Positions 1 through 64,000 of a stretch of DNA of 64,000 nucleotides are shown here, one piece after another. The stretch lies in contig NZ_MEEX01000021.1 of NCBI RefSeq assembly GCF_001724605.1, positions 18,501-82,500 on the forward strand, in the 5' to 3' direction. The position numbers and the translations under genes were made by a program. This DNA is from Phenylobacterium sp. SCN 70-31 (GTDB lineage Bacteria; Pseudomonadota; Alphaproteobacteria; Caulobacterales; Caulobacteraceae). Position 1 is the stretch's first letter. Each line of letters opens with the position of its first letter. The notes under the pieces are model-generated. The model saw only the letters and a program-made list of their open reading frames with translations. It made no database searches and was not told the DNA's origin.

Positions 1-215
1 GCGGCCGTGGCTTCCTTCAGCGACTCCAGCGCGGTGGTCTGCACCCCGCCCAGGAACCCCTCGCCCATCCAGGGCATGACGTCGGCGACGTCCGCCGGCG
101 TATAGACACACGCCAGCTCGGCGCCGAACGGTTCGGCGATCGTCTTCGCCGCCGCCACGGCGGCCGCGTCCCCCTGTCCGCCCGACAGCGGCGCCATGAT
201 GCGGGCCCAACTCAT
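1..215 (-). CDS. Universal stress protein, N-terminal part (partial)
   Basis: The gene runs off the left edge, so only the first 71 codons are present. The start is the ATG at 215 (MSWARIMAPLSGG). The opening short strand, the Ser/Gly-rich turn and the following alanine-rich helix, then FGAELACVYTP, resemble the first beta-alpha-beta unit of UspA-fold proteins of Alphaproteobacteria. These small cytoplasmic proteins bind ATP or AMP and respond to stress. The C-terminal half with the usual GxxGxxxxGS nucleotide loop is outside the window, so the family call rests on the N-terminus only. Confidence 0.6.
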   Translation of the reverse strand, partial: MSWARIMAPLSGGQGDAAAVAAAKTIAEPFGAELACVYTPADVADVMPWMGEGFLGGVQTTALESLKEATA

Positions 216-333
216 GCGCACATCCTCATCTCGCCCATCCTCGCGCCATCTTCGCCGACGACGCGCGACCCCGGATTGATCTTTGTCAGTCCCTGGGCCA
301 GTTGACCAATGCGACACTGAAAGGAATGTGCGG

Positions 334-978
334 GTGAGAAAAGGGCTGCGTCGCACAAAAGAGACGCCCCGGGCCTGGCAACGGATGCTGTCGGGCCGCC
401 GGCTGGACCTGCTCGACCCCTCCCCGATGGATATCGAGATCGAGGACATCGCCCACGGCCTGGCCCGCGTCGCGCGGTGGAACGGCCAGACGGTGGGCGA
501 CCACGCCTTCTCGGTCGCCCAGCATTCGGTCGTGGTGGAGGAGATCGTCGCCCACATCCAGCCCGACATCGAGCCCCGCTGGCGCCTCGCCGCCCTGCTG
601 CACGATGCGTCCGAGTATGTGATCGGCGACATGATCAGCCCGTTCAAGGCCGCCCTGGGCGTCGACTACAAGCTGTTCGAGGAGCGGCTCGAGACCGCCA
701 TCCATGTCCGCTTCGGCCTGCCGGCGAAGACACCGGCGGCGATCAAGGCGCTGATCAAGCGTGCGGACCGCGCGTGCGCCTATTTCGAGGCCGTCCAGCT
801 CGCGGGCTTCAACCCCGCCGAAAGCCTCGACTTCTTCGGCGCTCCGCCCGAGGGCTACGCCCTGAGGATCGATCCTCAGGCGCCCGGCGAGGCCCAGGCC
901 CACTACCTGCGCCGGTTCGAGGTGCTGTCCGAGGCGGCCGGCTACAGCCCCCACGCCCAGGCGTTCGACACCGAATGA
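334..978 (+). CDS. HD-domain phosphohydrolase (YfbR-like)
   Basis: HD-superfamily metal-dependent phosphohydrolase. The core motifs are visible: an early His in VAQHSVVVEEI, then the HD pair in LLHDASEYVIGD, and a late Asp in IKRADRACAYFEA. The best-known relatives are YfbR-type 5'-deoxynucleotidases, so a nucleotide substrate is likely but not shown. The ORF track starts at a TTG (283). I prefer the GTG at 334 because AAGGA lies 8 bases upstream and the homologous region only begins near TPRAWQRMLSGRRLDLL. Its stop overlaps the next start (ATGA), so it is translationally coupled to the NrtR-like gene. A link to NAD or nucleotide turnover is inference. Confidence 0.85.
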   Translation: MRKGLRRTKETPRAWQRMLSGRRLDLLDPSPMDIEIEDIAHGLARVARWNGQTVGDHAFSVAQHSVVVEEIVAHIQPDIEPRWRLAALLHDASEYVIGDMISPFKAALGVDYKLFEERLETAIHVRFGLPAKTPAAIKALIKRADRACAYFEAVQLAGFNPAESLDFFGAPPEGYALRIDPQAPGEAQAHYLRRFEVLSEAAGYSPHAQAFDTE

Positions 979-1934
979 GCACCGCCCTCGTCATCGGGCT
1001 GTCGGCGGTGGTCGTGGCCATCAAGGACGGCGAGGCCGTGGCCCTCACCGTCCGGCACAAAGGCGCAGGCAGTCTCTCGGGCTTGCCTTTCGGCCCCTTC
1101 GATCCCGACGGCCGCCGGACGTTCGAACTGGCCCTGCGCGCCTTCGTGACCGAGCAGACGCGGTTCGACCTCGGCTATGTCGAACAGCTCTACACCTTCG
1201 GGGACCGGGGGCGCGACGCGCCGCTGGCCAACCTCGGCGACGGCGACGGGGCGGCGCGGGTGATCTCGGTGGGCTACCTGGCCCTCGCCCCCGCCGCGGT
1301 CGACACCCACTTCGCCGGCAGCGAGTGGCGGCCGTGGTCCCGCATTTTCCCCTGGGAGGACTGGCGCGGCGGCCGCCCCCCGGCGCTGGAGGCCATCGGC
1401 CCGGCCCTGCGCGCGTGGGCCGGCAACGACGCCCAGAAGCTGGCGCGGGCGCGCCTGGTGTTCGCCCTGGACGGCGCGCCCTGGAACGAGGAACGCGTCC
1501 TCGAACGCTACGAACTGCTCTACGAGGCGGGCCTCGCGCCCGAGGCCGCCCGCGACCGCGGCGAAGCCTCCCCCGCACGCTCCGAGGCCCTGGTCGCGGC
1601 CGTGGGCGAGGCCATGATCTCGGACCACAGGCGCATCCTGGCCACCGCCCTGGGCCGGCTGCGCGGCAAGCTGAAGTACCGGCCCGTGGTGTTCGAACTG
1701 ATGCCCGACGCCTTCACCCTCTCGGCGCTGCAACGGACCGTCGAAGCCATCGCCGGGGTCCCGCTGCACAAGCAGAACTTCCGCCGCGCGCTGGAACGCG
1801 CCGAACTGGTGGAAGGCCTGGGGCGGGTCGACGCCGACACCGGCGGCCGCCCCGCCGAGCTGTTCCGCTTCCGACGCGAGGTCCTGGGCGCCCGGCCCGT
1901 CGGCGGCCTCAGCCTGCCGCTGCTGCGGGACTGA
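975..1934 (+). CDS. NrtR-like Nudix-fold transcriptional regulator
   Basis: 319 aa protein with an N-terminal Nudix-like domain (about residues 1-150) and a C-terminal winged-helix domain (about 215-310) containing LSALQRTVEAIAGVPLHKQN and FRRALERAELVE, the layout of NrtR-type regulators of NAD metabolism. The Nudix box region (GPFDPDGRRTFELALRAF) lacks the REUxEE core, so catalysis is unlikely and the domain should act as a ligand sensor, as known for NrtR. The ATG overlaps the HD hydrolase stop (ATGA). No NAD biosynthesis gene is next to it, so its targets cannot be told from this window. Confidence 0.85.
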   Translation: MSTALVIGLSAVVVAIKDGEAVALTVRHKGAGSLSGLPFGPFDPDGRRTFELALRAFVTEQTRFDLGYVEQLYTFGDRGRDAPLANLGDGDGAARVISVGYLALAPAAVDTHFAGSEWRPWSRIFPWEDWRGGRPPALEAIGPALRAWAGNDAQKLARARLVFALDGAPWNEERVLERYELLYEAGLAPEAARDRGEASPARSEALVAAVGEAMISDHRRILATALGRLRGKLKYRPVVFELMPDAFTLSALQRTVEAIAGVPLHKQNFRRALERAELVEGLGRVDADTGGRPAELFRFRREVLGARPVGGLSLPLLRD

Positions 1935-1954
1935 CCCCGCCGCAAGACAGGGCC

Positions 1955-2881
1955 CTACCGCGCCACGCCGAAATCCGGATCGGCCGTCGGCGCCTCCGCC
2001 GGGCCCGCCGCTCGCGCCTTGATGGCCGCGCTGGTCTCGCGGCTGCCGTCGTGGCTCCAGCCGGGTGGCCCGAAGATGTAGCCCAGCGCGTGGCGAGGAT
2101 GGCGGAGCGCGTCCGTCGCCATCGCGATCCACTCGTGGAACGCCACCCGCAGGATGTTGAAGGTGGCCAGGTTCTTGACGATGCCGTAACGGCACGGCTC
2201 GGCGTCCAGCTCGGGCTGGAAGGTGCCGAACAGCTTGTCCCAGACGATCAGGATGCCCGCGTAGTTGCGGTCCAGGTAGATCGGGTTGCGGGCATGATGC
2301 ACCCGGTGATGCGACGGGGTGTTGAACACCGCCTCGAACCAACGCGGCAGGCGGCCGATCGCCTCGGTGTGGATCCAGTACTGGTAGACGAGACTGATCC
2401 CCTTCTGGATGGCGATCATCGCCGGCGGGAAGCCGAAGAACGCCAGGGGGAGCCAGAGGAGCCAGGTTCCCGCCACGCCGCCGGTCCAGGTCTGCCGCAG
2501 CGCGGTGGAGAGGTTGTAGTGCTGGCTGCTGTGGTGGTTGACGTGCGCCGCCCACCAGAACCGCCGCTCGTGGCTGAGCCTGTGGAACCAGTAGTAGGTG
2601 AGATCCTCCAGCAGGAAGATGGCCACCCAGGCCCACACCGCCGTCATGGGAATCGTGAACAGGCGGTGCTCGTAAACCCAGACCGTCGCCGCGAAGACAA
2701 GGCCGGCTGTGACGAGCCCCGCCAGCGTGGAGCCGAGGCCCATGCCGAGCGAGATGGCCGTGTCCTTGACCTCGTAGTTGGCCCTGGCCCTGCCCAGGCG
2801 CGCGAGAAGGACCTCGAGGATGATGGTGAGGATGAAGAACGGCGTGGCGAGGGCGACCGGATCGAAATCGGTCTTCATCAC
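1955..2881 (-). CDS. Sterol desaturase / fatty acid hydroxylase family membrane enzyme
   Basis: 308 aa integral membrane di-iron enzyme of the fatty acid hydroxylase superfamily. Three histidine boxes are visible in order: HRLSH, HVNHHSS and HRVHH, inside several hydrophobic segments. Such enzymes hydroxylate or desaturate lipid-like substrates using O2; the substrate here is unknown. The C-terminal 40 residues are a hydrophilic alanine-rich tail. The start overlaps the stop of the upstream 133 aa gene (2878-2881), so the two are probably co-transcribed. Confidence 0.85.
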   Translation of the reverse strand: MMKTDFDPVALATPFFILTIILEVLLARLGRARANYEVKDTAISLGMGLGSTLAGLVTAGLVFAATVWVYEHRLFTIPMTAVWAWVAIFLLEDLTYYWFHRLSHERRFWWAAHVNHHSSQHYNLSTALRQTWTGGVAGTWLLWLPLAFFGFPPAMIAIQKGISLVYQYWIHTEAIGRLPRWFEAVFNTPSHHRVHHARNPIYLDRNYAGILIVWDKLFGTFQPELDAEPCRYGIVKNLATFNILRVAFHEWIAMATDALRHPRHALGYIFGPPGWSHDGSRETSAAIKARAAGPAEAPTADPDFGVAR

Positions 2882-3279
2882 GCCGCCAGGTCCTTGGTCA
2901 GGTTCTCGGGGGGCCAGGACGGGAGGCGGATGGTCGCCGCCGGCGCGGCGATGTCGTCCAAGTTCACATGGAGCCGGCCGTTGCGGAACGTGGCCGAAAC
3001 CGCCTGGGGCCAGGGAATCTGCCGCGCGGCGAAGCCATCGCCCACCCGGCAGAGGACCAGAGCCATGCCCCCCGACTTCGCCAGGGCGCCCGCGCCGTCC
3101 GATGCGGTCCAGATCGCGTCGATGGATCGGGTGGGGAATTCCTCGGCGAGGAGGGCCAGCGCCTTGTGGTCGTCCAGCGGCCGGACCGGCTTGGCGATCT
3201 TGGCCCAGGCGACGATCGCGACGAGCGCGCCCACCGCCGCCGCCGAAAGGGCGAACTGAATGAAGAACGCCTCGTCCAA
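2878..3279 (-). CDS. Hypothetical protein with one N-terminal membrane helix
   Basis: 133 aa, not recognised. Residues about 8-26 form one membrane helix (FALSAAAVGALVAIVAWAK), followed by a soluble domain rich in small residues (ALLAEEFPTRSIDAIWTASD). The gene ends in a 4-base overlap with the hydroxylase-type gene downstream, so it is likely a membrane-anchored partner or neighbour in the same operon. Function is not inferred. Confidence 0.7.
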   Translation of the reverse strand: MDEAFFIQFALSAAAVGALVAIVAWAKIAKPVRPLDDHKALALLAEEFPTRSIDAIWTASDGAGALAKSGGMALVLCRVGDGFAARQIPWPQAVSATFRNGRLHVNLDDIAAPAATIRLPSWPPENLTKDLAA

Positions 3280-3340
3280 GGCCGCGCCTCCCCTGGTCCC
3301 GTTCCGGGCAGGGTGAGCGCAGGGCGTATCCCGGTCAAGG

Positions 3341-3368
3341 AAAAGGCCATGCGGTCGCCCGCATGGCC
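3341..3368 (-). terminator. Intrinsic terminator after the outer-membrane barrel gene
   Basis: Perfect 10-bp inverted repeat GGCCATGCGG / CCGCATGGCC with a 4-base loop, followed on the minus strand by TTTT. It lies 28 bases past the stop codon of the 3396-3935 gene and should end that transcript before the 133 aa gene. Confidence 0.8.
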
Positions 3369-3395
3369 CTTCCCTCTCGGTCTATGCCGGACGGA

Positions 3396-3935
3396 TCAGA
3401 ACTTCCGGGAATAGCCCACGGTCCAGACGTTGGCGTCCGGGGCGCTCTTGCCGGTCTCGTAGCGGGTGTAGTCCACCCGCACGCCGTTCACGCCGTCGAA
3501 GTGGTGCTGGGCGCCCACGCCGAAGTTGAACGAGTCCTCGGAATCCGAGGCCGAAAGGCCGGCGGCCTTCACGCGGAACTTGCTCGTACCATAGCCGACG
3601 CGCGCGATCAGGTCGGTGTTCGCGCCGACCGGCGCGAAGCCCACGAGATAGGCGGCCGCCGAATGCTTGAGCCTGGTGGTGACGTCGACGCCGGCGATGC
3701 GATCGGTGTCGCTCTTGATGCCCGCGCCCAGTTCGCCTTCGACGCCGACCCAGTTGTTGAACCGGTAGCCGAGGCGCGCCTGAACGGCCTTCACGTCCAC
3801 CTGCTTGGCGTCGACGATCCCGAGGTTCAGATTGCCGTAGACACCGGTGTTGGCGACATCCTGAGCCTGCGAGGCGGCGGGGACGGCGGCGGCGATCGCG
3901 GCCAGCGAGGCCACGCTGATGAGAGCTTTTTTCAT
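3396..3935 (-). CDS. Outer-membrane beta-barrel protein (porin-like)
   Basis: 179 aa. A clear signal peptide (MKKALISVASLAAIAAAVPAASQAQ) is followed by alternating beta-type segments (QARLGYRFNNWVGVEGELGA, DLIARVGYGTSKFRV) and a C-terminal VGYSRKF ending in Phe, the usual signature for BAM-dependent outer-membrane barrels. It fits the OmpA-N-terminal-domain-like small barrel families. No peptidoglycan-binding domain is present. It is a single gene with its own terminator. The natural ligand or pore role is unknown. Confidence 0.8.
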   Translation of the reverse strand: MKKALISVASLAAIAAAVPAASQAQDVANTGVYGNLNLGIVDAKQVDVKAVQARLGYRFNNWVGVEGELGAGIKSDTDRIAGVDVTTRLKHSAAAYLVGFAPVGANTDLIARVGYGTSKFRVKAAGLSASDSEDSFNFGVGAQHHFDGVNGVRVDYTRYETGKSAPDANVWTVGYSRKF

Positions 3936-4141
3936 TTTTGGGGGAGAACTCCATACTCGTCCTGGACAGCCCGCCCAGTCCCAATCGGGATCGCCTTCAA
4001 ACGCGGCGACGCGCGGCCGGTTCTATGGCGAAGCTGTGGCCGACGGAGTCTGTGACTTTCATGCAACACCCGAACGACCGGGGCGCGTGACCGCCACGCG
4101 GACCGTGCTATGCAGTCCCGCTTTCGTGCGCCGAGGAAACC

Positions 4142-5257
4142 ATGACAGACGCGGTCATCGCCGCCACCGGGCTCTACACCCCGCCCAACAGCCTCTCGAA
4201 CGCCGAGTTGGTCGAGACCTTCAACGCCTATGTCGAGCGGTTCAACGCCGCGCACGCCGACGCCATCGCCGCGGGCGAGGTCCAGGCGCTGGCGCCCTCC
4301 TCCGTCGAGTTCATCGAGAAGGCCTCGGGCATCAAGTCGCGGTTCGTGATCGACAAGACCGGGCTGGTCGATCCCGAGCGCATGGCCCCCAACATCGCCG
4401 AGCGCGGCGACGACCAGCTCTCGATCCTGGCCGAGATCGCCGTCGAGGCGGCCCGGCAGGCGATCGCCCGCTGGGGTAAGGACGCCTCGCGGATCGACGC
4501 GGTGATCTGCGCCGCCTCGAACATGCAGCGCGCCTACCCCGCCATGGCGATCGAGGTGCAGCAGGCCCTGGGAATCGACGGCTTCGCCTTCGACATGAAC
4601 GTCGCCTGCTCGTCGGCCACCTTCGGCATCAAGACGGCGGCCGACTTCATCGCCTCCGGCTCGGCGCGGGCGGTGCTGATGGTCAATCCGGAGATCTGCT
4701 CCGGACACCTCAACTTCCGGGATCGCGACAGCCACTTCATCTTCGGCGACGTGGCCACTGCGGTGATCGTGGAGCGGGCGGACGACGCGTCCGGCGGGTG
4801 GGAGATCCTGGGGACCCGCCTGAAGACCCGTTTCTCGAACAACATCCGCAATAACTTCGGCTTCCTCAACCGCTGCGCGCCCGAAGGGGAAGGCCAGAGC
4901 GACAAGCTCTTCGTCCAGGAGGGCCGCAAGGTCTTCCGCGAGGTGGTGCCGATGGTCTCGGAGATGATCGTAGACCACGCCAACGAACTGGGGCTCGATC
5001 CCACCAGCCTGAAGCGCATGTGGCTGCACCAGGCCAACATCAACATGAACGAGCTGATCGGGAAGCGCGTGCTGGGCCGGGAGCCCACACCGCAGGAGAA
5101 CGTCATCATCCTGGACGAGTACGCCAACACCTCGTCGGCCGGCTCGATCATCGCCTTCCACAAGGCCAACGACGACTTCCTGCCGGGCGACACCGGCCTC
5201 ATCTGCTCGTTCGGCGCCGGCTATTCGGCAGGTACGGTGTTCGTCCGGAAGCGGTGA
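4142..5257 (+). CDS. fabH: Beta-ketoacyl-ACP synthase III (KAS III family)
   Basis: 371 aa thiolase-fold condensing enzyme. The catalytic triad is visible: Cys in NVACSSATFG, His in WLHQANINMN and Asn in YANTSSAG, with a C-terminal glycine loop CSFGAGYSAGTVF. KAS III enzymes start fatty acid synthesis by condensing acetyl-CoA with malonyl-ACP. This protein is longer than classical FabH (about 320 aa), with an insertion near residues 25-60 (AAHADAIAAGEVQALAPSS) and another near 215-255. It may therefore be a lineage-specific KAS III with another acyl primer. It stands alone, without plsX or acpP. Confidence 0.85.
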   Translation: MTDAVIAATGLYTPPNSLSNAELVETFNAYVERFNAAHADAIAAGEVQALAPSSVEFIEKASGIKSRFVIDKTGLVDPERMAPNIAERGDDQLSILAEIAVEAARQAIARWGKDASRIDAVICAASNMQRAYPAMAIEVQQALGIDGFAFDMNVACSSATFGIKTAADFIASGSARAVLMVNPEICSGHLNFRDRDSHFIFGDVATAVIVERADDASGGWEILGTRLKTRFSNNIRNNFGFLNRCAPEGEGQSDKLFVQEGRKVFREVVPMVSEMIVDHANELGLDPTSLKRMWLHQANINMNELIGKRVLGREPTPQENVIILDEYANTSSAGSIIAFHKANDDFLPGDTGLICSFGAGYSAGTVFVRKR

Positions 5258-5297
5258 CGCCCTACCCGTCCAGTTGCCGCCAGGCGGAGGGCGCGTT

Positions 5298-5327
5298 ATG
5301 TGTAAGATACTCTGAAGAGATACACAT
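5298..5327. promoter_or_regulatory. Inverted repeat, probable vapBC operator
   Basis: ATGTGTA at 5298-5304 and its exact reverse complement TACACAT at 5321-5327 flank 16 bases and end 1 base before the vapB ATG. GATAC also occurs twice inside. The spot is AT-rich compared with its surroundings. This is the usual place for a self-repressing VapB/VapBC operator; binding is inferred from position and symmetry. Confidence 0.6.
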
Positions 5328-5328
5328 C

Positions 5329-5523
5329 ATGCGCACGAACATCGTCATCGACGACGACCTCATGGCCGAAGCGCAGCGGGCGACGGGCCTGTCGACCAAG
5401 CGCGAGACTGTCGACCTTGCGCTTCGCACCCTGCTCGGGCTGAGACGACAGGCGGAAGTCCGCGACTTCAGGGGCAAGCTGGCCTGGAGCGGCGACCTTG
5501 AGGCCATGAGGACCGACGATTGA
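5329..5523 (+). CDS. vapB: VapB-type antitoxin (ribbon-helix-helix-like)
   Basis: 64 aa. The short N-terminal strand MRTNIVIDDDLMAEA followed by two helices and TVDLALRTLLGLRRQAEV matches the VapB antitoxin family that binds DNA as a dimer and neutralises a PIN toxin with its C-terminus (DFRGKLAWSGDLEAMR). An inverted repeat directly upstream is a likely operator. The stop overlaps the start of the toxin gene, which couples their translation. Confidence 0.85.
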   Translation: MRTNIVIDDDLMAEAQRATGLSTKRETVDLALRTLLGLRRQAEVRDFRGKLAWSGDLEAMRTDD

Positions 5524-5918
5524 CGTTGGTCGATTCCAGCGTCTGGATCGACTATTTCCGGGGCGTGGGGACTCCTCAGTCTGATCGGCTCGACGCCCTC
5601 CTCGGGAACGAGCCGCTCGTGATCGGCGACCTGATATTGACGGAGGTTCTGCAAGGCTTCGTTCAGGATACGGCGTTCGAACAGGCCCAGCGGCTCCTGT
5701 CGGCCTTCGAATTGATGTCGATCGGCGGGCCAGACGTTGCCCTGCAGGCGGCGCGGAACTATCGGATACTGCGGGCGCGCGGGATCACGGTCCGCAAGAC
5801 CATCGATACGCTCATCGCCACCCGCTGCATCGAGGCCGGCCTGACGCTGCTCTACAGCGACCGGGATTTCGATCCGTTCGTCCAATACCTCGGACTGGCC
5901 TCGGCGATGGCCGAATAG
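5520..5918 (+). CDS. vapC: VapC-type PIN-domain toxin (RNase)
   Basis: 132 aa PIN-domain protein. The acidic residues expected for Mg-dependent RNase activity are visible: Asp in [11 protein letters not shown], Glu in LILTEVLQG, Asp in [15 protein letters not shown] and Asp in [11 protein letters not shown]. It starts with TTG within the vapB stop (TTGA, 4-base overlap), a weak start that would keep toxin below antitoxin. It forms a type II toxin-antitoxin pair with the gene before it; the RNA target is unknown. Confidence 0.85.
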
Positions 5919-6013
5919 CCGGTCCGCAGCGTCAGCGGTGTGTTCTTGCGCCAGCCGAGGTCCTACGCTCCCGCTCAGTCGCCGAGAGGCGCTGCAACGG
6001 GAGGCCTTCAGTC

Positions 6014-6715
6014 ATGGATTTCCGCAAGTACGTCGCCGAGGCGATCGGGACCGCCTGGCTCACATTCGGAGGGTGCGGAGCGGCCGTGATCGCCGCCGGG
6101 TTCCCGGACGTCGGCATCGGGCTGCTGGGCGTGTCCCTGGCCTTCGGCCTCACCGTGGTGACCATGGCCTACGCCATCGGCCACATCTCGGGCTGCCACC
6201 TCAACCCCGCCGTGACCGTCGGCCTGTTCGCCGGCGGGCGGTTCCCGGCCGGGCAGATCGCTCCCTACATCGTCAGTCAGGTGCTGGGGGCGATCGCCGG
6301 CGCCGGCGTGCTGTACGCCATCGCCTCGGGCGCGCCGGGCTTCGACGTGGCGGCGGGCTTCGCCTCCAACGGCTACGGCGAACACTCGCCGGGCGGCTAC
6401 AGCCTGACCTCGGCGCTGATCGCCGAGGTGGTCCTGACCGCGGTCTTCCTTTTCGTGATCATGGGCGCCACCCACGGCAAGGCGCCCGCCGGATTCGCCC
6501 CGCTGGCCATCGGCCTAGCCCTCACGCTGATCCACCTGATCTCGATCCCGGTCACCAACACCTCGGTGAACCCGGCGCGCAGCACCGGCCCCGCCCTGTT
6601 CGTGGGCGGCTGGGCGCTGTCCCAGCTCTGGCTGTTCTGGGTGGCGCCGCTGATCGGGGGCGCCCTGGGCGGTGTCGTCTACCGCTGGATCGGTCCGAAC
6701 CGCGAGACGCCCTGA
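6014..6715 (+). CDS. aqpZ: Aquaporin Z, water channel
   Basis: 233 aa, six membrane helices and two half-helices with the NPA signatures HLNPAV and SVNPAR. The Arg after the second NPA and the aromatic/His filter positions fit water-selective AqpZ rather than glycerol facilitators. SD-like GGGAGG is upstream of the ATG. It is a single gene convergent with ppdK. Confidence 0.92.
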
Positions 6716-6734
6716 TCGACGGGCCTCAGGAGAA

Positions 6735-6759
6735 GGCGCGCGGCGACCGGCCGCGCGCC
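6735..6759. terminator. Hairpin between convergent aqpZ and ppdK
   Basis: Perfect 10-bp GC stem GGCGCGCGGC / GCCGCGCGCC with loop GACCG. On the minus strand it is followed by TTCTCCT; on the plus strand there is no T tract. Its position between two convergent stop codons suggests a shared terminator. Confidence 0.5.
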
Positions 6760-6767
6760 GCACCGGC

Positions 6768-9461
6768 CTAACGGTCCTTTTCGCGCTCGCCGATAGCCGC
6801 CTGCGCGGCCGCGAGCCGGGCGATCGGCACCCGGTAGGGCGAGCAGCTCACGTAGTCGAGCCCCACGCCCTCGCAGAACTGGATCGAGGCGGGGTCGCCG
6901 CCGTGCTCGCCGCAGATGCCCAGCTTCACGTCGGGCCGCTGCGCCCGGCCCCGTTCGGCGGCGATACGGATCAGATCGCCCACGCCCTCCTGGTCCAGGC
7001 TGACGAAGGGGTCCTTCTCGAAGATGCCCTTCTCGATATAGGCGTTCAGGAACCGGCCGGAGTCGTCACGGCTGATGCCGAAAGTCGTCTGGGTCAGGTC
7101 GTTGGTGCCGAACGAGAAGAACTCGGCGTTCTCGGCCAGGTCGCCGGCCCGCAGCGCCGCGCGCGGCAGTTCGACCATCGTGCCGACCATGTAGGCGATC
7201 TCGCGGCCTTGTTCGGCCATCACCGCCTTGGCGGTCCGGTCGGTGAGCTGGCGCAGGAAACGCATCTCCTCACCCTTGGCCACCAGGGGATGCATGATCT
7301 CGGGGATCGGCGCCGGGCGCCCCTCGGCGGCCACTTCGCAGGCCGCCTCCAGGATCGCGCGCACCTGCATCTCGTAGATCTCGGGGTACGAAACGCCGAG
7401 GCGACAGCCGCGGTGGCCCAGCATGGGGTTCACCTCGTGCATCTCCTGGGCCCGGCGCAGCAGCTTGGCGGCGTCGAGGCCCGTGGCTTCGGCCACCGCC
7501 TGCACATCCTCCTCGGTATGCGGCAGGAACTCGTGCAGCGGCGGATCCAACAGGCGGATCGTGACCGGCAGGCCTTCCATGATCTTGAACAGCTCGACGA
7601 AATCCTGCCGCTGCATCGGCAGGATCTTGGCCAGCGCGGCCTTCCGGCCCGCCACGTCGTCGGCCAGGATCATCTCGCGCACCGCCGCGATCCGCGCCGG
7701 ATCGAAGAACATGTGCTCGGTCCGGCAGAGGCCGATCCCCTCGGCGCCGAACTGGCGGGCCGTCTGGGCGTCGAGCGCCGTCTCGGCGTTGGCGCGGACC
7801 TTCAGCCGGCGCATCTCGTCGGCCCATCCCATCAGGGTGGCGAAATCGCCCGAGAGCTCGGGCTCGATCATCTTCACCGCGCCTTGCAGCACCTCGCCGG
7901 TCGAGCCGTCGATGGTGACGATGTCGTAGGCGCGAATGGTCTTGCCCCGGGCGCGGAACTCGCCGGCGCGGGCGTCGATATGGACCTCGCCCGCACCCGA
8001 GACGCAGGGACGGCCCATGCCGCGGGCCACCACGGCGGCGTGGCTGGTCATGCCGCCGCGGGCCGTCACGATGCCGCGCGCGGCGTCCATCCCACGGATG
8101 TCCTCGGGGCTGGTCTCCTCGCGCACGAGGATGACCGCCTCGCCCGAACCGCCCAGCTTCTCGGCCTCCTCCGCCGTGAACACCACCTTGCCGGTGGCGG
8201 CGCCCGGACTGGCCGGCAGACCCGAGGCGATGACGTCGCGCGGGCTGGCGGGGTCGATCGTCGGGTGCAGGAGCTGGTCCAGGGACGCCGGCTCGACCCG
8301 CATGACCGCTTCCGACTTCGAGATCAGGCCCTCGCTGGCCAGGTCCACCGCCACCTTCAGCGCCGCCTTGGCCGTGCGCTTCCCGTTGCGGGTCTGGAGC
8401 ATGTAGAGCCGGCCCTGCTCGACCGTGAACTCGATGTCCTGCATGTCGCGGTAGTGCTTCTCGAGCGCGCCCACCACGCCCTTGAACTGTGCGAACACCT
8501 CGGGCAGCGCCTCTTCCATCGAGGGATTGACGTCGCCCATCTCCTCGCGCGCCGCCTTGGTCAGCGGCTGGGGCGTGCGGATGCCCGCCACCACGTCCTC
8601 ACCCTGGGCGTTGATCAGGAACTCGCCGTACAGCTTGTTCTCGCCCGTCGAGGGATTGCGGGTGAAGGCGACGCCCGTGGCCGAACCGTCGCCCATGTTG
8701 CCGAACACCATCGACTGGATGTTCACCGCCGTGCCCCAGCTCTCGGGGATGTCGTGCATGCGCCGGTAGAACTTGGCGCGGTCGTTCATCCAGCTCGCGA
8801 ACACGGCGCCGACGGCGCCCCAGAGCTGTTCCTTGGGGTCCTGCGGGAACGGCGCGCCCCGCTCGTCCTCGACGGCGCGCTTGTAGTCGGCGACCACCGC
8901 CTCCCAGTGCTCGGCCGTCAGGCCGGTATCGACATGGATGTCCAGGCGATCCTTGTGGTCGTCCAGGATCTCTTCGAACATGTGGTGATCCAGGTCGAGC
9001 ACCACGGTGGAGTACATCTGGATGAAGCGGCGATAGGAATCGAAGGCGAAGCGGCGGTCGCCCGAGAGCTTCGCAAGGCCTTCCACGGTCTGGTCGTTCA
9101 GGCCCAGGTTCAGGACCGTATCCATCATCCCCGGCATCGAAGCCCGCGCGCCCGAACGGACCGACACCAACAGCGGGTTGGCCGGATCGCCGAAGCGCTT
9201 GCCGGTGATCTCCTCCACCTTGGCCAGGCCGGCCGCCACCTGTTCCTCGAGGTCGCCCGGATAGCTCCGTGCGTTCGCGTAATAGTGGGTGCAGGCTTCG
9301 GTGGTGATGGTGAAGCCCGGCGGCACGGGCAAGCCCAGCGACGACATCTCGGCCAGATTCGCCCCCTTGCCGCCCAGCAGGTCCTTCATCGACGCATCGC
9401 CGTCGGCCGAACCGCCGCCGAAGGCATAGACCCAACGCGTCTTCACCGTCGTATCGGCCAT
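6768..9461 (-). CDS. ppdK: Pyruvate, phosphate dikinase
   Basis: 897 aa, full length for PPDK. It interconverts pyruvate, ATP and phosphate with PEP, AMP and PPi, and can feed gluconeogenesis. Domains in order: N-terminal ATP-grasp (LLGGKGANLAEMSSLGLPVP), central swivelling phosphohistidine domain (ARGGMTSHAAVVARGMG with the catalytic His), and C-terminal PEP/pyruvate TIM barrel (GIGLCRTEHMFF and GICGEHGGDPASI with the catalytic Cys). The next gene upstream, glyS, is on the same strand 55 bases away. It may be expressed with it or from its own promoter. Confidence 0.96.
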   Translation of the reverse strand: MADTTVKTRWVYAFGGGSADGDASMKDLLGGKGANLAEMSSLGLPVPPGFTITTEACTHYYANARSYPGDLEEQVAAGLAKVEEITGKRFGDPANPLLVSVRSGARASMPGMMDTVLNLGLNDQTVEGLAKLSGDRRFAFDSYRRFIQMYSTVVLDLDHHMFEEILDDHKDRLDIHVDTGLTAEHWEAVVADYKRAVEDERGAPFPQDPKEQLWGAVGAVFASWMNDRAKFYRRMHDIPESWGTAVNIQSMVFGNMGDGSATGVAFTRNPSTGENKLYGEFLINAQGEDVVAGIRTPQPLTKAAREEMGDVNPSMEEALPEVFAQFKGVVGALEKHYRDMQDIEFTVEQGRLYMLQTRNGKRTAKAALKVAVDLASEGLISKSEAVMRVEPASLDQLLHPTIDPASPRDVIASGLPASPGAATGKVVFTAEEAEKLGGSGEAVILVREETSPEDIRGMDAARGIVTARGGMTSHAAVVARGMGRPCVSGAGEVHIDARAGEFRARGKTIRAYDIVTIDGSTGEVLQGAVKMIEPELSGDFATLMGWADEMRRLKVRANAETALDAQTARQFGAEGIGLCRTEHMFFDPARIAAVREMILADDVAGRKAALAKILPMQRQDFVELFKIMEGLPVTIRLLDPPLHEFLPHTEEDVQAVAEATGLDAAKLLRRAQEMHEVNPMLGHRGCRLGVSYPEIYEMQVRAILEAACEVAAEGRPAPIPEIMHPLVAKGEEMRFLRQLTDRTAKAVMAEQGREIAYMVGTMVELPRAALRAGDLAENAEFFSFGTNDLTQTTFGISRDDSGRFLNAYIEKGIFEKDPFVSLDQEGVGDLIRIAAERGRAQRPDVKLGICGEHGGDPASIQFCEGVGLDYVSCSPYRVPIARLAAAQAAIGEREKDR

Positions 9462-9516
9462 AACCCTGTCTACCTTCCGATCCTCTCCCGCCCGCAGGCG
9501 GTCTCCCGGGCGGTGT

Positions 9517-11787
9517 CTAGCCCGTAACCTGCGAGAAGTCCGCCACCTGCCCCATCGCGTCGCGCACCCTGGTCAGCAGGCGGAGGCGGTTCTCGCGTTC
9601 CTCCGCTACATCCGAATTCACTAACACCTTGTCGAAGAACGCATCGACAGGCGCACGCAGGCCCGAGAGCGCCCGCATGGCGCCGGCGAAGTCCTCGGCC
9701 TCGAGCGCCGCATCCAGCGCGCCGTCCAGGTCGGACACGGCGGCGATCAGCGCCGTCTCCTCGGGCGCGGACGACCCCATCCGCACCGGCGCGCCGGCCG
9801 GCAGCGCCCCCTTCTTCTCCTCGGCCTTGAGGATGTTCACCGCGCGCTTGTAGCCCGCGAGCAGGTTCGCCCCGTCATCGGTCTTGAGGAACGCATCCAG
9901 GGCGTTCACCCGCGCGACCACCCGCACCAGATCGTCGTCGCCCAGGGCGAAGACCGCGGCCACCAGGTCATGCCGCTGGCCCCGTTCGCGCAGCCAGACC
10001 TCCAGGCGGTCGGCGAAGAAGGCGACGATCTCGGCCGACACCTCTTCGTAGGGCCTGAACTCGAACAGCAGATCGCCGGAGGGCTTCTCGCGCTCCAGAC
10101 GGTCGAAGACGAGATCCACCTCCCGGTCCATCGCCACCACGTGTGGCCGACCGTCCAGAAGCGCCTCGTCGAACTCGCGCAGATAGGTATCGAACTCGCG
10201 GCTCTTGGCGCGGCCGGCGGCGCCCAGGTGGGCCACCAGCTTCGGCGTCGAAACCCAGAGCGCCCGGCCCGGATCGACGTAGCAGCGCAGGGCCCTGTAC
10301 CAGTCGGCCACCGCCGTCCGCAGCGGGATGCGCAGTTCGGAGTTCAGCACGATCCGGATCACGCCCAGGGCCGCTCGCCGCAGAGCGAAGGGATCGCGCG
10401 AACCGGTCGGCTTTTCCCCGATCGCGAAGAACGCGGTCAGCGTGTCCAGCTTGTCGGCCAGGGAGACGGCCATGGTGACGGGCCGGTCCGGGACCTCGTC
10501 GTTCGCGCCGGCGGGCTTGTAGTGGTCGCGGATCGCCTCGGCGACCAGCGGCGAAAGCCCTTCGGCCGCCGCGTAGTAGCCGCCCATGACGCCCTGAAGC
10601 TCGGGGAACTCGCCCACCACCCCGCTGACGAGATCGGCCTTGGCCAGCCGCGCGGCCTGCACCGCCTTGGCCTGATCGGCGCCGACGCGCGACGCCAGCG
10701 CCCCGGCCATCATCTCCAGCCGCTCGACGCGCTCGTACATGGCGCCCAGCTTGGCGTGGAAGGTGACGCCGCGCAGCTTCTCCAGCCGGTCCTCGAGACG
10801 AACCTTCCGGTCCTCGCTCCAGAAGAACCGCGCGTCCGACAGTCGCGCTGACAACACCTTGGCGTTGCCCTTGGCGATCGTCGCCCCGCCGTCGGTGGCG
10901 TCGATGTTGGCCACGGTGATGAAGTGGGGCGCGAGCTTGCCCGTCCGCGGGTCGCGCACGGCGAAGTAGCGCTGGTGAACCCGCATGGAGGTGCGGATCA
11001 CCTCGGGCGGCAGGTCCAGGAACGCCGGGTCCATGTCGCCCAGCACCGGGACCGGCCATTCCACCAGCCCCGATACCTCGTCCAGCAGGCCGGCGTCCTC
11101 GACCAGTTCCAGGTTCCGCGCGAAGCACAGGGTCTTGGCCGCGTCCAGGATGCGCGCCTTGCGCTCCTCCGGGTCGAGCACGACGAAACGCTTCTCCAGC
11201 TTCTCGGCGTATTCGTCGAAGGTCCGGGCCTTGAAGGCCTGGCCCGAGCCCATGAACCGGTGGCCGACCGTGGTGTCTCCGCTGGGGATTCCGTCGATCT
11301 GGAACGGCACGACCTCGCCGTCGAAGACGCACAGGATCCGCCGCAGCGGCCGCACCCAGCGCAGCTTGCTGACGCCCGAGACCATCGACTTCGGCCACGG
11401 GAAATCCCGGACGACCGCCTCGACCATCTCGGCCACGATCTGCGGCGTCGGACGCCCGTGGCGATGCAGGGTGGCGAACCAGACGCCGTCCTTCTCGACC
11501 AGGTCGGACTTCTGGAGGCTGTTCTTGCGGAGGAAGCCCTCCAGCGCCTGGTCCGGGGCGCTGGTGCGCGGGCCCTTGATCTCCTCGTGACGGTCCTTCT
11601 GCGCCTCGGGCAGGCCCTCGGCCACCAAGGTCAGGCGGCGGGAGCCGGCAAAGGTCTTGAGCGCCTCGGGCAGCAGACCCTCGGCCAGCAGGCGCTCGCG
11701 CACCATGCGCTCCAGATCGCGCGCGGCCTGCGCCTGCATGCGCGCGGGAATCTCTTCCGAGAGGAGTTCGAGCAAAAGCTGGGGCAT
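9517..11787 (-). CDS. glyS: Glycyl-tRNA synthetase beta subunit
   Basis: 756 aa beta subunit of the bacterial alpha2beta2 glycyl-tRNA synthetase. The start MPQLLLELLSEEIPARMQ and the core VGHRFMGSG and VHQRYFAV segments are typical, and the C-terminal part (from about residue 560) is the DALR-like anticodon-binding region. It works with GlyQ, encoded just upstream on the same strand. The 161-bp gap between the two genes is filled by a palindromic repeat element, which is unusual because the pair is often nearly contiguous. Confidence 0.95.
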   Translation of the reverse strand: MPQLLLELLSEEIPARMQAQAARDLERMVRERLLAEGLLPEALKTFAGSRRLTLVAEGLPEAQKDRHEEIKGPRTSAPDQALEGFLRKNSLQKSDLVEKDGVWFATLHRHGRPTPQIVAEMVEAVVRDFPWPKSMVSGVSKLRWVRPLRRILCVFDGEVVPFQIDGIPSGDTTVGHRFMGSGQAFKARTFDEYAEKLEKRFVVLDPEERKARILDAAKTLCFARNLELVEDAGLLDEVSGLVEWPVPVLGDMDPAFLDLPPEVIRTSMRVHQRYFAVRDPRTGKLAPHFITVANIDATDGGATIAKGNAKVLSARLSDARFFWSEDRKVRLEDRLEKLRGVTFHAKLGAMYERVERLEMMAGALASRVGADQAKAVQAARLAKADLVSGVVGEFPELQGVMGGYYAAAEGLSPLVAEAIRDHYKPAGANDEVPDRPVTMAVSLADKLDTLTAFFAIGEKPTGSRDPFALRRAALGVIRIVLNSELRIPLRTAVADWYRALRCYVDPGRALWVSTPKLVAHLGAAGRAKSREFDTYLREFDEALLDGRPHVVAMDREVDLVFDRLEREKPSGDLLFEFRPYEEVSAEIVAFFADRLEVWLRERGQRHDLVAAVFALGDDDLVRVVARVNALDAFLKTDDGANLLAGYKRAVNILKAEEKKGALPAGAPVRMGSSAPEETALIAAVSDLDGALDAALEAEDFAGAMRALSGLRAPVDAFFDKVLVNSDVAEERENRLRLLTRVRDAMGQVADFSQVTG

Positions 11788-11797
11788 GACGATCTAG

Positions 11798-11925
11798 CTC
11801 CTCCCCCGCATGCGGGGAAGGTGGCGGCGGAGCCGACGGAGGGGGCGCTGCGGCGCACAAGGCGGAAGGGCCAACGCCCCCTCCACCACTTCGTGGTCCC
11901 CCTCGCCCGCTCGCACGGGGGAGGA
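11798..11925. repeat. Caulobacter-type palindromic intergenic repeat between glyQ and glyS
   Basis: Quasi-palindrome of about 128 bp. The left end reads CTCCTCCCCCGCATGCGGGG and the right end, reverse-complemented, reads TCCTCCCCCGTGCGAGCGGG. Inside, GGAGGGGGCG and CGCCCCCTCC face each other. Such modules are scattered between genes in Caulobacteraceae. It would form a large RNA hairpin within the glyQS transcript. A shorter related copy sits at 39788-39832. Confidence 0.7.
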
Positions 11926-11948
11926 CCTGAATGTCGTCGTCGCAGCCA

Positions 11949-12833
11949 TCACGCGTTCCCGCCCTGGCTCTCGACCCAGGCTTCCGCGCACATTTTGCAG
12001 AGGTCGCGGATGCGGCCGATGTAGCTCTGGCGCTCGGCCACGGCGATGGCGCCGCGGGCGTCCATGATATTGAACAGGTGGCTGGCCTTCAGGACGTGGT
12101 CGTAGGCGGGCAGCGCCAGCGGCTGAGCCTGGCGGCCCCGCTGGGCGAGGATGCGAGGCACCTCGCGCTCCATGTCCTCGAACTGGCGCTTGCAGGTGGC
12201 GACGTCGGCCGCCTCCAGTTCGAACGCCGAGAACTGCTGCTCGTTGGCCAGGTAGATGTCGCCGTAGGTGAACTCGTCGTTGAAGGCGAGATCGTACACG
12301 TTCTCCTTGTCCTGAAGGTACAGGGAGAGCCGTTCGAGACCGATGGTGAGTTCGCCCGCGACCGGAAACACATCCAGGCCGCCCACCTGCTGGAAGTAGG
12401 TGTACTGGGTGATCTCCATGCCGTCGCACCAGACCTCCCAGCCCAGGCCCCAGGCGCCGACGGTGGGATTCTCCCAGTCGTCCTCGACGAAACGGATGTC
12501 GTGGACCCGGGGATCGATGCCGATGGCTTCGAGACAGCCCAGGTAGAGCTCCTGGAGATCCTCGGGATTCGGCTTCAGGATGACCTGATACTGGTGGTGC
12601 TGGTGCAGCCGGTTGGGATTTTCGCCATAGCGACCGTCGGCCGGCCGCCGGGACGGCTGAACGTAGGCCACCTTCCACGGCTTCGGGCCCAGGGTCCGCA
12701 GGACGGTCATGGGCGAGAGCGTGCCGGCCCCCACCTCGACGTCGTAGGGCTGCAGGATCGCGCAGCCCTGACGGCTCCAATAGTCGTGCAACTTCAGGAT
12801 CAGGCCCTGAAACGAAAGCGGCTTGTCGGGCAT
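11949..12833 (-). CDS. glyQ: Glycyl-tRNA synthetase alpha subunit
   Basis: 294 aa catalytic subunit that activates glycine. Strongly conserved segments are present: [20 protein letters not shown] at the start, [39 protein letters not shown] and [13 protein letters not shown]. The length is normal. It is the first gene of glyQS; glyS follows after the repeat element. Confidence 0.96.
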
Positions 12834-12881
12834 AGGGCCAGGGAGTCTTCGAGAGGGGCTTCGGCGTGAATTCGCAGGCGC

Positions 12882-12911
12882 AAAAGTCGGCGGACCATAG
12901 GGCCCGCCGAC
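12882..12911 (-). terminator. Intrinsic terminator upstream of glyQ
   Basis: Stem GTCGGCGG / CCGCCGAC, 10-base loop, followed on the minus strand by TTTT. It lies about 40 bases after the stop of the 12953-13330 gene and separates that transcript from glyQ. Confidence 0.65.
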
Positions 12912-12952
12912 CTTGGCTTCAACCCGTGTGAACGGCTCCTCGTTCGGGGCCG

Positions 12953-13330
12953 TCAGTTGCCCCGGGCGGCCGTCTTGCGTCCTGTCTGCGACAGGGGCTG
13001 GCCGTACTTGGCGCGGTTCTCGGCCGTATCCGGCACCGGACCGTTGGAGACGGTCGTGGTGGTGACCTGCGCCCCCTGGTCATAGGTGGTGGTCGAGGCG
13101 GACACCGGCGCGGTGACGTCGGTGTCGGTCGCCGCAGGCGCCGGCGTGTTCGCGGCGGGCGCATCCGGGGCCGGCGGATTCACCGAGGTGTCGGCCGCCG
13201 TCGTGCGATCGGGGCCGGCCTGGGGCGGCGAGTGAGTCTGGGTCTGGACCTGGGCCGGGACCTGGGCCTGGGCGGCGCCGGCCACGAGGGCGGCCCCAGC
13301 CGCAGCGGTCAGCAGATGCGAGAGCTTCAT
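12953..13330 (-). CDS. Secreted low-complexity protein, function unknown
   Basis: 125 aa with a signal peptide ([23 protein letters not shown]) and a mature part rich in Pro, Ala, Thr and Gln, so probably disordered in the periplasm. The only ordered-looking segment is the C-terminal [20 protein letters not shown] followed by a basic end. I do not recognise a function. A terminator follows the gene. Confidence 0.7.
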
Positions 13331-13444
13331 GATCAGAACTCCTGGTTGCGCGGGATGTGCGCCCCCGTCCCGAGTGTGCTCACGCTGTACGGTCCTGGCC
13401 CGGTTTGGTTCCCGCCCCGGGCCAGAAAGCCGCCGCTCCGAAGC

Positions 13445-13999
13445 TCAGCTCGCGGGGGCGGCCGGCGCCTCGGCGTCGCCCTCGCCGGCGACGAGGACAC
13501 GATCCACCACATGCAGCAGGCCGCTGCCGGTGTGGAGGTCGGCCTGGACGATGGTCGCGCCGTCCACCTTCAGCTTGCCGCCCTCGTCGCTGCCGTCGAG
13601 GAGGATGGTGTCGCCGGCGCCCGAAGGAATCGGCCCCTTCGCGCCTTTGATCTTCGACGAGTCGATCGGCGCGTTGACGACGTGGTGCAGCACGAACCGC
13701 TGCATCGCGGCCTTGTCCGACTTGAGCTGAGCCAGCTTGTCGGCCGGCATGGCGGCGAAGGCGGAGTCCGTCGGGGCGAACACCGTAAGGTTCTTGTTGG
13801 TCTTCAGCAGGCCGGTGAGATTGGTGGCGTCGATCCCACCCACGAAGGTGTTGAAACGGCCCGAAAGCTTCAGCGTGTCCACAAGATCGCCTTGGACGGC
13901 GATGGGACCGGCGGCGGGGGCGGCGTCCTGGGCCTGGGCGACCAGCGGGGCGGCTGAAAGGGCGGCCACAGCGGCGGCGGCAAGCAGGAAACGGGTCAT
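13445..13999 (-). CDS. Fasciclin (FAS1) domain secreted protein
   Basis: 184 aa with a signal peptide (MTRFLLAAAAVAALSAAPLVAQAQ) and one FAS1 domain. Hallmarks are DTLKLSGRFNTFVGGI, LTVFAPTDSAFAAMP (first conserved box), VLHHVVNAPID and the C-terminal GLLHVVDRVLV (second box). FAS1 proteins are extracytoplasmic adhesion or matrix proteins; the partner here is unknown. It is monocistronic and divergent from glnK. Confidence 0.9.
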   Translation of the reverse strand: MTRFLLAAAAVAALSAAPLVAQAQDAAPAAGPIAVQGDLVDTLKLSGRFNTFVGGIDATNLTGLLKTNKNLTVFAPTDSAFAAMPADKLAQLKSDKAAMQRFVLHHVVNAPIDSSKIKGAKGPIPSGAGDTILLDGSDEGGKLKVDGATIVQADLHTGSGLLHVVDRVLVAGEGDAEAPAAPAS

Positions 14000-14721
<722 letters not shown>

Positions 14722-14741
14722 GGCATCGGGACAAGGGGATT

Positions 14742-16151
14742 ATGAACATGAAAGTCTTTGGAATTCAGCGGCTGACGGGGATCCTCCTCGCGGCCGCGAT
14801 GCTGGGGGCGCCGCTAGCGTCGCCGGTGCTGGCCCAGGAGGCGGCCCCGCCGGCGGTAGAGGCGACGGTGGCCGAAACTACCGTTGTGGAAACCGCGCCC
14901 GAGGCCGCGCCCGCCGCAGCCGCTCCGGCCGAGGAAGAACCGACCCTGGACACCGGGGACACCTCCTGGCTGCTCACCTCCACGGCGCTCGTGCTCGCCA
15001 TGACCATCCCGGGCCTGGCGCTGTTCTACGGCGGCATGGTGCGCGGCAAGAACGTCATCTCGACGGTGGCCCAGTGCTTCGCCATCACGGCCGTCATCAG
15101 CGTCGTCTGGATGGTCGCCGGCTACTCGCTGGCCTTCAGCGAGAACAGCTCCGCGGCGCTCAATCCGTACGTGGGCGGCCTCAGCGCCTTCCTGCTGAAC
15201 GGCATCTCCATGGACGACCTGTCGGGCACCATCCCGCAGTATCTGTTCGTGGTCTTCCAGATGACCTTCGCGGTGATCACGCCCGCCCTGATCGTAGGCG
15301 CCTTCGCCGAGCGGATGAAATTCTCGGCCATCCTGCTCTTCATGGTCCTGTGGTCGCTGATCGTCTACTCGCCGGTCTGCCACTGGGTCTGGGGTGGCGG
15401 CTTCCTGAGCGAAATGGGCGTCCTCGACTTCGCCGGCGGCACGGTGGTTCACATCAACGCCGGTATCGCGGGCCTCGTCTGCGCCCTGGTCCTGGGCAAG
15501 CGCAAGGGCTTCGGCGCCGAGAACATGGCGCCGCACAACCTGGTGCTGACCATGATCGGCGCCAGCCTGCTGTGGGTGGGCTGGTTCGGCTTCAACGCCG
15601 GCTCGGCCGTGGGCGCCAACGGCCTGGCGGCCGTGGCCATGCTGAACACCCAGGTGGCCACCGCGGGTGCGACCGTCGCCTGGATGATCATCGAATGGGT
15701 CGAGCGTAAGAAGCCCGGCATGCTGGGCCTCGCGTCCGGCGCCGTGGCCGGCCTGGTCGCGATTACGCCGGCCGCCGGCTTCGTGACGCCGCAAGGCGCG
15801 CTGATCATCGGCCTCGTCGGCGGCGGCGCCGCCTATGCCGGCGCGGTGTGGCTGAAGAAGGCGCTCAAGTACGACGACAGCCTGGACGTCTTCGGGGTCC
15901 ACGGCATCGCCGGCATCGCGGGCGCTCTGCTGACCGGCGTGCTCGCCAGCTCGGCCGTCGCCGGCGAAGCCGCCGAGGGTGCGAGCATCGTGACCCAGTT
16001 CGTGGGCATCCTGGGCACGATCGTCTGGTGTGCGATCGCCACCTTCGCGATCCTGATGATCTGCAAGTTCACGGTCGGCCTGCGGGTCAGCGAGGACGAA
16101 GAGGTCGAAGGCCTCGATCTCTCGCAACACGGCGAGTCCCTGCACCACTAA
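14742..16151 (+). CDS. amtB: Ammonium transporter AmtB
   Basis: 469 aa. A signal-like N-terminus and an Ala/Glu-rich stretch (to about residue 70) precede 11 membrane helices. Conserved features are ALFYGGMVRGKNVIS, the pore His in GGTVVHINAGIAGLV and the second in VFGVHGIAGIAGAL. The C-terminal tail (EEVEGLDLSQHGES) is the GlnK contact region. It forms an operon with glnK and is closed by a strong terminator at 16212. Confidence 0.96.
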   Translation: MNMKVFGIQRLTGILLAAAMLGAPLASPVLAQEAAPPAVEATVAETTVVETAPEAAPAAAAPAEEEPTLDTGDTSWLLTSTALVLAMTIPGLALFYGGMVRGKNVISTVAQCFAITAVISVVWMVAGYSLAFSENSSAALNPYVGGLSAFLLNGISMDDLSGTIPQYLFVVFQMTFAVITPALIVGAFAERMKFSAILLFMVLWSLIVYSPVCHWVWGGGFLSEMGVLDFAGGTVVHINAGIAGLVCALVLGKRKGFGAENMAPHNLVLTMIGASLLWVGWFGFNAGSAVGANGLAAVAMLNTQVATAGATVAWMIIEWVERKKPGMLGLASGAVAGLVAITPAAGFVTPQGALIIGLVGGGAAYAGAVWLKKALKYDDSLDVFGVHGIAGIAGALLTGVLASSAVAGEAAEGASIVTQFVGILGTIVWCAIATFAILMICKFTVGLRVSEDEEVEGLDLSQHGESLHH

Positions 16152-16211
16152 GGGCTCGGGGGAGAGGGCGTCCGGTCCGGCCTGGTCAGGACGGACGCCA
16201 TCTGGGTGGAG

Positions 16212-16240
16212 ACGGGGGTCCTTCGGGGCCCCCGTTTTCT
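16212..16240 (+). terminator. Intrinsic terminator of glnK-amtB
   Basis: Perfect 10-bp stem (one T-G pair) ACGGGGGTCC / GGGCCCCCGT with a TTCG tetraloop and a following TTTTCTTT. It lies 60 bases after the amtB stop. Confidence 0.9.
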
Positions 16241-16278
16241 TTGGCCGATCGTCGGACCCGCGCGTCGGGCCGCGAGCC

Positions 16279-17154
16279 TCAGTCCCAGGGACCGCCGAGG
16301 CGGCAGCGACGGACCCACCAGCGGGGCGCCAGGGCCTCGATCCGCCCGGCCAGGGTCCCGGCCTCGATGTCGTCGGCGCAGAGCGCGAAACAGGTCCCGC
16401 CAGACCCCGACACCCGGGCCAGCAGCGTCTCGGGCTCCGCGCGCAGCATGTCCAGGACCGTTCCGACCTCGGGGGCGACGTCGATGGCCGCCGCCTCCAG
16501 GTCGTTGCGTTGCAGGGCGAGCCAGGCCGCCATCTCCTGCGGCGACTCGAAGGCGTCGGGCATGGACGGCGGCGCCACGGCGCCGAAGTCGCCACGGGCG
16601 TCCAGGCGTCGATAGACGGCGGGGGTCGAGACGGGAATCCCCGGATTGACCAGCACCGCGTCGAGGGCCGGAAATCCCGGCGCGGGCGACAACCGGTCTC
16701 CGCGCCCTTCGGCCACGACCGGACGCGCCCAGAGGCAGGCCGGTCCGTCGGACCCGATGCGCGCGGCCACCCGTTCCAGCCGCGCATCGTCGATCTGAGG
16801 GGCGAACACATCCCGGATCAGGCGCAGCACGGCCGCAGCGTCACTGGATCCGCCGCCCAGGCCGCTGGCCACAGGCAGCGCCTTCTCCAGCGACATGGCC
16901 AGTTCGGCCATCGGCCGGCCCAGCTCCTCCACGAAGGCCCGGACCGCCGTCCAGATCAGATTGTCCCGCTCGGGCCCCAGCGCGCGCGCGAACGGGCCGG
17001 ACACCATCAGGCTCCCCTCTCCCAGCTCGATCGCCACCTGGTCGCCCACGTCGGCGAACGCCATCAGGCTGCTCAGGGGATGGAAGCCGTCCGCGCCCGG
17101 AGGGCCGACGTGGAGGAACAGGTTGACCTTGGCGGGCGCCAGCCGCGCGGGCAC
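16279..17154 (-). CDS. ispE: 4-diphosphocytidyl-2-C-methyl-D-erythritol kinase
   Basis: 291 aa GHMP-family kinase of the MEP isoprenoid pathway, using ATP to phosphorylate CDP-methylerythritol. Visible motifs are LAPAKVNLFLHVGPPGADGF with the substrate Lys, the ATP loop PVASGLGGGSSDAAA and the third motif RVSGSGGTCFALC. Length is normal. It lies directly downstream of the TPR lipoprotein gene on the same strand, 1 base apart, so the two are likely co-transcribed. Confidence 0.95.
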   Translation of the reverse strand: MPARLAPAKVNLFLHVGPPGADGFHPLSSLMAFADVGDQVAIELGEGSLMVSGPFARALGPERDNLIWTAVRAFVEELGRPMAELAMSLEKALPVASGLGGGSSDAAAVLRLIRDVFAPQIDDARLERVAARIGSDGPACLWARPVVAEGRGDRLSPAPGFPALDAVLVNPGIPVSTPAVYRRLDARGDFGAVAPPSMPDAFESPQEMAAWLALQRNDLEAAAIDVAPEVGTVLDMLRAEPETLLARVSGSGGTCFALCADDIEAGTLAGRIEALAPRWWVRRCRLGGPWD

Positions 17155-17155
17155 C

Positions 17156-18838
17156 TCAGGGTCCCGCGACGCGCGGCGTGGGCCCCAGGCCGGACTCGAG
17201 TTTGCGCTCGGAGTCGGCGCGGATCTTGTCGTCCGGATCCAGCGTCAGCACCCGTCGCCACTGGAACACCGCTTCGTCCTTGCGGCCCACCATCCAGTAG
17301 GCGTCGCCGAGGTGGCTGTTGATCTCGGGATCGCCCGCCTCGAGTTCGACCGCCTGTTCCAGCAGTTCGATGGCCTTGGGATAATCGCCCAGGCGATAGT
17401 GCGCCCAGCCCAGGCTGTCGATCATGGCGCCCGACCGGGGGTTGGCGGCCACCGCCTTCTCGACCATCGCCAGGGCCTCCTTGAGCCGCTCGCCACGGTC
17501 GATCAGTCCATAGCCCAGGTAGTTCAGCAGCTCGGGTTCGTCGGGGCGAAGGCTGAGGGCCTTCGACAGGTCGGCCTCGGCCTGAGGCCAGCGCCCCGCG
17601 CGCTCATGCGCCTGACCGCGCGCGTAATAGAGCTGCCAGTCCGGCGCCTTCGCCTCGGCGATGAGCGTGTCGAGCACGACGGCCGCCTCGTCGTTGCGGT
17701 CGTTGGCCCGCAGCAGGTCCGAGAGGGTGATGCGGCCTTCGAAGTCGCCGGTTTCGGCCGCGGCGCGCGCGAGCCTGAGCGCACCCTCCTTGTCGCCCGC
17801 GCTCTGATAGCTCCAGGCGAGCTTGGCCTGGGCCGCGGGAAACGCGGGACTGCCGGGCTTGGGCCGGCCATAGGCGGCGCGGGCCCCCTCCAGATCGCCG
17901 CGCGCCTGCAACAGGTCGCCCAGCATCAGCCAGGCGTCGTTTCGTTGCGGGTCCAGGCTCAGCGACAGGCGCAGATAGGCCAGCGCCGTCGCCTCCTGCC
18001 GGGCGCTGATCATGGTGGCCGCCGGGGCGAGCAACGCAAAGGCGGCGCCTTCCTTCAGCGTCGGCGCCGCCGGCGCCCGGCCGCCGCTGGCCCGGGCCTT
18101 GGCCGCCCTGGCCGCCTGACTGGAGGGATTGCGTCGGAGCGCCCCGTCGTAGAGCGCCAGCGCGTCGGCCTTGCGGCCCCGCCGCTCCAGGAAGCCGCCA
18201 TAAGCCAGGACCGCCAGCTCGTTGGGATTCTCCCCGGCGGTTACGGCCTTGAAGTTCGTCTCGGCCTCGTCGAAGCGACGGGCGCGCTCGAACAGGTGCG
18301 CCTGGCCGATCTGCCCGAAGTAGTCCACCGCCCCGTCGCCGCGAAGCTGGGGTCGCACCACCGTTCCCTCGGTGTCGCCGGCCGCCGCGGCGACCCAGGG
18401 CGCCAGCAGGGCCGCGGCGGCCCGGTGCGGGAAGCCGATGGGGTCGCCGCCCAGTTCGGCCTGGGCGGCCTTGCCCTTGCCATCGCCCAGGAGCGCGACG
18501 GCGCGCACCAACCGTCCCATCCGCTTCGACGGCTCTGAGGCGGTGGGTCCGGTCGGCGCCAGCGTCGCAGCCTTGGCGACCTGCCCGGCCATCAGCGCGG
18601 CGGTGAAGGCCTGTTCGGACACGGCCGGATCGTCGCCGCCGTGCGCGCGGGCGTACTCCAGGAAACGGGCGGCGTCAGCGTTCCGGCCCGCGTTCAGGGC
18701 GGCGTTGCCCGCCAGGAAGAGGCCGTAGGCGCTGTCCGCCGCAGGCGGACCGGCCGGCTCGATCCCGGTAGACGATGTGGTGGCGCACCCCGCCAGGAGG
18801 GCGGCGGGCGCGGCGAGGGCGAATAGGAAGCGACGCAT
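17156..18838 (-). CDS. TPR-repeat lipoprotein
   Basis: 560 aa. The start is the ATG at 18838 (MRRFLFALAAPAALLAGCATT), a lipoprotein signal with lipobox LAGC. The ORF track joins this frame to an upstream shadow and calls 1015 aa; the lipobox shows the true start. The rest is helical tetratricopeptide repeats, clearest at the C-terminus (LNYLGYGLIDRGERLKEALA, SLGWAHYRLGDYPKAIELLE, HLGDAYWMVGRKDEAVFQWR). It is expected to be a periplasmic-facing scaffold anchored in a membrane. Its partner is unknown; ispE follows immediately. Confidence 0.88.
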   Translation of the reverse strand: MRRFLFALAAPAALLAGCATTSSTGIEPAGPPAADSAYGLFLAGNAALNAGRNADAARFLEYARAHGGDDPAVSEQAFTAALMAGQVAKAATLAPTGPTASEPSKRMGRLVRAVALLGDGKGKAAQAELGGDPIGFPHRAAAALLAPWVAAAAGDTEGTVVRPQLRGDGAVDYFGQIGQAHLFERARRFDEAETNFKAVTAGENPNELAVLAYGGFLERRGRKADALALYDGALRRNPSSQAARAAKARASGGRAPAAPTLKEGAAFALLAPAATMISARQEATALAYLRLSLSLDPQRNDAWLMLGDLLQARGDLEGARAAYGRPKPGSPAFPAAQAKLAWSYQSAGDKEGALRLARAAAETGDFEGRITLSDLLRANDRNDEAAVVLDTLIAEAKAPDWQLYYARGQAHERAGRWPQAEADLSKALSLRPDEPELLNYLGYGLIDRGERLKEALAMVEKAVAANPRSGAMIDSLGWAHYRLGDYPKAIELLEQAVELEAGDPEINSHLGDAYWMVGRKDEAVFQWRRVLTLDPDDKIRADSERKLESGLGPTPRVAGP

Positions 18839-18906
18839 GGCCCGACTCTGGGCGTCCGCGGCGTCGGCCGCAAGCGCCCAGTCGCCACACGCGAACCGGC
18901 CGTGGC

Positions 18907-20565
18907 CTACATGTTCGGATAGTTCGGCCCGTCCCCGCCCTGCGGCGTCGTCCAGTCGATGTTCTGCGACGGGTCCTTGATGTCGCAGGTCTTGCAGTGG
19001 ACGCAGTTCTGGAAGTTGATCTGGAACTTCGGATTCTGGCCCGCGTCGTCGTACAGCACCTCGTAGACGCCGGCGGGGCAGTAGAGCCGCGCCGGCTCGC
19101 CGAACTTCGGCAGGTTCACGTCGATCGGGATCGACGGGTCGCGCAGATGCAGGTGCGCCGGCTGGTTCTCGTCGTGGTTGGTCGACGACAGGAACACGCT
19201 GGACAGCTTGTCGAAGCTCAGCACGCCGTCGGGCTTGGGATAGACGATCGGCTTGTAGTCCGAGGCCTTGCCGGTGGATTCGGCGTCGCCCTTGGTGTGC
19301 TTCATCGTCCCGAAGATCGAGAAGCCGCCCAGCAGGTGGGTCGACCACATGTCGAAGCCCGAGAACGCCGTGCCGAGCGCGGTGCCGAACTTCGACAGCA
19401 TCGGCTTGGCGTTGCGGACGATGTTCAGCTCCTTCTTCACCCAGGAGGCGTCGAAGGCCTGCTTGTATTCGACCAGCTCGTCGCCGGCGCGACCGGCGGC
19501 GATGGCCGCGGCGGCGGCCTCGGCGGCCATGATGCCGCTCTTGATGGCGTTGTGGCTGCCCTTGATGCGCGGCACGTTCACGAAGCCCGCGCTGTCGCCC
19601 AGCAGCACGCCGCCGGGGAAGTAGAGCTGCGGGACCGACTGGATGCCGCCCTCGCTGATGGCCCGCGCGCCGTAGGCGATGCGCTTGCCGCCTTCGAGAT
19701 ACTTGGCGACCTCGGGGTGGTGCTTCCAGCGCTGGAACTCGTCGAAGGGCGACAGCCAGGGGTTCTTGTAGTTCAGGTGCACGACGAAGCCGGTGGCCAC
19801 GTAGTTGTCCCCGAAGTGGTACATGAAGCTGCCGCCGCCGGTCTTGTCGTCGAGCGGCCAGCCCAGGGTGTGGATCGCCAGGCCGGGCTGGAACACCTCG
19901 TCCGGGACCTGCCACAGCTCCTTGATGCCGATGCCGTACTTCTCGGGGCTCGCGTCCCGGCACAGGCCGTACTTGGCCTTGAGCACCTTGGCGAGCGAGC
20001 CACGCACACCTTCGCCGATGAAGACGTACTTCCCGCGCAGCTCCATGCCGGGCTCGTAGTTGGGCCCCGGCTGGCCGTCCTTGCCGATCCCGAACTCGCC
20101 GACGACCACGCCGACCAGTTTGTCGCCCTCGAACACCGGCGCCGAAGCGGCCATGCCCGGATAGATCTCGACGCCCAGGCCTTCGGCCTGCTGGCCCAGC
20201 CAACGGCAGACGTTGCCCAGGCTGGCGATGTAGTTGCCGTGGTTGTTCATGAAGGGGGGCATCGCCCAGACCGGCAGATCCAGGCTGCCCTGCGGCCCGA
20301 GGACCACGAACTTGTCCTTGGTCACCGGCGTCTCGAGCGGCGCGCCCAGCTCCTTCCAGTTCGGGAACAGCTCACTGATCCCCTTCGGGTCGATCACCGC
20401 GCCCGAGAGGATGTGCGCGCCCACCTCGGCGCCCTTCTCGACCACCGCCACCGTCAGGTCGGCCGAGAGCTGTTTCAGACGGATCGCGGCGGCCAGGCCC
20501 GACGGCCCGGCGCCCACGATGACGACGTCGTACTCCATGGCTTCGCGCTGGACGGCTTCGCTCAT
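18907..20565 (-). CDS. Electron transfer flavoprotein-ubiquinone oxidoreductase
   Basis: 552 aa from the ATG at 20565, which has GAGGGG at good spacing; the ORF track's 20604 start has none. It passes electrons from acyl-CoA dehydrogenases via ETF to ubiquinone at the inner membrane. It has an N-terminal FAD-binding loop (YDVVIVGAGPSGLAAAIRL), membrane-associated ubiquinone region, and C-terminal 4Fe-4S ligands in NCVHCKTCDIKDPSQNIDW plus an upstream CPAGVYE. It fits the fatty-acid oxidation genes elsewhere in the window (52361, 29847). Confidence 0.95.
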   Translation of the reverse strand: MSEAVQREAMEYDVVIVGAGPSGLAAAIRLKQLSADLTVAVVEKGAEVGAHILSGAVIDPKGISELFPNWKELGAPLETPVTKDKFVVLGPQGSLDLPVWAMPPFMNNHGNYIASLGNVCRWLGQQAEGLGVEIYPGMAASAPVFEGDKLVGVVVGEFGIGKDGQPGPNYEPGMELRGKYVFIGEGVRGSLAKVLKAKYGLCRDASPEKYGIGIKELWQVPDEVFQPGLAIHTLGWPLDDKTGGGSFMYHFGDNYVATGFVVHLNYKNPWLSPFDEFQRWKHHPEVAKYLEGGKRIAYGARAISEGGIQSVPQLYFPGGVLLGDSAGFVNVPRIKGSHNAIKSGIMAAEAAAAAIAAGRAGDELVEYKQAFDASWVKKELNIVRNAKPMLSKFGTALGTAFSGFDMWSTHLLGGFSIFGTMKHTKGDAESTGKASDYKPIVYPKPDGVLSFDKLSSVFLSSTNHDENQPAHLHLRDPSIPIDVNLPKFGEPARLYCPAGVYEVLYDDAGQNPKFQINFQNCVHCKTCDIKDPSQNIDWTTPQGGDGPNYPNM

Positions 20566-20698
20566 CGTGTTCCCCTCGGCGTCTTCCGGGCGAACGCGCG
20601 CCACCCGGTCGTCTGGACTCCCCAGTATTCCGGGTCTTATCGGGAGGTCTCGCCGCGATGGTCAAGCGCGAACGCTTCGCGTCTGCGGCGCCGGCCGG

Positions 20699-22111
20699 CT
20701 ACCGTCGCCCTTCGGTCACGATCTTCACCTGCGCGCCGGGCGCGAGGGGTTCGCCCGGTCGCAGGTTGTTGAGCATGAGGAAGCGGGCCAGCCGATCGCG
20801 CTCGGGCGGCATGCGCGCGGACATCGTCTCCGCCGTGTCGCCGGGGCGCACCGTGACCACCGCGATGCGTCGCCCGCCCACCGCCTCTGCGTCGCGGTCC
20901 GAAAGGCGGCGGAACGATTCGTACATCCCGTCGAACACGCCCGCCTGACCGGCCGGCGCCATCGAGACGAAGTGATAGACCTGGTTTCCGCCCGCGGCGT
21001 AGGCCACGACCGTCAGGTCCACCGGCCGACCGGCCGACAGCGCCCGCGCGGGCAGCACCACCGCCGGCATGCCGTTGATGGTGGTGCGCTGAGCCTGACC
21101 CAACTCGTGGCGACCCTGGCGGATGATCCCCCGCATCACCGCGGCGGCGTAAGCCTCAAGCTGCGAAGCCGGCGCCTGGCCCGGAGCGAACTCGGCCAGC
21201 ATGCCCTGCGGCCCGGCCACCCGCACCGCCTGCGGGGTGTTGCTCAACGCGAACCCCTGCGGCGCGTCGAAGCGGATGCGCAGGGCCGGATGCACAAACG
21301 ATCCGCCCCGCACCACCCCCTGGCCGGGATCGTCGCCGAACGGCATCCCGTCCAGCGCCGCCAGGAAGGCGCGCTGGTCCAGGGCCAGGTCCTCGGCGTA
21401 GGCGATCCGCGCGGCCTGCGTCTCGGCCCGCTGGATCCGATCGCCCGTCAGCGGATGGGTGCGGGCCCAGGCCGGGGTCGCCGCCCCGCCCTGCCCGGTG
21501 GTCTGGGTGTTGAAGGCGTCCTCGCGCTGCAGGCCGTCCAGCACCCGCGTCAGGCCCTCGGGCGCATAGCCCGCCATGGGTAGATAGCGAAGCGCCAGGG
21601 TGTCGGCCTCGTACTCCTGGTTCCGCGAATAGCTGAGCGTCCCCAGCTTGCCCACGCGGCCGGCGATGCCGCCCGCGATATCCGACTTTGTCGCCGCCCC
21701 GATCAAGGCCGCGGCCAGACCGCTGAGCGCCTCGGCCTGTTCCTGGCGCTGGGCGTGCTTGGCGGTCACGTGGCCCAGTTCGTGGCCCAGCACCGCCGCC
21801 AACTCGGCCTCGGAGTTCATGATCGAGAGCAGCCCACGGGTGATGTAGACATAGCAGCCCGGCGGCGCGGTGAAGGCGTTCACCACCTCGGAGTTCAGCA
21901 CGGTGAAGATGCAGCGCTGGCGCATCCCCGCCGCCTGAGCCATGCGATCGCCCACACGCTGGACATAGTCGGCCTGAGGCCCCGCGAACTCGCCGCCCAG
22001 GCTGGCCACGAGGCCCATGTGCTCGCGCGCCGGCTGGGCCGCCGCGGGCGTCCCGCCCAACGGAAGCGCCGCCAGCAGAACCACCGCCGCCAGAGCTTCC
22101 ACCCGCCGCAT
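20699..22111 (-). CDS. M48-family periplasmic zinc metalloprotease with LysM-like tail
   Basis: About 470 aa from the ATG at 22111, which gives a signal peptide (MRRVEALAAVVLLAALPLGG); the ORF track starts 10 codons earlier at TTG. The zinc motif is HELGH in LAAVLGHELGHVTAKHAQR, with the third ligand Glu in YSRNQEYEADTLAL. The C-terminus (VTVRPGDTAETMSARM to PGAQVKIVTEG) resembles a LysM unit, suggesting contact with peptidoglycan. Related M48 proteins such as BepA process or check outer-membrane proteins; that role is inference. Confidence 0.88.
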   Translation of the reverse strand: MRRVEALAAVVLLAALPLGGTPAAAQPAREHMGLVASLGGEFAGPQADYVQRVGDRMAQAAGMRQRCIFTVLNSEVVNAFTAPPGCYVYITRGLLSIMNSEAELAAVLGHELGHVTAKHAQRQEQAEALSGLAAALIGAATKSDIAGGIAGRVGKLGTLSYSRNQEYEADTLALRYLPMAGYAPEGLTRVLDGLQREDAFNTQTTGQGGAATPAWARTHPLTGDRIQRAETQAARIAYAEDLALDQRAFLAALDGMPFGDDPGQGVVRGGSFVHPALRIRFDAPQGFALSNTPQAVRVAGPQGMLAEFAPGQAPASQLEAYAAAVMRGIIRQGRHELGQAQRTTINGMPAVVLPARALSAGRPVDLTVVAYAAGGNQVYHFVSMAPAGQAGVFDGMYESFRRLSDRDAEAVGGRRIAVVTVRPGDTAETMSARMPPERDRLARFLMLNNLRPGEPLAPGAQVKIVTEGRR

Positions 22112-22195
22112 TCCGCCTTCGCTCCGCATCCGGGCTGACAAGCCGCCCGCTTCGCGCCAAGAGTGGCGCAGACTTGTCCGAGAGTGAACAGCCCA

Positions 22196-23041
22196 ATGTC
22201 GGCGGCCGCCGAACCCTCCAACGCCCGCCTGGCCGAAAGCCTGCTGGCCTTCTGGGCCGAAGCCGGCATCGACTCGGTTCTGGCCGACGAAGCCGTCGAC
22301 CGGATCGAGGCCGGGCGCGTGGCGCCGCCACCGAGGCCGCCGCCGCCGGTCACGGCCCTGGCCCCCGCCCCCGCGGGCCGGATCGCGCCCGGCGGCCGGC
22401 CCGTCGGACCGGACGTCGCAACCGCTATCGCGCAGGCGCAGGCCGCCGCGGCCGCGGCCGGGAGCCTGGAGGACCTGGTCGCCGCCATCGCCGCCTTCGA
22501 GGGGTGTCCGCTCCGCTACGAGGGCGCGGCGACCAAGGCCGTGGTCTTACGCGGCGACCCCAAGGCCCCGCTCATGGTGATCGGCGAAGGCCCCGGCGCC
22601 GAGGAGGATGCGCGCGGCGAACCGTTCGTCGGCCGCGCCGGCCGGCTGCTGGACCGGATGCTGATGGCCGCCGGGCTGGAGGGCCGGGTGCTGATCACCA
22701 ACACCGTGTTCTGGCGGCCGCCCGGCAACCGCACCCCGAGCCCGGCCGAACAGGCGGTCTGCGCCCCGTTCCTCGAACGCATCGTCCAGCTGGTTCAGCC
22801 GCGCATGCTCCTGCTGGCCGGAGGCGCATCGGCCAAGTCGTTGCTGAAGCGCGAGGAAGGCATCCTGTCCCTGCGCGGTCGCTGGTTCGAGTGGCGCTCG
22901 GCCGACGGCGCCCTGGAACTGCCCGCAATGCCGACACTTCACCCCGCTTTCCTGCTCCGTCAGCCCGGCGCGAAGAAAAGGGCGTGGATCGATCTGCTGA
23001 CCCTGACCGAAAGGCTTGATCGCCCCGACCGCCCCCACTAG
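22196..23041 (+). CDS. Uracil-DNA glycosylase, family 4-like
   Basis: 281 aa from the ATG at 22196. The glycosylase domain (from about residue 100) has the water-activating loop GEGPGAEEDARGEPFVGRAG and the C-terminal HPAFLLRQP histidine loop typical of this superfamily, so it removes uracil from DNA. The N-terminal 90 residues are a Pro/Ala-rich linker. The full four-cysteine iron-sulfur set of classical family 4 is not evident (GCPLRYEG has one Cys), so it may be the alphaproteobacterial variant lacking a complete cluster. It is divergent from the M48 gene. Confidence 0.85.
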   Translation: MSAAAEPSNARLAESLLAFWAEAGIDSVLADEAVDRIEAGRVAPPPRPPPPVTALAPAPAGRIAPGGRPVGPDVATAIAQAQAAAAAAGSLEDLVAAIAAFEGCPLRYEGAATKAVVLRGDPKAPLMVIGEGPGAEEDARGEPFVGRAGRLLDRMLMAAGLEGRVLITNTVFWRPPGNRTPSPAEQAVCAPFLERIVQLVQPRMLLLAGGASAKSLLKREEGILSLRGRWFEWRSADGALELPAMPTLHPAFLLRQPGAKKRAWIDLLTLTERLDRPDRPH

Positions 23042-23117
23042 CCTGCCCCGCGGTGGGACTCGAGAAAAAGGGGTTCGCGTTCAGGGGACGTTAGTCCTCG
23101 CACGCGAATAGGACGGC

Positions 23118-24728
23118 ATGACGCTCAAAAAGCGCCTGCGCGTCGGGGCTTTGTCCCTGTTCGCCGCTGCCTCGTTCGCCGCAACTGCGGCCGTGGCCCA
23201 GCCCAGGCCTCTCTCCGACACCGACGCGCGCGCCTATACCGCCGCCTTCCAGGCCGTGGAACAGGGCGACTTCGTGGGCGCCCAGCTCCAGGCTTCCGAA
23301 ATCCAGGACCGGTCGCTGGACGGCTATCTGTCGTTCCGCGCGCTCATGCACCCCACGGCGCACAAGGCCAGCTTCGAGGAGCTGGCCGGATGGCTGGAAC
23401 GCTTCCGCGACCTGCCCCTGGCCGACCGCGTCTTCTCCCTGGCCCACAAGCGCAAGCCCGGCGAGGCCGCTCAGCTGCCCACGCCCGAGGTCGCCCTGGT
23501 CGACACCGCGCGCAGCGAGGTGACGAAGCCCGCCCGCGAAGCCTTCTATTCCGGCGACGCCCCGACCGCCTTCCGCCTGGCGGTCAACGTCGGCGAGCGC
23601 TGGATCGCGGGCCTGGCGGCCTGGCGGCTCCAGGACTACGCCCAGGCCCAGGACTATTTCGCCCAGGTGGCCCGCGACACCGACGAAGACCCGTGGCAGC
23701 GCGCCGCCGGCGCCTACTGGGCCCATCGCGCGGCCTCGATGATGGGCGACACCGCCTCGGCCCACGGCTTCCTGCGTCTGGCCGCCCAGGCGCCGCACAC
23801 CTTCTACGGCATGATCGCCGAGCGGCAGACCGCCCTGCTCCGCATCGCCGAGGCGCCGACCGGCCAACTCACCCTGGCGGCCTACCGGCCGCCGACCCGG
23901 CCCGCCGTCGAGGTGCTGGGCGGCGAACTGCGGGCGCACCGCGCCGCCGCCCTGGCCCAGATCGGCCGCCATGAGGAAGCCCGGCAGGAGATTCGCGCCG
24001 GCCTGGCCCTGGCCCGCACCGGCGAGGAGCGCGACGCCTGGACCGCCCTGCTGAGCGACTTCGGCCTCTCGGGGGTCTACGGCGGCTCGGGTCGCGGCTA
24101 TCTGACCCTGGGCGACTACCAGGCGCCGCCGCTGTCGCCCAGGAACGGCTTCACCATGGACAAGGCGCTGGTCTACGCCATCGTCCGCCAGGAGAGCGCG
24201 TTCAACCCGATGGCCCTGTCGCACGCCGGGGCTCGCGGCCTGATGCAGCTGCTGCCGACCTCGGCGGCCCTGGCCACCGGCGACCGCAACTTCGTCAAGC
24301 GGCCCAGGACCCTGTTCGATCCGGCGCTCAACCTTCGCGCCGGCCAGGACTACCTCGCCTATCTCATGGACCGGGGCGTGGGCCCCGACCTGCTCAAGAT
24401 GGTCGCCGCCTACAACGGCGGGCCGGGCGCGGTGCTGAGCACCATCCAGAAGGTCGGCGACGACGACACCCTGCTGCTCATCGAATGCCTGCCGGCGCTG
24501 GAGACGCGCAACTACGTCGAGAAGGTCATGGCCGGATACTGGACGTACAAGCGCATGTTCGGCGAGGAGACGCGCACCCTGGATGCGCTGGCCTCTGGCG
24601 CGCGCCGCATCGACGCCCGGCTCGACCTGACGCCCCTAGCCGATCCGGACGGGGCGCAGCCCCAGATCGCGCCGCAGCCGCTTCAGGTCGGCGCCGCGGC
24701 GATGCTCCAGACGGCGTCGTTCGACTAG
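23118..24728 (+). CDS. slt: Soluble lytic murein transglycosylase
   Basis: 536 aa with a signal peptide (LSLFAAASFAATAAVAQ). A long helical superhelix (about residues 30-330) precedes the SLT catalytic domain, with the catalytic Glu in VRQESAFNPMALSHAGARG, then LMQLLPTSA, and VAAYNGGPGAVL. It cleaves peptidoglycan glycan strands, forming anhydromuramic ends, in the periplasm. The C-terminal 93 bases overlap the convergent 24636-25082 gene. Confidence 0.93.
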   Translation: MTLKKRLRVGALSLFAAASFAATAAVAQPRPLSDTDARAYTAAFQAVEQGDFVGAQLQASEIQDRSLDGYLSFRALMHPTAHKASFEELAGWLERFRDLPLADRVFSLAHKRKPGEAAQLPTPEVALVDTARSEVTKPAREAFYSGDAPTAFRLAVNVGERWIAGLAAWRLQDYAQAQDYFAQVARDTDEDPWQRAAGAYWAHRAASMMGDTASAHGFLRLAAQAPHTFYGMIAERQTALLRIAEAPTGQLTLAAYRPPTRPAVEVLGGELRAHRAAALAQIGRHEEARQEIRAGLALARTGEERDAWTALLSDFGLSGVYGGSGRGYLTLGDYQAPPLSPRNGFTMDKALVYAIVRQESAFNPMALSHAGARGLMQLLPTSAALATGDRNFVKRPRTLFDPALNLRAGQDYLAYLMDRGVGPDLLKMVAAYNGGPGAVLSTIQKVGDDDTLLLIECLPALETRNYVEKVMAGYWTYKRMFGEETRTLDALASGARRIDARLDLTPLADPDGAQPQIAPQPLQVGAAAMLQTASFD

Positions 24729-25082
24729 CACCGCCCAGGGCGAACGCCCGAGCAGTCCACCCGGCCCAAGGCCAGACACGAGGGCCGCGCCGCCACCGGC
24801 CGCGAGATGCGTCTCCAGCGCCTTGATCCAGCCGTCGCGCAGGCGAAAGTCGGCGGGCGCCACGACGAGCCATTCGGCCCTGGCGGCCGCAGCGGCGGCC
24901 TCCAGGCTGTCATGCGCCTCGGCCCCCGTCTCCTCGCACAGCAGATCGATGCCGGCCTGGCCCGGGCCAGCGACCAGAAGCACCTGCCGCACCAGCCCGT
25001 CCACCGCCCCGGCCGTGAGCTGGGCCAGCAGGACGGGCAGCTCCGGAGCGCCCCGCCGCGCATCGATGATCACGGAAAGCAT
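24636..25082 (-). CDS. Small glycosyltransferase-like protein (uncertain)
   Basis: 148 aa. MLSVIIDARRGAPELPVLLAQL, VLLVAGPGQAG and AARAEWLVVAPADFRLRDGW follow the order of a GT-A (family 2) nucleotide-sugar fold: first strand, second strand, and a late pseudo-DxD region (PADFRL). It is too short for a complete transferase and may be only a structural relative. The end overlaps slt by 93 bases on the opposite strand, which lowers certainty about the exact C-terminus. Confidence 0.6.
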   Translation of the reverse strand: MLSVIIDARRGAPELPVLLAQLTAGAVDGLVRQVLLVAGPGQAGIDLLCEETGAEAHDSLEAAAAAARAEWLVVAPADFRLRDGWIKALETHLAAGGGAALVSGLGPGGLLGRSPWAVLVERRRLEHRRGADLKRLRRDLGLRPVRIG

Positions 25083-25168
25083 GACCCGACAGACCGTGCT
25101 TCCTCCGCGGCGGTCAAGCCCCGGCCGCGTGTCAGCCGACGCCGATCATGCCGGGATCGCTTCGAGGA

Positions 25169-25528
25169 TCAGTCTGTCGTGGCCCAGGTGCGGTCGGCGT
25201 TGCGATCGTAGCGCAGCGTGACCTTCGAGACGCTGCACAGGTCGAGGCGGTTCCAGACCGCCGGCGTGCCGTCGTCGTAGACCACCTTCAGGTCGAACCG
25301 GCAGCCCTTCGTGCCTCGGGCGAATTCGATGTCCACCGCCTCGCCGTCGGCCAGCACATCGGCTTCCATCACGTCTTCTTCCCAGTCGTCGGCGTTCGAC
25401 GCCGACACATAGACTTCCGAGATGGTGTATCCGGTCTTGTTGTAGACTTGGAAGTCCTGATCGCCCGCCATGACGGGGCTGGCCAGGAGCACGACAGGCG
25501 CCGAGAGGGCCACGATACGTTTCAGCAT
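25169..25528 (-). CDS. Secreted small protein of unknown function
   Basis: 119 aa. I chose the ATG at 25528 because GGTGGGAC precedes it and it gives a signal peptide (MLKRIVALSAPVVLLASPVMAG). The ORF track's longer start at 25654 adds 42 unlike residues. The mature part (FQVYNKTGYTISEVYVSASN, DIEFARGTKGCRFDLKVVYD) looks like a small beta-sandwich with two cysteines that could form a disulfide. I do not recognise a function. The promoter region is notably AT-rich around 25560-25720. Confidence 0.75.
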   Translation of the reverse strand: MLKRIVALSAPVVLLASPVMAGDQDFQVYNKTGYTISEVYVSASNADDWEEDVMEADVLADGEAVDIEFARGTKGCRFDLKVVYDDGTPAVWNRLDLCSVSKVTLRYDRNADRTWATTD

Positions 25529-25730
25529 TTTCGTCCCACCTTCTGTGTGATGTCCGCGTTTTCCACGGCAGCCGTAACCATCCCGTAAATTCCCAATATC
25601 GAGACACACATGAATGTGGATAATGGAATCTATACCTCCGAATACTGAAATCACGCTCGCACCCGTAGGACGCGCGGCGCGCGCACCATATGTTCTTGTT
25701 TTGTTCGAATTCGAGCCCTAGATTGCGGGC

Positions 25731-26807
25731 ATGTCTCAGACCGCTCCCCCGATGCGCGGCCGCGGCGCCCGCTCGAACGCCAGCGGCCGCTACGAGTCCG
25801 AGGTGCGGGAGGCGTTCGACGACGGCTGGACGCGCGACGACGCCGAGGCGACCCCCCTGCGCACCGAGGTCAGCGTCGAACGCGCCCGCCGGATCATCAG
25901 CCACAACGACAGCCCCGACGTCGGCTTCTCGGCCTCCATCAATCCCTACCGGGGCTGCGAGCACGGCTGCATCTACTGCTACGCCCGGCCTTCCCACGCC
26001 TATATGGGCCTCTCTCCCGGCCTCGACTTCGAGTCCCGCATCTTCGTGAAGCCAGACGCCGCCCGGCTCCTGGAGAGGGAACTCTCCAGGCCGAGCTACA
26101 AGCCCGAGCTGATCCACATCGGCGGCAACACCGACCCGTATCAGCCGCAGGAGCGAACCCAGCGGATCACCCGCGGGGTGATCGAGGTGATGCTGCGGTT
26201 CCGGCACCCCTTCTCCGTGATCACCAAGTCGGCGCTGGTCGTGCGCGACCTCGACCTGCTCGCCGAAGCGGCGACGATGAACCTGGCGCGGGTGGCCATC
26301 TCGGTCACCACTCTGGACCGCAAGCTGGCGCGCTCGATGGAGCCACGTGCGGCCACGCCGGCGAAGCGCCTGGACGCCATCGCCCGGCTTGCCGCGGCCG
26401 GCGTGCCCGTGACGGTCATGTTCGCACCGGCCATCCCGGGCCTGAACGACCACGAGATGGAGGCCGTGCTGGAGCGCGCCGCCGGCGCCGGCGCCTCGGG
26501 CGCGGGCTATGTCGTCCTGCGACTGCCGCTGGAGATCAAGGATCTGTTCCGGGAGTGGCTCGACACCGGCCAGCCGGATCGCGCCCGACGCGTCATGTCG
26601 CTGGTCCGCCAGATGCGGGGCGGCAAGGACTACGACATGGCCTGGGGTCGCAGGATGCGCGGCGAAGGCCCCATCGCCGACCTGCTTTCGATCCGCTTCA
26701 AGGCCGCCCGCCGCCGCTACGGTCTGGACCGCGGCTGGCCGCCCGCGGACCTCTCACGCTTCCGCGTCCCGCTTCAGGCCGGCGGGCAACTGGATCTGTT
26801 CGGCTGA
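25731..26807 (+). CDS. PA0069-type radical SAM protein
   Basis: 358 aa radical SAM protein. The cluster motif is CEHGCIYCYARPSH (CxxxCxxC), followed by SFDFES-like region GLDFESRIF and the IHIGGNTDPYQPQE segment, which typify the PA0069 branch related to spore photoproduct lyases. The reaction is unknown. It is a single gene convergent with the RNA methyltransferase. Confidence 0.88.
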   Translation: MSQTAPPMRGRGARSNASGRYESEVREAFDDGWTRDDAEATPLRTEVSVERARRIISHNDSPDVGFSASINPYRGCEHGCIYCYARPSHAYMGLSPGLDFESRIFVKPDAARLLERELSRPSYKPELIHIGGNTDPYQPQERTQRITRGVIEVMLRFRHPFSVITKSALVVRDLDLLAEAATMNLARVAISVTTLDRKLARSMEPRAATPAKRLDAIARLAAAGVPVTVMFAPAIPGLNDHEMEAVLERAAGAGASGAGYVVLRLPLEIKDLFREWLDTGQPDRARRVMSLVRQMRGGKDYDMAWGRRMRGEGPIADLLSIRFKAARRRYGLDRGWPPADLSRFRVPLQAGGQLDLFG

Positions 26808-26840
26808 GCCTCGCACCCACCGCGTGGCGCAATCCGGACG

Positions 26841-28199
26841 CTACCGGCTGAACACGCCCACCAGTTCCACGTGGGGCGACCAGAGGAACTGGTCCACGGG
26901 GAGAAGGCGGTCCAGGCGGAATCCCGCGTCGATGAGGATGCGGGCGTCGCGGGCGAAGGTGGCGGGATTGCACGAGACTCCGACCACGCGCGACGCATCG
27001 GAACGGGCGATCTCGGCCGCCTGCTCGGCGGCGCCGGCCCGGGGCGGGTCGAAGACCACCACGTCCGTCTTCCTCAACTCGTCGGCCAGGACAGGGCGAC
27101 GGACGAGGTCCCGCGCCTCGGCGGTGACGCCCTTGAGACCGGGCGCGGTCGAAAGCGCCGCCCGCAGGGCCGAAACCGCCTCGCCCGACATGTCGGCGGC
27201 GTAGACGGGGGCGATCGCGGCCAGACGGAAGGTGAAGGTCCCCACGCCGCAGTGCAGATCGGCGATCCGCGCCGCACCCGCGGCCGCCTCGCCGACGAAC
27301 GCCGTCATCGCCGCCTCGGCGCCCGGCGCCGCCTGGAGGAAGGCGCCCGGCGGCAGAGCCACCGTCGCCGGGCCCAGCCGCACCTGCGGCGTGCGCGCCA
27401 TGTAGGCCACCTCGCCGGCCAGCGTGACCCGGGCGAAGTCGGCGGCGGCGGCCTGTTCGGCGATCCGCATGCGGGCATCGGCCGAGAGGCCGCCGCTTTT
27501 CGCCTCGACACCGGTGATCTCCACGTCGACGCCTGTGGCCGTCAGGGTCACATGCAGGGTCGGCGCGGACTTCGGATGCTCGAACAGTGGCGCGGCCAGC
27601 CGGGCCAGCGCGGGGATCGCGCCCTGGAGCGCGGGATCGGCGATCGGGCAGACGCCCACCTCGACGAGGTCCCACGAGCGGCGCGCCTTGTAGCCCAGGC
27701 GCGCGACGTCCGGTCCGCCGCGGCGGGCGTGCAGGGCGAGGCGCCGGCGGGCGCCGGGTCCGGCGGCGTAGACGGGCAGCACCTCGGTCTCGATCCGCTC
27801 GCGAGCCAGGGTGCGCACGATCCGATCCGACTTCCAGGCGAGATAAGGGGCATGCGCCCAGTGCTGGAGCGCACAGCCGCCACAGACGCCGAAGTGGGGA
27901 CACGGCGGCTCGACGCGATCGGGGCTGGCGGCCAGCACCTCGGCCAGGTCGCGGCGGTCGCCCCCGCCCGTCACCCGCACGCGTTCGCCGGGCAAGGTGA
28001 AGGGGACATAGATCGGGCCGGCGGCCACCCCGTCGCCCTCGCCGCCTACGGCCTCGATCAGGATCTCCTGCGGCGGGCCAGGCGGCGGACGCGGATCGGG
28101 ACGACGGGTAGGCCCGTGGCCCGGATTCTGGCCCGGATTCTGGCCGGAACGGCGGCGCTGCGGCGCCTTCGAGGATCTCACGAGCGGCCCCGTCGGCAA
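26841..28199 (-). CDS. 23S rRNA (uracil-5-)-methyltransferase, RlmD/RumA family
   Basis: 452 aa. Order of domains: a proline-rich basic tail (1-45), a TRAM-like RNA-binding domain (VGGEGDGVAAGPIYVPFTLP), iron-sulfur cysteines in CPHFGVCGGCALQH, then a SAM-dependent methyltransferase with LHCGVGTFTFRLA, the DPPRAG motif and the catalytic Cys in VVGVSCNPATFARDA. Members make 5-methyluridine in 23S rRNA or tRNA; which U is modified cannot be told here. The exact start within the N-terminal tail is uncertain. Confidence 0.9.
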   Translation of the reverse strand: MPTGPLVRSSKAPQRRRSGQNPGQNPGHGPTRRPDPRPPPGPPQEILIEAVGGEGDGVAAGPIYVPFTLPGERVRVTGGGDRRDLAEVLAASPDRVEPPCPHFGVCGGCALQHWAHAPYLAWKSDRIVRTLARERIETEVLPVYAAGPGARRRLALHARRGGPDVARLGYKARRSWDLVEVGVCPIADPALQGAIPALARLAAPLFEHPKSAPTLHVTLTATGVDVEITGVEAKSGGLSADARMRIAEQAAAADFARVTLAGEVAYMARTPQVRLGPATVALPPGAFLQAAPGAEAAMTAFVGEAAAGAARIADLHCGVGTFTFRLAAIAPVYAADMSGEAVSALRAALSTAPGLKGVTAEARDLVRRPVLADELRKTDVVVFDPPRAGAAEQAAEIARSDASRVVGVSCNPATFARDARILIDAGFRLDRLLPVDQFLWSPHVELVGVFSR

Positions 28200-28338
28200 G
28201 ATGTGGTGCGGTAAGGCGTGGTTAAGTCGGGATGAACGAACATGAACGAGTTTCTCAACGGCCGTTCAGGTTCGGCGGCGCATCTTCGCCCCTAGCGTCG
28301 CCGTAAGCGACCCGAGAGCTTCGAGAGAGGGATACCGG

Positions 28339-28971
28339 ATGTCCGTCCAAGCCGCCATCGCCAAGGCCGCTGTCGTCAAAGTGGGGGCGTTCGCGCTCGC
28401 GGCCGCGATCGTCCTGCCCGCCGGCGTGGCCAGCGCCCAGCCATACGGGGGCGCGTACGGCCCCGGCTCGCCCGGCTACAACTACGACCCCTGCCGCCGC
28501 GACGCGAACCAGCGCGGCACGGCCGGCGCGCTGATCGGCGGCGGCATGGGCGCGGTCATCGGCTCGAACGCCGCCGCCCGCAACGCGCGAACCGAAGGCG
28601 CCCTGCTGGGCGGCCTGCTGGGCGCCATCGCCGGCGGCGTGGTGGGCAACAAGACCGCGGCCTGCAACTCGCAGTACGGCGGCGCCTATCCGGCCTCGTC
28701 GCGCTACGAGCCCGCCCCGCCGCCGCCGCTCCCGCCGCCGGCCGCCTCGTCCGGCTACTACGACCGCGACGCCTACGCCGATCGCGCCGCCGACCCGCGC
28801 GACGAGGATTGGCGTCACCGCGACGCACCCTATCGCACCGACAGCCGCGGCGCCGACGCCGACGGGTGCACCCTGGCGGAGAGCCCGATCTACATGCCAG
28901 ACGGCCGCACCCAGTCGCGCTTCGTGCGCGTGTGTCGCGACGCGTCGGGCCGCTACGCGGTCGTCGACTGA
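28339..28971 (+). CDS. Glycine-zipper 2TM domain protein, envelope
   Basis: 210 aa. It has a signal peptide (VVKVGAFALAAAIVLPAGVASAQ), then a paired glycine zipper (GTAGALIGGGMGAVIGSNAA, TEGALLGGLLGAIAGGVVGN), a Pro/Tyr-rich linker and a C-terminal region with two Cys (DGCTLAESPIYMPDG and VRVCRDASGRY). The zipper is like that of SlyB/17 kDa surface antigen proteins of the outer membrane. There is no lipobox. A terminator follows. Confidence 0.85.
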   Translation: MSVQAAIAKAAVVKVGAFALAAAIVLPAGVASAQPYGGAYGPGSPGYNYDPCRRDANQRGTAGALIGGGMGAVIGSNAAARNARTEGALLGGLLGAIAGGVVGNKTAACNSQYGGAYPASSRYEPAPPPPLPPPAASSGYYDRDAYADRAADPRDEDWRHRDAPYRTDSRGADADGCTLAESPIYMPDGRTQSRFVRVCRDASGRYAVVD

Positions 28972-29003
28972 CGCCGGTTCCATTCCAAGTCGAGCAAGCC
29001 TGG

Positions 29004-29036
29004 GGTCGTCCCGCACAGCGGGGCGGCCTCTTTCTT
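29004..29036 (+). terminator. Intrinsic terminator after the glycine-zipper gene
   Basis: 11-bp stem with two G-T pairs, GGTCGTCCCGC / GCGGGGCGGCC, loop ACA, followed by TCTTTCTT. It starts 33 bases after the stop at 28971. Confidence 0.75.
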
Positions 29037-29101
29037 GCGCGCCGGATGTGCGGCGGGCGCCGTCGAAGGAAGCTTCGGGCGGTGTTCGGGCGGCGTCGGG
29101 A

Positions 29102-29809
29102 TCAGCGGGCCGGATTCGTCGCCCAGAGCAGGAATTCTTGATTCCCGTCGCCCCCCGAGATCGGGCTGTCGGTGGTTTCGCGCACGGTCCAGCCAGAGAC
29201 GGCGAGGAAGGCCTTCACGTCCTCCAGCGCGGCCTGGCGCGCCTCCGGATCGGTCACGAGCCCGCCCTTGCCCACCTTCGCCGGCCCCACTTCGAACTGG
29301 GGCTTCACCAGGGCCACGAGGTCGGCGCCCGGCGCTGCCAGCGCGAGGGCGACAGGCAGCGCCTTGGCGAGCGAGATGAAGCTGACGTCGGTGACGATGA
29401 GGCCCGGCGGCTCGGGAACCAGCGCCGGCGTGAGGTCCCGCGCGTCGGTGGCCTCCAGCCGGACCACGCGCGCGTCGCCCGAGAGCCGCGGATGGAGCTG
29501 GCCCCGGCCGACGTCCACGGCGTAGACCCGCGCCGCGCCGCGGGCCAGGCACACCTCGGTGAAGCCGCCTGTCGAGGCGCCGACGTCCAGGACGACGCGC
29601 CCGGCCACCCCGACCGGCCAGAGGTCCAGCGCATGAACCAGCTTCAGCGCGCCACGGCCCACCCAGGGATGGGCCGGCCGGGCCACGATCTCCACATCCG
29701 CATCGAGCAGTTCCGACGCCCGGGCCACCGGTCGGCCTCCGGCCGTGACGCCCCCGGCTTCGATGGCGGCGCGGGCCTTGGCGCGGCTCTCGAAGAGGCC
29801 GCGCGCCAC
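29102..29809 (-). CDS. tlyA: TlyA-family rRNA 2'-O-methyltransferase
   Basis: 235 aa from the GTG at 29809. It has an N-terminal S4 RNA-binding domain (ARGLFESRAKARAAIEAGGV) and an FtsJ-like methyltransferase domain (VVLDVGASTGGFTEVCLARG, VKPQFEVGP with catalytic Lys). TlyA methylates ribose of 16S/23S cytidines. The S4 domain normally begins about 9 residues earlier; the frame is open upstream (LRLRQRADVLLV) but holds only CTG candidates (29836, 29842) before the stop of the upstream gene. The true start may be a rare CTG, or the S4 domain is slightly short. Confidence 0.88.
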   Translation of the reverse strand: MARGLFESRAKARAAIEAGGVTAGGRPVARASELLDADVEIVARPAHPWVGRGALKLVHALDLWPVGVAGRVVLDVGASTGGFTEVCLARGAARVYAVDVGRGQLHPRLSGDARVVRLEATDARDLTPALVPEPPGLIVTDVSFISLAKALPVALALAAPGADLVALVKPQFEVGPAKVGKGGLVTDPEARQAALEDVKAFLAVSGWTVRETTDSPISGGDGNQEFLLWATNPAR

Positions 29810-29846
29810 CAGCAGGACATCGGCCCTCTGCCGCAGCCTCAGGCCC

Positions 29847-31601
29847 TCAAGCGGTCTCGGATTCGAAGAGCTTCTTGAGTTCGCTCTTCAGGATCTTGCC
29901 GTTCGGGTTGCGCGGCAGGGTCTCGTGCCAGAACTTCACCGCGATCGGCACCTTGAAGGCTGCCAGCCGCTCGGCCACGTGGGCGCGAAGCTCGGCCTCG
30001 GTCGCCTCGGCCCCCGGCTTCAGGGTGACCACCGCGGCCGGCTCCTCGCCCAGGATGCGGTGCGGCACGCCCACGACAGCCGCGTCCATCACCGACGGGT
30101 GGTCGTAGAGGACGTTCTCGACCTCGACGCAGTAGATGTTCTCGCCGCCGCGGATCAGCATGTCCTTGGCGCGGTCGATGATGTAGCAGAAGCCCTCCTC
30201 GTCCAGCTTCGCGAGATCGCCGGTGCGCACCCAGCCGTCGACGAAGGTCTGGGCCGTCGCCTCGGGCTTGTTCCAGTAGGCGCGGGCGTTCATCGGCCCC
30301 TTCGACCACAGTTCGCCCACCTCGCCCGGCGCGAGGATCGTCACACCGTCCGCCGGATCGCGGATCTGCAGTTCGGCGACGGCGGCGGCGGGGCCGCAGC
30401 TGTCGGGCCGGTTCTGGTAGTCCTCGCCGCCGTTCGAGGTGACCGTGGCGCAGGTCTCGGTCATGCCCCACCCCTGCCCCGGCTGGGACTTGGGGAACAC
30501 CTCCTTGAGGCGACGAACCAGTTCGGGCGCCGAGGGGGCGCCGCCGTACGAAACGCTCTCCAGCGACGACAGGTCGTAGTTGTCGCGCGCCGGATGCTCC
30601 AGGAGCTGCCAGGCGATGGTGGGCACGCCGCCGGCCAGGGTGACCTTCTCGCGTTCGATCAGTTCAAACGCGCGGATCGGCTCCCACTTGTACATCAGGA
30701 CCAGCTTGCCGCCGCTGAACAGCGTGGGGTTCAGCACCGCGAAGCAGCCCGTGACGTGGAAGAACGGCACCGACAGCAGGGCCGACCGTTGCGGCGCGTC
30801 GGGATCCGGCTGGGGCGGCATTTCGCCCTTGCGCAGGAACACCCGGGCGCCGGCCGCCCCGGCGGTGATGATGTTGGTGTTGATGGCGCGGTTGGTGGCC
30901 AGCGCCCCCTTCGGCCGTCCCGTCGTGCCCGAGGTATAGAAGATGGTGGCGTCGTCGTCGGCCCCGACGTCCGCCGTCGGCAGAGCCGCGTCGGGCAGGC
31001 CCGCCCAGTCGTTCGCGCCGCCCAGGACGCTCTCCAGCTTGACGACATAGGGATGGGCGATCTCGTCCGGCTCGCGGCTCACATAGACCCGCTTGAGGTC
31101 GGGGCAGTTGGCGAAATGCTCGTTGAGACGCTCGTAGCGCTCGGCGTCCATCACCGCGACCTTGGCGCCCGAGTCGGTCAGGCCGTACTCCAGCTCCGGA
31201 CCGGTCCACCACGCGTTCAGCGGCGTGACGATCGCCCCGAGCGACGCCGCCGCATAGAAGGCCACGACCCATTCGGGCACGTTGCGCATGATGACGGCGA
31301 CCCGATCCCCCTTGCCCACGCCCTGCCCGGCCAGTTCGGCGGCGAAGGCGGCGACGGCGCGGTGGAAGGCGTCGAACGTGACCCGCTCGTCCTCGTAGAC
31401 CAGGAAGACCTTGTCGCCGAAGCCCTTCGCCAGTTCGACCACCGCGCGCAATGTCGGCGGCTGATTCTTCCAGACCTTGACGGTGACGCCCCGGATCGTC
31501 TCCTCGGCGACTTCGGTCGGCAGCCCCGGTTGCCCCAAAAGGGCGTGGGCCTGCTGAATGGTCATGGCGGGCCAGCCGGACGGCAACGCGGCCTCGGTCA
31601 T
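29847..31601 (-). CDS. Long/medium-chain acyl-CoA synthetase (AMP-forming)
   Basis: 584 aa from the ATG at 31601 (MTEAALPSGWPAMTIQ); the 31748 ORF start adds 49 non-homologous residues. This is an ANL-superfamily adenylating enzyme: P-loop-like IFYTSGTTGRPKGA, GWGMTETCATVTS, WVRTGDLAKLDEEGF, and the C-terminal lysine in LPRNPNGKILKSEL. It activates a carboxylic acid to its CoA thioester in the cytoplasm; substrate length is not fixed by sequence reading. tlyA follows closely on the same strand. Confidence 0.9.
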   Translation of the reverse strand: MTEAALPSGWPAMTIQQAHALLGQPGLPTEVAEETIRGVTVKVWKNQPPTLRAVVELAKGFGDKVFLVYEDERVTFDAFHRAVAAFAAELAGQGVGKGDRVAVIMRNVPEWVVAFYAAASLGAIVTPLNAWWTGPELEYGLTDSGAKVAVMDAERYERLNEHFANCPDLKRVYVSREPDEIAHPYVVKLESVLGGANDWAGLPDAALPTADVGADDDATIFYTSGTTGRPKGALATNRAINTNIITAGAAGARVFLRKGEMPPQPDPDAPQRSALLSVPFFHVTGCFAVLNPTLFSGGKLVLMYKWEPIRAFELIEREKVTLAGGVPTIAWQLLEHPARDNYDLSSLESVSYGGAPSAPELVRRLKEVFPKSQPGQGWGMTETCATVTSNGGEDYQNRPDSCGPAAAVAELQIRDPADGVTILAPGEVGELWSKGPMNARAYWNKPEATAQTFVDGWVRTGDLAKLDEEGFCYIIDRAKDMLIRGGENIYCVEVENVLYDHPSVMDAAVVGVPHRILGEEPAAVVTLKPGAEATEAELRAHVAERLAAFKVPIAVKFWHETLPRNPNGKILKSELKKLFESETA

Positions 31602-31846
31602 ATGAGCGTATCTCCCGAACACGCGCCCGGAGTGATCCCGGACGTCACGTAAGGTGATCAAGCATAACCCAGCGTCAGTGGCAAACCGCGGACGGCGTTC
31701 GGCGAAGCGCGCCGCGTCTCCGTCGGCGGCCCTTTCTCGCGTCCCCAAGCCGCACCAGCACCCCCAAGTGGGGGATCAAACCGGGCCGACGACAATCTAG
31801 ACCGACTCAGATCTTCAAAAGCGCGGCAAGTTTCGGAGTGGTGGGA

Positions 31847-32659
31847 ATGCGGACGTTCAACGCTTTCATGTGCGGGCTGGCGGGAGCCTGCGCGATCGGC
31901 CTGGGCGCCGGGTTCGGAAACGCCGCGCACGCAGGCGTCCTGGTGGCGTCCGGCGACGAATGGACGCTGAGCGACTACGCCTACGACGCCGTCTACAAGG
32001 CGGGCACCGAGGCGTTCGTGAAAGATCTGGTCACGACCTTCGGCGGCTCGAACTACCTGCTGCTGACCGGGAACGGCAACGTGCCCCTGGGACAGCTCGG
32101 CCAGCTCACCGCGCAACTCACCGGCCTGGGCAAGACGGTGGCGACCTCGGCGACCTTCGACCTGGCCACCGCCAGCGCCTACGACGCGGTCTTCCACTTC
32201 GGACAGGGCTTCAGCGCGCCGCAGTTCGCCGCGCTCGGCGCTTACATGGACGGCGGCGGCAACGCCTACGTCAGCCTGGGCTCGGGCTGGTACGGCACCG
32301 CGGCCGGCGAGGCCGCGGCGTGGAACCCCTTCTTTGCCGACTACGGCCTGGTCGCCGGCGGGACCTGGTTCTCCGCGCCGGGCTTCGTCAACGTGACGGT
32401 CACCTCGGGCCCGCCGGGGGCCACGAACCTCATCTGGGGATACGGCCAGTCGATCGACAGGCTGCCCGACGGTCCCGGCGTGTCATACCTGCGCGGCAGC
32501 TTCGCCGGCGGCCCGACCGACATCGGCCTGGTCGGTTCGAGCCAGGCGCTGGGCGTCGTGGCGGGCGTGCCGGAACCCGCCACATGGGCGCTCCTGATCA
32601 TGGGCTTCGGCGCGGCGGGCGCCATGCTTCGGCGGCGTGACCGCGTGGCGTTCGGCTGA
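31847..32659 (+). CDS. PEPxxWA-CTERM sorting-domain protein
   Basis: 270 aa exported protein. I prefer the ATG at 31847 over the GTG at 31838. It has a signal peptide (ACAIGLGAGFGNAAHA) and a C-terminal sorting tag VPEPATWALLIMGFGAAG followed by a basic end, the PEPxxWA-CTERM type recognised by exosortase systems of Alphaproteobacteria. The middle part is Gly/Ala-rich with no known catalytic motif. An exosortase gene is not in this window. Confidence 0.9.
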   Translation: MRTFNAFMCGLAGACAIGLGAGFGNAAHAGVLVASGDEWTLSDYAYDAVYKAGTEAFVKDLVTTFGGSNYLLLTGNGNVPLGQLGQLTAQLTGLGKTVATSATFDLATASAYDAVFHFGQGFSAPQFAALGAYMDGGGNAYVSLGSGWYGTAAGEAAAWNPFFADYGLVAGGTWFSAPGFVNVTVTSGPPGATNLIWGYGQSIDRLPDGPGVSYLRGSFAGGPTDIGLVGSSQALGVVAGVPEPATWALLIMGFGAAGAMLRRRDRVAFG

Positions 32660-32689
32660 CGATGGCCGGGCGCGTGGCTTAGGCCCGGC

Positions 32690-32731
32690 GCGCTCGGCCA
32701 GACGCGCTCGGCCAGACGCGCTCGGCCAGAC
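32690..32731. repeat. Three tandem copies of a 14-bp unit
   Basis: GCGCTCGGCCAGAC repeated exactly three times (32690-32703, 32704-32717, 32718-32731), ending 2 bases before the S41 protease stop codon. Such perfect copies suggest slipped-strand expansion and could vary between strains. Confidence 0.9.
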
Positions 32732-32733
32732 GC

Positions 32734-34170
32734 TCAGTTCCGTCCGCGGACCCGCAGGAGGGCCTGCTCGAGCACAATGTCCGCCGCGGTCGCGATCGGC
32801 TCGCGCGCCAGCGTATGGTCGGGCGTCACGCCCTGGAGCCGCTCGTCCCCGTCCGGACGCACGATCCGGCTCTTCGGATAGGTGACGACGACGCCCGAAG
32901 GCAGCGTGAACGACAGTATGGACGCATAGGTCGTGGGGACGTCGGCGGTCTCCTCGCCCATGATCTCCCCGAAGCCGTAGTCCTGGATCAGCGCGGCGAC
33001 CGAGGCGGCGTTCGAGTAGCTGTGGCGGTTCACCAGGACATGGACCTTGCCCTCGAACCTCGGCGCCGGGCGGGGCGGATTGAGCGGCAGGTCGAAATCG
33101 TAGCGGGCGCCGTCCGGCTGCGCCGCCTCGGCGCGGGCCAGGGCCGACAGCGTCGAATCGTCGCCGCCGCCGCCGTCCGCCAGCCTCTGGCGGTACCAGG
33201 CCTTGGCCTGGGGACTGGCCCTGAGGCGGAAACTGGCGGCGAAGCGGAACGGCCGGTCCGCGAACCAGGCCACCATGGGATCGCTGAAGCCGTTGTCGCC
33301 CCCAGGGTTGTTCCGCAGGTCGAGGATCAGGTCCGTCGCGCCGGAGTCGAGGAGACGACCGAAACTCTCGTCGACGAACCGGTGGAAGCCGTCCGGCGCC
33401 TCGCCCGGCGTCTGACCGAAGGGGCCGGGCCGCAGATAGCCGACGCGATCGTCCAGCATCCGGAACTCGCGCGAATTGAAATCGACCGCCAGACGCGGCG
33501 CGCGCGCCGCCAGGGCGCGGCGCTCGGCCGCGGTGACCGCGCGAACCTGCGCGCGGACCAGCCGGCCCTCCGGATCCCGCCCCGTCACCTCGGCCTGGTC
33601 CACCTCCCCCAACAGGAGCCAGAGCGTCGGCGCAAACGCCTGCTCCAGAAGGGCGTGGGTCATGTAGGGCCGCTCGGCGGAGATCAGCACGCCGGCCCGC
33701 TCCATCCAGACCTCGATCGGCTCGCCGTTCAATGTCAGCAGCTCGAAACCGGGAGCCAGGCGCCCCTCGGCGTCGGCGTAGGCGGTGAGCCGCACCCTCC
33801 CCTCGTCCACGCGGATCAAGAGCGGCAGGAACCAGCCGCCCTCCCCCAGCCGCCGTACGAACGCCGTCATGGGGGCATCGATGCGCGCATGGCCCACCCG
33901 CCCGAAGGCCGTGAAGCGCTGAAGCAGGATCGCGGCCTCCAGCCGGTCCATCGGCTTCGTCGTCCGCTCGGAGAGCACCTTATGGAACTGGTCGTACTCC
34001 GCGCGGGTGCGATGGGCGAAGAGATCGTAGTGCGCCGCCTGGAGACCGAGGTAGAGGGCGTCCAGATCCGCCTGGACAGCGCGGGGCTGGAGGGCCGGTT
34101 CGGCGCCGAAGACGCCGGTCGGAGCGATGCCGACGGCGCACGCGAGCACAAGGCCGATGAGCTGTTTCAT
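32734..34170 (-). CDS. S41-family periplasmic serine protease
   Basis: 478 aa. A signal peptide (MKQLIGLVLACAVGIAPTGVFG) leads into a helical N-terminal domain, a PDZ-like region (LAPGFELLTLNGEPIEVW) and a tail-specific-protease core: DLILDLRNNPGGDNGFS and the nucleophile Ser in VNRHSYSNAASVAALIQDYG, then GEETADVPTTYA. S41 enzymes degrade envelope proteins. The substrate is unknown. The stop abuts a triple tandem repeat. Confidence 0.9.
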   Translation of the reverse strand: MKQLIGLVLACAVGIAPTGVFGAEPALQPRAVQADLDALYLGLQAAHYDLFAHRTRAEYDQFHKVLSERTTKPMDRLEAAILLQRFTAFGRVGHARIDAPMTAFVRRLGEGGWFLPLLIRVDEGRVRLTAYADAEGRLAPGFELLTLNGEPIEVWMERAGVLISAERPYMTHALLEQAFAPTLWLLLGEVDQAEVTGRDPEGRLVRAQVRAVTAAERRALAARAPRLAVDFNSREFRMLDDRVGYLRPGPFGQTPGEAPDGFHRFVDESFGRLLDSGATDLILDLRNNPGGDNGFSDPMVAWFADRPFRFAASFRLRASPQAKAWYRQRLADGGGGDDSTLSALARAEAAQPDGARYDFDLPLNPPRPAPRFEGKVHVLVNRHSYSNAASVAALIQDYGFGEIMGEETADVPTTYASILSFTLPSGVVVTYPKSRIVRPDGDERLQGVTPDHTLAREPIATAADIVLEQALLRVRGRN

Positions 34171-34322
34171 GCATCTCCCGCAATCCGAAGCGTCGAGGCT
34201 AGCGCAGCAGCAGCGGCGTGCGAAGAGCGCGCGACCGCACTGCGGGAGGAAGAAAATTCACTGCGACTTGCGTCCGGCCCCGGCAAGATGAACCCTGCTT
34301 CTCCACCACAGGCGAGGCGGAG

Positions 34323-34865
34323 ATGCAGAAGGCTGCACGGACCAAGGCGCTCTACGCCGGATCGTTCGATCCGGTCACGCGTGGTCACCTGGACATCGTG
34401 CGCAAGGCGTTGGCCACATTCGACGCCGTCCACGTGGCGGTGGGTACGAACGTCCGCAAGCAACGCGCCTTTGGCGTCGAGGAGAGCCTCCGGCTGATTC
34501 GGAGTTCGGTGATCGAGCTCTGGCCGGAGGCGGCGGCCGCCGACGACGTCCCCCTTTTCGACGGGGCGCTGGAGATCGGCGAGTACGCCAACCAGAGTCT
34601 GATCAAATATGCGCGGGCGATCGGGGCGACGCACATCGTGCGCGGACTGCGTGAAGCCACCAACTTCAACGAGGAGTTCAACCTGCACGGCCTGGCCGAG
34701 CGGATCGACCCTACGATCCCCATGGTCCACTTCATCTGCGACACCCAGTTCCTCCACGTCTCGTCCAGCACGGCCAAGGAACTGGACGCCGTGGGCGAGG
34801 ATATCGGCTGGCTGGTCCTACCCTCGGTGGAAGCGGCGTTTCGCGCACGACGAGATCGGCCGTGA
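34323..34865 (+). CDS. coaD: Phosphopantetheine adenylyltransferase-like protein (divergent CoaD)
   Basis: 180 aa from the ATG at 34323 with GGCGGAG just upstream. Nucleotidyltransferase signature motifs are present: AGSFDPVTRGHLDIVRKA (T/HxGH type), THIVRGLREATNFNEEF and LHVSSSTAKEL. CoaD makes dephospho-CoA from phosphopantetheine. This protein is longer than usual (about 160 aa), and the second half (ERIDPTIPMVHFICDTQF) departs from typical CoaD, so it could be a paralogue with another substrate. The stop overlaps the next gene. Confidence 0.65.
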   Translation: MQKAARTKALYAGSFDPVTRGHLDIVRKALATFDAVHVAVGTNVRKQRAFGVEESLRLIRSSVIELWPEAAAADDVPLFDGALEIGEYANQSLIKYARAIGATHIVRGLREATNFNEEFNLHGLAERIDPTIPMVHFICDTQFLHVSSSTAKELDAVGEDIGWLVLPSVEAAFRARRDRP

Positions 34866-35728
34866 GCCGCGGACCGTTGGACCGCGACCCGGGGCGGCAG
34901 GTTTGCGTGAGGGCTCGGCCGGCCCGGCGGGTTCCGACGGGAGATGACGGAAAGGCGGCGACGGGTCCGCAGATCCTCGGCCCGTTCGCACGCGTGGCGG
35001 GGCTGGTCGCAAGCCTGGCTATCGCATGTGGCCCCGTCCCGGCGCAGGCCATCGGATCCCAGACCTGCGCCTTCCCCACGTCACCCTCCGTGCTGATGGC
35101 CGAGGGAGAGCCGCATGCGGCGGGATCGAAGCTGCTGCAGATGTGGGAATTCGATGATGCGCCGGTGTTCGCCTCCGAAGCCGAGCCCGCAGGCTACGAG
35201 GCTTTCCGCCGGCGGGCCGCGGCGGCCGTGGGCGACACCGATCCCCTACGCCCGCTGCGGGCGAACCCCGGCCGCAACAACGACCTCGTGGCGCGGCATG
35301 CCGGCGCCTGGGTGCGGCCGGCCACCTGCCTTCAGAAGTTGCTGCAAAAGGCCCAGGACGACCGGATCGACACCTTCGCGTCGCCGACCGAGTTCATGGC
35401 CTTCGTGTTGCGCAGCCCGGACGGGGCGCGGCTGCGGGTCTATTTCTACACCGCGAATTTCGACGGGATCGGGCGTGTCGGCCCGGCGGCCGAACCGGCG
35501 GCGCGTGACCACGCGGCGGGCTGGACCGTCCTGGCCGGTGTCCACAACCACAATTTCCATCCGCACGACCCGACCCTGAACGGCGCGGTGGGACCCAGCC
35601 TGCCCGACGCCCAGTTCAATCTGCGCTTTCACGCACAGACGGGGATGGCCGAAGCCTGGATCACGAACGGCCTGCATACCGCGCAGATCCCGGCCGCCGC
35701 CTTCCCGCTGTTCGAACAGACGCCGTAA
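34862..35728 (+). CDS. Secreted protein with a JAMM-like His/Asp motif
   Basis: 288 aa from GTG 34862, overlapping the CoaD-like stop (GTGA). A hydrophobic segment FARVAGLVASLAIACGPVPAQA looks like a signal peptide, but sits about 40 residues in, so a later GTG (for example 34907) may be the real start. The C-terminal part has GWTVLAGVHNHNFHPHD and, 12 residues on, PSLPDAQF. H-x-H followed by S-x-x-D is the metal site of JAMM/MPN proteases and deubiquitinase-like folds. The required upstream Glu cannot be assigned. Otherwise unrecognised. Confidence 0.65.
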   Translation: MSRGPLDRDPGRQVCVRARPARRVPTGDDGKAATGPQILGPFARVAGLVASLAIACGPVPAQAIGSQTCAFPTSPSVLMAEGEPHAAGSKLLQMWEFDDAPVFASEAEPAGYEAFRRRAAAAVGDTDPLRPLRANPGRNNDLVARHAGAWVRPATCLQKLLQKAQDDRIDTFASPTEFMAFVLRSPDGARLRVYFYTANFDGIGRVGPAAEPAARDHAAGWTVLAGVHNHNFHPHDPTLNGAVGPSLPDAQFNLRFHAQTGMAEAWITNGLHTAQIPAAAFPLFEQTP

Positions 35729-35756
35729 CGGGGCCGAACGCCTGCGACGGCCCCGT
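35728..35756. terminator. Hairpin after the JAMM-like gene (weak terminator candidate)
   Basis: Perfect 9-bp stem ACGGGGCCG / CGGCCCCGT with an 11-base loop, starting on the stop codon. No T tract follows on either strand, so it may be a transcript-end structure rather than an intrinsic terminator. Confidence 0.3.
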
Positions 35757-35772
35757 CCAGGGGCCCATCCTG

Positions 35773-36048
35773 TCAGTTCACCCGCCCCTCGTTCGACCCC
35801 TCTGCGAGGTCGGGATCGTCGCCCTCGACCAGCGCCGTGATGAGGGAGAGTTCGTGGCGCAGGTGGTCCCAGGTCGCATTGCTTCCACTGGCCATCTCGC
35901 GACTCTCGCTCAGGATTCCGGCGAATACGGCCCGCAGGTCCTCCAGCAGATGCTCGTCGCGAAGCGCCAGCAGGACCGTGAGGCCCTTCAGCAGCTTGTC
36001 GTTGGCGTGAACCATCGCCGCGAGACGCTCCGTGTCGGTCTGAGCCAT
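35773..36048 (-). CDS. Small helical hypothetical protein
   Basis: 91 aa, no membrane segment, largely predicted helix (NDKLLKGLTVLLALRDEHLL, DLRAVFAGILSESREMASGS, LRHELSLITALVEG) and an acidic tail. Not recognised. It is convergent with the JAMM-like gene and ahead of the DUF1801 pair in transcription order from another start. Confidence 0.6.
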   Translation of the reverse strand: MAQTDTERLAAMVHANDKLLKGLTVLLALRDEHLLEDLRAVFAGILSESREMASGSNATWDHLRHELSLITALVEGDDPDLAEGSNEGRVN

Positions 36049-36129
36049 GGATTGGATGTCCTTCCGTGGGTGGCCGACATAACGCCGGCGCCCAGCGGTC
36101 GTTGCAACGACGTCGCGGCGTTCACCCGT

Positions 36130-36522
36130 TCAGCAACGGCGTTGCTTCGTCGCGTTGAACGCCGCGGCGGCCTGGATCAGGGACTGGAAGGCCCCGGCAT
36201 CGAGGAGATCGCCTTCGCGCAGGTCGATGGCGCGGCGCACCTTCCCCTCCAAACTCGCGTTGAACAGGCCCGAGGGATCGGGCAGCGCCGCGCCCTGCGC
36301 GAAGGTGAGCTTCACCACCGCCTTGTAGGTCTCTCCCGTGCAGAGGATCCCGCCGCAGGACCAGACCGGCACGCCTCGCCACTTCCATTCCTCGACCACG
36401 TCCGGGACGGCCTCGTGGATCAGGGCGCGGACGCGGGCCAGGGTTTCGCCGCGCCAGTCGGCGAGCGCAGTGATGCGGGCGTCGATGAGCGTCGCGGGGG
36501 CGTCGGGTTCGGAGGCGGCCAT
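36130..36522 (-). CDS. DUF1801 domain protein (second of a pair)
   Basis: 130 aa. The core VRALIHEAVPDVVEEWKWRG followed by VWSCGGILCTGETYKAVVKL matches the DUF1801 (YdhG-like) fold, a small alpha/beta domain of unknown biochemical role. It lies 3 bases after the other DUF1801 gene on the same strand and is probably a diverged duplicate. Confidence 0.85.
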   Translation of the reverse strand: MAASEPDAPATLIDARITALADWRGETLARVRALIHEAVPDVVEEWKWRGVPVWSCGGILCTGETYKAVVKLTFAQGAALPDPSGLFNASLEGKVRRAIDLREGDLLDAGAFQSLIQAAAAFNATKQRRC

Positions 36523-36525
36523 GCG

Positions 36526-36972
36526 TCACATCTTCTCGCCGGGCAGCCGACAGGCCTGCCGCACCCAGTCGGCCACCTGGGCCTCGTCGAAGCCCCCGTC
36601 GTGGATGTGGAGATAGCGGGTGTCCTGGCTCTTGGAGGCGACCGGGGGCATGGGCGTCAGCGACCGGCCGCGGAAGAAGGCCACCTTCACGTACTTCGCG
36701 AAGACGTGAAAGCTCAGGAACCAGACGTCCTTCTCCAGGCCGTAGAGAGGCGAGTTCCATTTCACCGCCTTGCACACGCCGGGAACCTCGGCGGTGATGA
36801 GGCGATCGAGACGGCGACCGACGTCGCGCGTCCAGTCGGGCATGGCGTCGATGTAGGCCTGGACCGACGCGTCGCCGTAGCCCTTGGCGATCTGGGGATT
36901 GCCGCCGGAGAGCCGCCTGGGAGCGTCAGGCTTTCGGGCGTCGGACTTGGGCGCGTCGGACTTGGGGGCCAT
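36526..36972 (-). CDS. DUF1801 domain protein (first of a pair)
   Basis: 148 aa. After a basic, Lys/Pro/Asp-rich tail (MAPKSDAPKSDARKPDAP) comes a DUF1801 domain: VGRRLDRLITAEVPGVCKAV, KWNSPLYG and SFHVFAKYVKVAFFRG. Function unknown. It is first in a two-gene unit with 36130-36522. Confidence 0.85.
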   Translation of the reverse strand: MAPKSDAPKSDARKPDAPRRLSGGNPQIAKGYGDASVQAYIDAMPDWTRDVGRRLDRLITAEVPGVCKAVKWNSPLYGLEKDVWFLSFHVFAKYVKVAFFRGRSLTPMPPVASKSQDTRYLHIHDGGFDEAQVADWVRQACRLPGEKM

Positions 36973-37085
36973 GCGGCACAGTGGCCGCGATGGGGCGTGG
37001 CCGCAACCTGAGCCGGAAGCCCCGCCGCCTGCTCTTCGCCTCGGTTCCAGGCCCGCCGCCCTCCCCCATCGCTGGTGAAATGCTG

Positions 37086-39749
37086 TCAGACGCCCTCGAG
37101 GCGCGAGAGCGCCGCCTGGAGCTTGTCGCGGGCGGCCTGGGCGTCGGCGAGGCGATCGCGGTTCTCCTCGACCACCTCCTCGGGCGCGCGGGCGACGAAG
37201 TCGGGATTGGCCAGCTTCTTCGCGGTGCGGTCGATATCGGCGGCGAGGTTGGCGACCTCCTTGCCCAGGCGTGCGCGTTCCGCGGCGATGTCGATGAATT
37301 CGGCCACCGGCAGGGCCAGAGTCGCGCCCGCCACCACGTAGGGGATCGCACCGGCCGGAGCCGCATCCACGACACGAACCTCCGAGACCCGCAGCAGGCG
37401 ACCGATCAGGGCGGCGCTGCGCTCAAGCACCGCCTGCTGCGCGCCGGAGGCCTCGACCACGAGCAGCGGCGGCTGAGCGGAGGGCGGCACGTTCAAGCCC
37501 TGGCGCACCGAGCGGCCCTCGGTGATGGTCTCGATGATGAGGCCGATCTCGGCGTCGGCAGCCGGATCGACCAGATTTTCCGGAAGGTCGGGCCAGGGCG
37601 CGGTCATGAGGAAGCCGCCGTGCTTGCGCGCGGCGCCCAGGTCGGCGGTCTGCTCCCACAGCTCTTCGGTGATGAAGGGCATGACCGGGTGAAGCAGGGT
37701 CAGGATCACGTCCAGAACCCAGGCGGCCGTGGCCTGGGTCTCGGCCTTCGCAGCCGCGTCGTCGCCGGTGAGCAGGGGCTTGGCCAACTCCACATACCAG
37801 TCGCAGAACTGGTTCCAGATGAAGCGGTAGAGCCCGTTCGCCGCCTCGTCGAAGCCGCAGCCGGCCAACGCAGTGGTGACGGCGGCGGCCGTGCGCTGCG
37901 TCTCGCCCACGATCCAGCGGTTGAGCGGCGCGGTGACGGCCGCAGGGTCGAAGCCCTCGGCGCGGGCGCAGCCGTTCATCTGGCAGAAGCGCGTGGCGTT
38001 CCAAAGCTTGGTGCCGAAGTTGCGGTACCCCTCGATCCTGGGCTTGGACAGCTTGATGTCGCGCGCCTGGCCCGACATCGCGGTGAGCGTGAAGCGCAGG
38101 GCGTCGGCGCCGAACTCGTCCACGAGGTCCAGCGGGTCCATGACGTTGCCCTTGGACTTGGACATCTTGGCGCCCGTGGCGTCCCGGACCAGGGCGTTGA
38201 TGAACACCCGCTTGAACGGGACCTCGCCGGTGAAGTGGATGCCCTGCATCATCATCCGGGCGACCCAGAAGAAGATGATGTCGAAGCCCGTGATCAGGGT
38301 ATGGGTCGGGTAGAACCGCGCCAGGTCCGCCGTCTTTTCCGGCCAGCCCATGGTGGAGAACGGCCACAGGCCCGACGAGAACCAGGTGTCGAGGACGTCC
38401 TCGTCCTGCTTCAGCGGCGTCGGCCGGCCATAGTGTTCTTCGGCCTTCTTCAGCGCCTCGGCCTCGGTCTCCTCGACGAAGGCCTTACCATCCGGACCAT
38501 ACCACGCGGGGATTCGGTGACCCCACCAGAGCTGGCGGCTGACGCACCAGGGCTGGATGTTCCGCATCCATTCGAAATAGGTCTTCTCCCAATGCTTGGG
38601 CACGAAGACGGTGTCGCCCGCTTCCACCGCCTTGATGGCGGGCTTGGCCAGGACGTCGGCGGCGACGTACCACTGGTCGGTCAGATAGGGTTCGACCACC
38701 ACGCCCGAACGGTCGCCATGCGGCACGGTATGCTTCGTCTTCTCGATCCCTCGCAGCAGGCCCAGGGCCTCGAACTGCTCGATCACCTTCTTGCGGGCCA
38801 CGAACCGGTCCAGGCCGCGATATTCCGGCGGGGCGTTGTCGTTGATCTTCGCGAAGTCGTCGAAGAGGTTGATCATCGGCAGGTTGTGACGCTTGCCGAC
38901 GGCGAAATCGTTGAAGTCGTGGGCCGGCGTGATCTTCACCGCGCCCGAACCCTTTTCCGGATCGGGATACTCATCGGCGATGATCGGGATCGGCCGGTTC
39001 ACGATCGGCAGGCGCACGGCCTTGCCGACCAGGGCCTTGTAGCGTTCGTCGGACGGATGGACCGCCACGGCGGTGTCGCCCAGCATCGTTTCGGGCCGGG
39101 TGGTGGCCACCACGATCTCGCCCGAGCCGTCCTCGAGCGGATAGGCGAAGTGCCAGTAGTGGCCGTCCACCTCGCGCGCCTCGACCTCAAGGTCCGAGAT
39201 GGCGGTCTGGAAGTGGGGGTCCCAGTTCACCAGCCGCTTGTCGCGGTAGATCAGCTTCTCCTTGTGGAGCTGGACGAACACTTTGCGGACGGCGGCGCTA
39301 AGGCCCTCGTCCAGGGTGAAGCGCTCACGGCTCCAGTCGCACGAAGCCCCAAGGCGGCGGAGCTGGTTGACGATGGTCCCGCCGGACTCGGCCTTCCATT
39401 CCCAGACCTTGGCCACGAACTCGTCGCGGCCCATGTCGCGGCGGCTGCGGTTGCCCCGTTCGGCGAGTTGGCGCTCGACCACCATCTGGGTGGCGATGCC
39501 GGCGTGGTCGGTGCCGGGCAGCCAGAGCGCGGCCTTGCCCCGCATGCGCTCGAAGCGGATCAGCACATCCTGCAAGGTGTTGTTCAGCGCATGCCCGATG
39601 TGCAGCGAGCCCGTCACGTTCGGCGGCGGAATGACAATGGAGAACGGCTCGGCGGCCGGGTCGTCGGTGGGCGAAAACGCACCCGAGTTTTCCCACGCGG
39701 CGTAGAGGCGCGGTTCGGCGGACTTGGGGTCGAAGGTCTTGTCGAGCAT
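37086..39749 (-). CDS. valS: Valyl-tRNA synthetase
   Basis: 887 aa from the ATG at 39749 ([20 protein letters not shown]); the ORF track's upstream extension carries no homologous residues. Class I synthetase: HIGH motif as LHIGHALNN after PPNVTGS, the editing domain ([17 protein letters not shown]), KMSKS as [11 protein letters not shown], a tRNA-binding helical domain and a C-terminal coiled coil ([20 protein letters not shown]). Full length. It is downstream of popZ on the same strand, as in Caulobacter. Confidence 0.97.
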
Positions 39750-39787
39750 GGCGGAGGTCTTCTGAACGAGCCGCGGCAGTACCGCAA

Positions 39788-39832
39788 TTCCTCCCCGTCG
39801 CGGGAGGTGGCGCGAAGCGCCGTAGGGACTTC
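39788..39832. repeat. Short copy of the intergenic palindromic repeat
   Basis: TTCCTCCCCGTCGCGGGAGG then GGCGCGAAGCGCCGTAGGG follows the left-half pattern of the element at 11798-11925 (CTCCTCCCCCG, GGTGGCGGCGGAGCCGACGGAGGG). It sits in the valS 5' leader and carries only the left arm. Confidence 0.5.
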
Positions 39833-39944
39833 CACTCAATAGGCGCCGCGGGCGCGTTTTGCCCAGCGCCACGGCGGACGATCATATCGCCCGAGCGGAA
39901 GGTTCCTTGGTCAGCTTCCCCTGGAAGGGAGCAACAGGGTCGTC

Positions 39945-40511
39945 CTAGCGTACTCGGCCGCGCGCGATGCGTTCGACCTCGGCCTCGACGGCCTGCTGCA
40001 CGATCGACGGCAGGTTGTCGTCGAGCCATTGCTGAAGCAGCGGGCGCAGAAGTTCGCGGACCACATCCTCCAGGGTGCGCCCCTCGGCGGGCATCAGGAG
40101 GCTGGACGACAGGCGGCCGAAGGTGGCCGCTGTCGCGGCCGCCACCGAGGCGCTCACCAGACCGTCCGCAGCGGGCGGCGGCGCGGCGACCGGTTGGGGC
40201 TCCGGCTCCGGCTCCGGCCCGACGGCGACCACATCCAGGTCGCCGTGGCTTTCCACGCGCTGGGTCAGTTCCAGATCGTCATCATCGTCGTCGAGGTCGG
40301 GCGCCGGCTCGAAGCCTCCCGCCACCGCCGGTTCGGGCTCAGGTTCGGGAATCGGCAGCGGGTCGGCGTCGCCCTTGAGGGGCACGGGTTCCGATTCGGC
40401 TGCAGGCAGCTCAGGGCCGCCTTCGGCCGGAGCCTCGTCCTCGGAGATGATCCGACGGATGGAGGCGAGAATCTCCTCCATGGTCGGTTCTTGAGAGCTT
40501 TGCTCGGACAT
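39945..40511 (-). CDS. popZ: Polar organising protein PopZ
   Basis: 188 aa. The N-terminus MSEQSSQEPTMEEILASIRR followed by IISEDEAP, a long acidic Pro/Glu-rich disordered linker, and the C-terminal helices RTLEDVVRELLRPLLQQWLD and LPSIVQQAVEAEVERIARGR match PopZ. PopZ self-assembles into a polar microdomain that tethers the ParB-parS centromere and recruits polarity factors. The N-terminal helix binds clients and the C-terminal helices drive oligomerisation. Its place between valS and tolC/pcm is as in Caulobacter crescentus. Confidence 0.95.
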   Translation of the reverse strand: MSEQSSQEPTMEEILASIRRIISEDEAPAEGGPELPAAESEPVPLKGDADPLPIPEPEPEPAVAGGFEPAPDLDDDDDDLELTQRVESHGDLDVVAVGPEPEPEPQPVAAPPPAADGLVSASVAAATAATFGRLSSSLLMPAEGRTLEDVVRELLRPLLQQWLDDNLPSIVQQAVEAEVERIARGRVR

Positions 40512-40593
40512 CAGCCTGCCGCCACGGTTGAATCTCGGAACCCGAGCCTAAGCGCCAGCGGCCCATCGTGCAATTTCTGAGGGCGCCGCTCCG

Positions 40594-42165
40594 TCAACGG
40601 GGCGCCGATGGCGCGACGGCCGGCGCCGGCTGGAGGCCGGGCGCGACGGGCGCCTGATCCTTCGGCTCGGACGGGGCGCTCGAGGGGAACGGGGTCAGCA
40701 GGCGGTCGATCACGCCGATCGGCTCCTCCCACGGGACCCAGCCCCAGGTGATGCGCAGTTTCCGGAAGTTCTTCGCGGCGTCGTACTGCGGCTCGCTGGG
40801 AATGAGGTGCTTCGCCTCCAGCCGTCCCATGGTGGCCACCACGTTGGCGGCGGCCACGTATTCGTCGCGGCGCGAACTGACCTGATTCAGCTCGGCCTGC
40901 CGAAGTTCCTGCTCGGCGTTCAGCACGTCGATGGTGGTGCGCAGGCCCACCTGCTGCTCCTGGCGCGTGCCCTCGGCGGCGATACGCGCGGCCCGCACCT
41001 GCTCCTCGCTGGAGGCGATGTTGGCGCGGGCGGCGATGAGCTGGCTCCACCACTGAGTGGCGGCCTGAAGGACGTTGCGGCGCACGCCTTCGATGGTGAT
41101 CCGGTCGGCGTTGTTGCGTTCGGCGGCGGCGCGCACGCGCGAGGTGGTCAGACCGCCGTTGAACAGGGGCACCGAGGCGTTGACCGTGGCCGAATATCCC
41201 CGGCCCCAGGTTTCACGGGGATCCCAGGGGTCGACGACACCCTGGTGGCCGACCTGAAGCTGGGCCGAAACCTGCGGCATGCGCTCGGCGCGGGCGCCGG
41301 CCAGACGCGCTCGACTGGCCATCTCCGTGTATTGCTGGGCGCGAAGCTGAGGATTGAATTCCTCGGCGGCCTGGAAGACCTCGTCGGGGTCGCCGGGCAG
41401 GAGGAAGGCCAGCGAGGGCTCCGGCGCCAGGTCTCCGGGATTCTGCCCGACCAGGGCCGCATAGCTGGCCCGCGTGATGGCGAGTTGGGCCACCGCCTGC
41501 TGATAGAGCGCCTGGGCCTGCGAGAGCCGCGCCTGCGACTGGGCCACGTCGGTGCGGGTCACCTCGCCGACATCGAAGCGCGCCTGGGACTCCTCAAGCT
41601 GGCGGGTCAGGACGCTGACGTTCTCCTGACGGATGCGCAGCGTCTCCTGATCGCGGCGGGTGTCGGAATAGGCCTGGATGACCGAGACGATCACCTGGGC
41701 CTCCACCCGGCGCAAGGTCTCGCGTCCGGCCAGGACATCGGCATTGGCGGCGTTGACGGCCGCCGCGACGCGGCCGCCTGTCCACAGGGGCTGGCTGAAG
41801 GTGAGCGCCGCCTGTCCCACATTGCTGCGGCTGGCGCCGCCCACGAGCGCGCCGGGCGTGTCCGGGATCCCGTCACCGTCGAAGTCCTGACCACGGCCAC
41901 GCAACGGCGTCTGATTCTCGCTCCAGCGCGCGCTGCCCGCCAACCCCAGCGTGGGCCGCCAGCCGCTGCGGGCCTGGACGTAGCTTTCGTCGAGCGCACG
42001 CTGGGTGGCCCGCTGGGCCTGGAGCGTTGGGTTGTTCTGGTAGGCCAGCGCGATGGCGTCGGCCAGGGTCTCGGCCTGCGCAGGCGCGGCCGCCAGAGTC
42101 GCGGCGGACAGGGCGCCCACACACACGGTCGCGGCCAGGAGTCGGCCGCGGAAGGTCATCGACAT
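40594..42165 (-). CDS. tolC: TolC-family outer-membrane efflux/type I secretion protein
   Basis: 523 aa with a signal peptide (LLAATVCVGALSAATLAAAPAQA) and two outer-membrane efflux protein repeats: LADAIALAYQNNPTLQAQRA, RRVEAQVIVSVIQAYSDTRR, and later LRTTIDVLNAEQELRQAELN. It should form the trimeric exit duct for a type I secretion or drug efflux pump. No inner-membrane or adaptor gene is nearby; the same position in Caulobacter holds the RsaF-type protein. The C-terminal 60 residues are a Pro/Ala-rich periplasmic tail. Confidence 0.93.
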   Translation of the reverse strand: MSMTFRGRLLAATVCVGALSAATLAAAPAQAETLADAIALAYQNNPTLQAQRATQRALDESYVQARSGWRPTLGLAGSARWSENQTPLRGRGQDFDGDGIPDTPGALVGGASRSNVGQAALTFSQPLWTGGRVAAAVNAANADVLAGRETLRRVEAQVIVSVIQAYSDTRRDQETLRIRQENVSVLTRQLEESQARFDVGEVTRTDVAQSQARLSQAQALYQQAVAQLAITRASYAALVGQNPGDLAPEPSLAFLLPGDPDEVFQAAEEFNPQLRAQQYTEMASRARLAGARAERMPQVSAQLQVGHQGVVDPWDPRETWGRGYSATVNASVPLFNGGLTTSRVRAAAERNNADRITIEGVRRNVLQAATQWWSQLIAARANIASSEEQVRAARIAAEGTRQEQQVGLRTTIDVLNAEQELRQAELNQVSSRRDEYVAAANVVATMGRLEAKHLIPSEPQYDAAKNFRKLRITWGWVPWEEPIGVIDRLLTPFPSSAPSEPKDQAPVAPGLQPAPAVAPSAPR

Positions 42166-42338
42166 TCTTTATCCCCGAACTCGCGAGAGACGCAGTCCTC
42201 TTGGAACCCGTGCAGTGTTCAACCTTGTATGCCGTGCTCTGCCGTCTGCTCCAAGCCGCGTCACCTTAAGCTTTTTTCACCCCCACCTTCTCATCCGGGC
42301 GTTTCGAGGGTGTTTCAGGACCGGGGCCGGAAAGCGAA

Positions 42339-42902
42339 CTAGAACGCAAAGCCGGGCGCCGGCTCGAAGCCGGCCAGCACGGGCGGAAAGGCATCGAACA
42401 GGTCGCGGCGTCCGAAACCGTCGGCGGCCTTCACATAGAGCACGGCCTGACCGACCGCCCCGCCGCGCTCGACCACGCCCAGGCGGCCACCCCCGGCCAG
42501 CACCGCCGTCCACGCCTCGGGCGCGCGGGTCACGGCGCCCTCGCAGATCACGATGTCGAACGGCCCCGCGGGAATCGCCTCGCCGGCGTCGGCCTGGACG
42601 ACCGCGCAGCCCAGATCCTCCAGCACCGCGGCCGCGTAGGGCGCCGAGATCGCCAGCGCGCGCTCGCCCGGCATGGGACGCAACGCCTGGAGCAGCTTGG
42701 AGACGTCGCGCGGCTTCAGCAGCCAGCGGCCGGGCGCGTACTCGGCCTCGATGTCGGCGTACGCCAGCGCCCCCTTGTCGGCGGCCAGAAACCGTTCGCG
42801 CGCCACCTTCCGCATGGCGTCGTGGATGCGCACGTCGGTGACGTCCTGGGTGCGCACCTGACTCTCCACCATGTTGAGACGAGCGGCGGTGAAATCGGAC
42901 AT
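42339..42902 (-). CDS. pcm: Protein-L-isoaspartate O-methyltransferase-like protein (degenerate)
   Basis: 187 aa. The N-terminus is PCMT-like: ARLNMVESQVRTQDVTD and AMRKVARERFLAADKGALAY. The enzyme should repair isoaspartate using SAM, but motif I, usually a VLEIGTGSGY-like glycine loop, reads ALAISAPYAAAVLEDLG here, with the glycines lost. The protein is also shorter than normal (about 210-220). It may no longer methylate. It lies ahead of tolC on the same strand, as is common in Alphaproteobacteria. Confidence 0.8.
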   Translation of the reverse strand: MSDFTAARLNMVESQVRTQDVTDVRIHDAMRKVARERFLAADKGALAYADIEAEYAPGRWLLKPRDVSKLLQALRPMPGERALAISAPYAAAVLEDLGCAVVQADAGEAIPAGPFDIVICEGAVTRAPEAWTAVLAGGGRLGVVERGGAVGQAVLYVKAADGFGRRDLFDAFPPVLAGFEPAPGFAF

Positions 42903-43012
42903 CGAAAATCCCTGGGCGCGGAGAAGCCTTGTGCGGCGCGTTATAGGCGCACGCGGCCGGAAGGCAATTGCGGCCGAAGGACCGTTCTGTTAGCACCGCC
43001 GCTCACTTCGGC

Positions 43013-43086
43013 GGCCTGATGGCGGAGTGGTGACGCACCGGACTGCAAATCCGTGAACCCGGGTTCGATTCCCGGTCAGGCCTCCA
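43013..43086 (+). tRNA. tRNA-Cys (GCA)
   Basis: Cloverleaf with acceptor GGCCTGA / TCAGGCC, T arm CCGGGTTCGATTCCCGG, anticodon GCA inside GGACTGCAAATCC, and encoded CCA (43084-43086). Confidence 0.95.
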
Positions 43087-43133
43087 ACCTCCCCGCCCCT
43101 TCCCGACGCGTCGGCCCGTCAGCCCTCGCCGGA

Positions 43134-44192
43134 CTACGGGCGGCTTTCCGCCTCGAGAACGATGCTGCGCGCCTCGACCAGCCCGGCGGCGACGTTGGGC
43201 AGGCGGTCCTTGAGGAAGAAGACACCGTAGAGCCCGCTGTCGCGGTCGAGCCAGGGATAGGTCCCGAAGGCGCCCGGACTCGACACCAGGCCACAGGCGC
43301 CGTCGGCCTTCACCGTCTCGCACCAGTTGCCCAGCGCATAGGCGTTCAGGCGAGTCGCCCCCGGCGGCTTGTAGGCCATGTCGGCGTTCGCGGTCTGAAT
43401 GCGCTCCATCTCGTCGAAGGCGGCTTCGGACAGGATGCGCACGCCGTTCGCCTGGCCGCGCCCAGCCAGCATGTGCAGGAACGCCGTATAGTCCGCGGCC
43501 GTGGTCCAGACCCCGGCCTGGAGGTTGGGATTGCGGACGCCGGCTGGGTCCAGGGGGCGGGTGGGATAGCCCCAGGCGGTGCGCTTCAGGCCCAGCGGCC
43601 CGGCGATGCGCTCCTGGAAGAGCTGGGCCCACGACTTACCCGTGACCTGCTCGGCCAAGGCTCCGGCCACCTGGAACGAGGGCGCGCCGTAGCGGAAGGT
43701 CGAACCAGGCCGGTCCTTCAGCGGACGGGCCGCGATCAGGCGGGCCGACTCGGCCAGCGTGACGCCCGAATCCTGGCTGAGGTCGACGAAGCCGGTCAGG
43801 TCGCCCTGCCCGGCGGTGTAGGACAGAATCTGGCGCAGGGTGATGGCGGCGGCCTCGCCCTGGAAATCCGGCAGCCGGCGGCCGATCGGCTCGTCCAGGC
43901 TCAGCTTGCCTTCGTCCACCAGGGTCATGATCAGGGCGACGGTCATCCACTTCGACGCCGACGCGACCGGCAGCTGCGCGTCGGGCGCGATCGTCCCGAC
44001 ATCCAGCCGGTAGAGCAGTTCGCCGTCCTTCAGGATCATGGCGGTCAGACCCGGCGGCCCCGAGCGGACCACCTCCTCCAGCTTCGTGCGCAGGGCGGGC
44101 GGGGGATCTGCCGCGGCGGCCTGGCCGCCGATGACCAGGACGAGCGCCCCGGCGGCGGCGGCGCGAACGAGGGTGTGCTTGCGGGCGGTCAT
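43134..44192 (-). CDS. Beta-lactamase-family serine hydrolase, exported
   Basis: 352 aa from the ATG at 44192, for which GAGG has better spacing than for the ATG at 44198; the long ORF-track extension is not homologous. It has a signal peptide (LVRAAAAGALVLVIGGQAAA). The class C/penicillin-binding-like Ser-x-x-Lys is SASK in LPVASASKWMTVA, and the Tyr motif is YGA in FRYGAPSFQVAG. Members act as esterases, peptidases or beta-lactamases; the substrate cannot be read. Confidence 0.88.
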   Translation of the reverse strand: MTARKHTLVRAAAAGALVLVIGGQAAAADPPPALRTKLEEVVRSGPPGLTAMILKDGELLYRLDVGTIAPDAQLPVASASKWMTVALIMTLVDEGKLSLDEPIGRRLPDFQGEAAAITLRQILSYTAGQGDLTGFVDLSQDSGVTLAESARLIAARPLKDRPGSTFRYGAPSFQVAGALAEQVTGKSWAQLFQERIAGPLGLKRTAWGYPTRPLDPAGVRNPNLQAGVWTTAADYTAFLHMLAGRGQANGVRILSEAAFDEMERIQTANADMAYKPPGATRLNAYALGNWCETVKADGACGLVSSPGAFGTYPWLDRDSGLYGVFFLKDRLPNVAAGLVEARSIVLEAESRP

Positions 44193-44484
44193 CGTCATCC
44201 TCGGCGGAAAGTGGCGGACGGCGCAGGCTATCCCGGCGTCCGACCTCTCGCGCCCCGGCGACAGGGTCTCGCGCGATAGCCCGGAGCTATCCCGCACCCT
44301 TCTCGCCAAGCCTCTCTGCGAGCGGCGTCCGCGGCAGCGGGCCATACGTACCGTCCAGCAGACGGCGCACATTTAATTTACGAATGTCATATGTCAGCCC
44401 CGGCTTCGCCATCCGGCCGCCACGTTCTGGCGGCGAAGCTCGGGCTTCCGCATGCAGACCGGCTGATGGCCTGGAAGGACACCG

Positions 44485-46245
44485 ATGACTGGACGCACCA
44501 GAGCCCAGAGCCTGCCCATCGCCGCTCTGGCTTGCCTGACCACCGCCGCATCCGGCCCCTCCGCCGCCGTGGCGCGCCCCGATCCCGTGGCCGACGGGTC
44601 ACCCACGGCGGAATCCTGCGCGGCCCTGGGCTTCCGTACAGTCCCCCGGCCGGGGCCGGTAGGCATGGCAAGCCCGATGGTGCGTCATCAAGCCCCTCCA
44701 GCGCCGCCACCGGCGCCGTCCTTCAACATCGCCGCCCCGCAAAGGCTCAAGGAAGCGGACATCGTCACAGGCGGCCGCCAGGCGGCTGGCGGCATGATCG
44801 TGACCCCCGGCTTGCCCGCGCGCGACACCGAGCGCTATCCCGGCGCGCCGTCCAACCCCATCCGGCAGACCGCGCAGGAGCCGGTCTCGACCTTCTCGGT
44901 GGACGTGGACACTGCGGCCTATTCCAACGTCCGCCGCTTCCTGAACGAGGGCGCGACGCCGCCCACCGACGCGGTGCGGGTGGAGGAGCTGATCAACTAT
45001 TTCGACTACGGGTACGCGCCGCCCGCCGACCGGACCAACCCCTTCTCGACCTACGTGGCGCTGGCCCCCTCCCCCTGGTCGGCGCAGAAGCAGATCCTGC
45101 ACATCGGCATCCAGGGCTTCGACCTGCCCCGGGCCGAGGCGCCGCCGCTGAACCTCGTGTTCCTGGTGGACACCTCGGGCTCGATGTGGGGGCCGGACCG
45201 CCTCCCGCTGGCGCAGAAGTCGCTGAACCTGCTGGTCGACCAGATGCGGCCCCAGGACCGGGTGTCGATCGTGGCCTACGCCGGATCGGCGGGCGCCGTG
45301 CTGGAGCCCACCGACGGCCGTAGCAAGCTCAAGGTGCGATGCGCGCTGGGAGCCCTCCAGGCGGGCGGATCGACCGCCGGCGGCCAGGGGCTGAAGCTGG
45401 CCTATGACCTGGCGCGGCAGAATTTCGACACCCGGGCGGTAAACCGGGTCATCCTGGTGACCGACGGCGACTTCAACGTGGGAATCGCCGACCCGGCCCG
45501 GTTGAAGGACTTCGTCACCGACCAGCGCAAGACCGGCGTCTACCTGTCGGTCTACGGCTTCGGCCGGGGCAACTACAACGACGCCATGATGCAGGCCCTG
45601 GCCCAGAACGGAAACGGGACGGCGGCCTACGTCGACAGCCTGCAGGAGGCGCGGAAGCTGTTCCGCACCGACTTCACCAGCACGATGTTCCCCATCGCCG
45701 ACGACGTGAAGATCCAGGTGGAGTTCAATCCGGCCCAGGTCTCGGAGTACCGGCTGATCGGCTACGAGACCCGGATGCTGGCGCGCGAGGACTTCAACAA
45801 CGACCAGGTGGACGCCGGCGAGGTAGGCGCCGGGGCCTCGGTGACGGCGCTCTACGAGATCACGCCGGCGGGCGCGCCGGGCTCGGCCGACCCGCTGCGC
45901 TACGGACGGCCGGCGCCGAAGGCCGGACCGACCGGGGAACTGGCCTATCTCAAGATCCGCTACAAACTGCCGGGCCAGTCGCGGTCGAAGCTGATGGAAC
46001 GCCCGGTGACGGCGGCCGACGGCGCGGCCACGCTGGCCGCCGCGCCCGAGGCGACCCGCTGGGCGGTGGCCGTCGCCGGCTTCGGCCAGAAGCTGCGCCG
46101 CGACCCGCGCGTGTCGGATGGCTTCGGCTGGCAGGACGTGGTCGCCCTGGCCCAGGGCAGCCGCGGCCAGGACCCCCACGGCGAACGCGCCGAGTTCGTG
46201 CAACTCGCCCGGGCGGCCGGCGACCGTGGCGCGGCGGGGGAATAG
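44485..46245 (+). CDS. VWA-domain protein (YfbK-like), exported
   Basis: 586 aa with AAGGA 5 bases before the ATG. An N-terminal signal-like region and Pro/Ala linker precede the conserved VSTFSVDVDTAAYSNVRRFL box, then a von Willebrand A domain with MIDAS FLVDTSGSMWGPDRLP and ILVTDGDFNVG, and a C-terminal DUF3520-like domain (GWQDVVALAQGSRGQDP). It resembles the YfbK family of metal-binding envelope proteins with unknown partners. It is convergent with the S9 peptidase. Confidence 0.88.
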   Translation: MTGRTRAQSLPIAALACLTTAASGPSAAVARPDPVADGSPTAESCAALGFRTVPRPGPVGMASPMVRHQAPPAPPPAPSFNIAAPQRLKEADIVTGGRQAAGGMIVTPGLPARDTERYPGAPSNPIRQTAQEPVSTFSVDVDTAAYSNVRRFLNEGATPPTDAVRVEELINYFDYGYAPPADRTNPFSTYVALAPSPWSAQKQILHIGIQGFDLPRAEAPPLNLVFLVDTSGSMWGPDRLPLAQKSLNLLVDQMRPQDRVSIVAYAGSAGAVLEPTDGRSKLKVRCALGALQAGGSTAGGQGLKLAYDLARQNFDTRAVNRVILVTDGDFNVGIADPARLKDFVTDQRKTGVYLSVYGFGRGNYNDAMMQALAQNGNGTAAYVDSLQEARKLFRTDFTSTMFPIADDVKIQVEFNPAQVSEYRLIGYETRMLAREDFNNDQVDAGEVGAGASVTALYEITPAGAPGSADPLRYGRPAPKAGPTGELAYLKIRYKLPGQSRSKLMERPVTAADGAATLAAAPEATRWAVAVAGFGQKLRRDPRVSDGFGWQDVVALAQGSRGQDPHGERAEFVQLARAAGDRGAAGE

Positions 46246-46269
46246 GCCGGCGGAGGGACGACGCGCCCC

Positions 46270-48372
46270 TCAGTCCATCAGGCGCTGGGTCAGATAGGTG
46301 AACTCGAGGGCCTGCCGCATCGCGCGTTCGTTGAGGTTGGCGGCGGCGGCGTGACCGCCGTCCAGGTTCTCGTAGTACACGTAGTCGTAGCCGTACTCCT
46401 TCAGCCGCGCGGCCGCTTTGCGGGCATGGGCCGGGTGGACGCGATCGTCCTTGGTGGACGTCTCGATGAACACCTTGGGATAGGGCTGGCCGGGCTTCAG
46501 GTTCTGGTACGGCGAATAACTCATCAGCATGGCCCGCTCCTCGGGGACGGCCGGGTCGCCATACTCGCCGATCCAGGACGAGCCGGCGCCGATATGGCTG
46601 TAGCCGATCATGTCGAAGAGCGGCACCTGGATGACCACGGCGTTGTAGAGTTCCGGCCGCTTCGTGAGGGCCACGCCCATCAGCAGGCCGCCGTTCGACC
46701 CCCCCATGATCCCGAGCTTCTTCGGGCTGGTGATCTTGCGCGAGATCAGGTCCTCGGAGACGGCGAAGAAGTCGTCGTAGACCCGCATGCGGTTCAGCTT
46801 CAGCCCGGCGTTGTGCCAGCGCGGACCGAACTCGCCGCCGCCGCGGATGTTGGCCACGGCGTAGACGCCGCCCTTCTCGAGCCACAGCTTGCCGACCGTC
46901 GCCGCATAGGCCGGGGTCTGGCTGACCAGGAAGCCGCCGTAGGCGTAGAGCAAGGTGGGGTTGGAGCCGTCGTAGGCGATGTCCTTCGCCCGGACGACGA
47001 AGTACGGGACCTTCGTCCCGTCTTTCGAGGTGGCCCAGTGCTGCTCGGTGACGAACTTCGACGCGTCGAAGCGGGCCGGAAGCGTGCGGAGCTGCTCGGC
47101 CTGGCCACCGCCGGCGGCGTCGGCCAGCCACTGGCTGGACGGTGTCAGGAAGCTGGCGATGCTGAGGATCAGCCGGTCGTCCGCCTCGGACGCCGAGGCG
47201 ACGGCGATGGTCGAGTCCTTGGGCAGTTCCAGGGCCTGGGACGTCCAGGCGCCGCCCGCGCGGCGGAAACTGAGGACCTGGCCCTTCACGTTGTCGAGCA
47301 GGGCCACGACGAGACGGCTCTTGGTGGTCGCCACCTGCTCCACCGCCTGGGACTCGGTGGGCCGCAGGACGAGCGCTGGCTTCAGCGCGCCCGGCGCCTT
47401 CCTGACGGCGGCCAGATCGAAGTCGACGAGGTCGCCTTCCTTCATCCCCCTGGCAGCCCAGTCCTCCTCCAGGCTCACGATCACGCGGCCGTCGAGATAG
47501 CCCTGGATCGAGACCTTTTTCGGGAGGTCCAGGCGAAGGGGACGGTCTCCGGCCAGCAGGTAGTATTCGGCGTTGAAGGTGTCCAACGGCCGCATGATGA
47601 CGACAGCCTGCACCTTGCCCGCCGGATCCCGCAGCACGATCGACTGGACGCCGTAGCCGCCGTCGTTCTTCTGGCCGGCGAACACCTGCCGGGCTTCGGA
47701 GAGCGTTTGGCCACGCTTCACCAGCTTGGCGATGTAGGGATAGCCCGAGGTGGTGACGTCGCCCTTCGCCCACTCGGTCACGATCAGCAGCGTGTCGCGG
47801 TCGATCCAGTCGAAGCGGTGCTTGCCCTCGGGCAGCCGGAAGCCGCCCTCGACGAAGCGGCCGGCCGCGGTGTCGAACTCGCGAACCTCGACGGCGTCCT
47901 TGCCCCCGTCCGACAGGCTGACGAGACAGAGCCGATCCTCGGGCGGCAGGCAGCTGGCGCCCTTCCAGACCCAGTTGGCCTGCTCGGCCTTGGCCAGGAC
48001 GTCCAGGTCGAGGATGGTCCGCCACTCGGGCGCGCCCGTGCGGTAGCTGTCGAGCGTGGTCTTGCGCCAGACGCCGCGGACGTGGTCGGCGTCCTGCCAG
48101 TAGTCCCAGAGGCCGCCGTCGCCCGCGAAGCTCACCCCGGGGATTCGGTCCTTGGCGGTCGCGATCGCCAGGGCGTCGGCGTAGAGGCCGGGATAGCGCG
48201 GATCGTTCTTGAGCTGGGGCAGCGTGCGGTCGTTCTCCGCCTTGGCCCATTCGAGCGCGCGGGCGCCCTCTATCTCTTCCATCCAGGCATAGGGGTCGTG
48301 GTCGGCGTCGGGGGGCGCGGCGCCCATCAGGAACACTCCGGCAAGCGCGGTCGCGAGGGCGGCAAGGCGCAT
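46270..48372 (-). CDS. Prolyl oligopeptidase (S9 family), exported
   Basis: 700 aa from the ATG at 48372, which gives a signal peptide ([20 protein letters not shown]). A seven-bladed propeller domain lies from about 70-420, and the alpha/beta hydrolase domain has the nucleophile in [16 protein letters not shown], Asp in [20 protein letters not shown] and His in [11 protein letters not shown]. It cleaves proline-containing oligopeptides in the periplasm. The ORF track begins 26 codons earlier. Confidence 0.92.
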
Positions 48373-48468
48373 AGGAAACCTCTCGAAGGCATGTACGGGA
48401 TTGCTAGCCTGCGCGCCCGGCGGCGTCACCATCCGCTGGTCGAGCGGCATCGGTCGGCATGCCGTAGG

Positions 48469-48852
48469 TCAGGGCTCGCGCACGGGCGGTCGAGCGCCCG
48501 CCGCAAGCCGGGCGAACCGTCTGTCGAAGGTGACTAAGGCCTCACAGCCGTCCGCAGCCGCCAGATGGAGCGCATCGGCGAGATCGACGCCCTCCCCGGC
48601 CATCTGCAAGGCGGCAGCCACCCTCTCCGGCTCCTGGAATCGCACGCGCGGCAACCGGCTGAACATCTCCAGGGCGCGAACGATCTCCTGGCGAGCGTAC
48701 CGATGGACGCTCCTCAGCACCCAGTCGGCCTCGAGGACGACCGTCGAGGCGACGAACACCTCGTTGTCACGCACCAGCGCATGCGCCCTGGCCCACTGCG
48801 CCTCGTCGCGGGTCAGGAGACGGACGACGATATTGGTGTCAATCGCGATCAT
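48469..48852 (-). CDS. vapC: VapC-type PIN-domain toxin (second module)
   Basis: 127 aa. The PIN acidic residues are visible: Asp in MIAIDTNIVVRLL, Glu in STVVLEADWVL, Asp in GVDLADALHLAAA and Asp in LVTFDRRFARLA. It is an Mg-dependent RNase toxin. The start overlaps the antitoxin gene by 14 bases. It is of a different subfamily from the toxin at 5520. Confidence 0.9.
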   Translation of the reverse strand: MIAIDTNIVVRLLTRDEAQWARAHALVRDNEVFVASTVVLEADWVLRSVHRYARQEIVRALEMFSRLPRVRFQEPERVAAALQMAGEGVDLADALHLAAADGCEALVTFDRRFARLAAGARPPVREP

Positions 48853-49111
48853 ATTCGCGCCGGAACATCTCCGCGACGGCCTCGTCCATCTCCTCCACCG
48901 TGGCCGGCGGCCCGTCGTATTTCAGCATGCCCGAGACCTGGTCCAATGTGGTGGGTTCCAGCGCCGGCTCGCGCCGCAGCAGGACGCCGTCGGTCGTCTC
49001 CTCGACGATCAGCCGCGTGCCCGGCGACCAGCGGCGATGTTCGCGGATCGCCTTGGGCAAGATGACCTGCCCCTTGGTGGACAGCACAGTGGTCTGGCGA
49101 GCGTTGGCCAC
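48839..49111 (-). CDS. vapB: AbrB/MazE-type antitoxin (second module)
   Basis: 90 aa from the GTG at 49111 (M-ANARQTTVLSTKGQVILPKA). The swapped-hairpin AbrB DNA-binding domain is clear; the acidic C-terminus (GPPATVEEMDEAVAEMFRRE) should hold the toxin. The ORF track uses the ATG at 49132, but no ribosome site precedes it, whereas GGAG sits 6 bases before the GTG. The ATG itself lies within a direct repeat that looks like an operator. Confidence 0.85.
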   Translation of the reverse strand: MANARQTTVLSTKGQVILPKAIREHRRWSPGTRLIVEETTDGVLLRREPALEPTTLDQVSGMLKYDGPPATVEEMDEAVAEMFRREYDRD

Positions 49112-49121
49112 GACGAACTCC

Positions 49122-49140
49122 GGTAAGATCATGGTAAGAT
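49122..49140. promoter_or_regulatory. Direct repeat upstream of the second vapB
   Basis: GGTAAGAT at 49122-49129 and again at 49133-49140, 11 bases apart (about one helical turn). It is just ahead of the preferred GTG start of the antitoxin, a likely binding site for the AbrB-type repressor. Confidence 0.5.
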
Positions 49141-49313
49141 GACAACGCGCCGCCGATGCGTCGACCTCGCCCTGGTCTGGACGTCCGCGGGATGGCTGGC
49201 GTGCTCCAGCTCATGGGCGTAGCCTCCAGGCATGAAAATCCTAACCCGCGAGGAGATCGGTCGCCTCCGTTCGTCTGGAAGGGCCGCGCCTGAGGCGTCA
49301 CACGGCTCCCGCT

Positions 49314-49448
49314 CTATCGCAGCAGCATAAGCGACAGGACCGGCGACAGGATCATGGCCGCGACGCCCACGGCCTGGAAAAGCGCCCGGCGGCGCTGGCG
49401 CGGGCGGACGTGGGTCTCGAAGAAGGTGGCGTAGTCGAGGGTGTTCAT
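49314..49448 (-). CDS. Tiny single-span membrane protein (44 aa)
   Basis: Not in the ORF track. 44 codons starting MNTLDYATFFETHVRPRQRR and ending in a hydrophobic helix (VGVAAMILSPVLSLMLL). GGAGAG lies 5 bases before the ATG. A positively charged middle followed by a C-terminal membrane helix fits a tail-anchored small protein. It lies directly downstream of the WYL regulator on the same strand (46 bases). Function unknown. Confidence 0.6.
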   Translation of the reverse strand: MNTLDYATFFETHVRPRQRRRALFQAVGVAAMILSPVLSLMLLR

Positions 49449-49493
49449 CGGGCTCTCCGTCGTTGGACGGACCAAGCCTGAACAGGGGGTACG

Positions 49494-50480
49494 TCAGAAT
49501 CGGACGTGGGCCCGCCACGCGGTGTCGATTTCCGCCGCCATCATGTCCTTCAGCGCCTGGGGTTCCACGATCCGGACCTTGTCGCCCCAGGTGAAGAGGT
49601 GCCAGGCCAGTTCTCGCATCCCGCTGGCCCGGAAGCGGACGACCACCGAGCCGTCCGGCTCATCCTCCACCTTCTGGCGGGCGTGGAAGCGCCAGCGCAG
49701 GGCGTCCTCCCGCCCCTCGGGAAGGATGCGCAGGATCACGTCGTGCGTGTCGTCCTGGTAGATGCCGAAGCTCTCGTCGGCGTAGGCCTGGAGCGAGAAG
49801 TCCTCGGGCCGCTGGGCCGGAACGCCCGTGATCTCAAGATCGCCTATGCGGTCCAGGCGCCAGTTTCGCGGCCCCGTCCCCGCCCCGACCTCCTCGGCCA
49901 CGAGGTAGTTGGAGCGGCCGAACAGGATGCCCAGCGGCGCCACCTCCCGCACCCGGCCGGGCGTGGAGCCGCCCTCGTAGCGGAAGCGGAGCGTGGAGAC
50001 CGCCTTCAGCGCCCCGCGCACGGCCGCCAGGACGGTGTCCTCCTCGAACGGGCGCGGGCCGGCCTGAACGGCGATAGTCTCGGCCTGGAGCAGAGCCTCC
50101 AGGTCGGGCGCGAGCCGGCGGCGGGCCGAGGCACGCGTGGCGGACAACACCTTCTGCTCCAGCGATCGCAGCGCCGCGGCGCGCGCGTGGGCGCCCTGGC
50201 GGTCCATCGCCTCTGCCGAGGCGGAAAGCGCGGACATCTCCTCGGGCGTGGGCGCCTGGAAGAGCCCGTCCAGGCCCGACGGGATGCGGAACCGCTTGCC
50301 GGGCGGATCGTCGACCACTTCCATCTGGGGAAAGACGTCCCAGAGCGCGTCGCGCATGCGCTCCACCGTACGCCGGCCCAGGCCCAGTTTTGCGCTCATC
50401 TCGTCCAAGGTCAGCCCCTCGGCCGTCCCTGCGAGCAACCGCGCCAGTTCGAGAAGGCGAGCACTTTTTTCGTGGCGCAT
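49494..50480 (-). CDS. WYL-domain transcriptional regulator
   Basis: 328 aa from the ATG at 50480; the ORF extension upstream crosses the operator region and is unlikely. An N-terminal HTH (LLELARLLAGTAEGLTLDEM, LGLGRRTVERMRDALW) is followed by a WYL domain (TLRFRYEGGSTPGRVREVAP, NYLVAEEVG) and a WCX-like C-terminus. WYL proteins sense ligands such as nucleic acid. An inverted repeat in the divergent intergenic region is the probable operator. The regulated gene is likely the divergent 108 aa protein. Confidence 0.9.
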   Translation of the reverse strand: MRHEKSARLLELARLLAGTAEGLTLDEMSAKLGLGRRTVERMRDALWDVFPQMEVVDDPPGKRFRIPSGLDGLFQAPTPEEMSALSASAEAMDRQGAHARAAALRSLEQKVLSATRASARRRLAPDLEALLQAETIAVQAGPRPFEEDTVLAAVRGALKAVSTLRFRYEGGSTPGRVREVAPLGILFGRSNYLVAEEVGAGTGPRNWRLDRIGDLEITGVPAQRPEDFSLQAYADESFGIYQDDTHDVILRILPEGREDALRWRFHARQKVEDEPDGSVVVRFRASGMRELAWHLFTWGDKVRIVEPQALKDMMAAEIDTAWRAHVRF

Positions 50481-50497
50481 GACGGGCCTACGTCCGA

Positions 50498-50521
50498 TTT
50501 TGTCGTACCCTACAGACAAAA
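50498..50521. promoter_or_regulatory. Inverted repeat, probable WYL-regulator operator
   Basis: TTTTGTC at 50498-50504 and GACAAAA at 50515-50521 form a perfect 7-bp dyad separated by GTACCCTACA. It lies 18 bases upstream of the regulator start and 36 bases upstream of the divergent gene, so one bound protein could control both. Confidence 0.65.
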
Positions 50522-50556
50522 CCAGAACCATCGACAACCTGCAAGGCGTTCGAACG

Positions 50557-50883
50557 ATGGCTTCCCGTTTCCAGCCCCGCCGCAAGACCGGTTCGGCTTC
50601 CGGCCGCTTCAGCCCCGCCCGCTTCACCACCCGGCCCGTCCAGGCGCCGCAGCCGATCCGCCCGCCGCCGCCGCCCGCCGCGGTGGTCGACGCCGTGCTG
50701 CGCTATCACGACGTGACGCTGGACCAGGGCGGCCAGCGCAGCCTGCTCCGGCTCTCGGAAGACCGCCTGTCCGACGCCGAGGTGGTGCGCGCCCTGGGCG
50801 GCCAGACCGACCGCGCCCGCCGCGTCGCCATTCTCTGGAACGAGCGCGAGAGCGAGATCATCCGGGTGCTGGAAGCGGCCTAG
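50557..50883 (+). CDS. Hypothetical basic protein divergent from the WYL regulator
   Basis: 108 aa. The N-terminal half is basic and proline-rich (MASRFQPRRKTGSASGRFSP, PQPIRPPPPPAAVV), the C-terminal half is likely folded (LRLSEDRLSDAEVVRALGG, ARRVAILWNERESEIIRVLE). It is the only gene divergent from the WYL regulator across the palindrome, so it is probably its target. Not recognised; a nucleic-acid-related role is only a guess from the basic tail. Confidence 0.65.
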   Translation: MASRFQPRRKTGSASGRFSPARFTTRPVQAPQPIRPPPPPAAVVDAVLRYHDVTLDQGGQRSLLRLSEDRLSDAEVVRALGGQTDRARRVAILWNERESEIIRVLEAA

Positions 50884-51239
50884 AGACTTCCCTCGGGCTT
50901 GTAGTTCGGCTGGTCGATGGCGAGCTGGTTCCGCGCCATCACCGCCAGCGCGGCCAGGAGGCCCGGCGTCTCGACCGTGAAGTCGCCCGAACGGATTCGG
51001 TCGCAGAGCTCGCTGTTCAGTTCCGCATGCCCACCCTCGCGGTCGAGCAGGCCCGAGACGAGACGCACGGCGTCGGCCTCGGCGTCCGGTCCATGGGTCA
51101 GTTCGCGGTGGACCGTCGCCAGCGCGTTCGCGGCCACGCGGGCCAGGAAGGCGTTGCGGGGATCCAGCGTCGGCCGGATCTCGTCGATCCAGAGGCGGAC
51201 GGATTCCACCAGCTCCTCGGTGCGGGGATGGGTGATCAA
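50880..51239 (-). CDS. DUF6285-like protein linked to acyl-CoA dehydrogenase genes
   Basis: 119 aa from the TTG at 51239, which overlaps the stop of the phosphotransferase gene (TTGA). The frame in the ORF track extends far upstream only as a shadow. The conserved start (LITHPRTEELVESVRLWIDE then IRPTLDPRNAFLARVAANAL) and end are typical of the small protein that follows APH-like genes in this type of operon. Function unknown. Confidence 0.8.
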   Translation of the reverse strand: MITHPRTEELVESVRLWIDEIRPTLDPRNAFLARVAANALATVHRELTHGPDAEADAVRLVSGLLDREGGHAELNSELCDRIRSGDFTVETPGLLAALAVMARNQLAIDQPNYKPEGSL

Positions 51240-52231
51240 AGGCCTTCCTCCAGCAGCGCGACCAGGTCCGCCTCGGTCTCGGAGACGCGGCGGCCGATCA
51301 TCGGGCGCTCGACCGACTTCACCATGCCGTCGCGCCAGGACAGGTACATGGTCAGGCACATCACGCCCCAGCGCAGCGAACCCAGCATCTGCCAGAAGCG
51401 CACGCGCGAGAGTTCGATCGGACGGCCGCCGGCCGAGGCGTAGCCGGCCAGCAGGTCGTCGTAGTCGCCGAAGCCCCCGACCGGACGATCCGGCCGGCCG
51501 AAGCGCCAGGAGTTGGTGCAGATCCAGCCCATGTCCTCGGCCGGATCGCCCAGGTGGGCCAATTCCCAGTCGAGGATGGCCGCGACCCCCTTTTCCGGGT
51601 CGAACATGATGTTGCCGTTCCGGAAATCGCCGTGCAGCAGGACCGGCGCGACGGGCTCGGGCGTGTGGCGGCGCAGGTACTGGAACGCCAGTTCCAGGAT
51701 CGGCCGTTCGGCCCCCGTGGCGCGATAGACCTCCTCGTAGCGGTCCAGTTCCTGAAGGCCATCCACGGACTTGAGCTTCGCGCCCGGCGGCGGGGTGGTG
51801 CGATGGATGGCCACCAGCGATTCCCCGCATTGGCGCGCGAGCTGCGGCCGGATGGCGTCGAAGCGCGCGTCGCTGGTGATCTTGCGGCCCAGGGTCTCGC
51901 CGTTCACCCGGACCATGACATAGGCCTCGCCCAGGCCGTCGGCCGCATCGCAGACGTGACGCACGTCGGGCACCCGCGCGCCGTTGGCGCCCGTGGCCCG
52001 GATCAGCGCGGCTTCGCTGGCCAGGCTGATCGACCGGGCGGTCTCCTCGTCGAACGGAACGCTGCGGCGACGCAGGATCAGGTCTTCGCGGCCGCCCGCG
52101 CCGTCGATCCCGAAGGCCCAGGTCTCCATGCTGGCGCCGCCCGAAAGGCGCTGGGCCTCGGCCAGCTTCGCGCCATCTCCTCCCAATCGTTCGGCGAGCT
52201 TCTGAAGGCCCGCTCGCACATCGACTTCCAT
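51236..52231 (-). CDS. Aminoglycoside-phosphotransferase-fold kinase-like protein
   Basis: 331 aa from the ATG at 52231. APH/choline-kinase fold: nucleotide site in LSGGASMETWAFGIDG, the catalytic loop VLLHGDFRNGNIMFD, and the metal-binding ILDWELAHLGDPAEDMGW. Members next to acyl-CoA dehydrogenases are thought to phosphorylate acyl or hydroxyacyl compounds rather than drugs. That role here is inferred from the divergent dehydrogenase 130 bases away. The ORF track extension (823 aa) is a shadow. Confidence 0.88.
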   Translation of the reverse strand: MEVDVRAGLQKLAERLGGDGAKLAEAQRLSGGASMETWAFGIDGAGGREDLILRRRSVPFDEETARSISLASEAALIRATGANGARVPDVRHVCDAADGLGEAYVMVRVNGETLGRKITSDARFDAIRPQLARQCGESLVAIHRTTPPPGAKLKSVDGLQELDRYEEVYRATGAERPILELAFQYLRRHTPEPVAPVLLHGDFRNGNIMFDPEKGVAAILDWELAHLGDPAEDMGWICTNSWRFGRPDRPVGGFGDYDDLLAGYASAGGRPIELSRVRFWQMLGSLRWGVMCLTMYLSWRDGMVKSVERPMIGRRVSETEADLVALLEEGL

Positions 52232-52360
52232 GACCCGGCGGAACCTCCCTGCTGGTCTAGAGTGCGCCCGATGTGGCGGGCTCGGCGGTCGGTTGTAAAC
52301 CGGTCCCGCAGCGTCAATCCCGCAACAACACCGACGACAAGACCGCTGGGAGAAACGGCC

Positions 52361-53722
52361 ATGGACTTCGACATCCCCAAGGACATCCAGGACTACCTGG
52401 GCGAACTCGATAGGTTCATCGACGACGTGATCACGCCGCTTCAGCGGGCGGACGATAACGACCGCTTCTTCGACCATCGCCGCGAACACGCCCGCACCGA
52501 CTGGGACAACAACGGCCTGCCGCGCAAGGAGTGGGAACAGTTGCTGGCCAAGAGCCGCAAGCTGGCGGACGAGGCGGGACACCTGCGCTACGCCTGGCCC
52601 AAGGAGATGGGCGGCAAGGGCGGCTCCCAGCTCGCCATGGCCATCATCCGCGAGCACCTGGCGGCCAAGGGTCTGGGCCTGTTCAACGACCTGCAGACCG
52701 AGCATTCGATCGTCGGCAACAACCCCTTTATCCTCATGTTCAAGGAGTTCGCGACCAACGAGCAGTACGACCGCTATGCGGACAAGCTGTTGAACGGCGG
52801 CATGCGGACGGGCTTCGGCCTGACCGAGCCCAACCACGGCAGCGACGCCACCTGGATGGAGACGCGCGGGGTCCGCCATGAAAAGGACGGCAAGCCCGGC
52901 TGGCTGATCAACGGCGAAAAAATGTGGACGACGGGCATGCACGTGGCCACCCACGTGATGTGCTTCGCCCGCACCAGCGGCAAGGACGGCGACGCGACGG
53001 GCATCACCTGCTTCATCGTCCCGGCCGACTCCCCCGGTCTCAAGATCGAGGAGTACCTGTGGACGTTCAACATGCCGACCGACCACCCGCGGATCAGCTT
53101 CACCGACGTCTGGATTCCCGAGGACAGCTACTGGGGCCAGATCGACCGGGGACTGGGGATCGGCCAGAGCTTCGTCCACCAGAACCGCATCCGGCAGGCG
53201 GCCTCGTCGCTGGGCGCGGCGCAATACTGCATCGACGAGAGCGTCAAGTACGCGCGCAACCGCAAGCCGTTCGGCAAGCCCCTGTCCGACAACCAGGCGA
53301 TCCAGTTCCCGCTGGTCGAACTCCAGACCCAGTGCGAGATGCTGCGGCTGCTCATCCGCAAGACGGCGTGGCAGATGGACCACATGGAGCACAAGGAGAT
53401 CGAGCGGACGATCTCGGACAAGGTCTCCATGTGCAACTACTGGGGCAACCGGCTGGTCTGCGAGGCCGCCGACCGGGCCATGCAGGTCCACGGCGGCATC
53501 GGCTATTCGCGCCACAAGCCCTTCGAGCACATCTACCGCCACCACCGCCGCTATCGCATCACCGAGGGCTCGGAGGAGATCCAGATGCGCAAGGTGGCCG
53601 CCTACCTCTTCGGCTACCTCGGGCCCAAGCGGGAGCAGTTCCGCGAACTGAACGAGGCCGAGAAGGCGGCGAAGAAGGGCGAGTACGTCCAGCCCGTCCC
53701 GGCGCATGGCGGCGTCCGGTAG
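52361..53722 (+). CDS. Acyl-CoA dehydrogenase
   Basis: 453 aa from the ATG at 52361. Acyl-CoA dehydrogenase fold: FGLTEPNHGSDATWMETRG and KMWTTGMHVATHVMCFART (FAD/substrate loops), ending MQVHGGIGYSRHKPFEHIYR with a GSEEIQMRK finish. The family oxidises an acyl-CoA and passes electrons via ETF and ETF-QO (18907). The divergent phosphotransferase and DUF6285 genes suggest a catabolic unit for an unusual acyl substrate. Confidence 0.92.
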   Translation: MDFDIPKDIQDYLGELDRFIDDVITPLQRADDNDRFFDHRREHARTDWDNNGLPRKEWEQLLAKSRKLADEAGHLRYAWPKEMGGKGGSQLAMAIIREHLAAKGLGLFNDLQTEHSIVGNNPFILMFKEFATNEQYDRYADKLLNGGMRTGFGLTEPNHGSDATWMETRGVRHEKDGKPGWLINGEKMWTTGMHVATHVMCFARTSGKDGDATGITCFIVPADSPGLKIEEYLWTFNMPTDHPRISFTDVWIPEDSYWGQIDRGLGIGQSFVHQNRIRQAASSLGAAQYCIDESVKYARNRKPFGKPLSDNQAIQFPLVELQTQCEMLRLLIRKTAWQMDHMEHKEIERTISDKVSMCNYWGNRLVCEAADRAMQVHGGIGYSRHKPFEHIYRHHRRYRITEGSEEIQMRKVAAYLFGYLGPKREQFRELNEAEKAAKKGEYVQPVPAHGGVR

Positions 53723-54080
53723 CGAGACCCGGCTGGCGGTCTACGGATCGCTGGCGCCCGGCCAGTCCAACCAGGGCGAACTGGCCGGGTTGGCCGGCGA
53801 CTGGCGACCCGGGACCGTACGCGGCTGGAAGGTCGAGTCCGGCTGGGGCGCGGCCCGGGGCTATCCCGGCCTTCGCCCCGACCCGCACGGGCCGGAGGTG
53901 GCGGTCGAGGTGTTCACATCCGACGACCTGCCCTCGCACTGGGCGCGCCTCGACGCGTTCGAGGGCGAGGAATACGCACGGACGACCGTGACGGTGGCGA
54001 CCCTGGAAGGCCCGTTGGCCGCGCAGCTCTACGCCCTGCGCCCCGCCCCTCAGGCGGCCGCCTCCTCGGGCGCGCCGTAG
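53706..54080 (+). CDS. Gamma-glutamylcyclotransferase-like protein
   Basis: 124 aa. The GGCT signature LAVYGSLAPGQSNQGEL is followed by a beta-barrel and RLDAFEGEEYARTTVTV, with the catalytic-type Glu in FEGEEY. Such proteins act on gamma-glutamyl amines or are BtrG-like. It overlaps the acyl-CoA dehydrogenase by 17 bases and converges with mpl (31-base overlap). Confidence 0.82.
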   Translation: MAASGSETRLAVYGSLAPGQSNQGELAGLAGDWRPGTVRGWKVESGWGAARGYPGLRPDPHGPEVAVEVFTSDDLPSHWARLDAFEGEEYARTTVTVATLEGPLAAQLYALRPAPQAAASSGAP

Positions 54081-55468
54081 AGACGGTCGAAGATCGGGGG
54101 GAGCTTGTGCGGCAGACCCAGCAGCGGGCCCGAGGAGAGCAGCAGGACGGCCTCGTCGCCGGAAAGTCCGCTCAGCTCGGCGATGGCCGCCTCGGCGGTC
54201 TCGACACCCTGGACCGGCACGCCCGTGGCGGCGATCCGGGCCAGAATCTCCTCGAAGCTCGACTGCTGGTGCGAGCCGGCGCCGTGGGTGGGCGGGGGGA
54301 CCAGCAGAACGCGCGCCGCGCCCTCGAACACCGTATCGTACCAGGCCAGGGCCTCGCGATTGCGCCAGGAGAAGGTGTGCGGCTCGAACACCACCACCAG
54401 GCGCCGTTCGGGATAGTGCAGGCGCATGGCCGCGATGGCGGAATGGGCCTTCTCGTAGGACGAGCCAAATCCCTCCACCAACGGCATACGCGAGCGGGAA
54501 GCCAGGCGGTCGAGACGGCGGCGGATGCCGGCGAAACTCAGCACCGCCCGGGCCAGCGCGGTCTCGTCCACGAGGCCCCGCTCCAGGAGATAGGCGGCCA
54601 CGCCCACGATGTTCTCGACGTTGTGGGCGCCCAGCAGGGTGGTGGCGAGGGGGATGCGCCGTCCCCCGGGGCCGACGAGCGTGAAGCGCGTGACGTCGCC
54701 GAAGACGACATCCTCGCTGTACCAGCCGTCGCAGGGCCGGGTGTCGTACCAGACGACGCGCGAGACGGCCCGGGGCGCGATCGCGCGGATGGCCGGATGT
54801 TCTCGCGCCACCAGCAGCCCTTCGGCCGGCAGCAGGCGCAGCAGCTCCCCGAAGGGGCGGACATAGTCCTCGAACGTCGGGAAGACATTGACATGGTCAT
54901 GGACCAGCGACGTCAGCAGGACGTCGCGCGGGTGATAGAGGACGAACTTCGATCGGCGGTCGTCCGGCCCGACGATGTACTCGTCGCCCTCGAGAATCAC
55001 CTCAGGCGCGCTGCCCCAATGGCCGGTGTCGGGCAGCGACGGCGAGATGGCGCCGATCATCCAACCGGCGTCGCGCTCGCTCTCGCGCAGCACATGGGCC
55101 GTCAGCGCCGCGCAGGTGGACTTGCCGAACGAGCCGGCCACCACCGTGTTGCGGCGCGTGGCCGTCGCCTCGCCGACAAGCTCGGGAAAGGTGGTGACCC
55201 GCACGCCACGGGCGCGGGCGGCGCGGACCTCGACGTTCCCCTCCCCGCCCAACTTCGCGCTGGCCCCCAGCACCAGAAGATCGAGATCCTGCGGCAGGTT
55301 CGCCGGATCGAATCGCCAGCGCACCGGGAAGCCCAGGCCCTCGACATAGGTGGACATGGGCGGAAAGGCGTCCTCGTCCGAGCCCGACACCGCATGGCCG
55401 GCCTCGCGCATCATCAACGCCGCCGCCGCCATCCCCGCGCCCGCGATTCCCGTGAAATGGATGCGCAT
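54050..55468 (-). CDS. mpl: UDP-N-acetylmuramate tripeptide ligase Mpl-like
   Basis: 472 aa Mur-ligase. The N-terminus MRIHFTGIAGAGMAAAALMM and YPPMST-like FPPMSTYVEGLGFPV point to Mpl (murein peptide recycling, joins tripeptide to UDP-MurNAc). The ATP loop reads VVAGSFGKSTCAAL instead of the usual GTHGKTT, still within GxxGKST. EGDEYIVGPDDRRSKF follows. The enzyme saves peptidoglycan fragments in the cytoplasm. The altered loop makes MurC-like paralogy possible, but the PPMST segment favours Mpl. Confidence 0.82.
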   Translation of the reverse strand: MRIHFTGIAGAGMAAAALMMREAGHAVSGSDEDAFPPMSTYVEGLGFPVRWRFDPANLPQDLDLLVLGASAKLGGEGNVEVRAARARGVRVTTFPELVGEATATRRNTVVAGSFGKSTCAALTAHVLRESERDAGWMIGAISPSLPDTGHWGSAPEVILEGDEYIVGPDDRRSKFVLYHPRDVLLTSLVHDHVNVFPTFEDYVRPFGELLRLLPAEGLLVAREHPAIRAIAPRAVSRVVWYDTRPCDGWYSEDVVFGDVTRFTLVGPGGRRIPLATTLLGAHNVENIVGVAAYLLERGLVDETALARAVLSFAGIRRRLDRLASRSRMPLVEGFGSSYEKAHSAIAAMRLHYPERRLVVVFEPHTFSWRNREALAWYDTVFEGAARVLLVPPPTHGAGSHQQSSFEEILARIAATGVPVQGVETAEAAIAELSGLSGDEAVLLLSSGPLLGLPHKLPPIFDRLYGAPEEAAA

Positions 55469-55845
55469 CTTCCGTCCGTTTCCCGCAGCCTGCCGCCCGG
55501 TGATCAGCCGATTGGCGGGCGCCGTCCAGTCCCGAAGGCTTCAGCCACCGCCTGAAGCGCCTCGGACGGCAAGCTACGCCGCAGGCTTAAGAAAAGCTTG
55601 CCGCCCGGCCGTCGAAATTTACGCGCGCTTAACCACAACCTTCGACCCTCGGGATGTCTTCTTCGAAGACACCCCACCATCACCGACTTTTTCCGGCCCG
55701 ACGTCCGCGTCGGGCCGTTTTTTCACGAAGGTCGGTGCGGGCGGCCTCCGACGGCGCCGGGGGATCCAGAGGGATCTGCGACACCTTCCCGCAACCCTTG
55801 CACAAGCCGCCGGTGCGGCGTATACGCCCGCCCTCTCGGTGCTGA
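55469..55845. other. Gene-free region with orphan terminator, sRNA candidate
   Basis: 377 bases without an ORF between mpl (divergent, minus) and tRNA-Asn. An inverted repeat GCAAGCT / AGCTTGC lies near 55570-55605, and a strong terminator at 55694-55723 faces plus although no plus-strand gene precedes it. This pattern fits a small RNA of about 100-200 nt ending at 55720. No good promoter could be pinned down by eye. Confidence 0.35.
55694..55723 (+). terminator. Strong intrinsic terminator without an upstream gene
   Basis: Perfect 10-bp stem CGGCCCGACG / CGTCGGGCCG with loop TCCG, followed by six T. It points rightward, ahead of tRNA-Asn. Confidence 0.85.
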
Positions 55846-55921
55846 TCCCCGATAGCTCAGTTGGTAGAGCAGCCGGCTGTTAACCGGCTTGTCGCAGGTT
55901 CGAGTCCTGCTCGGGGAGCCA
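55846..55921 (+). tRNA. tRNA-Asn (GTT)
   Basis: Cloverleaf with acceptor TCCCCGA / TCGGGGA, D arm GCTCAGTTGGTAGAGC, anticodon GTT in GGCTGTTAACC, T arm CAGGTTCGAGTCCTG and encoded CCA (55919-55921). Gene content changes to phage type right after it, so its 3' end is the probable attachment site. Confidence 0.97.
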
Positions 55922-56010
55922 CCGGAGACCAATTTTCCCCTTTTCCTTCCGTACGTTAGGCGGATTTGGCCCGCAAGCCGTCCGCCTTCACGTCCTAAAC
56001 GGAAGGCCAC

Positions 56011-56484
56011 ATGCCTCGCTATGCATCCGAAACGACCGTCTCGGTCGAGAAGTCCCGAATCGAAATTGAACGGACGCTCGCGCGCTACGGCGCTGACGCG
56101 TTCGCCTACTTCGCAGAAGCCAATCGGGCGATGGTCGCGTTCCGCATGGCGGATCGGCAGATCAAGTTCGTCCTGACGCTCCCTGAGCGGAACCTTCCCG
56201 AGTTCACGCATCACAGCCGAGGGCCGCGAACCGCCGAGGCGGCGTTGACCTCCTGGGAGCAGGCCTGCCGCCAACGCTGGCGAGCGCTCGCGCTAGTCAT
56301 CAAGGCGAAGCTCGAAGCAGTCGCCGCCGGAATCACGACCATCGAAGACGAGTTCCTGGCGCATACCCTCCTGCCCGACGGCTCGACCGTGGGCGAGTGG
56401 GCGAAGCCTCAGCTCAACGAGGCCTACCAGCTCGGCCACATGCCGACCACGCTCCTTCTGGCGGCTCCGGCAGGTGAAGCATGA
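56011..56484 (+). CDS. Conserved phage protein of unknown function
   Basis: 157 aa. The conserved middle, EQACRQRWRALALVIKAKLE followed by AVAAGITTIEDEFLAH and LPDGSTVGEWAKPQLNEAYQ, marks a family common near phage replication or early genes in Alphaproteobacteria; its role is unknown. GGAAGG precedes the ATG. First gene after tRNA-Asn; its stop overlaps the next start (ATGA). Confidence 0.85.
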   Translation: MPRYASETTVSVEKSRIEIERTLARYGADAFAYFAEANRAMVAFRMADRQIKFVLTLPERNLPEFTHHSRGPRTAEAALTSWEQACRQRWRALALVIKAKLEAVAAGITTIEDEFLAHTLLPDGSTVGEWAKPQLNEAYQLGHMPTTLLLAAPAGEA

Positions 56485-57326
56485 CCACCCCCGAACCCTC
56501 CGTAGCGCCCGCTGAACCTGCTGTAGTGGGGAGGCTGACGAGAGAGCGTCCGATCCTCATGAGCGCCCCGATGGTGCGGGCGATCTTGGACGGGCGGAAG
56601 ACGCAGACGCGGCGGCTATTCAAGGTCTTTCCGGGCGACCGGAGCGGCATCACGTCCCCGCGCGAGGAAGTGCAGCGCTGGGAGGACGGATCATTCCATT
56701 ACCTGTCCACAGCAGGTTTGAGCGGCCCCTACACATGTCCATACGGCGACCCCGGCGACCGGTTGTGGGTGCGGGAGGCGTGGAAGACCTATTCCACGTT
56801 CGAAGCCGTGCCCCCGCGCAGTATCCCCGACACCGCGCGCATCTGGTACATGGCCGACACCGGATACCTCCCAAGCGGGAGCCGAGGACGCCCCGGCATC
56901 CACATGCCGAGGTGGGCGAGCCGGATCACGCTCCAGATCACCGGCGTCCGGGTCGAGCGGCTGAACGACATCAGCGAAGCGGATGCGATAGCCGAGGGGC
57001 TATACAAGTCCTACCCCACTGATGCCGACCGTGAGTGGTTTCGCGACTGGACCCACGAGCGTACGTTTGCAGAGCCAACCGCCGACGAGTGGGCCGATTT
57101 TGAATGCGGCGTCTGGAGGGTCCCCGGCGTGCCTCAAGGCTGGGGAATGTCCCCGGATGAACGGCGCCAGGACAGATGGGCGCCCACTCCGGAGTTCGCC
57201 TACAGGCTCCTTTGGGAGCACATCAACGGGGCGCAGTCGTGGTCCGAGAATCCGTGGGTGTGGGTCGTTGAGTTTGAGCGCGTTCCCTCCGGTCTCGCCG
57301 CCCTCCAATCAGGAGAGAAGGGATGA
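56481..57326 (+). CDS. ASCH-domain-like phage protein
   Basis: 281 aa. RPILMSAPMVRAILDGRKTQ followed by TRRL is the opening of ASCH-type (PUA-like) phage proteins, and GDRLWVREAWKTYSTFEAVP plus PWVWVVEFERV match the rest of that fold. ASCH domains bind RNA or modified nucleotides; the family is often called a morphogenetic or hypothetical phage protein. It sits in a chain of overlapping genes. Confidence 0.82.
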   Translation: MTTPEPSVAPAEPAVVGRLTRERPILMSAPMVRAILDGRKTQTRRLFKVFPGDRSGITSPREEVQRWEDGSFHYLSTAGLSGPYTCPYGDPGDRLWVREAWKTYSTFEAVPPRSIPDTARIWYMADTGYLPSGSRGRPGIHMPRWASRITLQITGVRVERLNDISEADAIAEGLYKSYPTDADREWFRDWTHERTFAEPTADEWADFECGVWRVPGVPQGWGMSPDERRQDRWAPTPEFAYRLLWEHINGAQSWSENPWVWVVEFERVPSGLAALQSGEKG

Positions 57327-57631
57327 GCGGAACCGCCCCTCGCCCTGAGGCGCAATTCGAGCCGGCCAAACACCCCGCGCCGCCGGACAAGGACGCGCCC
57401 GTTCGCGCGCTCTGTGAGGCCGCCGGGCCGTTGTGGACGAGAGGCGGAAAGCACTTCGAACGAGCGCGGCGGATCGTGGCTGGAAAGCTCGGATGGCGCT
57501 CGGCGGATGTCCTGGATTGGGAGGTTCGATCATACCTGCGGATGGATCGGCCGGCCTGGGCGGATCGCGCCGGCCTTCCGCTAGCCGAAGCGGATTTGTC
57601 CCCTCTCTCGACCAAGGCCACCACCCCATGA
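57323..57631 (+). CDS. Small phage hypothetical protein
   Basis: 102 aa, not recognised. The N-terminal part is Pro/Ala-rich (PAKHPAPPDKDAPVRAL), the rest helical (LWTRGGKHFERARRIVAGKL, WEVRSYLRMDRPAWADRAGL). It overlaps both neighbours by 4 bases, so it is part of one operon. Confidence 0.65.
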   Translation: MSGTAPRPEAQFEPAKHPAPPDKDAPVRALCEAAGPLWTRGGKHFERARRIVAGKLGWRSADVLDWEVRSYLRMDRPAWADRAGLPLAEADLSPLSTKATTP

Positions 57632-57816
57632 CCCCCGAAGAGATAGAAGCGGTGATGTCAGCCATCGCCGATCTTGTGCCTCTGGAGGACGGCAGCCTGT
57701 GGTCGCCCCTTCACTCGCCCTCGTGGCCCGGCGACTACTCAACGTCTGAACGGCGGTTGCGTCGGTCTATCGCCCGCGCCGCCATCGAGGCTCTAGATCG
57801 GGTGCGGGGGAAGTGA
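57628..57816 (+). CDS. Small phage hypothetical protein (62 aa)
   Basis: 62 aa from the ATG at 57628, overlapping the previous stop (ATGA); the ORF track begins it earlier in another shadow. It starts MTPEEIEAVMSAIADLVPLE and ends with a basic helix SERRLRRSIARAAIEALDRV. Not recognised; the coupling to both neighbours supports it as real. Confidence 0.6.
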   Translation: MTPEEIEAVMSAIADLVPLEDGSLWSPLHSPSWPGDYSTSERRLRRSIARAAIEALDRVRGK

Positions 57817-58187
57817 TGAAGCCTCAGCGCATTCAGTTGAGCCGGGCCAAGGGCTGGCGGATGCCGCCCAACACCGCGAAGGTGGATCGCTCGACGCGGT
57901 GGGGGAACCCGTTCGGGCGGGAGAACGCCATCGCCAGCGGCTACGCCACCGAGACCAACTGGCGCGCCTTCGTGGTCGAGTGCTTCCGGGATTGGATCGG
58001 ACCGACCCAGAGAGGCCGGGACTGGTGGCAGGGACCCGAGAGCGACCGCCGCCGACGTTGGTTCGTGGAAGAGATCGACCAGCTTCGCGGCAAGAACCTC
58101 GCCTGCTGGTGTCCCCTCGGCTCGCCCTGCCACGCCGACGTACTGCTGGAGCTGGCCAACGCCCCTTCTGAAGAGGGAGAGGGGTAG
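57816..58187 (+). CDS. DUF4326 domain phage protein
   Basis: 123 aa from the ATG at 57816 (TGATG overlap with the previous stop). Core motifs match DUF4326: RTRWGNPF-like RSTRWGNPFGRENA, and LRGKNLACWCPLGSPCHADV with two Cys and a His that could bind zinc. It is widespread in phages; function unknown. Confidence 0.85.
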   Translation: MKPQRIQLSRAKGWRMPPNTAKVDRSTRWGNPFGRENAIASGYATETNWRAFVVECFRDWIGPTQRGRDWWQGPESDRRRRWFVEEIDQLRGKNLACWCPLGSPCHADVLLELANAPSEEGEG

Positions 58188-58339
58188 ATGCTGCGGGCCG
58201 GACTGGATACCGGCTGACCGGGATTACATGGCGCGTAGCACCCGGCCGCTCTCTCACCGCTGTGCATCTATCTGCACCGCCGCAGCGCCGGGAACCTAGC
58301 ACTGTTCGGCCAAGAGGGTAGATGCTGCGGAGGCCGGAC
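58178..58339. repeat. Direct repeat flanking 110 bases
   Basis: AGAGGGGTAGATGCTGCGG then GCCGGAC at 58178-58203, and AGAGGGTAGATGCTGCGG then AGGCCGGAC at 58313-58339. The first copy overlaps the end of the DUF4326 gene. The repeat may be a duplication scar or a regulatory pair. Confidence 0.6.
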
Positions 58340-58506
58340 CCCGAATGTCCCGGCGAACTATCCACTGGGGCGACGGCCTGGGGATTTACCGCGTCGCTCC
58401 GCAGCCCCTCCAGAATCCCACGTTACGCCGGCCGCCGCAACGCTTGACTCCGACTTTATGTTCACTCTTTGTTCGATCTCCGACGAGATCAGACAAGGAG
58501 CATCCG
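58188..58506. promoter_or_regulatory. Intergenic region upstream of the SOS-type phage operon
   Basis: 319 bases without a gene. It holds the second half of the direct repeat pair, then a TTGACT -35-like hexamer (58444-58449) and a LexA box, ending with AAGGAG before the ATG at 58507. This is the promoter of the plus-strand cluster 58507-60089. Confidence 0.55.
58460..58474. promoter_or_regulatory. LexA (SOS) box, alphaproteobacterial type
   Basis: GTTCACTCTTTGTTC is an exact GTTC-N7-GTTC, the known LexA site of Alphaproteobacteria. It lies 33 bases before the start of the 58507 gene and next to a -35-like TTGACT, where bound LexA would block transcription. Confidence 0.7.
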
Positions 58507-59001
58507 ATGGTCCACCGAACATACGCCGGCCTTGGGTCGCCCGACCTCGCCATCCCGGCCTTCAACAAGCTGACGCCCTGGGCCAAACGGCTCTTGGAAC
58601 TCCAGGGTCAGTTCGACCGCTTCACCGCCGGTTGGCTCGCGTTCGGCATCGCAATCGAAGCGCTGGAGACCACGGCTTACCACTTCACGCGGCGTCCCCG
58701 CTTCTACGAGCGATTGAGCGAAGAGATGACGCCTGCGCCTGGCACCAGCCTGCTCGGCCAGCCCGCGGAGGTCATCAAGACCTTCATCGGCCTCACGCCC
58801 TACCATGACGCGCTGATCTCGATGCTCCAGCAATGCCGACCGATGGGGCGGGACTACATGGCTATCCTGATCGCGAAGGACGGCCTCGACTCCGCCGCCT
58901 ACCACTTCACTCGCGAGGATCGGTTCTTCGCGCCTCGGTCGGACAGCACCGGCCCCATTCGTGGACCGGCCGGCCATGTGCTTGCGGCGTCATCGGCATG
59001 A
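58507..59001 (+). CDS. Phage hypothetical protein under a LexA box
   Basis: 164 aa from the ATG at 58507 with AAGGAG before it; the ORF track's longer start crosses the promoter. Not recognised. An internal repeat is visible: ALETTAYHFTRRPRFYERLS and, 65 residues later, GLDSAAYHFTREDRFFAPRS, so the protein may be a duplicated helical unit. It is first in a probable SOS-induced unit that ends with SRAP. Confidence 0.75.
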   Translation: MVHRTYAGLGSPDLAIPAFNKLTPWAKRLLELQGQFDRFTAGWLAFGIAIEALETTAYHFTRRPRFYERLSEEMTPAPGTSLLGQPAEVIKTFIGLTPYHDALISMLQQCRPMGRDYMAILIAKDGLDSAAYHFTREDRFFAPRSDSTGPIRGPAGHVLAASSA

Positions 59002-59177
59002 CCGCCAACCTCCCAGCCGATCCCTACGCCCGCTGGGCGATGGACGATCTCATGGCGGTCTGGGACCTCGCCCACCGCGACGGCGGGGCGGTCGATCCCG
59101 CCCTCGCCCGCCGGGTGGCTGGCCTCTGCGCCGAGAGCGACGCGCTGCTGGACCGCGCCGAGGGCGAGAAGGCGTGA
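58998..59177 (+). CDS. Small hypothetical protein (59 aa)
   Basis: 59 aa, starting in the stop of the previous gene (ATGA). MTANLPADPYARWAMDDLMA is followed by a helical segment VDPALARRVAGLCAESDALL. Not recognised. Operon position makes it likely real. Confidence 0.6.
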   Translation: MTANLPADPYARWAMDDLMAVWDLAHRDGGAVDPALARRVAGLCAESDALLDRAEGEKA

Positions 59178-59183
59178 GCGCCG

Positions 59184-59381
59184 ATGAAGTTCGAGACCCT
59201 CGGCAACATGCTCGGGCCCTCCGAGACGCTGAAGGTCAAGTGCCGGGCCTGCGGGCGCGTGACGGCGTTCCCGGTCAAACTCGCGATCCGCGCGTTCGGC
59301 CCCGACGCGACACCCTACGACGTCCGCCGCAAGGCCCGCTGCACCGCCTGCCGCGCCCGCCATCCCGACGTCTGGATGTGA
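59184..59381 (+). CDS. Small zinc-ribbon-like protein (65 aa)
   Basis: 65 aa with two Cys pairs, KVKCRACGRVTAFP and ARCTACRARHPDVWM, the pattern of a compact zinc ribbon. It could bind nucleic acid. It is between the 59 aa gene and SRAP on the same strand. Function unknown. Confidence 0.7.
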   Translation: MKFETLGNMLGPSETLKVKCRACGRVTAFPVKLAIRAFGPDATPYDVRRKARCTACRARHPDVWM

Positions 59382-59423
59382 ACCCAACTTGCCGGGCAGC
59401 CGCAGCGGCGCGAGGGTGAACCC

Positions 59424-60089
59424 ATGTGCAATCTCTACACCCTCGCGCCCGGCCTCGACGCCCTGGCGGCCGACTTCGAGAAGCTCGGGATCAAGCTGCG
59501 GCTCACCAGCCCGCAGGCCTTCGACAACCAGCCATTGAAGCCGTACGTCGCGCCCAAGGGCCTCGGGATCTTCGCCCGGCCCATCGACCCCGCCGCCCCG
59601 GCCGAGGGCCTGGAGCCCGTCGTCGGGACGTGGGGCGTCATCCCCTTCTTCCACAAGGGTCCCGCCAAGGCGTGGAAGTCGGCCACGAACAACGCCCGCT
59701 CCGAAGACATGCTGACCAAGCCGACCTGGCGCGGGATCGTGAAGACGAACCGCTGCATCATCCCGGCCGATGCGTTCACCGAGTGGACCGGGCCTAAAGG
59801 CGCGAAGACCAAGCACGCGATCACCCGTGCCGACGGCCAACGTCTGTTCTTCGCCGGGCTCTGGGCCGACCACACCTGGGAGGGCGAGCGAACCGAGAGC
59901 TACACGATGGTGATGCAGGCCGCAGGCGGTGACGACGACATGGCCCCGTTCCACGATCGACAGCCCGTCGTGCTCGACCGGGACAGCGCCCGCCTCTGGC
60001 TCGACCTGTCCGCCGATCCGCTGGCCGCGATCCGGCCTCCCCTGCCCGGTACGTTGGCGTTCGACCCGCCGGAGCCGGCGGCGGCTTAG
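59424..60089 (+). CDS. SOS-response associated (SRAP/HMCES) abasic-site protein
   Basis: 221 aa. The catalytic Cys follows the initiator Met (MCNLYTLAPG), then SATNNARSED, AFTEWTGPKG with the active Glu, and the His in MAPFHDRQPVVLD. SRAP proteins form a thiazolidine cross-link with abasic sites in single-stranded DNA and protect them. Usually the last motif reads HxRMP; here it is HDRQP. A LexA box precedes this operon, matching the SOS link of the family. Confidence 0.93.
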   Translation: MCNLYTLAPGLDALAADFEKLGIKLRLTSPQAFDNQPLKPYVAPKGLGIFARPIDPAAPAEGLEPVVGTWGVIPFFHKGPAKAWKSATNNARSEDMLTKPTWRGIVKTNRCIIPADAFTEWTGPKGAKTKHAITRADGQRLFFAGLWADHTWEGERTESYTMVMQAAGGDDDMAPFHDRQPVVLDRDSARLWLDLSADPLAAIRPPLPGTLAFDPPEPAAA

Positions 60090-60262
60090 ATCGTCCGTCG
60101 CTCAGGAGGGACCCGCGCTCGAAGCTCCCGCTCTCGCTCCTCGGCCATCAACTCCCACTCGATGGCCATCTTCTCAAGCTGGTCGCGGTGCGCGGCGGGC
60201 ATCTGCTCGGCCAGGTCGCGGCAGGCCTGGGCGTGCTCGCGGAACGTCATGACGCGCTTCAT
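60086..60262 (-). CDS. Small conserved helical protein (up to 58 aa)
   Basis: Not in the ORF track. Reads MKRVMTFREHAQACRDLAEQ, followed by HRDQLEKMAIEWELMAEERE and a basic end. It is a type of short helical protein frequent in Alphaproteobacteria (arranged as two helices). Start may be 60262 or 60250. It ends in a 4-base overlap with the SRAP stop on the other strand. Confidence 0.6.
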   Translation of the reverse strand: MKRVMTFREHAQACRDLAEQMPAAHRDQLEKMAIEWELMAEERERELRARVPPERRTI

Positions 60263-60337
60263 GCAGTCATCACGGGTGAAGGTGGGCCTGTGGTCAAGAC
60301 TCCGGAGCCCACGCCGCGCCGCGCGCGTTCACCCGCC

Positions 60338-60541
60338 ATGCGCCAGCCGAACCGCGTCACAGTCTACATCGCCGACCAGGCCTGGAATGGCCATTGGGAA
60401 CTGGACGGCCGCGACCTGCGCCTGTTCAGCGCCTATGGTTCGGCCCGCACGCCGCTCGGGCGGCGGAAACCCGAGACGGTCGCCAAGGCCGAGATGACCT
60501 CAATCGTGCAGGCCTGGCGTCAGGGGAGACCGAGGCCATGA
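60338..60541 (+). CDS. Small phage hypothetical protein (67 aa)
   Basis: 67 aa from the ATG at 60338 (MRQPNRVTVYIADQAWNGHW). A compact beta-rich start then LGRRKPETVAKAEMTSIVQA. Not recognised. It is coupled to the next gene by an ATGA overlap. Confidence 0.6.
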   Translation: MRQPNRVTVYIADQAWNGHWELDGRDLRLFSAYGSARTPLGRRKPETVAKAEMTSIVQAWRQGRPRP

Positions 60542-60648
60542 CGCTGCTCTGGGCGTGGTTCGCAGGACTGGTGACGGGCGGCGCCGGCGTCGCCGCGCTG
60601 GCGGTGTTGTGGGTTCAGGCGCGGGAGCGGGCGAGTCCCGACGAGTAG
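60538..60648 (+). CDS. Tiny membrane protein (36 aa)
   Basis: Not in the ORF track as such. 36 codons, MTLLWAWFAGLVTGGAGVAA then LAVLWVQARER, one membrane helix with a short charged tail. The start lies in the previous stop (ATGA). It might be a small phage membrane protein; no function is inferred. Confidence 0.5.
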   Translation: MTLLWAWFAGLVTGGAGVAALAVLWVQARERASPDE

Positions 60649-60895
60649 GACAGTCAGTCATCCGATCTCATCGGACAACTGGACCCGAGCCGCCCTCATG
60701 ATACCGGCGGCGCGAGCGTGCGCCGCCGGGTTTCGGTGGCGAGCGACGTGATACTCGGCGCCCTGGACCTCGCTCAAACCGAGGGCCAGACTGCTTCGGC
60801 CGCCAGCACTTCCCCCCGGTTGTACGGCGGCCGTCAGTGCTCCGGCCGGGGGTCGGCCGGGCGCTGACGAAAGGATAATGGTCGATAATGGTCGA

Positions 60896-61174
60896 TCATC
60901 GACACCCCGTGCTCGCCGCCTCCAGTCCTGCGATATAGCCGTCTCTCTGCTCCCGTCCTGCCAGGAGTAGGCGGACCCGCTCTGCGATGTCAGGGGCGCC
61001 CTTGAGGGCTGACGGGCTGTCGGCGTAGGTCGGTCGCGGCGGGGCTTCGGCGGCGCACGGGACGGGGATAGGGACCTTTACCTCAACGGTGCGGATCGTG
61101 GGCTCGGGCGTCGTGGCGCAGGCGGTGAGGGTCGCCGAAACGACCCCCACCAGGACGATGCGGTCAGGCCGCAT
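60896..61174 (-). CDS. Rz1-like outer-membrane spanin lipoprotein
   Basis: 92 aa from the ATG at 61174. The lipoprotein signal ends at the lipobox-like TLTAC, followed by a proline-rich stretch (TPEPTIRTVEVKVPIPVPC) and DIAERVRLLLAGREQRDGYI. Small proline-rich lipoproteins at the end of phage lysis modules are o-spanins (Rz1) that join Rz to disrupt the outer membrane. The start overlaps the Tad1-like gene by 11 bases. Confidence 0.7.
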   Translation of the reverse strand: MRPDRIVLVGVVSATLTACATTPEPTIRTVEVKVPIPVPCAAEAPPRPTYADSPSALKGAPDIAERVRLLLAGREQRDGYIAGLEAASTGCR

Positions 61175-61568
61175 GGGTTCCCTCGACACCGCGGACCATA
61201 CGGGCTCGGGTTCGGGCGCCGAGCCACTGTTGCGCCTCCTCCAGCTTCGTGAGCGCCAGGGCATTCTCACGGCAGGAGAAGGGGCCGGCCTGGAAAGCGC
61301 GGAGCCGGTCCACGAGGATCGCCAGCAGCGCCTCATGGGTGAGGCCGTTGACGCCCACCTCGCCGATAGGGCCGTTCTGGAACAGGATCGTCGAGTGCTC
61401 CGCCGGCTGGCCATGCCGGGCGGTCCACGGATCGGAAGGGTTCGACGCGCTGTTGAACCCCGTGATGTGGTACAGGTGACAGGCCCCGCCGGAGCCCGGC
61501 TCGTCCAGCACTTCGATGACGAGCTTGTCGTTAGCCGGGTTCACCCGGTGATCGGTGAGCGTGCGCAT
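61164..61568 (-). CDS. Tad1-like anti-Thoeris cyclic-ADP-ribose-sponge protein
   Basis: 134 aa. The first half is beta-type (HLYHITGFNSASNPSD, ILFQNGPIGEVGVNG), the second a helical hairpin (LLAILVDRLRAFQAGPFSCR, ENALALTKLEEAQQWLGART) ending RGVEGTHAA. This layout and the FQNGP, CRENA and VEGTH segments match the phage Tad1 family, which binds gcADPR signals of Thoeris defence. F92, N102, R119 and R123 keep the spacing of the ligand-binding residues I recall for a Tad1 (82, 92, 109, 113). Call is by memory of the family; no search was run. Confidence 0.7.
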   Translation of the reverse strand: MRTLTDHRVNPANDKLVIEVLDEPGSGGACHLYHITGFNSASNPSDPWTARHGQPAEHSTILFQNGPIGEVGVNGLTHEALLAILVDRLRAFQAGPFSCRENALALTKLEEAQQWLGARTRARMVRGVEGTHAA

Positions 61569-61636
61569 GCGGCACTCCCTTCATTCGCCGGCAGATGGCG
61601 GCCGACACGCCTTCGCGGCAGGTTCGCCGCAGAACT

Positions 61637-62032
61637 TCATTCCCCGTACTGATCGATCAGCCGCGCGGCCTCGGCGCACTTGTCCGGCCCGATCCGCTCG
61701 GACAGGATGCGATCCACGTTCCGCCGATGGCTCTCTGCGACAGCGCGGGCCGCCTGAGCCGCCTTTCGGCTTTCGGCCACTCTGGCGTCGGCTTCCCGCT
61801 TGAGCCCGTCCACGGCCCGGTTGTGGGCGGCTATCGACGCCTCCAGGCCGGCCCGGTTCCGCTGGCAGGCTTTCGTCTCGTCGCGGGCGGCGTCGCGGGC
61901 CTTAGCGGCAGACGCCACCTCCCCCTTCAGCCGATCGATCCTCGCCCCCGGCCCTACGAACGGGGTGACGTGGTACAGGCCCACGGCAAGGGCCGCGGTC
62001 AGGGCGTAGGGGGCAAGGCGGAGGGCGATCAC
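61637..62032 (-). CDS. Rz-like inner-membrane spanin
   Basis: 131 aa from the GTG at 62032; GGAGGG is 6 bases upstream and the start overlaps the endolysin stop (GTGA). One N-terminal membrane helix (LRLAPYALTAALAVGLYHVT) leads into a long coiled coil (IDRLKGEVASAAKARDAARD, SRKAAQAARAVAESHRRNVD). This is the structure of an i-spanin (Rz), which spans the periplasm in the last step of lysis. The ORF-track version is a long shadow. Confidence 0.8.
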   Translation of the reverse strand: MIALRLAPYALTAALAVGLYHVTPFVGPGARIDRLKGEVASAAKARDAARDETKACQRNRAGLEASIAAHNRAVDGLKREADARVAESRKAAQAARAVAESHRRNVDRILSERIGPDKCAEAARLIDQYGE

Positions 62033-62502
62033 GCGAGGCCCTCCATGCAGAGTTTGCGTTCGGCCGCACGCCGGTTGACCAGGCCGCGCATCTTCTGGCC
62101 GCCCGCGTACACCCACTTCGACAACTCGGCGCACGCGCCCGGCAGGTCCCCAGACCTCGCCTTCCGCGACAGGGTGGACGCGCAGAACTTCGTCGCCCCG
62201 ACGTTGAACCCGAACGAGACGAAGGCCGCGTGCGTCTCCAGCGGTAGGGTCTCCGGGAGGCAGGGGGCGATATCGAGCCCGTGCTTCACCACGTCGTCGG
62301 CGAGCATGCCGACGCACTCCTGCTCCGTGTATCGCTTGCCCAGCACTACGCCCCTGGTCGAGCCATAGCAGGCGGTCGGTAGGTTCACGCCAAGGGCGGG
62401 GTCGGGATAACCGACCGGGACATAGCCCTCGAATGCCGCGATGGTACCGACGGCGACGGATGATGCCGCCAGGACCCCAGCTAGAACCCTGACCCTACTC
62501 AT
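62029..62502 (-). CDS. SAR endolysin (glycoside hydrolase 24 lysozyme)
   Basis: 157 aa from the ATG at 62502. A weakly hydrophobic Ala/Gly-rich N-terminus (VLAGVLAASSVAVGTIAAFE) is a signal-anchor-release segment, directly followed by the lysozyme active site: Glu25 in AAFEGYVPVGYPDPALG, Asp34 and Thr43 (spacing slightly longer than the standard E-8-D-5-T), then ACYGSTRGVVLG. It cuts peptidoglycan once released from the membrane. The next gene overlaps its stop. Confidence 0.9.
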   Translation of the reverse strand: MSRVRVLAGVLAASSVAVGTIAAFEGYVPVGYPDPALGVNLPTACYGSTRGVVLGKRYTEQECVGMLADDVVKHGLDIAPCLPETLPLETHAAFVSFGFNVGATKFCASTLSRKARSGDLPGACAELSKWVYAGGQKMRGLVNRRAAERKLCMEGLA

Positions 62503-62552
62503 GTTGGCGTTCCGTTCTGGTTTTCGGGACCGCTTCGCGATACGCTCCGCCC

Positions 62553-63248
62553 ATGGCGAAGAACCCCCGACTGATTGACATGACAGGACTGCGCTTTGGC
62601 CTTTGGTCCGTGCAGGAGAAGGCCGGGAACAGCCCAAGAGGCGGCGCGCTTTGGACGTGCAGATGCGACTGCGGCCGCTCCGGTGTCGTTGCGGGATCTG
62701 ACCTTCGCGGCGGGAAATCCACGAACTGCGGTTGCGCGAATCTGAACCGCCTCGGCGACCTCCGCCGAACGCACGGCTCTACAACTACCCGCCTGTACGG
62801 CATCTGGCAGAACATGCGCGCCAGGTGTCGCAATCCCCGCAACCCGGGTTACGTCCACTACGGCGCTCGCGGAATTTCGATCTACCCCGAGTGGGAGGAG
62901 TTTTCCGCATTCTCCGAATGGGCCGAGGCCGCTGGCTACGCGGACAACCTGTCCATCGAGCGGGTCGATAATGACCGCGGCTATAGCCCAGAGAACTGCA
63001 TCTGGGCCGACGCCAAGACGCAGGCGCGAAACCGCAGCATCGTTCGACGTGCGCCAGACGGTAGATCGTGGGCCGAGATCGCGGAGGTTAACGGGGTTTC
63101 GGCGCGAGTCCTCACGAACCGCATCAACGCTGGCGGATGGCCGCCGGAACTCGCCGCGACGTGGCCAGTCGGTAAGCGATTGAACCCCAACGCCACGAAT
63201 GCCCTCGGGCAGTTTGTGAAGCGCGAGGCTCATCTTTGGCGCCGATAG
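62553..63248 (+). CDS. HNH/AP2-like nuclease, probable homing endonuclease type
   Basis: 231 aa on the strand opposite the lysis genes. It has a zinc-ribbon-like start (WTCRCDCGRSGVVAGSDLRG, NCGCANL), then RLYGIWQNMRARCRNPRNPG, HYGARGISIYPEWEEFSAFS and LSIERVDNDRGYSPENCIWA, a set found in phage homing-type endonucleases, and a C-terminal HTH-like repeat (GRSWAEIAEVNGVSARVLTN). Its end falls where a SAR-like coding start is broken. Nuclease activity is inferred from family; catalytic residues are not certain. Confidence 0.75.
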   Translation: MAKNPRLIDMTGLRFGLWSVQEKAGNSPRGGALWTCRCDCGRSGVVAGSDLRGGKSTNCGCANLNRLGDLRRTHGSTTTRLYGIWQNMRARCRNPRNPGYVHYGARGISIYPEWEEFSAFSEWAEAAGYADNLSIERVDNDRGYSPENCIWADAKTQARNRSIVRRAPDGRSWAEIAEVNGVSARVLTNRINAGGWPPELAATWPVGKRLNPNATNALGQFVKREAHLWRR

Positions 63249-63304
63249 GCGCTGGCGGTCAGCAGGCCGACGATGGCCGCGATGGAGGCGCGAGGGGCGC
63301 TCAT
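63230..63304 (-). pseudogene. Truncated SAR-like start (24 codons), coupled to the holin gene
   Basis: MSAPRASIAAIVGLLTASA then YRRQR and stop. The start lies in the stop of the holin-like gene (ATGA). The first 19 residues look like a SAR/signal helix, as in the endolysin at 62502, and the last 5 codons come from the reverse strand of the nuclease gene's end. It looks like the 5' end of a broken endolysin gene. Confidence 0.6.
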
Positions 63305-63645
63305 ATCGCAGTCCCCATGAGGAACTGATGCGCCGCCGCCGCGATGGCCGCCCCGAACCGGTAGAAGATCACGATGCCGCTGGCCGCCCCGAGGATCGTG
63401 AGCGCCAGCTTCCCGTGCTCCATCCACCCCATCGACGCCTTCACGGCCGGCGGGCCCTTGCTGAACAGGTCCGTCAGCGTCTTCACCGAGCCCGCGATCT
63501 CATCGACCTTCTTCGCCAGCGCGTGGATGCACTCGTGCGTAGCGTTCTGACCGTCTGCGAGGTCCTGCAGGGCCTCCGGCGTGCGCTTGCCGCGCGTCTC
63601 AACAGGCTTGAAATCCACGTCGGCCCTCACTGCTCTCGGTGACAT
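63301..63645 (-). CDS. Holin-like phage membrane protein
   Basis: 114 aa from the ATG at 63645 with GGAAG at good spacing. A helical cytoplasmic-type N-terminus (KRTPEALQDLADGQNATHEC, VDEIAGSVKTLTDLF) is followed by one clear membrane segment (LALTILGAASGIVIFYRFGA). Position just ahead of endolysin, with ATGA coupling, suggests a holin or antiholin; no family signature was recognised. Confidence 0.6.
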   Translation of the reverse strand: MSPRAVRADVDFKPVETRGKRTPEALQDLADGQNATHECIHALAKKVDEIAGSVKTLTDLFSKGPPAVKASMGWMEHGKLALTILGAASGIVIFYRFGAAIAAAAHQFLMGTAI

Positions 63646-63812
63646 GAAGTTGCTTCCGCTTGCTGGCGCTGCGCCGCCTCGGTGAGCAGGATTTGCCCGC
63701 GCTCTGCGATGTCCTCGCCAAGGCGCGACGCCCGGTTGACCTCGATCCCCCAGAGGTCGCCGATGGGCCGGTCAAGGATCACCTCGCCCCATTGCCAGTC
63801 GCTGAGGGACAT
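63627..63812 (-). CDS. Small phage hypothetical protein (61 aa)
   Basis: 61 aa, AGGAG precedes the ATG. MSLSDWQWGEVILDRPIGDL then helical, basic-acidic residues to EATSCHREQ. It overlaps the holin-like gene by 19 bases. Not recognised. Confidence 0.6.
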   Translation of the reverse strand: MSLSDWQWGEVILDRPIGDLWGIEVNRASRLGEDIAERGQILLTEAAQRQQAEATSCHREQ

Positions 63813-63846
63813 CGCGGCTCCTGTCGGATCGGATACGGGGAGAAGG

Positions 63847-64000
63847 TCAGGCCAGCGCCGCGCGGGCGGCCTCGACGCGCAGCGCCAGGGCGTCCCGCTC
63901 GCCGATCACCTCGGCCAGGCGCCGCACGCCGGCCGCGGACCCGCGGGATGCGCGGATCGCGGACCTCGAGGTGCGCGCGGCCGAACTGGCGGCGCGGGCG
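63847..64000 (-). CDS. C-terminal part of a phage protein (partial)
   Basis: Runs off the right edge. The visible 51 codons end SAAGVRRLAEVIGERDALAL then RVEAARAALA and stop; Ala/Arg-rich, probably coiled coil. The reading frame is open to the edge. Not recognised and not in the ORF track; moderate support from its place upstream in the lysis cluster. Confidence 0.45.
   Translation of the reverse strand, partial: ARAASSAARTSRSAIRASRGSAAGVRRLAEVIGERDALALRVEAARAALA

Follow-up and report, generated by a model that had tools for sequence, protein, structure and literature searches.

The lysis locus of a prophage in Phenylobacterium sp. SCN 70-31 probably carries a homing-type element that inserts itself into phage endolysin genes, bringing with it a rescue copy of the front of the gene it breaks. 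The window analysed here is a stretch of 64,000 nucleotides from contig NZ_MEEX01000021.1 of this strain, and the putative element in it would consist of an HNH-family nuclease gene lying antisense to its target together with a divergent copy of the target's 5' end. At the level of sequence, an association of such a nuclease with an endolysin gene is seen at 16 loci, along with stumps of displaced endolysin genes, empty sites and chimeric endolysins at three loci, and purifying selection on the nuclease; from these patterns we infer that the nuclease would cleave endolysin genes and home during co-infection, the carried copy being immune.

The lysis genes of the window are read on the minus strand, beginning with a 114 aa holin-like gene (63301-63645), so called from its C-terminal hydrophobic stretch and its place ahead of the endolysin, which had no convincing match in Pfam, PHROG or NCBIfam. 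Its stop codon overlaps the next start (ATGA), which opens the stump of a displaced SAR endolysin 5' end, MSAPRASIAAIVGLLTASA (63249-63304, minus strand; 56 nt, 19 codons), codon 19 being common to the end of the nuclease gene. The stump frame stays open to give a 24-codon ORF on the minus strand, MSAPRASIAAIVGLLTASAYRRQR, running from the ATG at 63304 to an end at 63230, the last 5 of its 24 codons being the antisense of the nuclease gene end. The nuclease gene itself, of 231 aa (MAKNPRLID...WRR), lies on the plus strand (62553-63248), opposite to the lysis genes, a point absent from the first reading of this DNA, and its stop codon (63246-63248) forms the boundary of the stump, with an equal boundary found at other loci. 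A divergent spacer of 50 nt (62503-62552), with the nuclease start facing one way and the endolysin start the other, leads to a complete lysozyme-type SAR endolysin of 157 aa (62029-62502, minus strand) that has its own uncoupled start. The earlier note had given a holin-coupled ORF at 63304, a break at 63246-63248 and a second SAR start at 62502, and all of these coordinates hold. The endolysin matched Phage_lysozyme (PF00959, 1.8e-31) and PHROG 7 (5e-46), and its N-terminus is complete, weakly hydrophobic and Ala/Gly-rich, is predicted to be of the SAR type and aligns with SAR N-termini. By analogy with the loci L234, L280 and L334, the three in which a substitute 5' part could be measured (approximately 30-75 codons), the putative element-borne part of the window endolysin would span 62280-62502 on the minus strand. 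An i-spanin-like gene (61637-62032, minus strand; PHROG 3774, 1e-7, function unknown) has its start overlapping the endolysin stop. The contig stops at the window end, so that phage genes further upstream lie beyond the contig.

On the 3' side of this cassette lies a 134-aa gene (61164-61568, minus strand) that matched PHROG 2428 at 1e-30 and whose C-terminal part resembles the Acb2/Tad1 hairpin domain, at a score short of the gathering threshold (PF24729, 2.3e-5), and small Acb2-like ORFs are similarly placed 3' of the lysis cassettes in G074 and G193; its product is possibly an anti-CBASS/Thoeris sponge. A 221-aa ORF starting MCNLYTLAPG (59424-60089, plus strand) looks to be of the SRAP/YedK type.

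For so short a stump, its excess over chance was assessed in several ways. Among the 3072 19-mers beginning at start codons of the window, 12 were equally hydrophobic without polar or charged residues, and for NTGA starts the figure was 4 of 652, two of the four being the stump and the endolysin itself. With a position-specific profile built from 57 dereplicated SAR endolysin N-termini, the stump ranked second of the 3072, its score was reached by 26 of 20000 shuffles, and its end was placed 8 residues ahead of the catalytic Glu. The closest N-termini were KPRRSLVAVVG and RPSKSLAAIVG, both from outside the endolysin clade of the downstream gene, and similarity between the short stump and the downstream N-terminus was non-specific (297 of 1000 shuffles); a tblastn search of phages with the stump peptide gave no match. 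In most relatives the SAR endolysin begins on the holin stop, as the stump does (70 of 105 loci, some of them duplicates, and two of the loci nuclease-bearing); G178, a nuclease-free Phenylobacterium relative, is among them. The outcome that the earlier note named as refuting, nuclease-free relatives with an unrelated short gene or none after the holin, was not seen: the gene at that junction in them is an endolysin. As far as sequence comparison carries, we concluded that an insertion occurred in the window and that its stump is the 5' remnant of a displaced endolysin gene. If the reading is true, short SAR-like ORFs between holin and endolysin would be stumps and not genes.

The window nuclease matched the HNH endonucleases of PHROG 374 (3.5e-55), with no convincing model in Pfam or NCBIfam. 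No PDB sequence matched it, and its AlphaFold2 model (pLDDT 86.5) had no Foldseek match at E 0.001; the best relevant structure was the HNH enzyme PacI (Z 6.1, 2.7 A, 74 residues), a match that is suggestive only and stands among unrelated rows of similar Z. Support for an HNH fold is modest, PHROG being the only family match. Homologues were found in 821 phage records. When 165 viral loci bearing one were examined for a lysozyme or amidase within 500 nt, members of a single clade alone had such a neighbour. This clade was recovered in a tree of 59 rows, in which the 9 endolysin-associated nucleases grouped together (98/81; 1 change; 0 of 500 shuffles) and the window nuclease clustered with those of L280 and L234 (97/91). 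A class-wide genome search found a clade nuclease in the window's genome only, and a search of the genus in that genome and in Phenylobacterium sp. J367 only. Most members begin with M[AT]KN[PA]R, and the reading frame is intact in all 16 loci. The dN/dS ratio between the window and J367 nucleases was 0.14, and in the other pairs nonsynonymous change was low with synonymous sites saturated, a pattern that indicates purifying selection on the nuclease.

Such a nuclease was found at 16 distinct loci, namely the window and at least 15 other phages (J367, L111, L234, L280-L284, L334, L336/L337, which are one sequence, L341, L342 and L345-L347), all but the window and J367 coming from IMG/VR. At every one of them a complete endolysin, a lysozyme in 15 and an amidase in one, comes immediately after the antisense nuclease. 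The J367 nuclease is 63% identical to that of the window and has the same position and orientation, with 49 nt between nuclease and endolysin and an unrelated holin upstream. J367 has a second nuclease of the wider HNH family (L058 12909-13523; approximately 40% identical) some 2 kb away from the one beside the endolysin, and the assembly has a frameshifted version of this second gene in a duplicated contig end. In L111 (3424-4742) the order is lysozyme stump, nuclease and Amidase_2 endolysin, and the endolysin type has apparently changed at the element.

In 12 of the 16 loci a recognisable endolysin 5' stump survives in frame between the holin gene and the nuclease stop. Besides that of the window, these are the stumps of L280 (MTPRQRLAAKIGAGAVALVLPVVMLYEGTVLRS(Y), which includes the catalytic Glu), L334 (MKTSPAGRKAIALREGNI), L282 (MAMKASKRGLAEIASHEG), L283 (MMANPITYRTALEIASHEAIIRQAYKDSV), L341 (QLRRDEGEVLSAYPDSL), L342 (QLKRDEGEVLHAY), L111 (a lysozyme stump, MTRRINAAGLALIKEFEG), L336 (MTRRINAAGLSHIK), L281 (MKTSTEGLI), L284 (SESTKVAAYR) and L234 (GTGACGC). 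Two loci were counted as uncertain: J367, with a remnant of only 8 nt (ATGAATAG), and L347, whose stump was assigned to no family in a search for which short stumps fall below the sensitivity. In L345 and L346 the nuclease abuts the holin stop and the stump is absent. Direct homology was seen for the stumps of L280, L334, L282 and L283, and when stumps were compared with their own downstream endolysins, none of 1000 shuffles scored as well for L280, L282 and L283, 7 did for L281 and 19 for L284. Six stumps (L280, L283, L284, L341, L342 and L347) end near the YxD codons, and the others end earlier, the breakpoint falling from 7 nt to approximately 100 nt into the endolysin ORF. Several breaks lie at the conserved YxD codons themselves, and in these the Tyr codon, read on the other strand, serves as the nuclease stop. 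A single homing site was considered and is not claimed, because breakpoints vary among loci and L345 and L346 abut the holin stop. The SAR micropeptide that the earlier note had envisaged as a possible functional product finds no support and was set aside: from locus to locus the stumps differ in length, type and tail, they are often not of the SAR type, and two loci have none.

Nuclease-free relatives were available for three loci, and these comparisons carry the argument for replacement. In the first, L280 3685-4111 matches L249 3095-2669 at 81.5% on the upstream side, ending inside the endolysin ORF, and L280 2322-2846 matches L249 3640-3116 at 93.5% on the downstream side; since the matches flank both sides, 838 nt in L280 replace 20 nt of the L249 endolysin ORF. 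The L280 stump is 97% identical in protein sequence to the start of the L249 endolysin, while the L280 endolysin itself is 57-61% identical to that of L249 over its first 135 nt and 80-100% thereafter. In the second, L234 was compared with L206, L203 and L224, whose holins are 90-93% identical to its own, and identity is lost 7 nt inside the endolysin ORF; in the pairing with L206 the upstream match breaks off at 2265/1012 and matching is regained at 3190/1213. The L234 and L206 endolysins are 51-68% identical over the first 225 nt and 75-95% thereafter, and against L233 the insertion amounts to 731 nt for 7 nt. In the third, the 56-nt stump of L334 is identical at 49 of 56 positions to the first 56 nt of L349/L350, and its new front is 62-69% identical to these over 90 nt, followed by mostly 73-91% over the remaining gene (against L350 alone, 67% over 90 nt and then mostly 80-91%); another 79 L334-type lysozyme loci all lacked the nuclease. 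Beyond the divergent first 30-75 codons, the endolysin is up to 97-100% identical to that of the nuclease-free relative. The carried copy specifies a protein similar to that of the stump but uses different codons, as in L341 (QLRRDEGEVL and QLRRDEGEIL, with 34 of 57 nt identical).

Based on these three comparisons, we concluded that the element brings a nuclease and a divergent endolysin front while the back of the resident gene is kept, and the genes of L280, L234 and L334 read as chimeras with a front from the element, a back from the resident and the old front left as the stump. The system has the marks of a free-standing homing element, with a homing-associated nuclease family and with occupied and empty alleles at three loci, the window not being one of the three. 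The core of the earlier note's proposal, an endolysin gene broken by a homing-type nuclease gene with its 5' end left over as a stump, is supported. The earlier note had set a homing endonuclease insertion with gain of a new start against arrival of the nuclease with a replacement endolysin, and these now appear as two sides of one event: a divergent 5' part did come with the nuclease, but replacement did not extend to the whole gene, the resident 3' part being kept (L280/L249, L234/L206 and L334/L349/L350). The window endolysin would be chimeric by analogy, and it is placed at that lower strength because the searches gave no close relative without the nuclease and G178 lies too far away; the window holin had no relative in 299 genomes of the family or in IMG/VR, no nuclease-free phage with this holin was found, and the comparison of the window and G178 endolysins (approximately 60% identity) gave no clear chimera breakpoint.

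Ordinary mosaicism of lysis modules would explain the locus by the shuffling of a linked nuclease-endolysin pair through illegitimate recombination, with the nuclease as a passenger or a marker of the crossover. The left-hand holins do differ freely among the window, J367 and L234, the lysozyme stump of L111 is paired with an amidase downstream, and the window's relatives G178 and J367 differ in having the nuclease, all in keeping with such shuffling. Nevertheless, the nuclease clade was found nowhere else, all three comparisons with empty sites place the right-hand join within the endolysin gene, where it keeps the frame and links homologous codons, and the antisense orientation is accompanied in nearly all loci by a tight abutment of stump and nuclease stop; we regard mosaicism as a doubtful explanation. 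Far less probable is a simple insertion, in which the nuclease alone entered and the endolysin evolved a new downstream start, its 5' end diverging later. The window could be read in this manner, as 8 residues separate the stump end from the catalytic Glu and a canonical SAR of the usual length would result if downstream residues 17-24 were added to the stump, but the downstream gene is complete at its N-terminus. The new 5' ends match the old ones along their whole length, as homologues and not as extensions, and divergence is limited to the first 30-75 codons; the empty-site results for L280, L234 and L334 argue against simple insertion at those loci. Although group I introns occur in the lysin genes of S. 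thermophilus and staphylococcal phages, splicing of the stump to the downstream gene, whether by such an intron or by some other element, is barely credible here, with no Rfam intron family up to E 10 in 61600-64000 (only a chance CRISPR-repeat match), the nuclease on the opposite strand, and an endolysin that is complete without the stump and whose N-terminus splicing would need to skip.

Under the preferred reading of a homing-type element with a rescue copy, the nuclease would cut nuclease-free endolysin genes in their 5' third, at several loci around the active-site (A/S)YxD codons, and repair of the break from an element-bearing genome would copy in the nuclease and its linked substitute 5' end. 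The substitute end would fuse in frame with the resident 3' part, so that the chimeric endolysin would be intact and, with its codons changed, would escape further cutting, and the old 5' end would remain as a stump still coupled to the holin stop, in the window as a 19-codon SAR peptide. Because a replacement front is supplied, the phage would keep lysis. In many loci the spacer between nuclease and endolysin contains, some 5 nt ahead of the nuclease start, a TGnTATAAT-like extended -10 (33 mismatches in sum; 0 of 2000 shuffles as low), which is good in J367, L280, L341, L334 and L284 (0-1 mismatch) and poor in the window (4 mismatches). The motif suggests that the nuclease may be driven by its own promoter opposing the lysis operon and that its transcripts, likewise opposed to that operon, may be near-leaderless.

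We consider it an even question whether the element is a natural home-and-rescue drive, in which the HNH clade would target conserved codons of the lysozyme active site and the recoded 5' end would restore the gene and escape cutting. On that same reading the element would spread and, in doing so, reshuffle endolysin fronts, and sometimes whole endolysin types, across phages of different hosts. If true, the home-and-rescue drives built by engineering would have a natural equivalent in phages, with an essential lysis gene as its target, and that gene would be open to repeated invasion without loss of function. Part of the front-end mosaicism of phage endolysins would then be explained, and the nuclease clade would have a predictable target testable in vitro.

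Free-standing homing endonucleases of phages resemble the element in that the nuclease gene lies beside its presumed target, flanking sequence is co-converted and nuclease genes stand at exchange boundaries. T4-type enzymes such as Seg and Mob co-convert their flanks or split genes (PMC2988022), lactococcal HNH genes show marker exclusion (PMC12724721), and nuclease genes mark exchange boundaries (PMC10448857). Such enzymes enter the gaps between genes, or divide a gene into halves that still work, whereas the element described here replaces the end of the gene that it breaks. The spanin locus of T5 and Shivani is closer, with a GIY-YIG homing endonuclease and a regenerated downstream N-terminus (PMC6139136), but it involves another nuclease family and a single spanin comparison, and the accessible sections of that paper report neither a stump nor a divergent 5' copy (PMC6139136). 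The open-access literature, to the extent that its text was available and with most subscription journals outside it, gave no account of a nuclease that lies antisense and brings a new front for an endolysin gene. In synthetic home-and-rescue drives, an essential gene receives a nuclease and, with it, a recoded piece that rescues the gene and should escape cutting. Those drives are engineered; in the phage element the immunity of the carried copy is a property that we only infer. In the Allomyces and Glomus mitochondrial mORFs, an endonuclease ORF carries a foreign gene end, and in the targets the native end is 91-98% identical to relatives and the inserted end 64-81% (PMC3630166). As in the phage element, the foreign end of the target is carried, an expressed hybrid gene is formed and the native end is left behind (PMC3630166). 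The mORFs replace the C-terminus, encode LAGLIDADG or GIY-YIG enzymes, belong to fungal mitochondria and are partly in phase with the gene (PMC3630166), in contrast to the N-terminus replaced, the antisense HNH-family gene and the lysis gene target of the phage element. The phage element works like the mORFs but is not a member of that group, since it replaces an N-terminus and does so in a phage gene, and on the literature available its nearest precedents are these fungal mitochondrial elements, which swap the opposite end of the gene.
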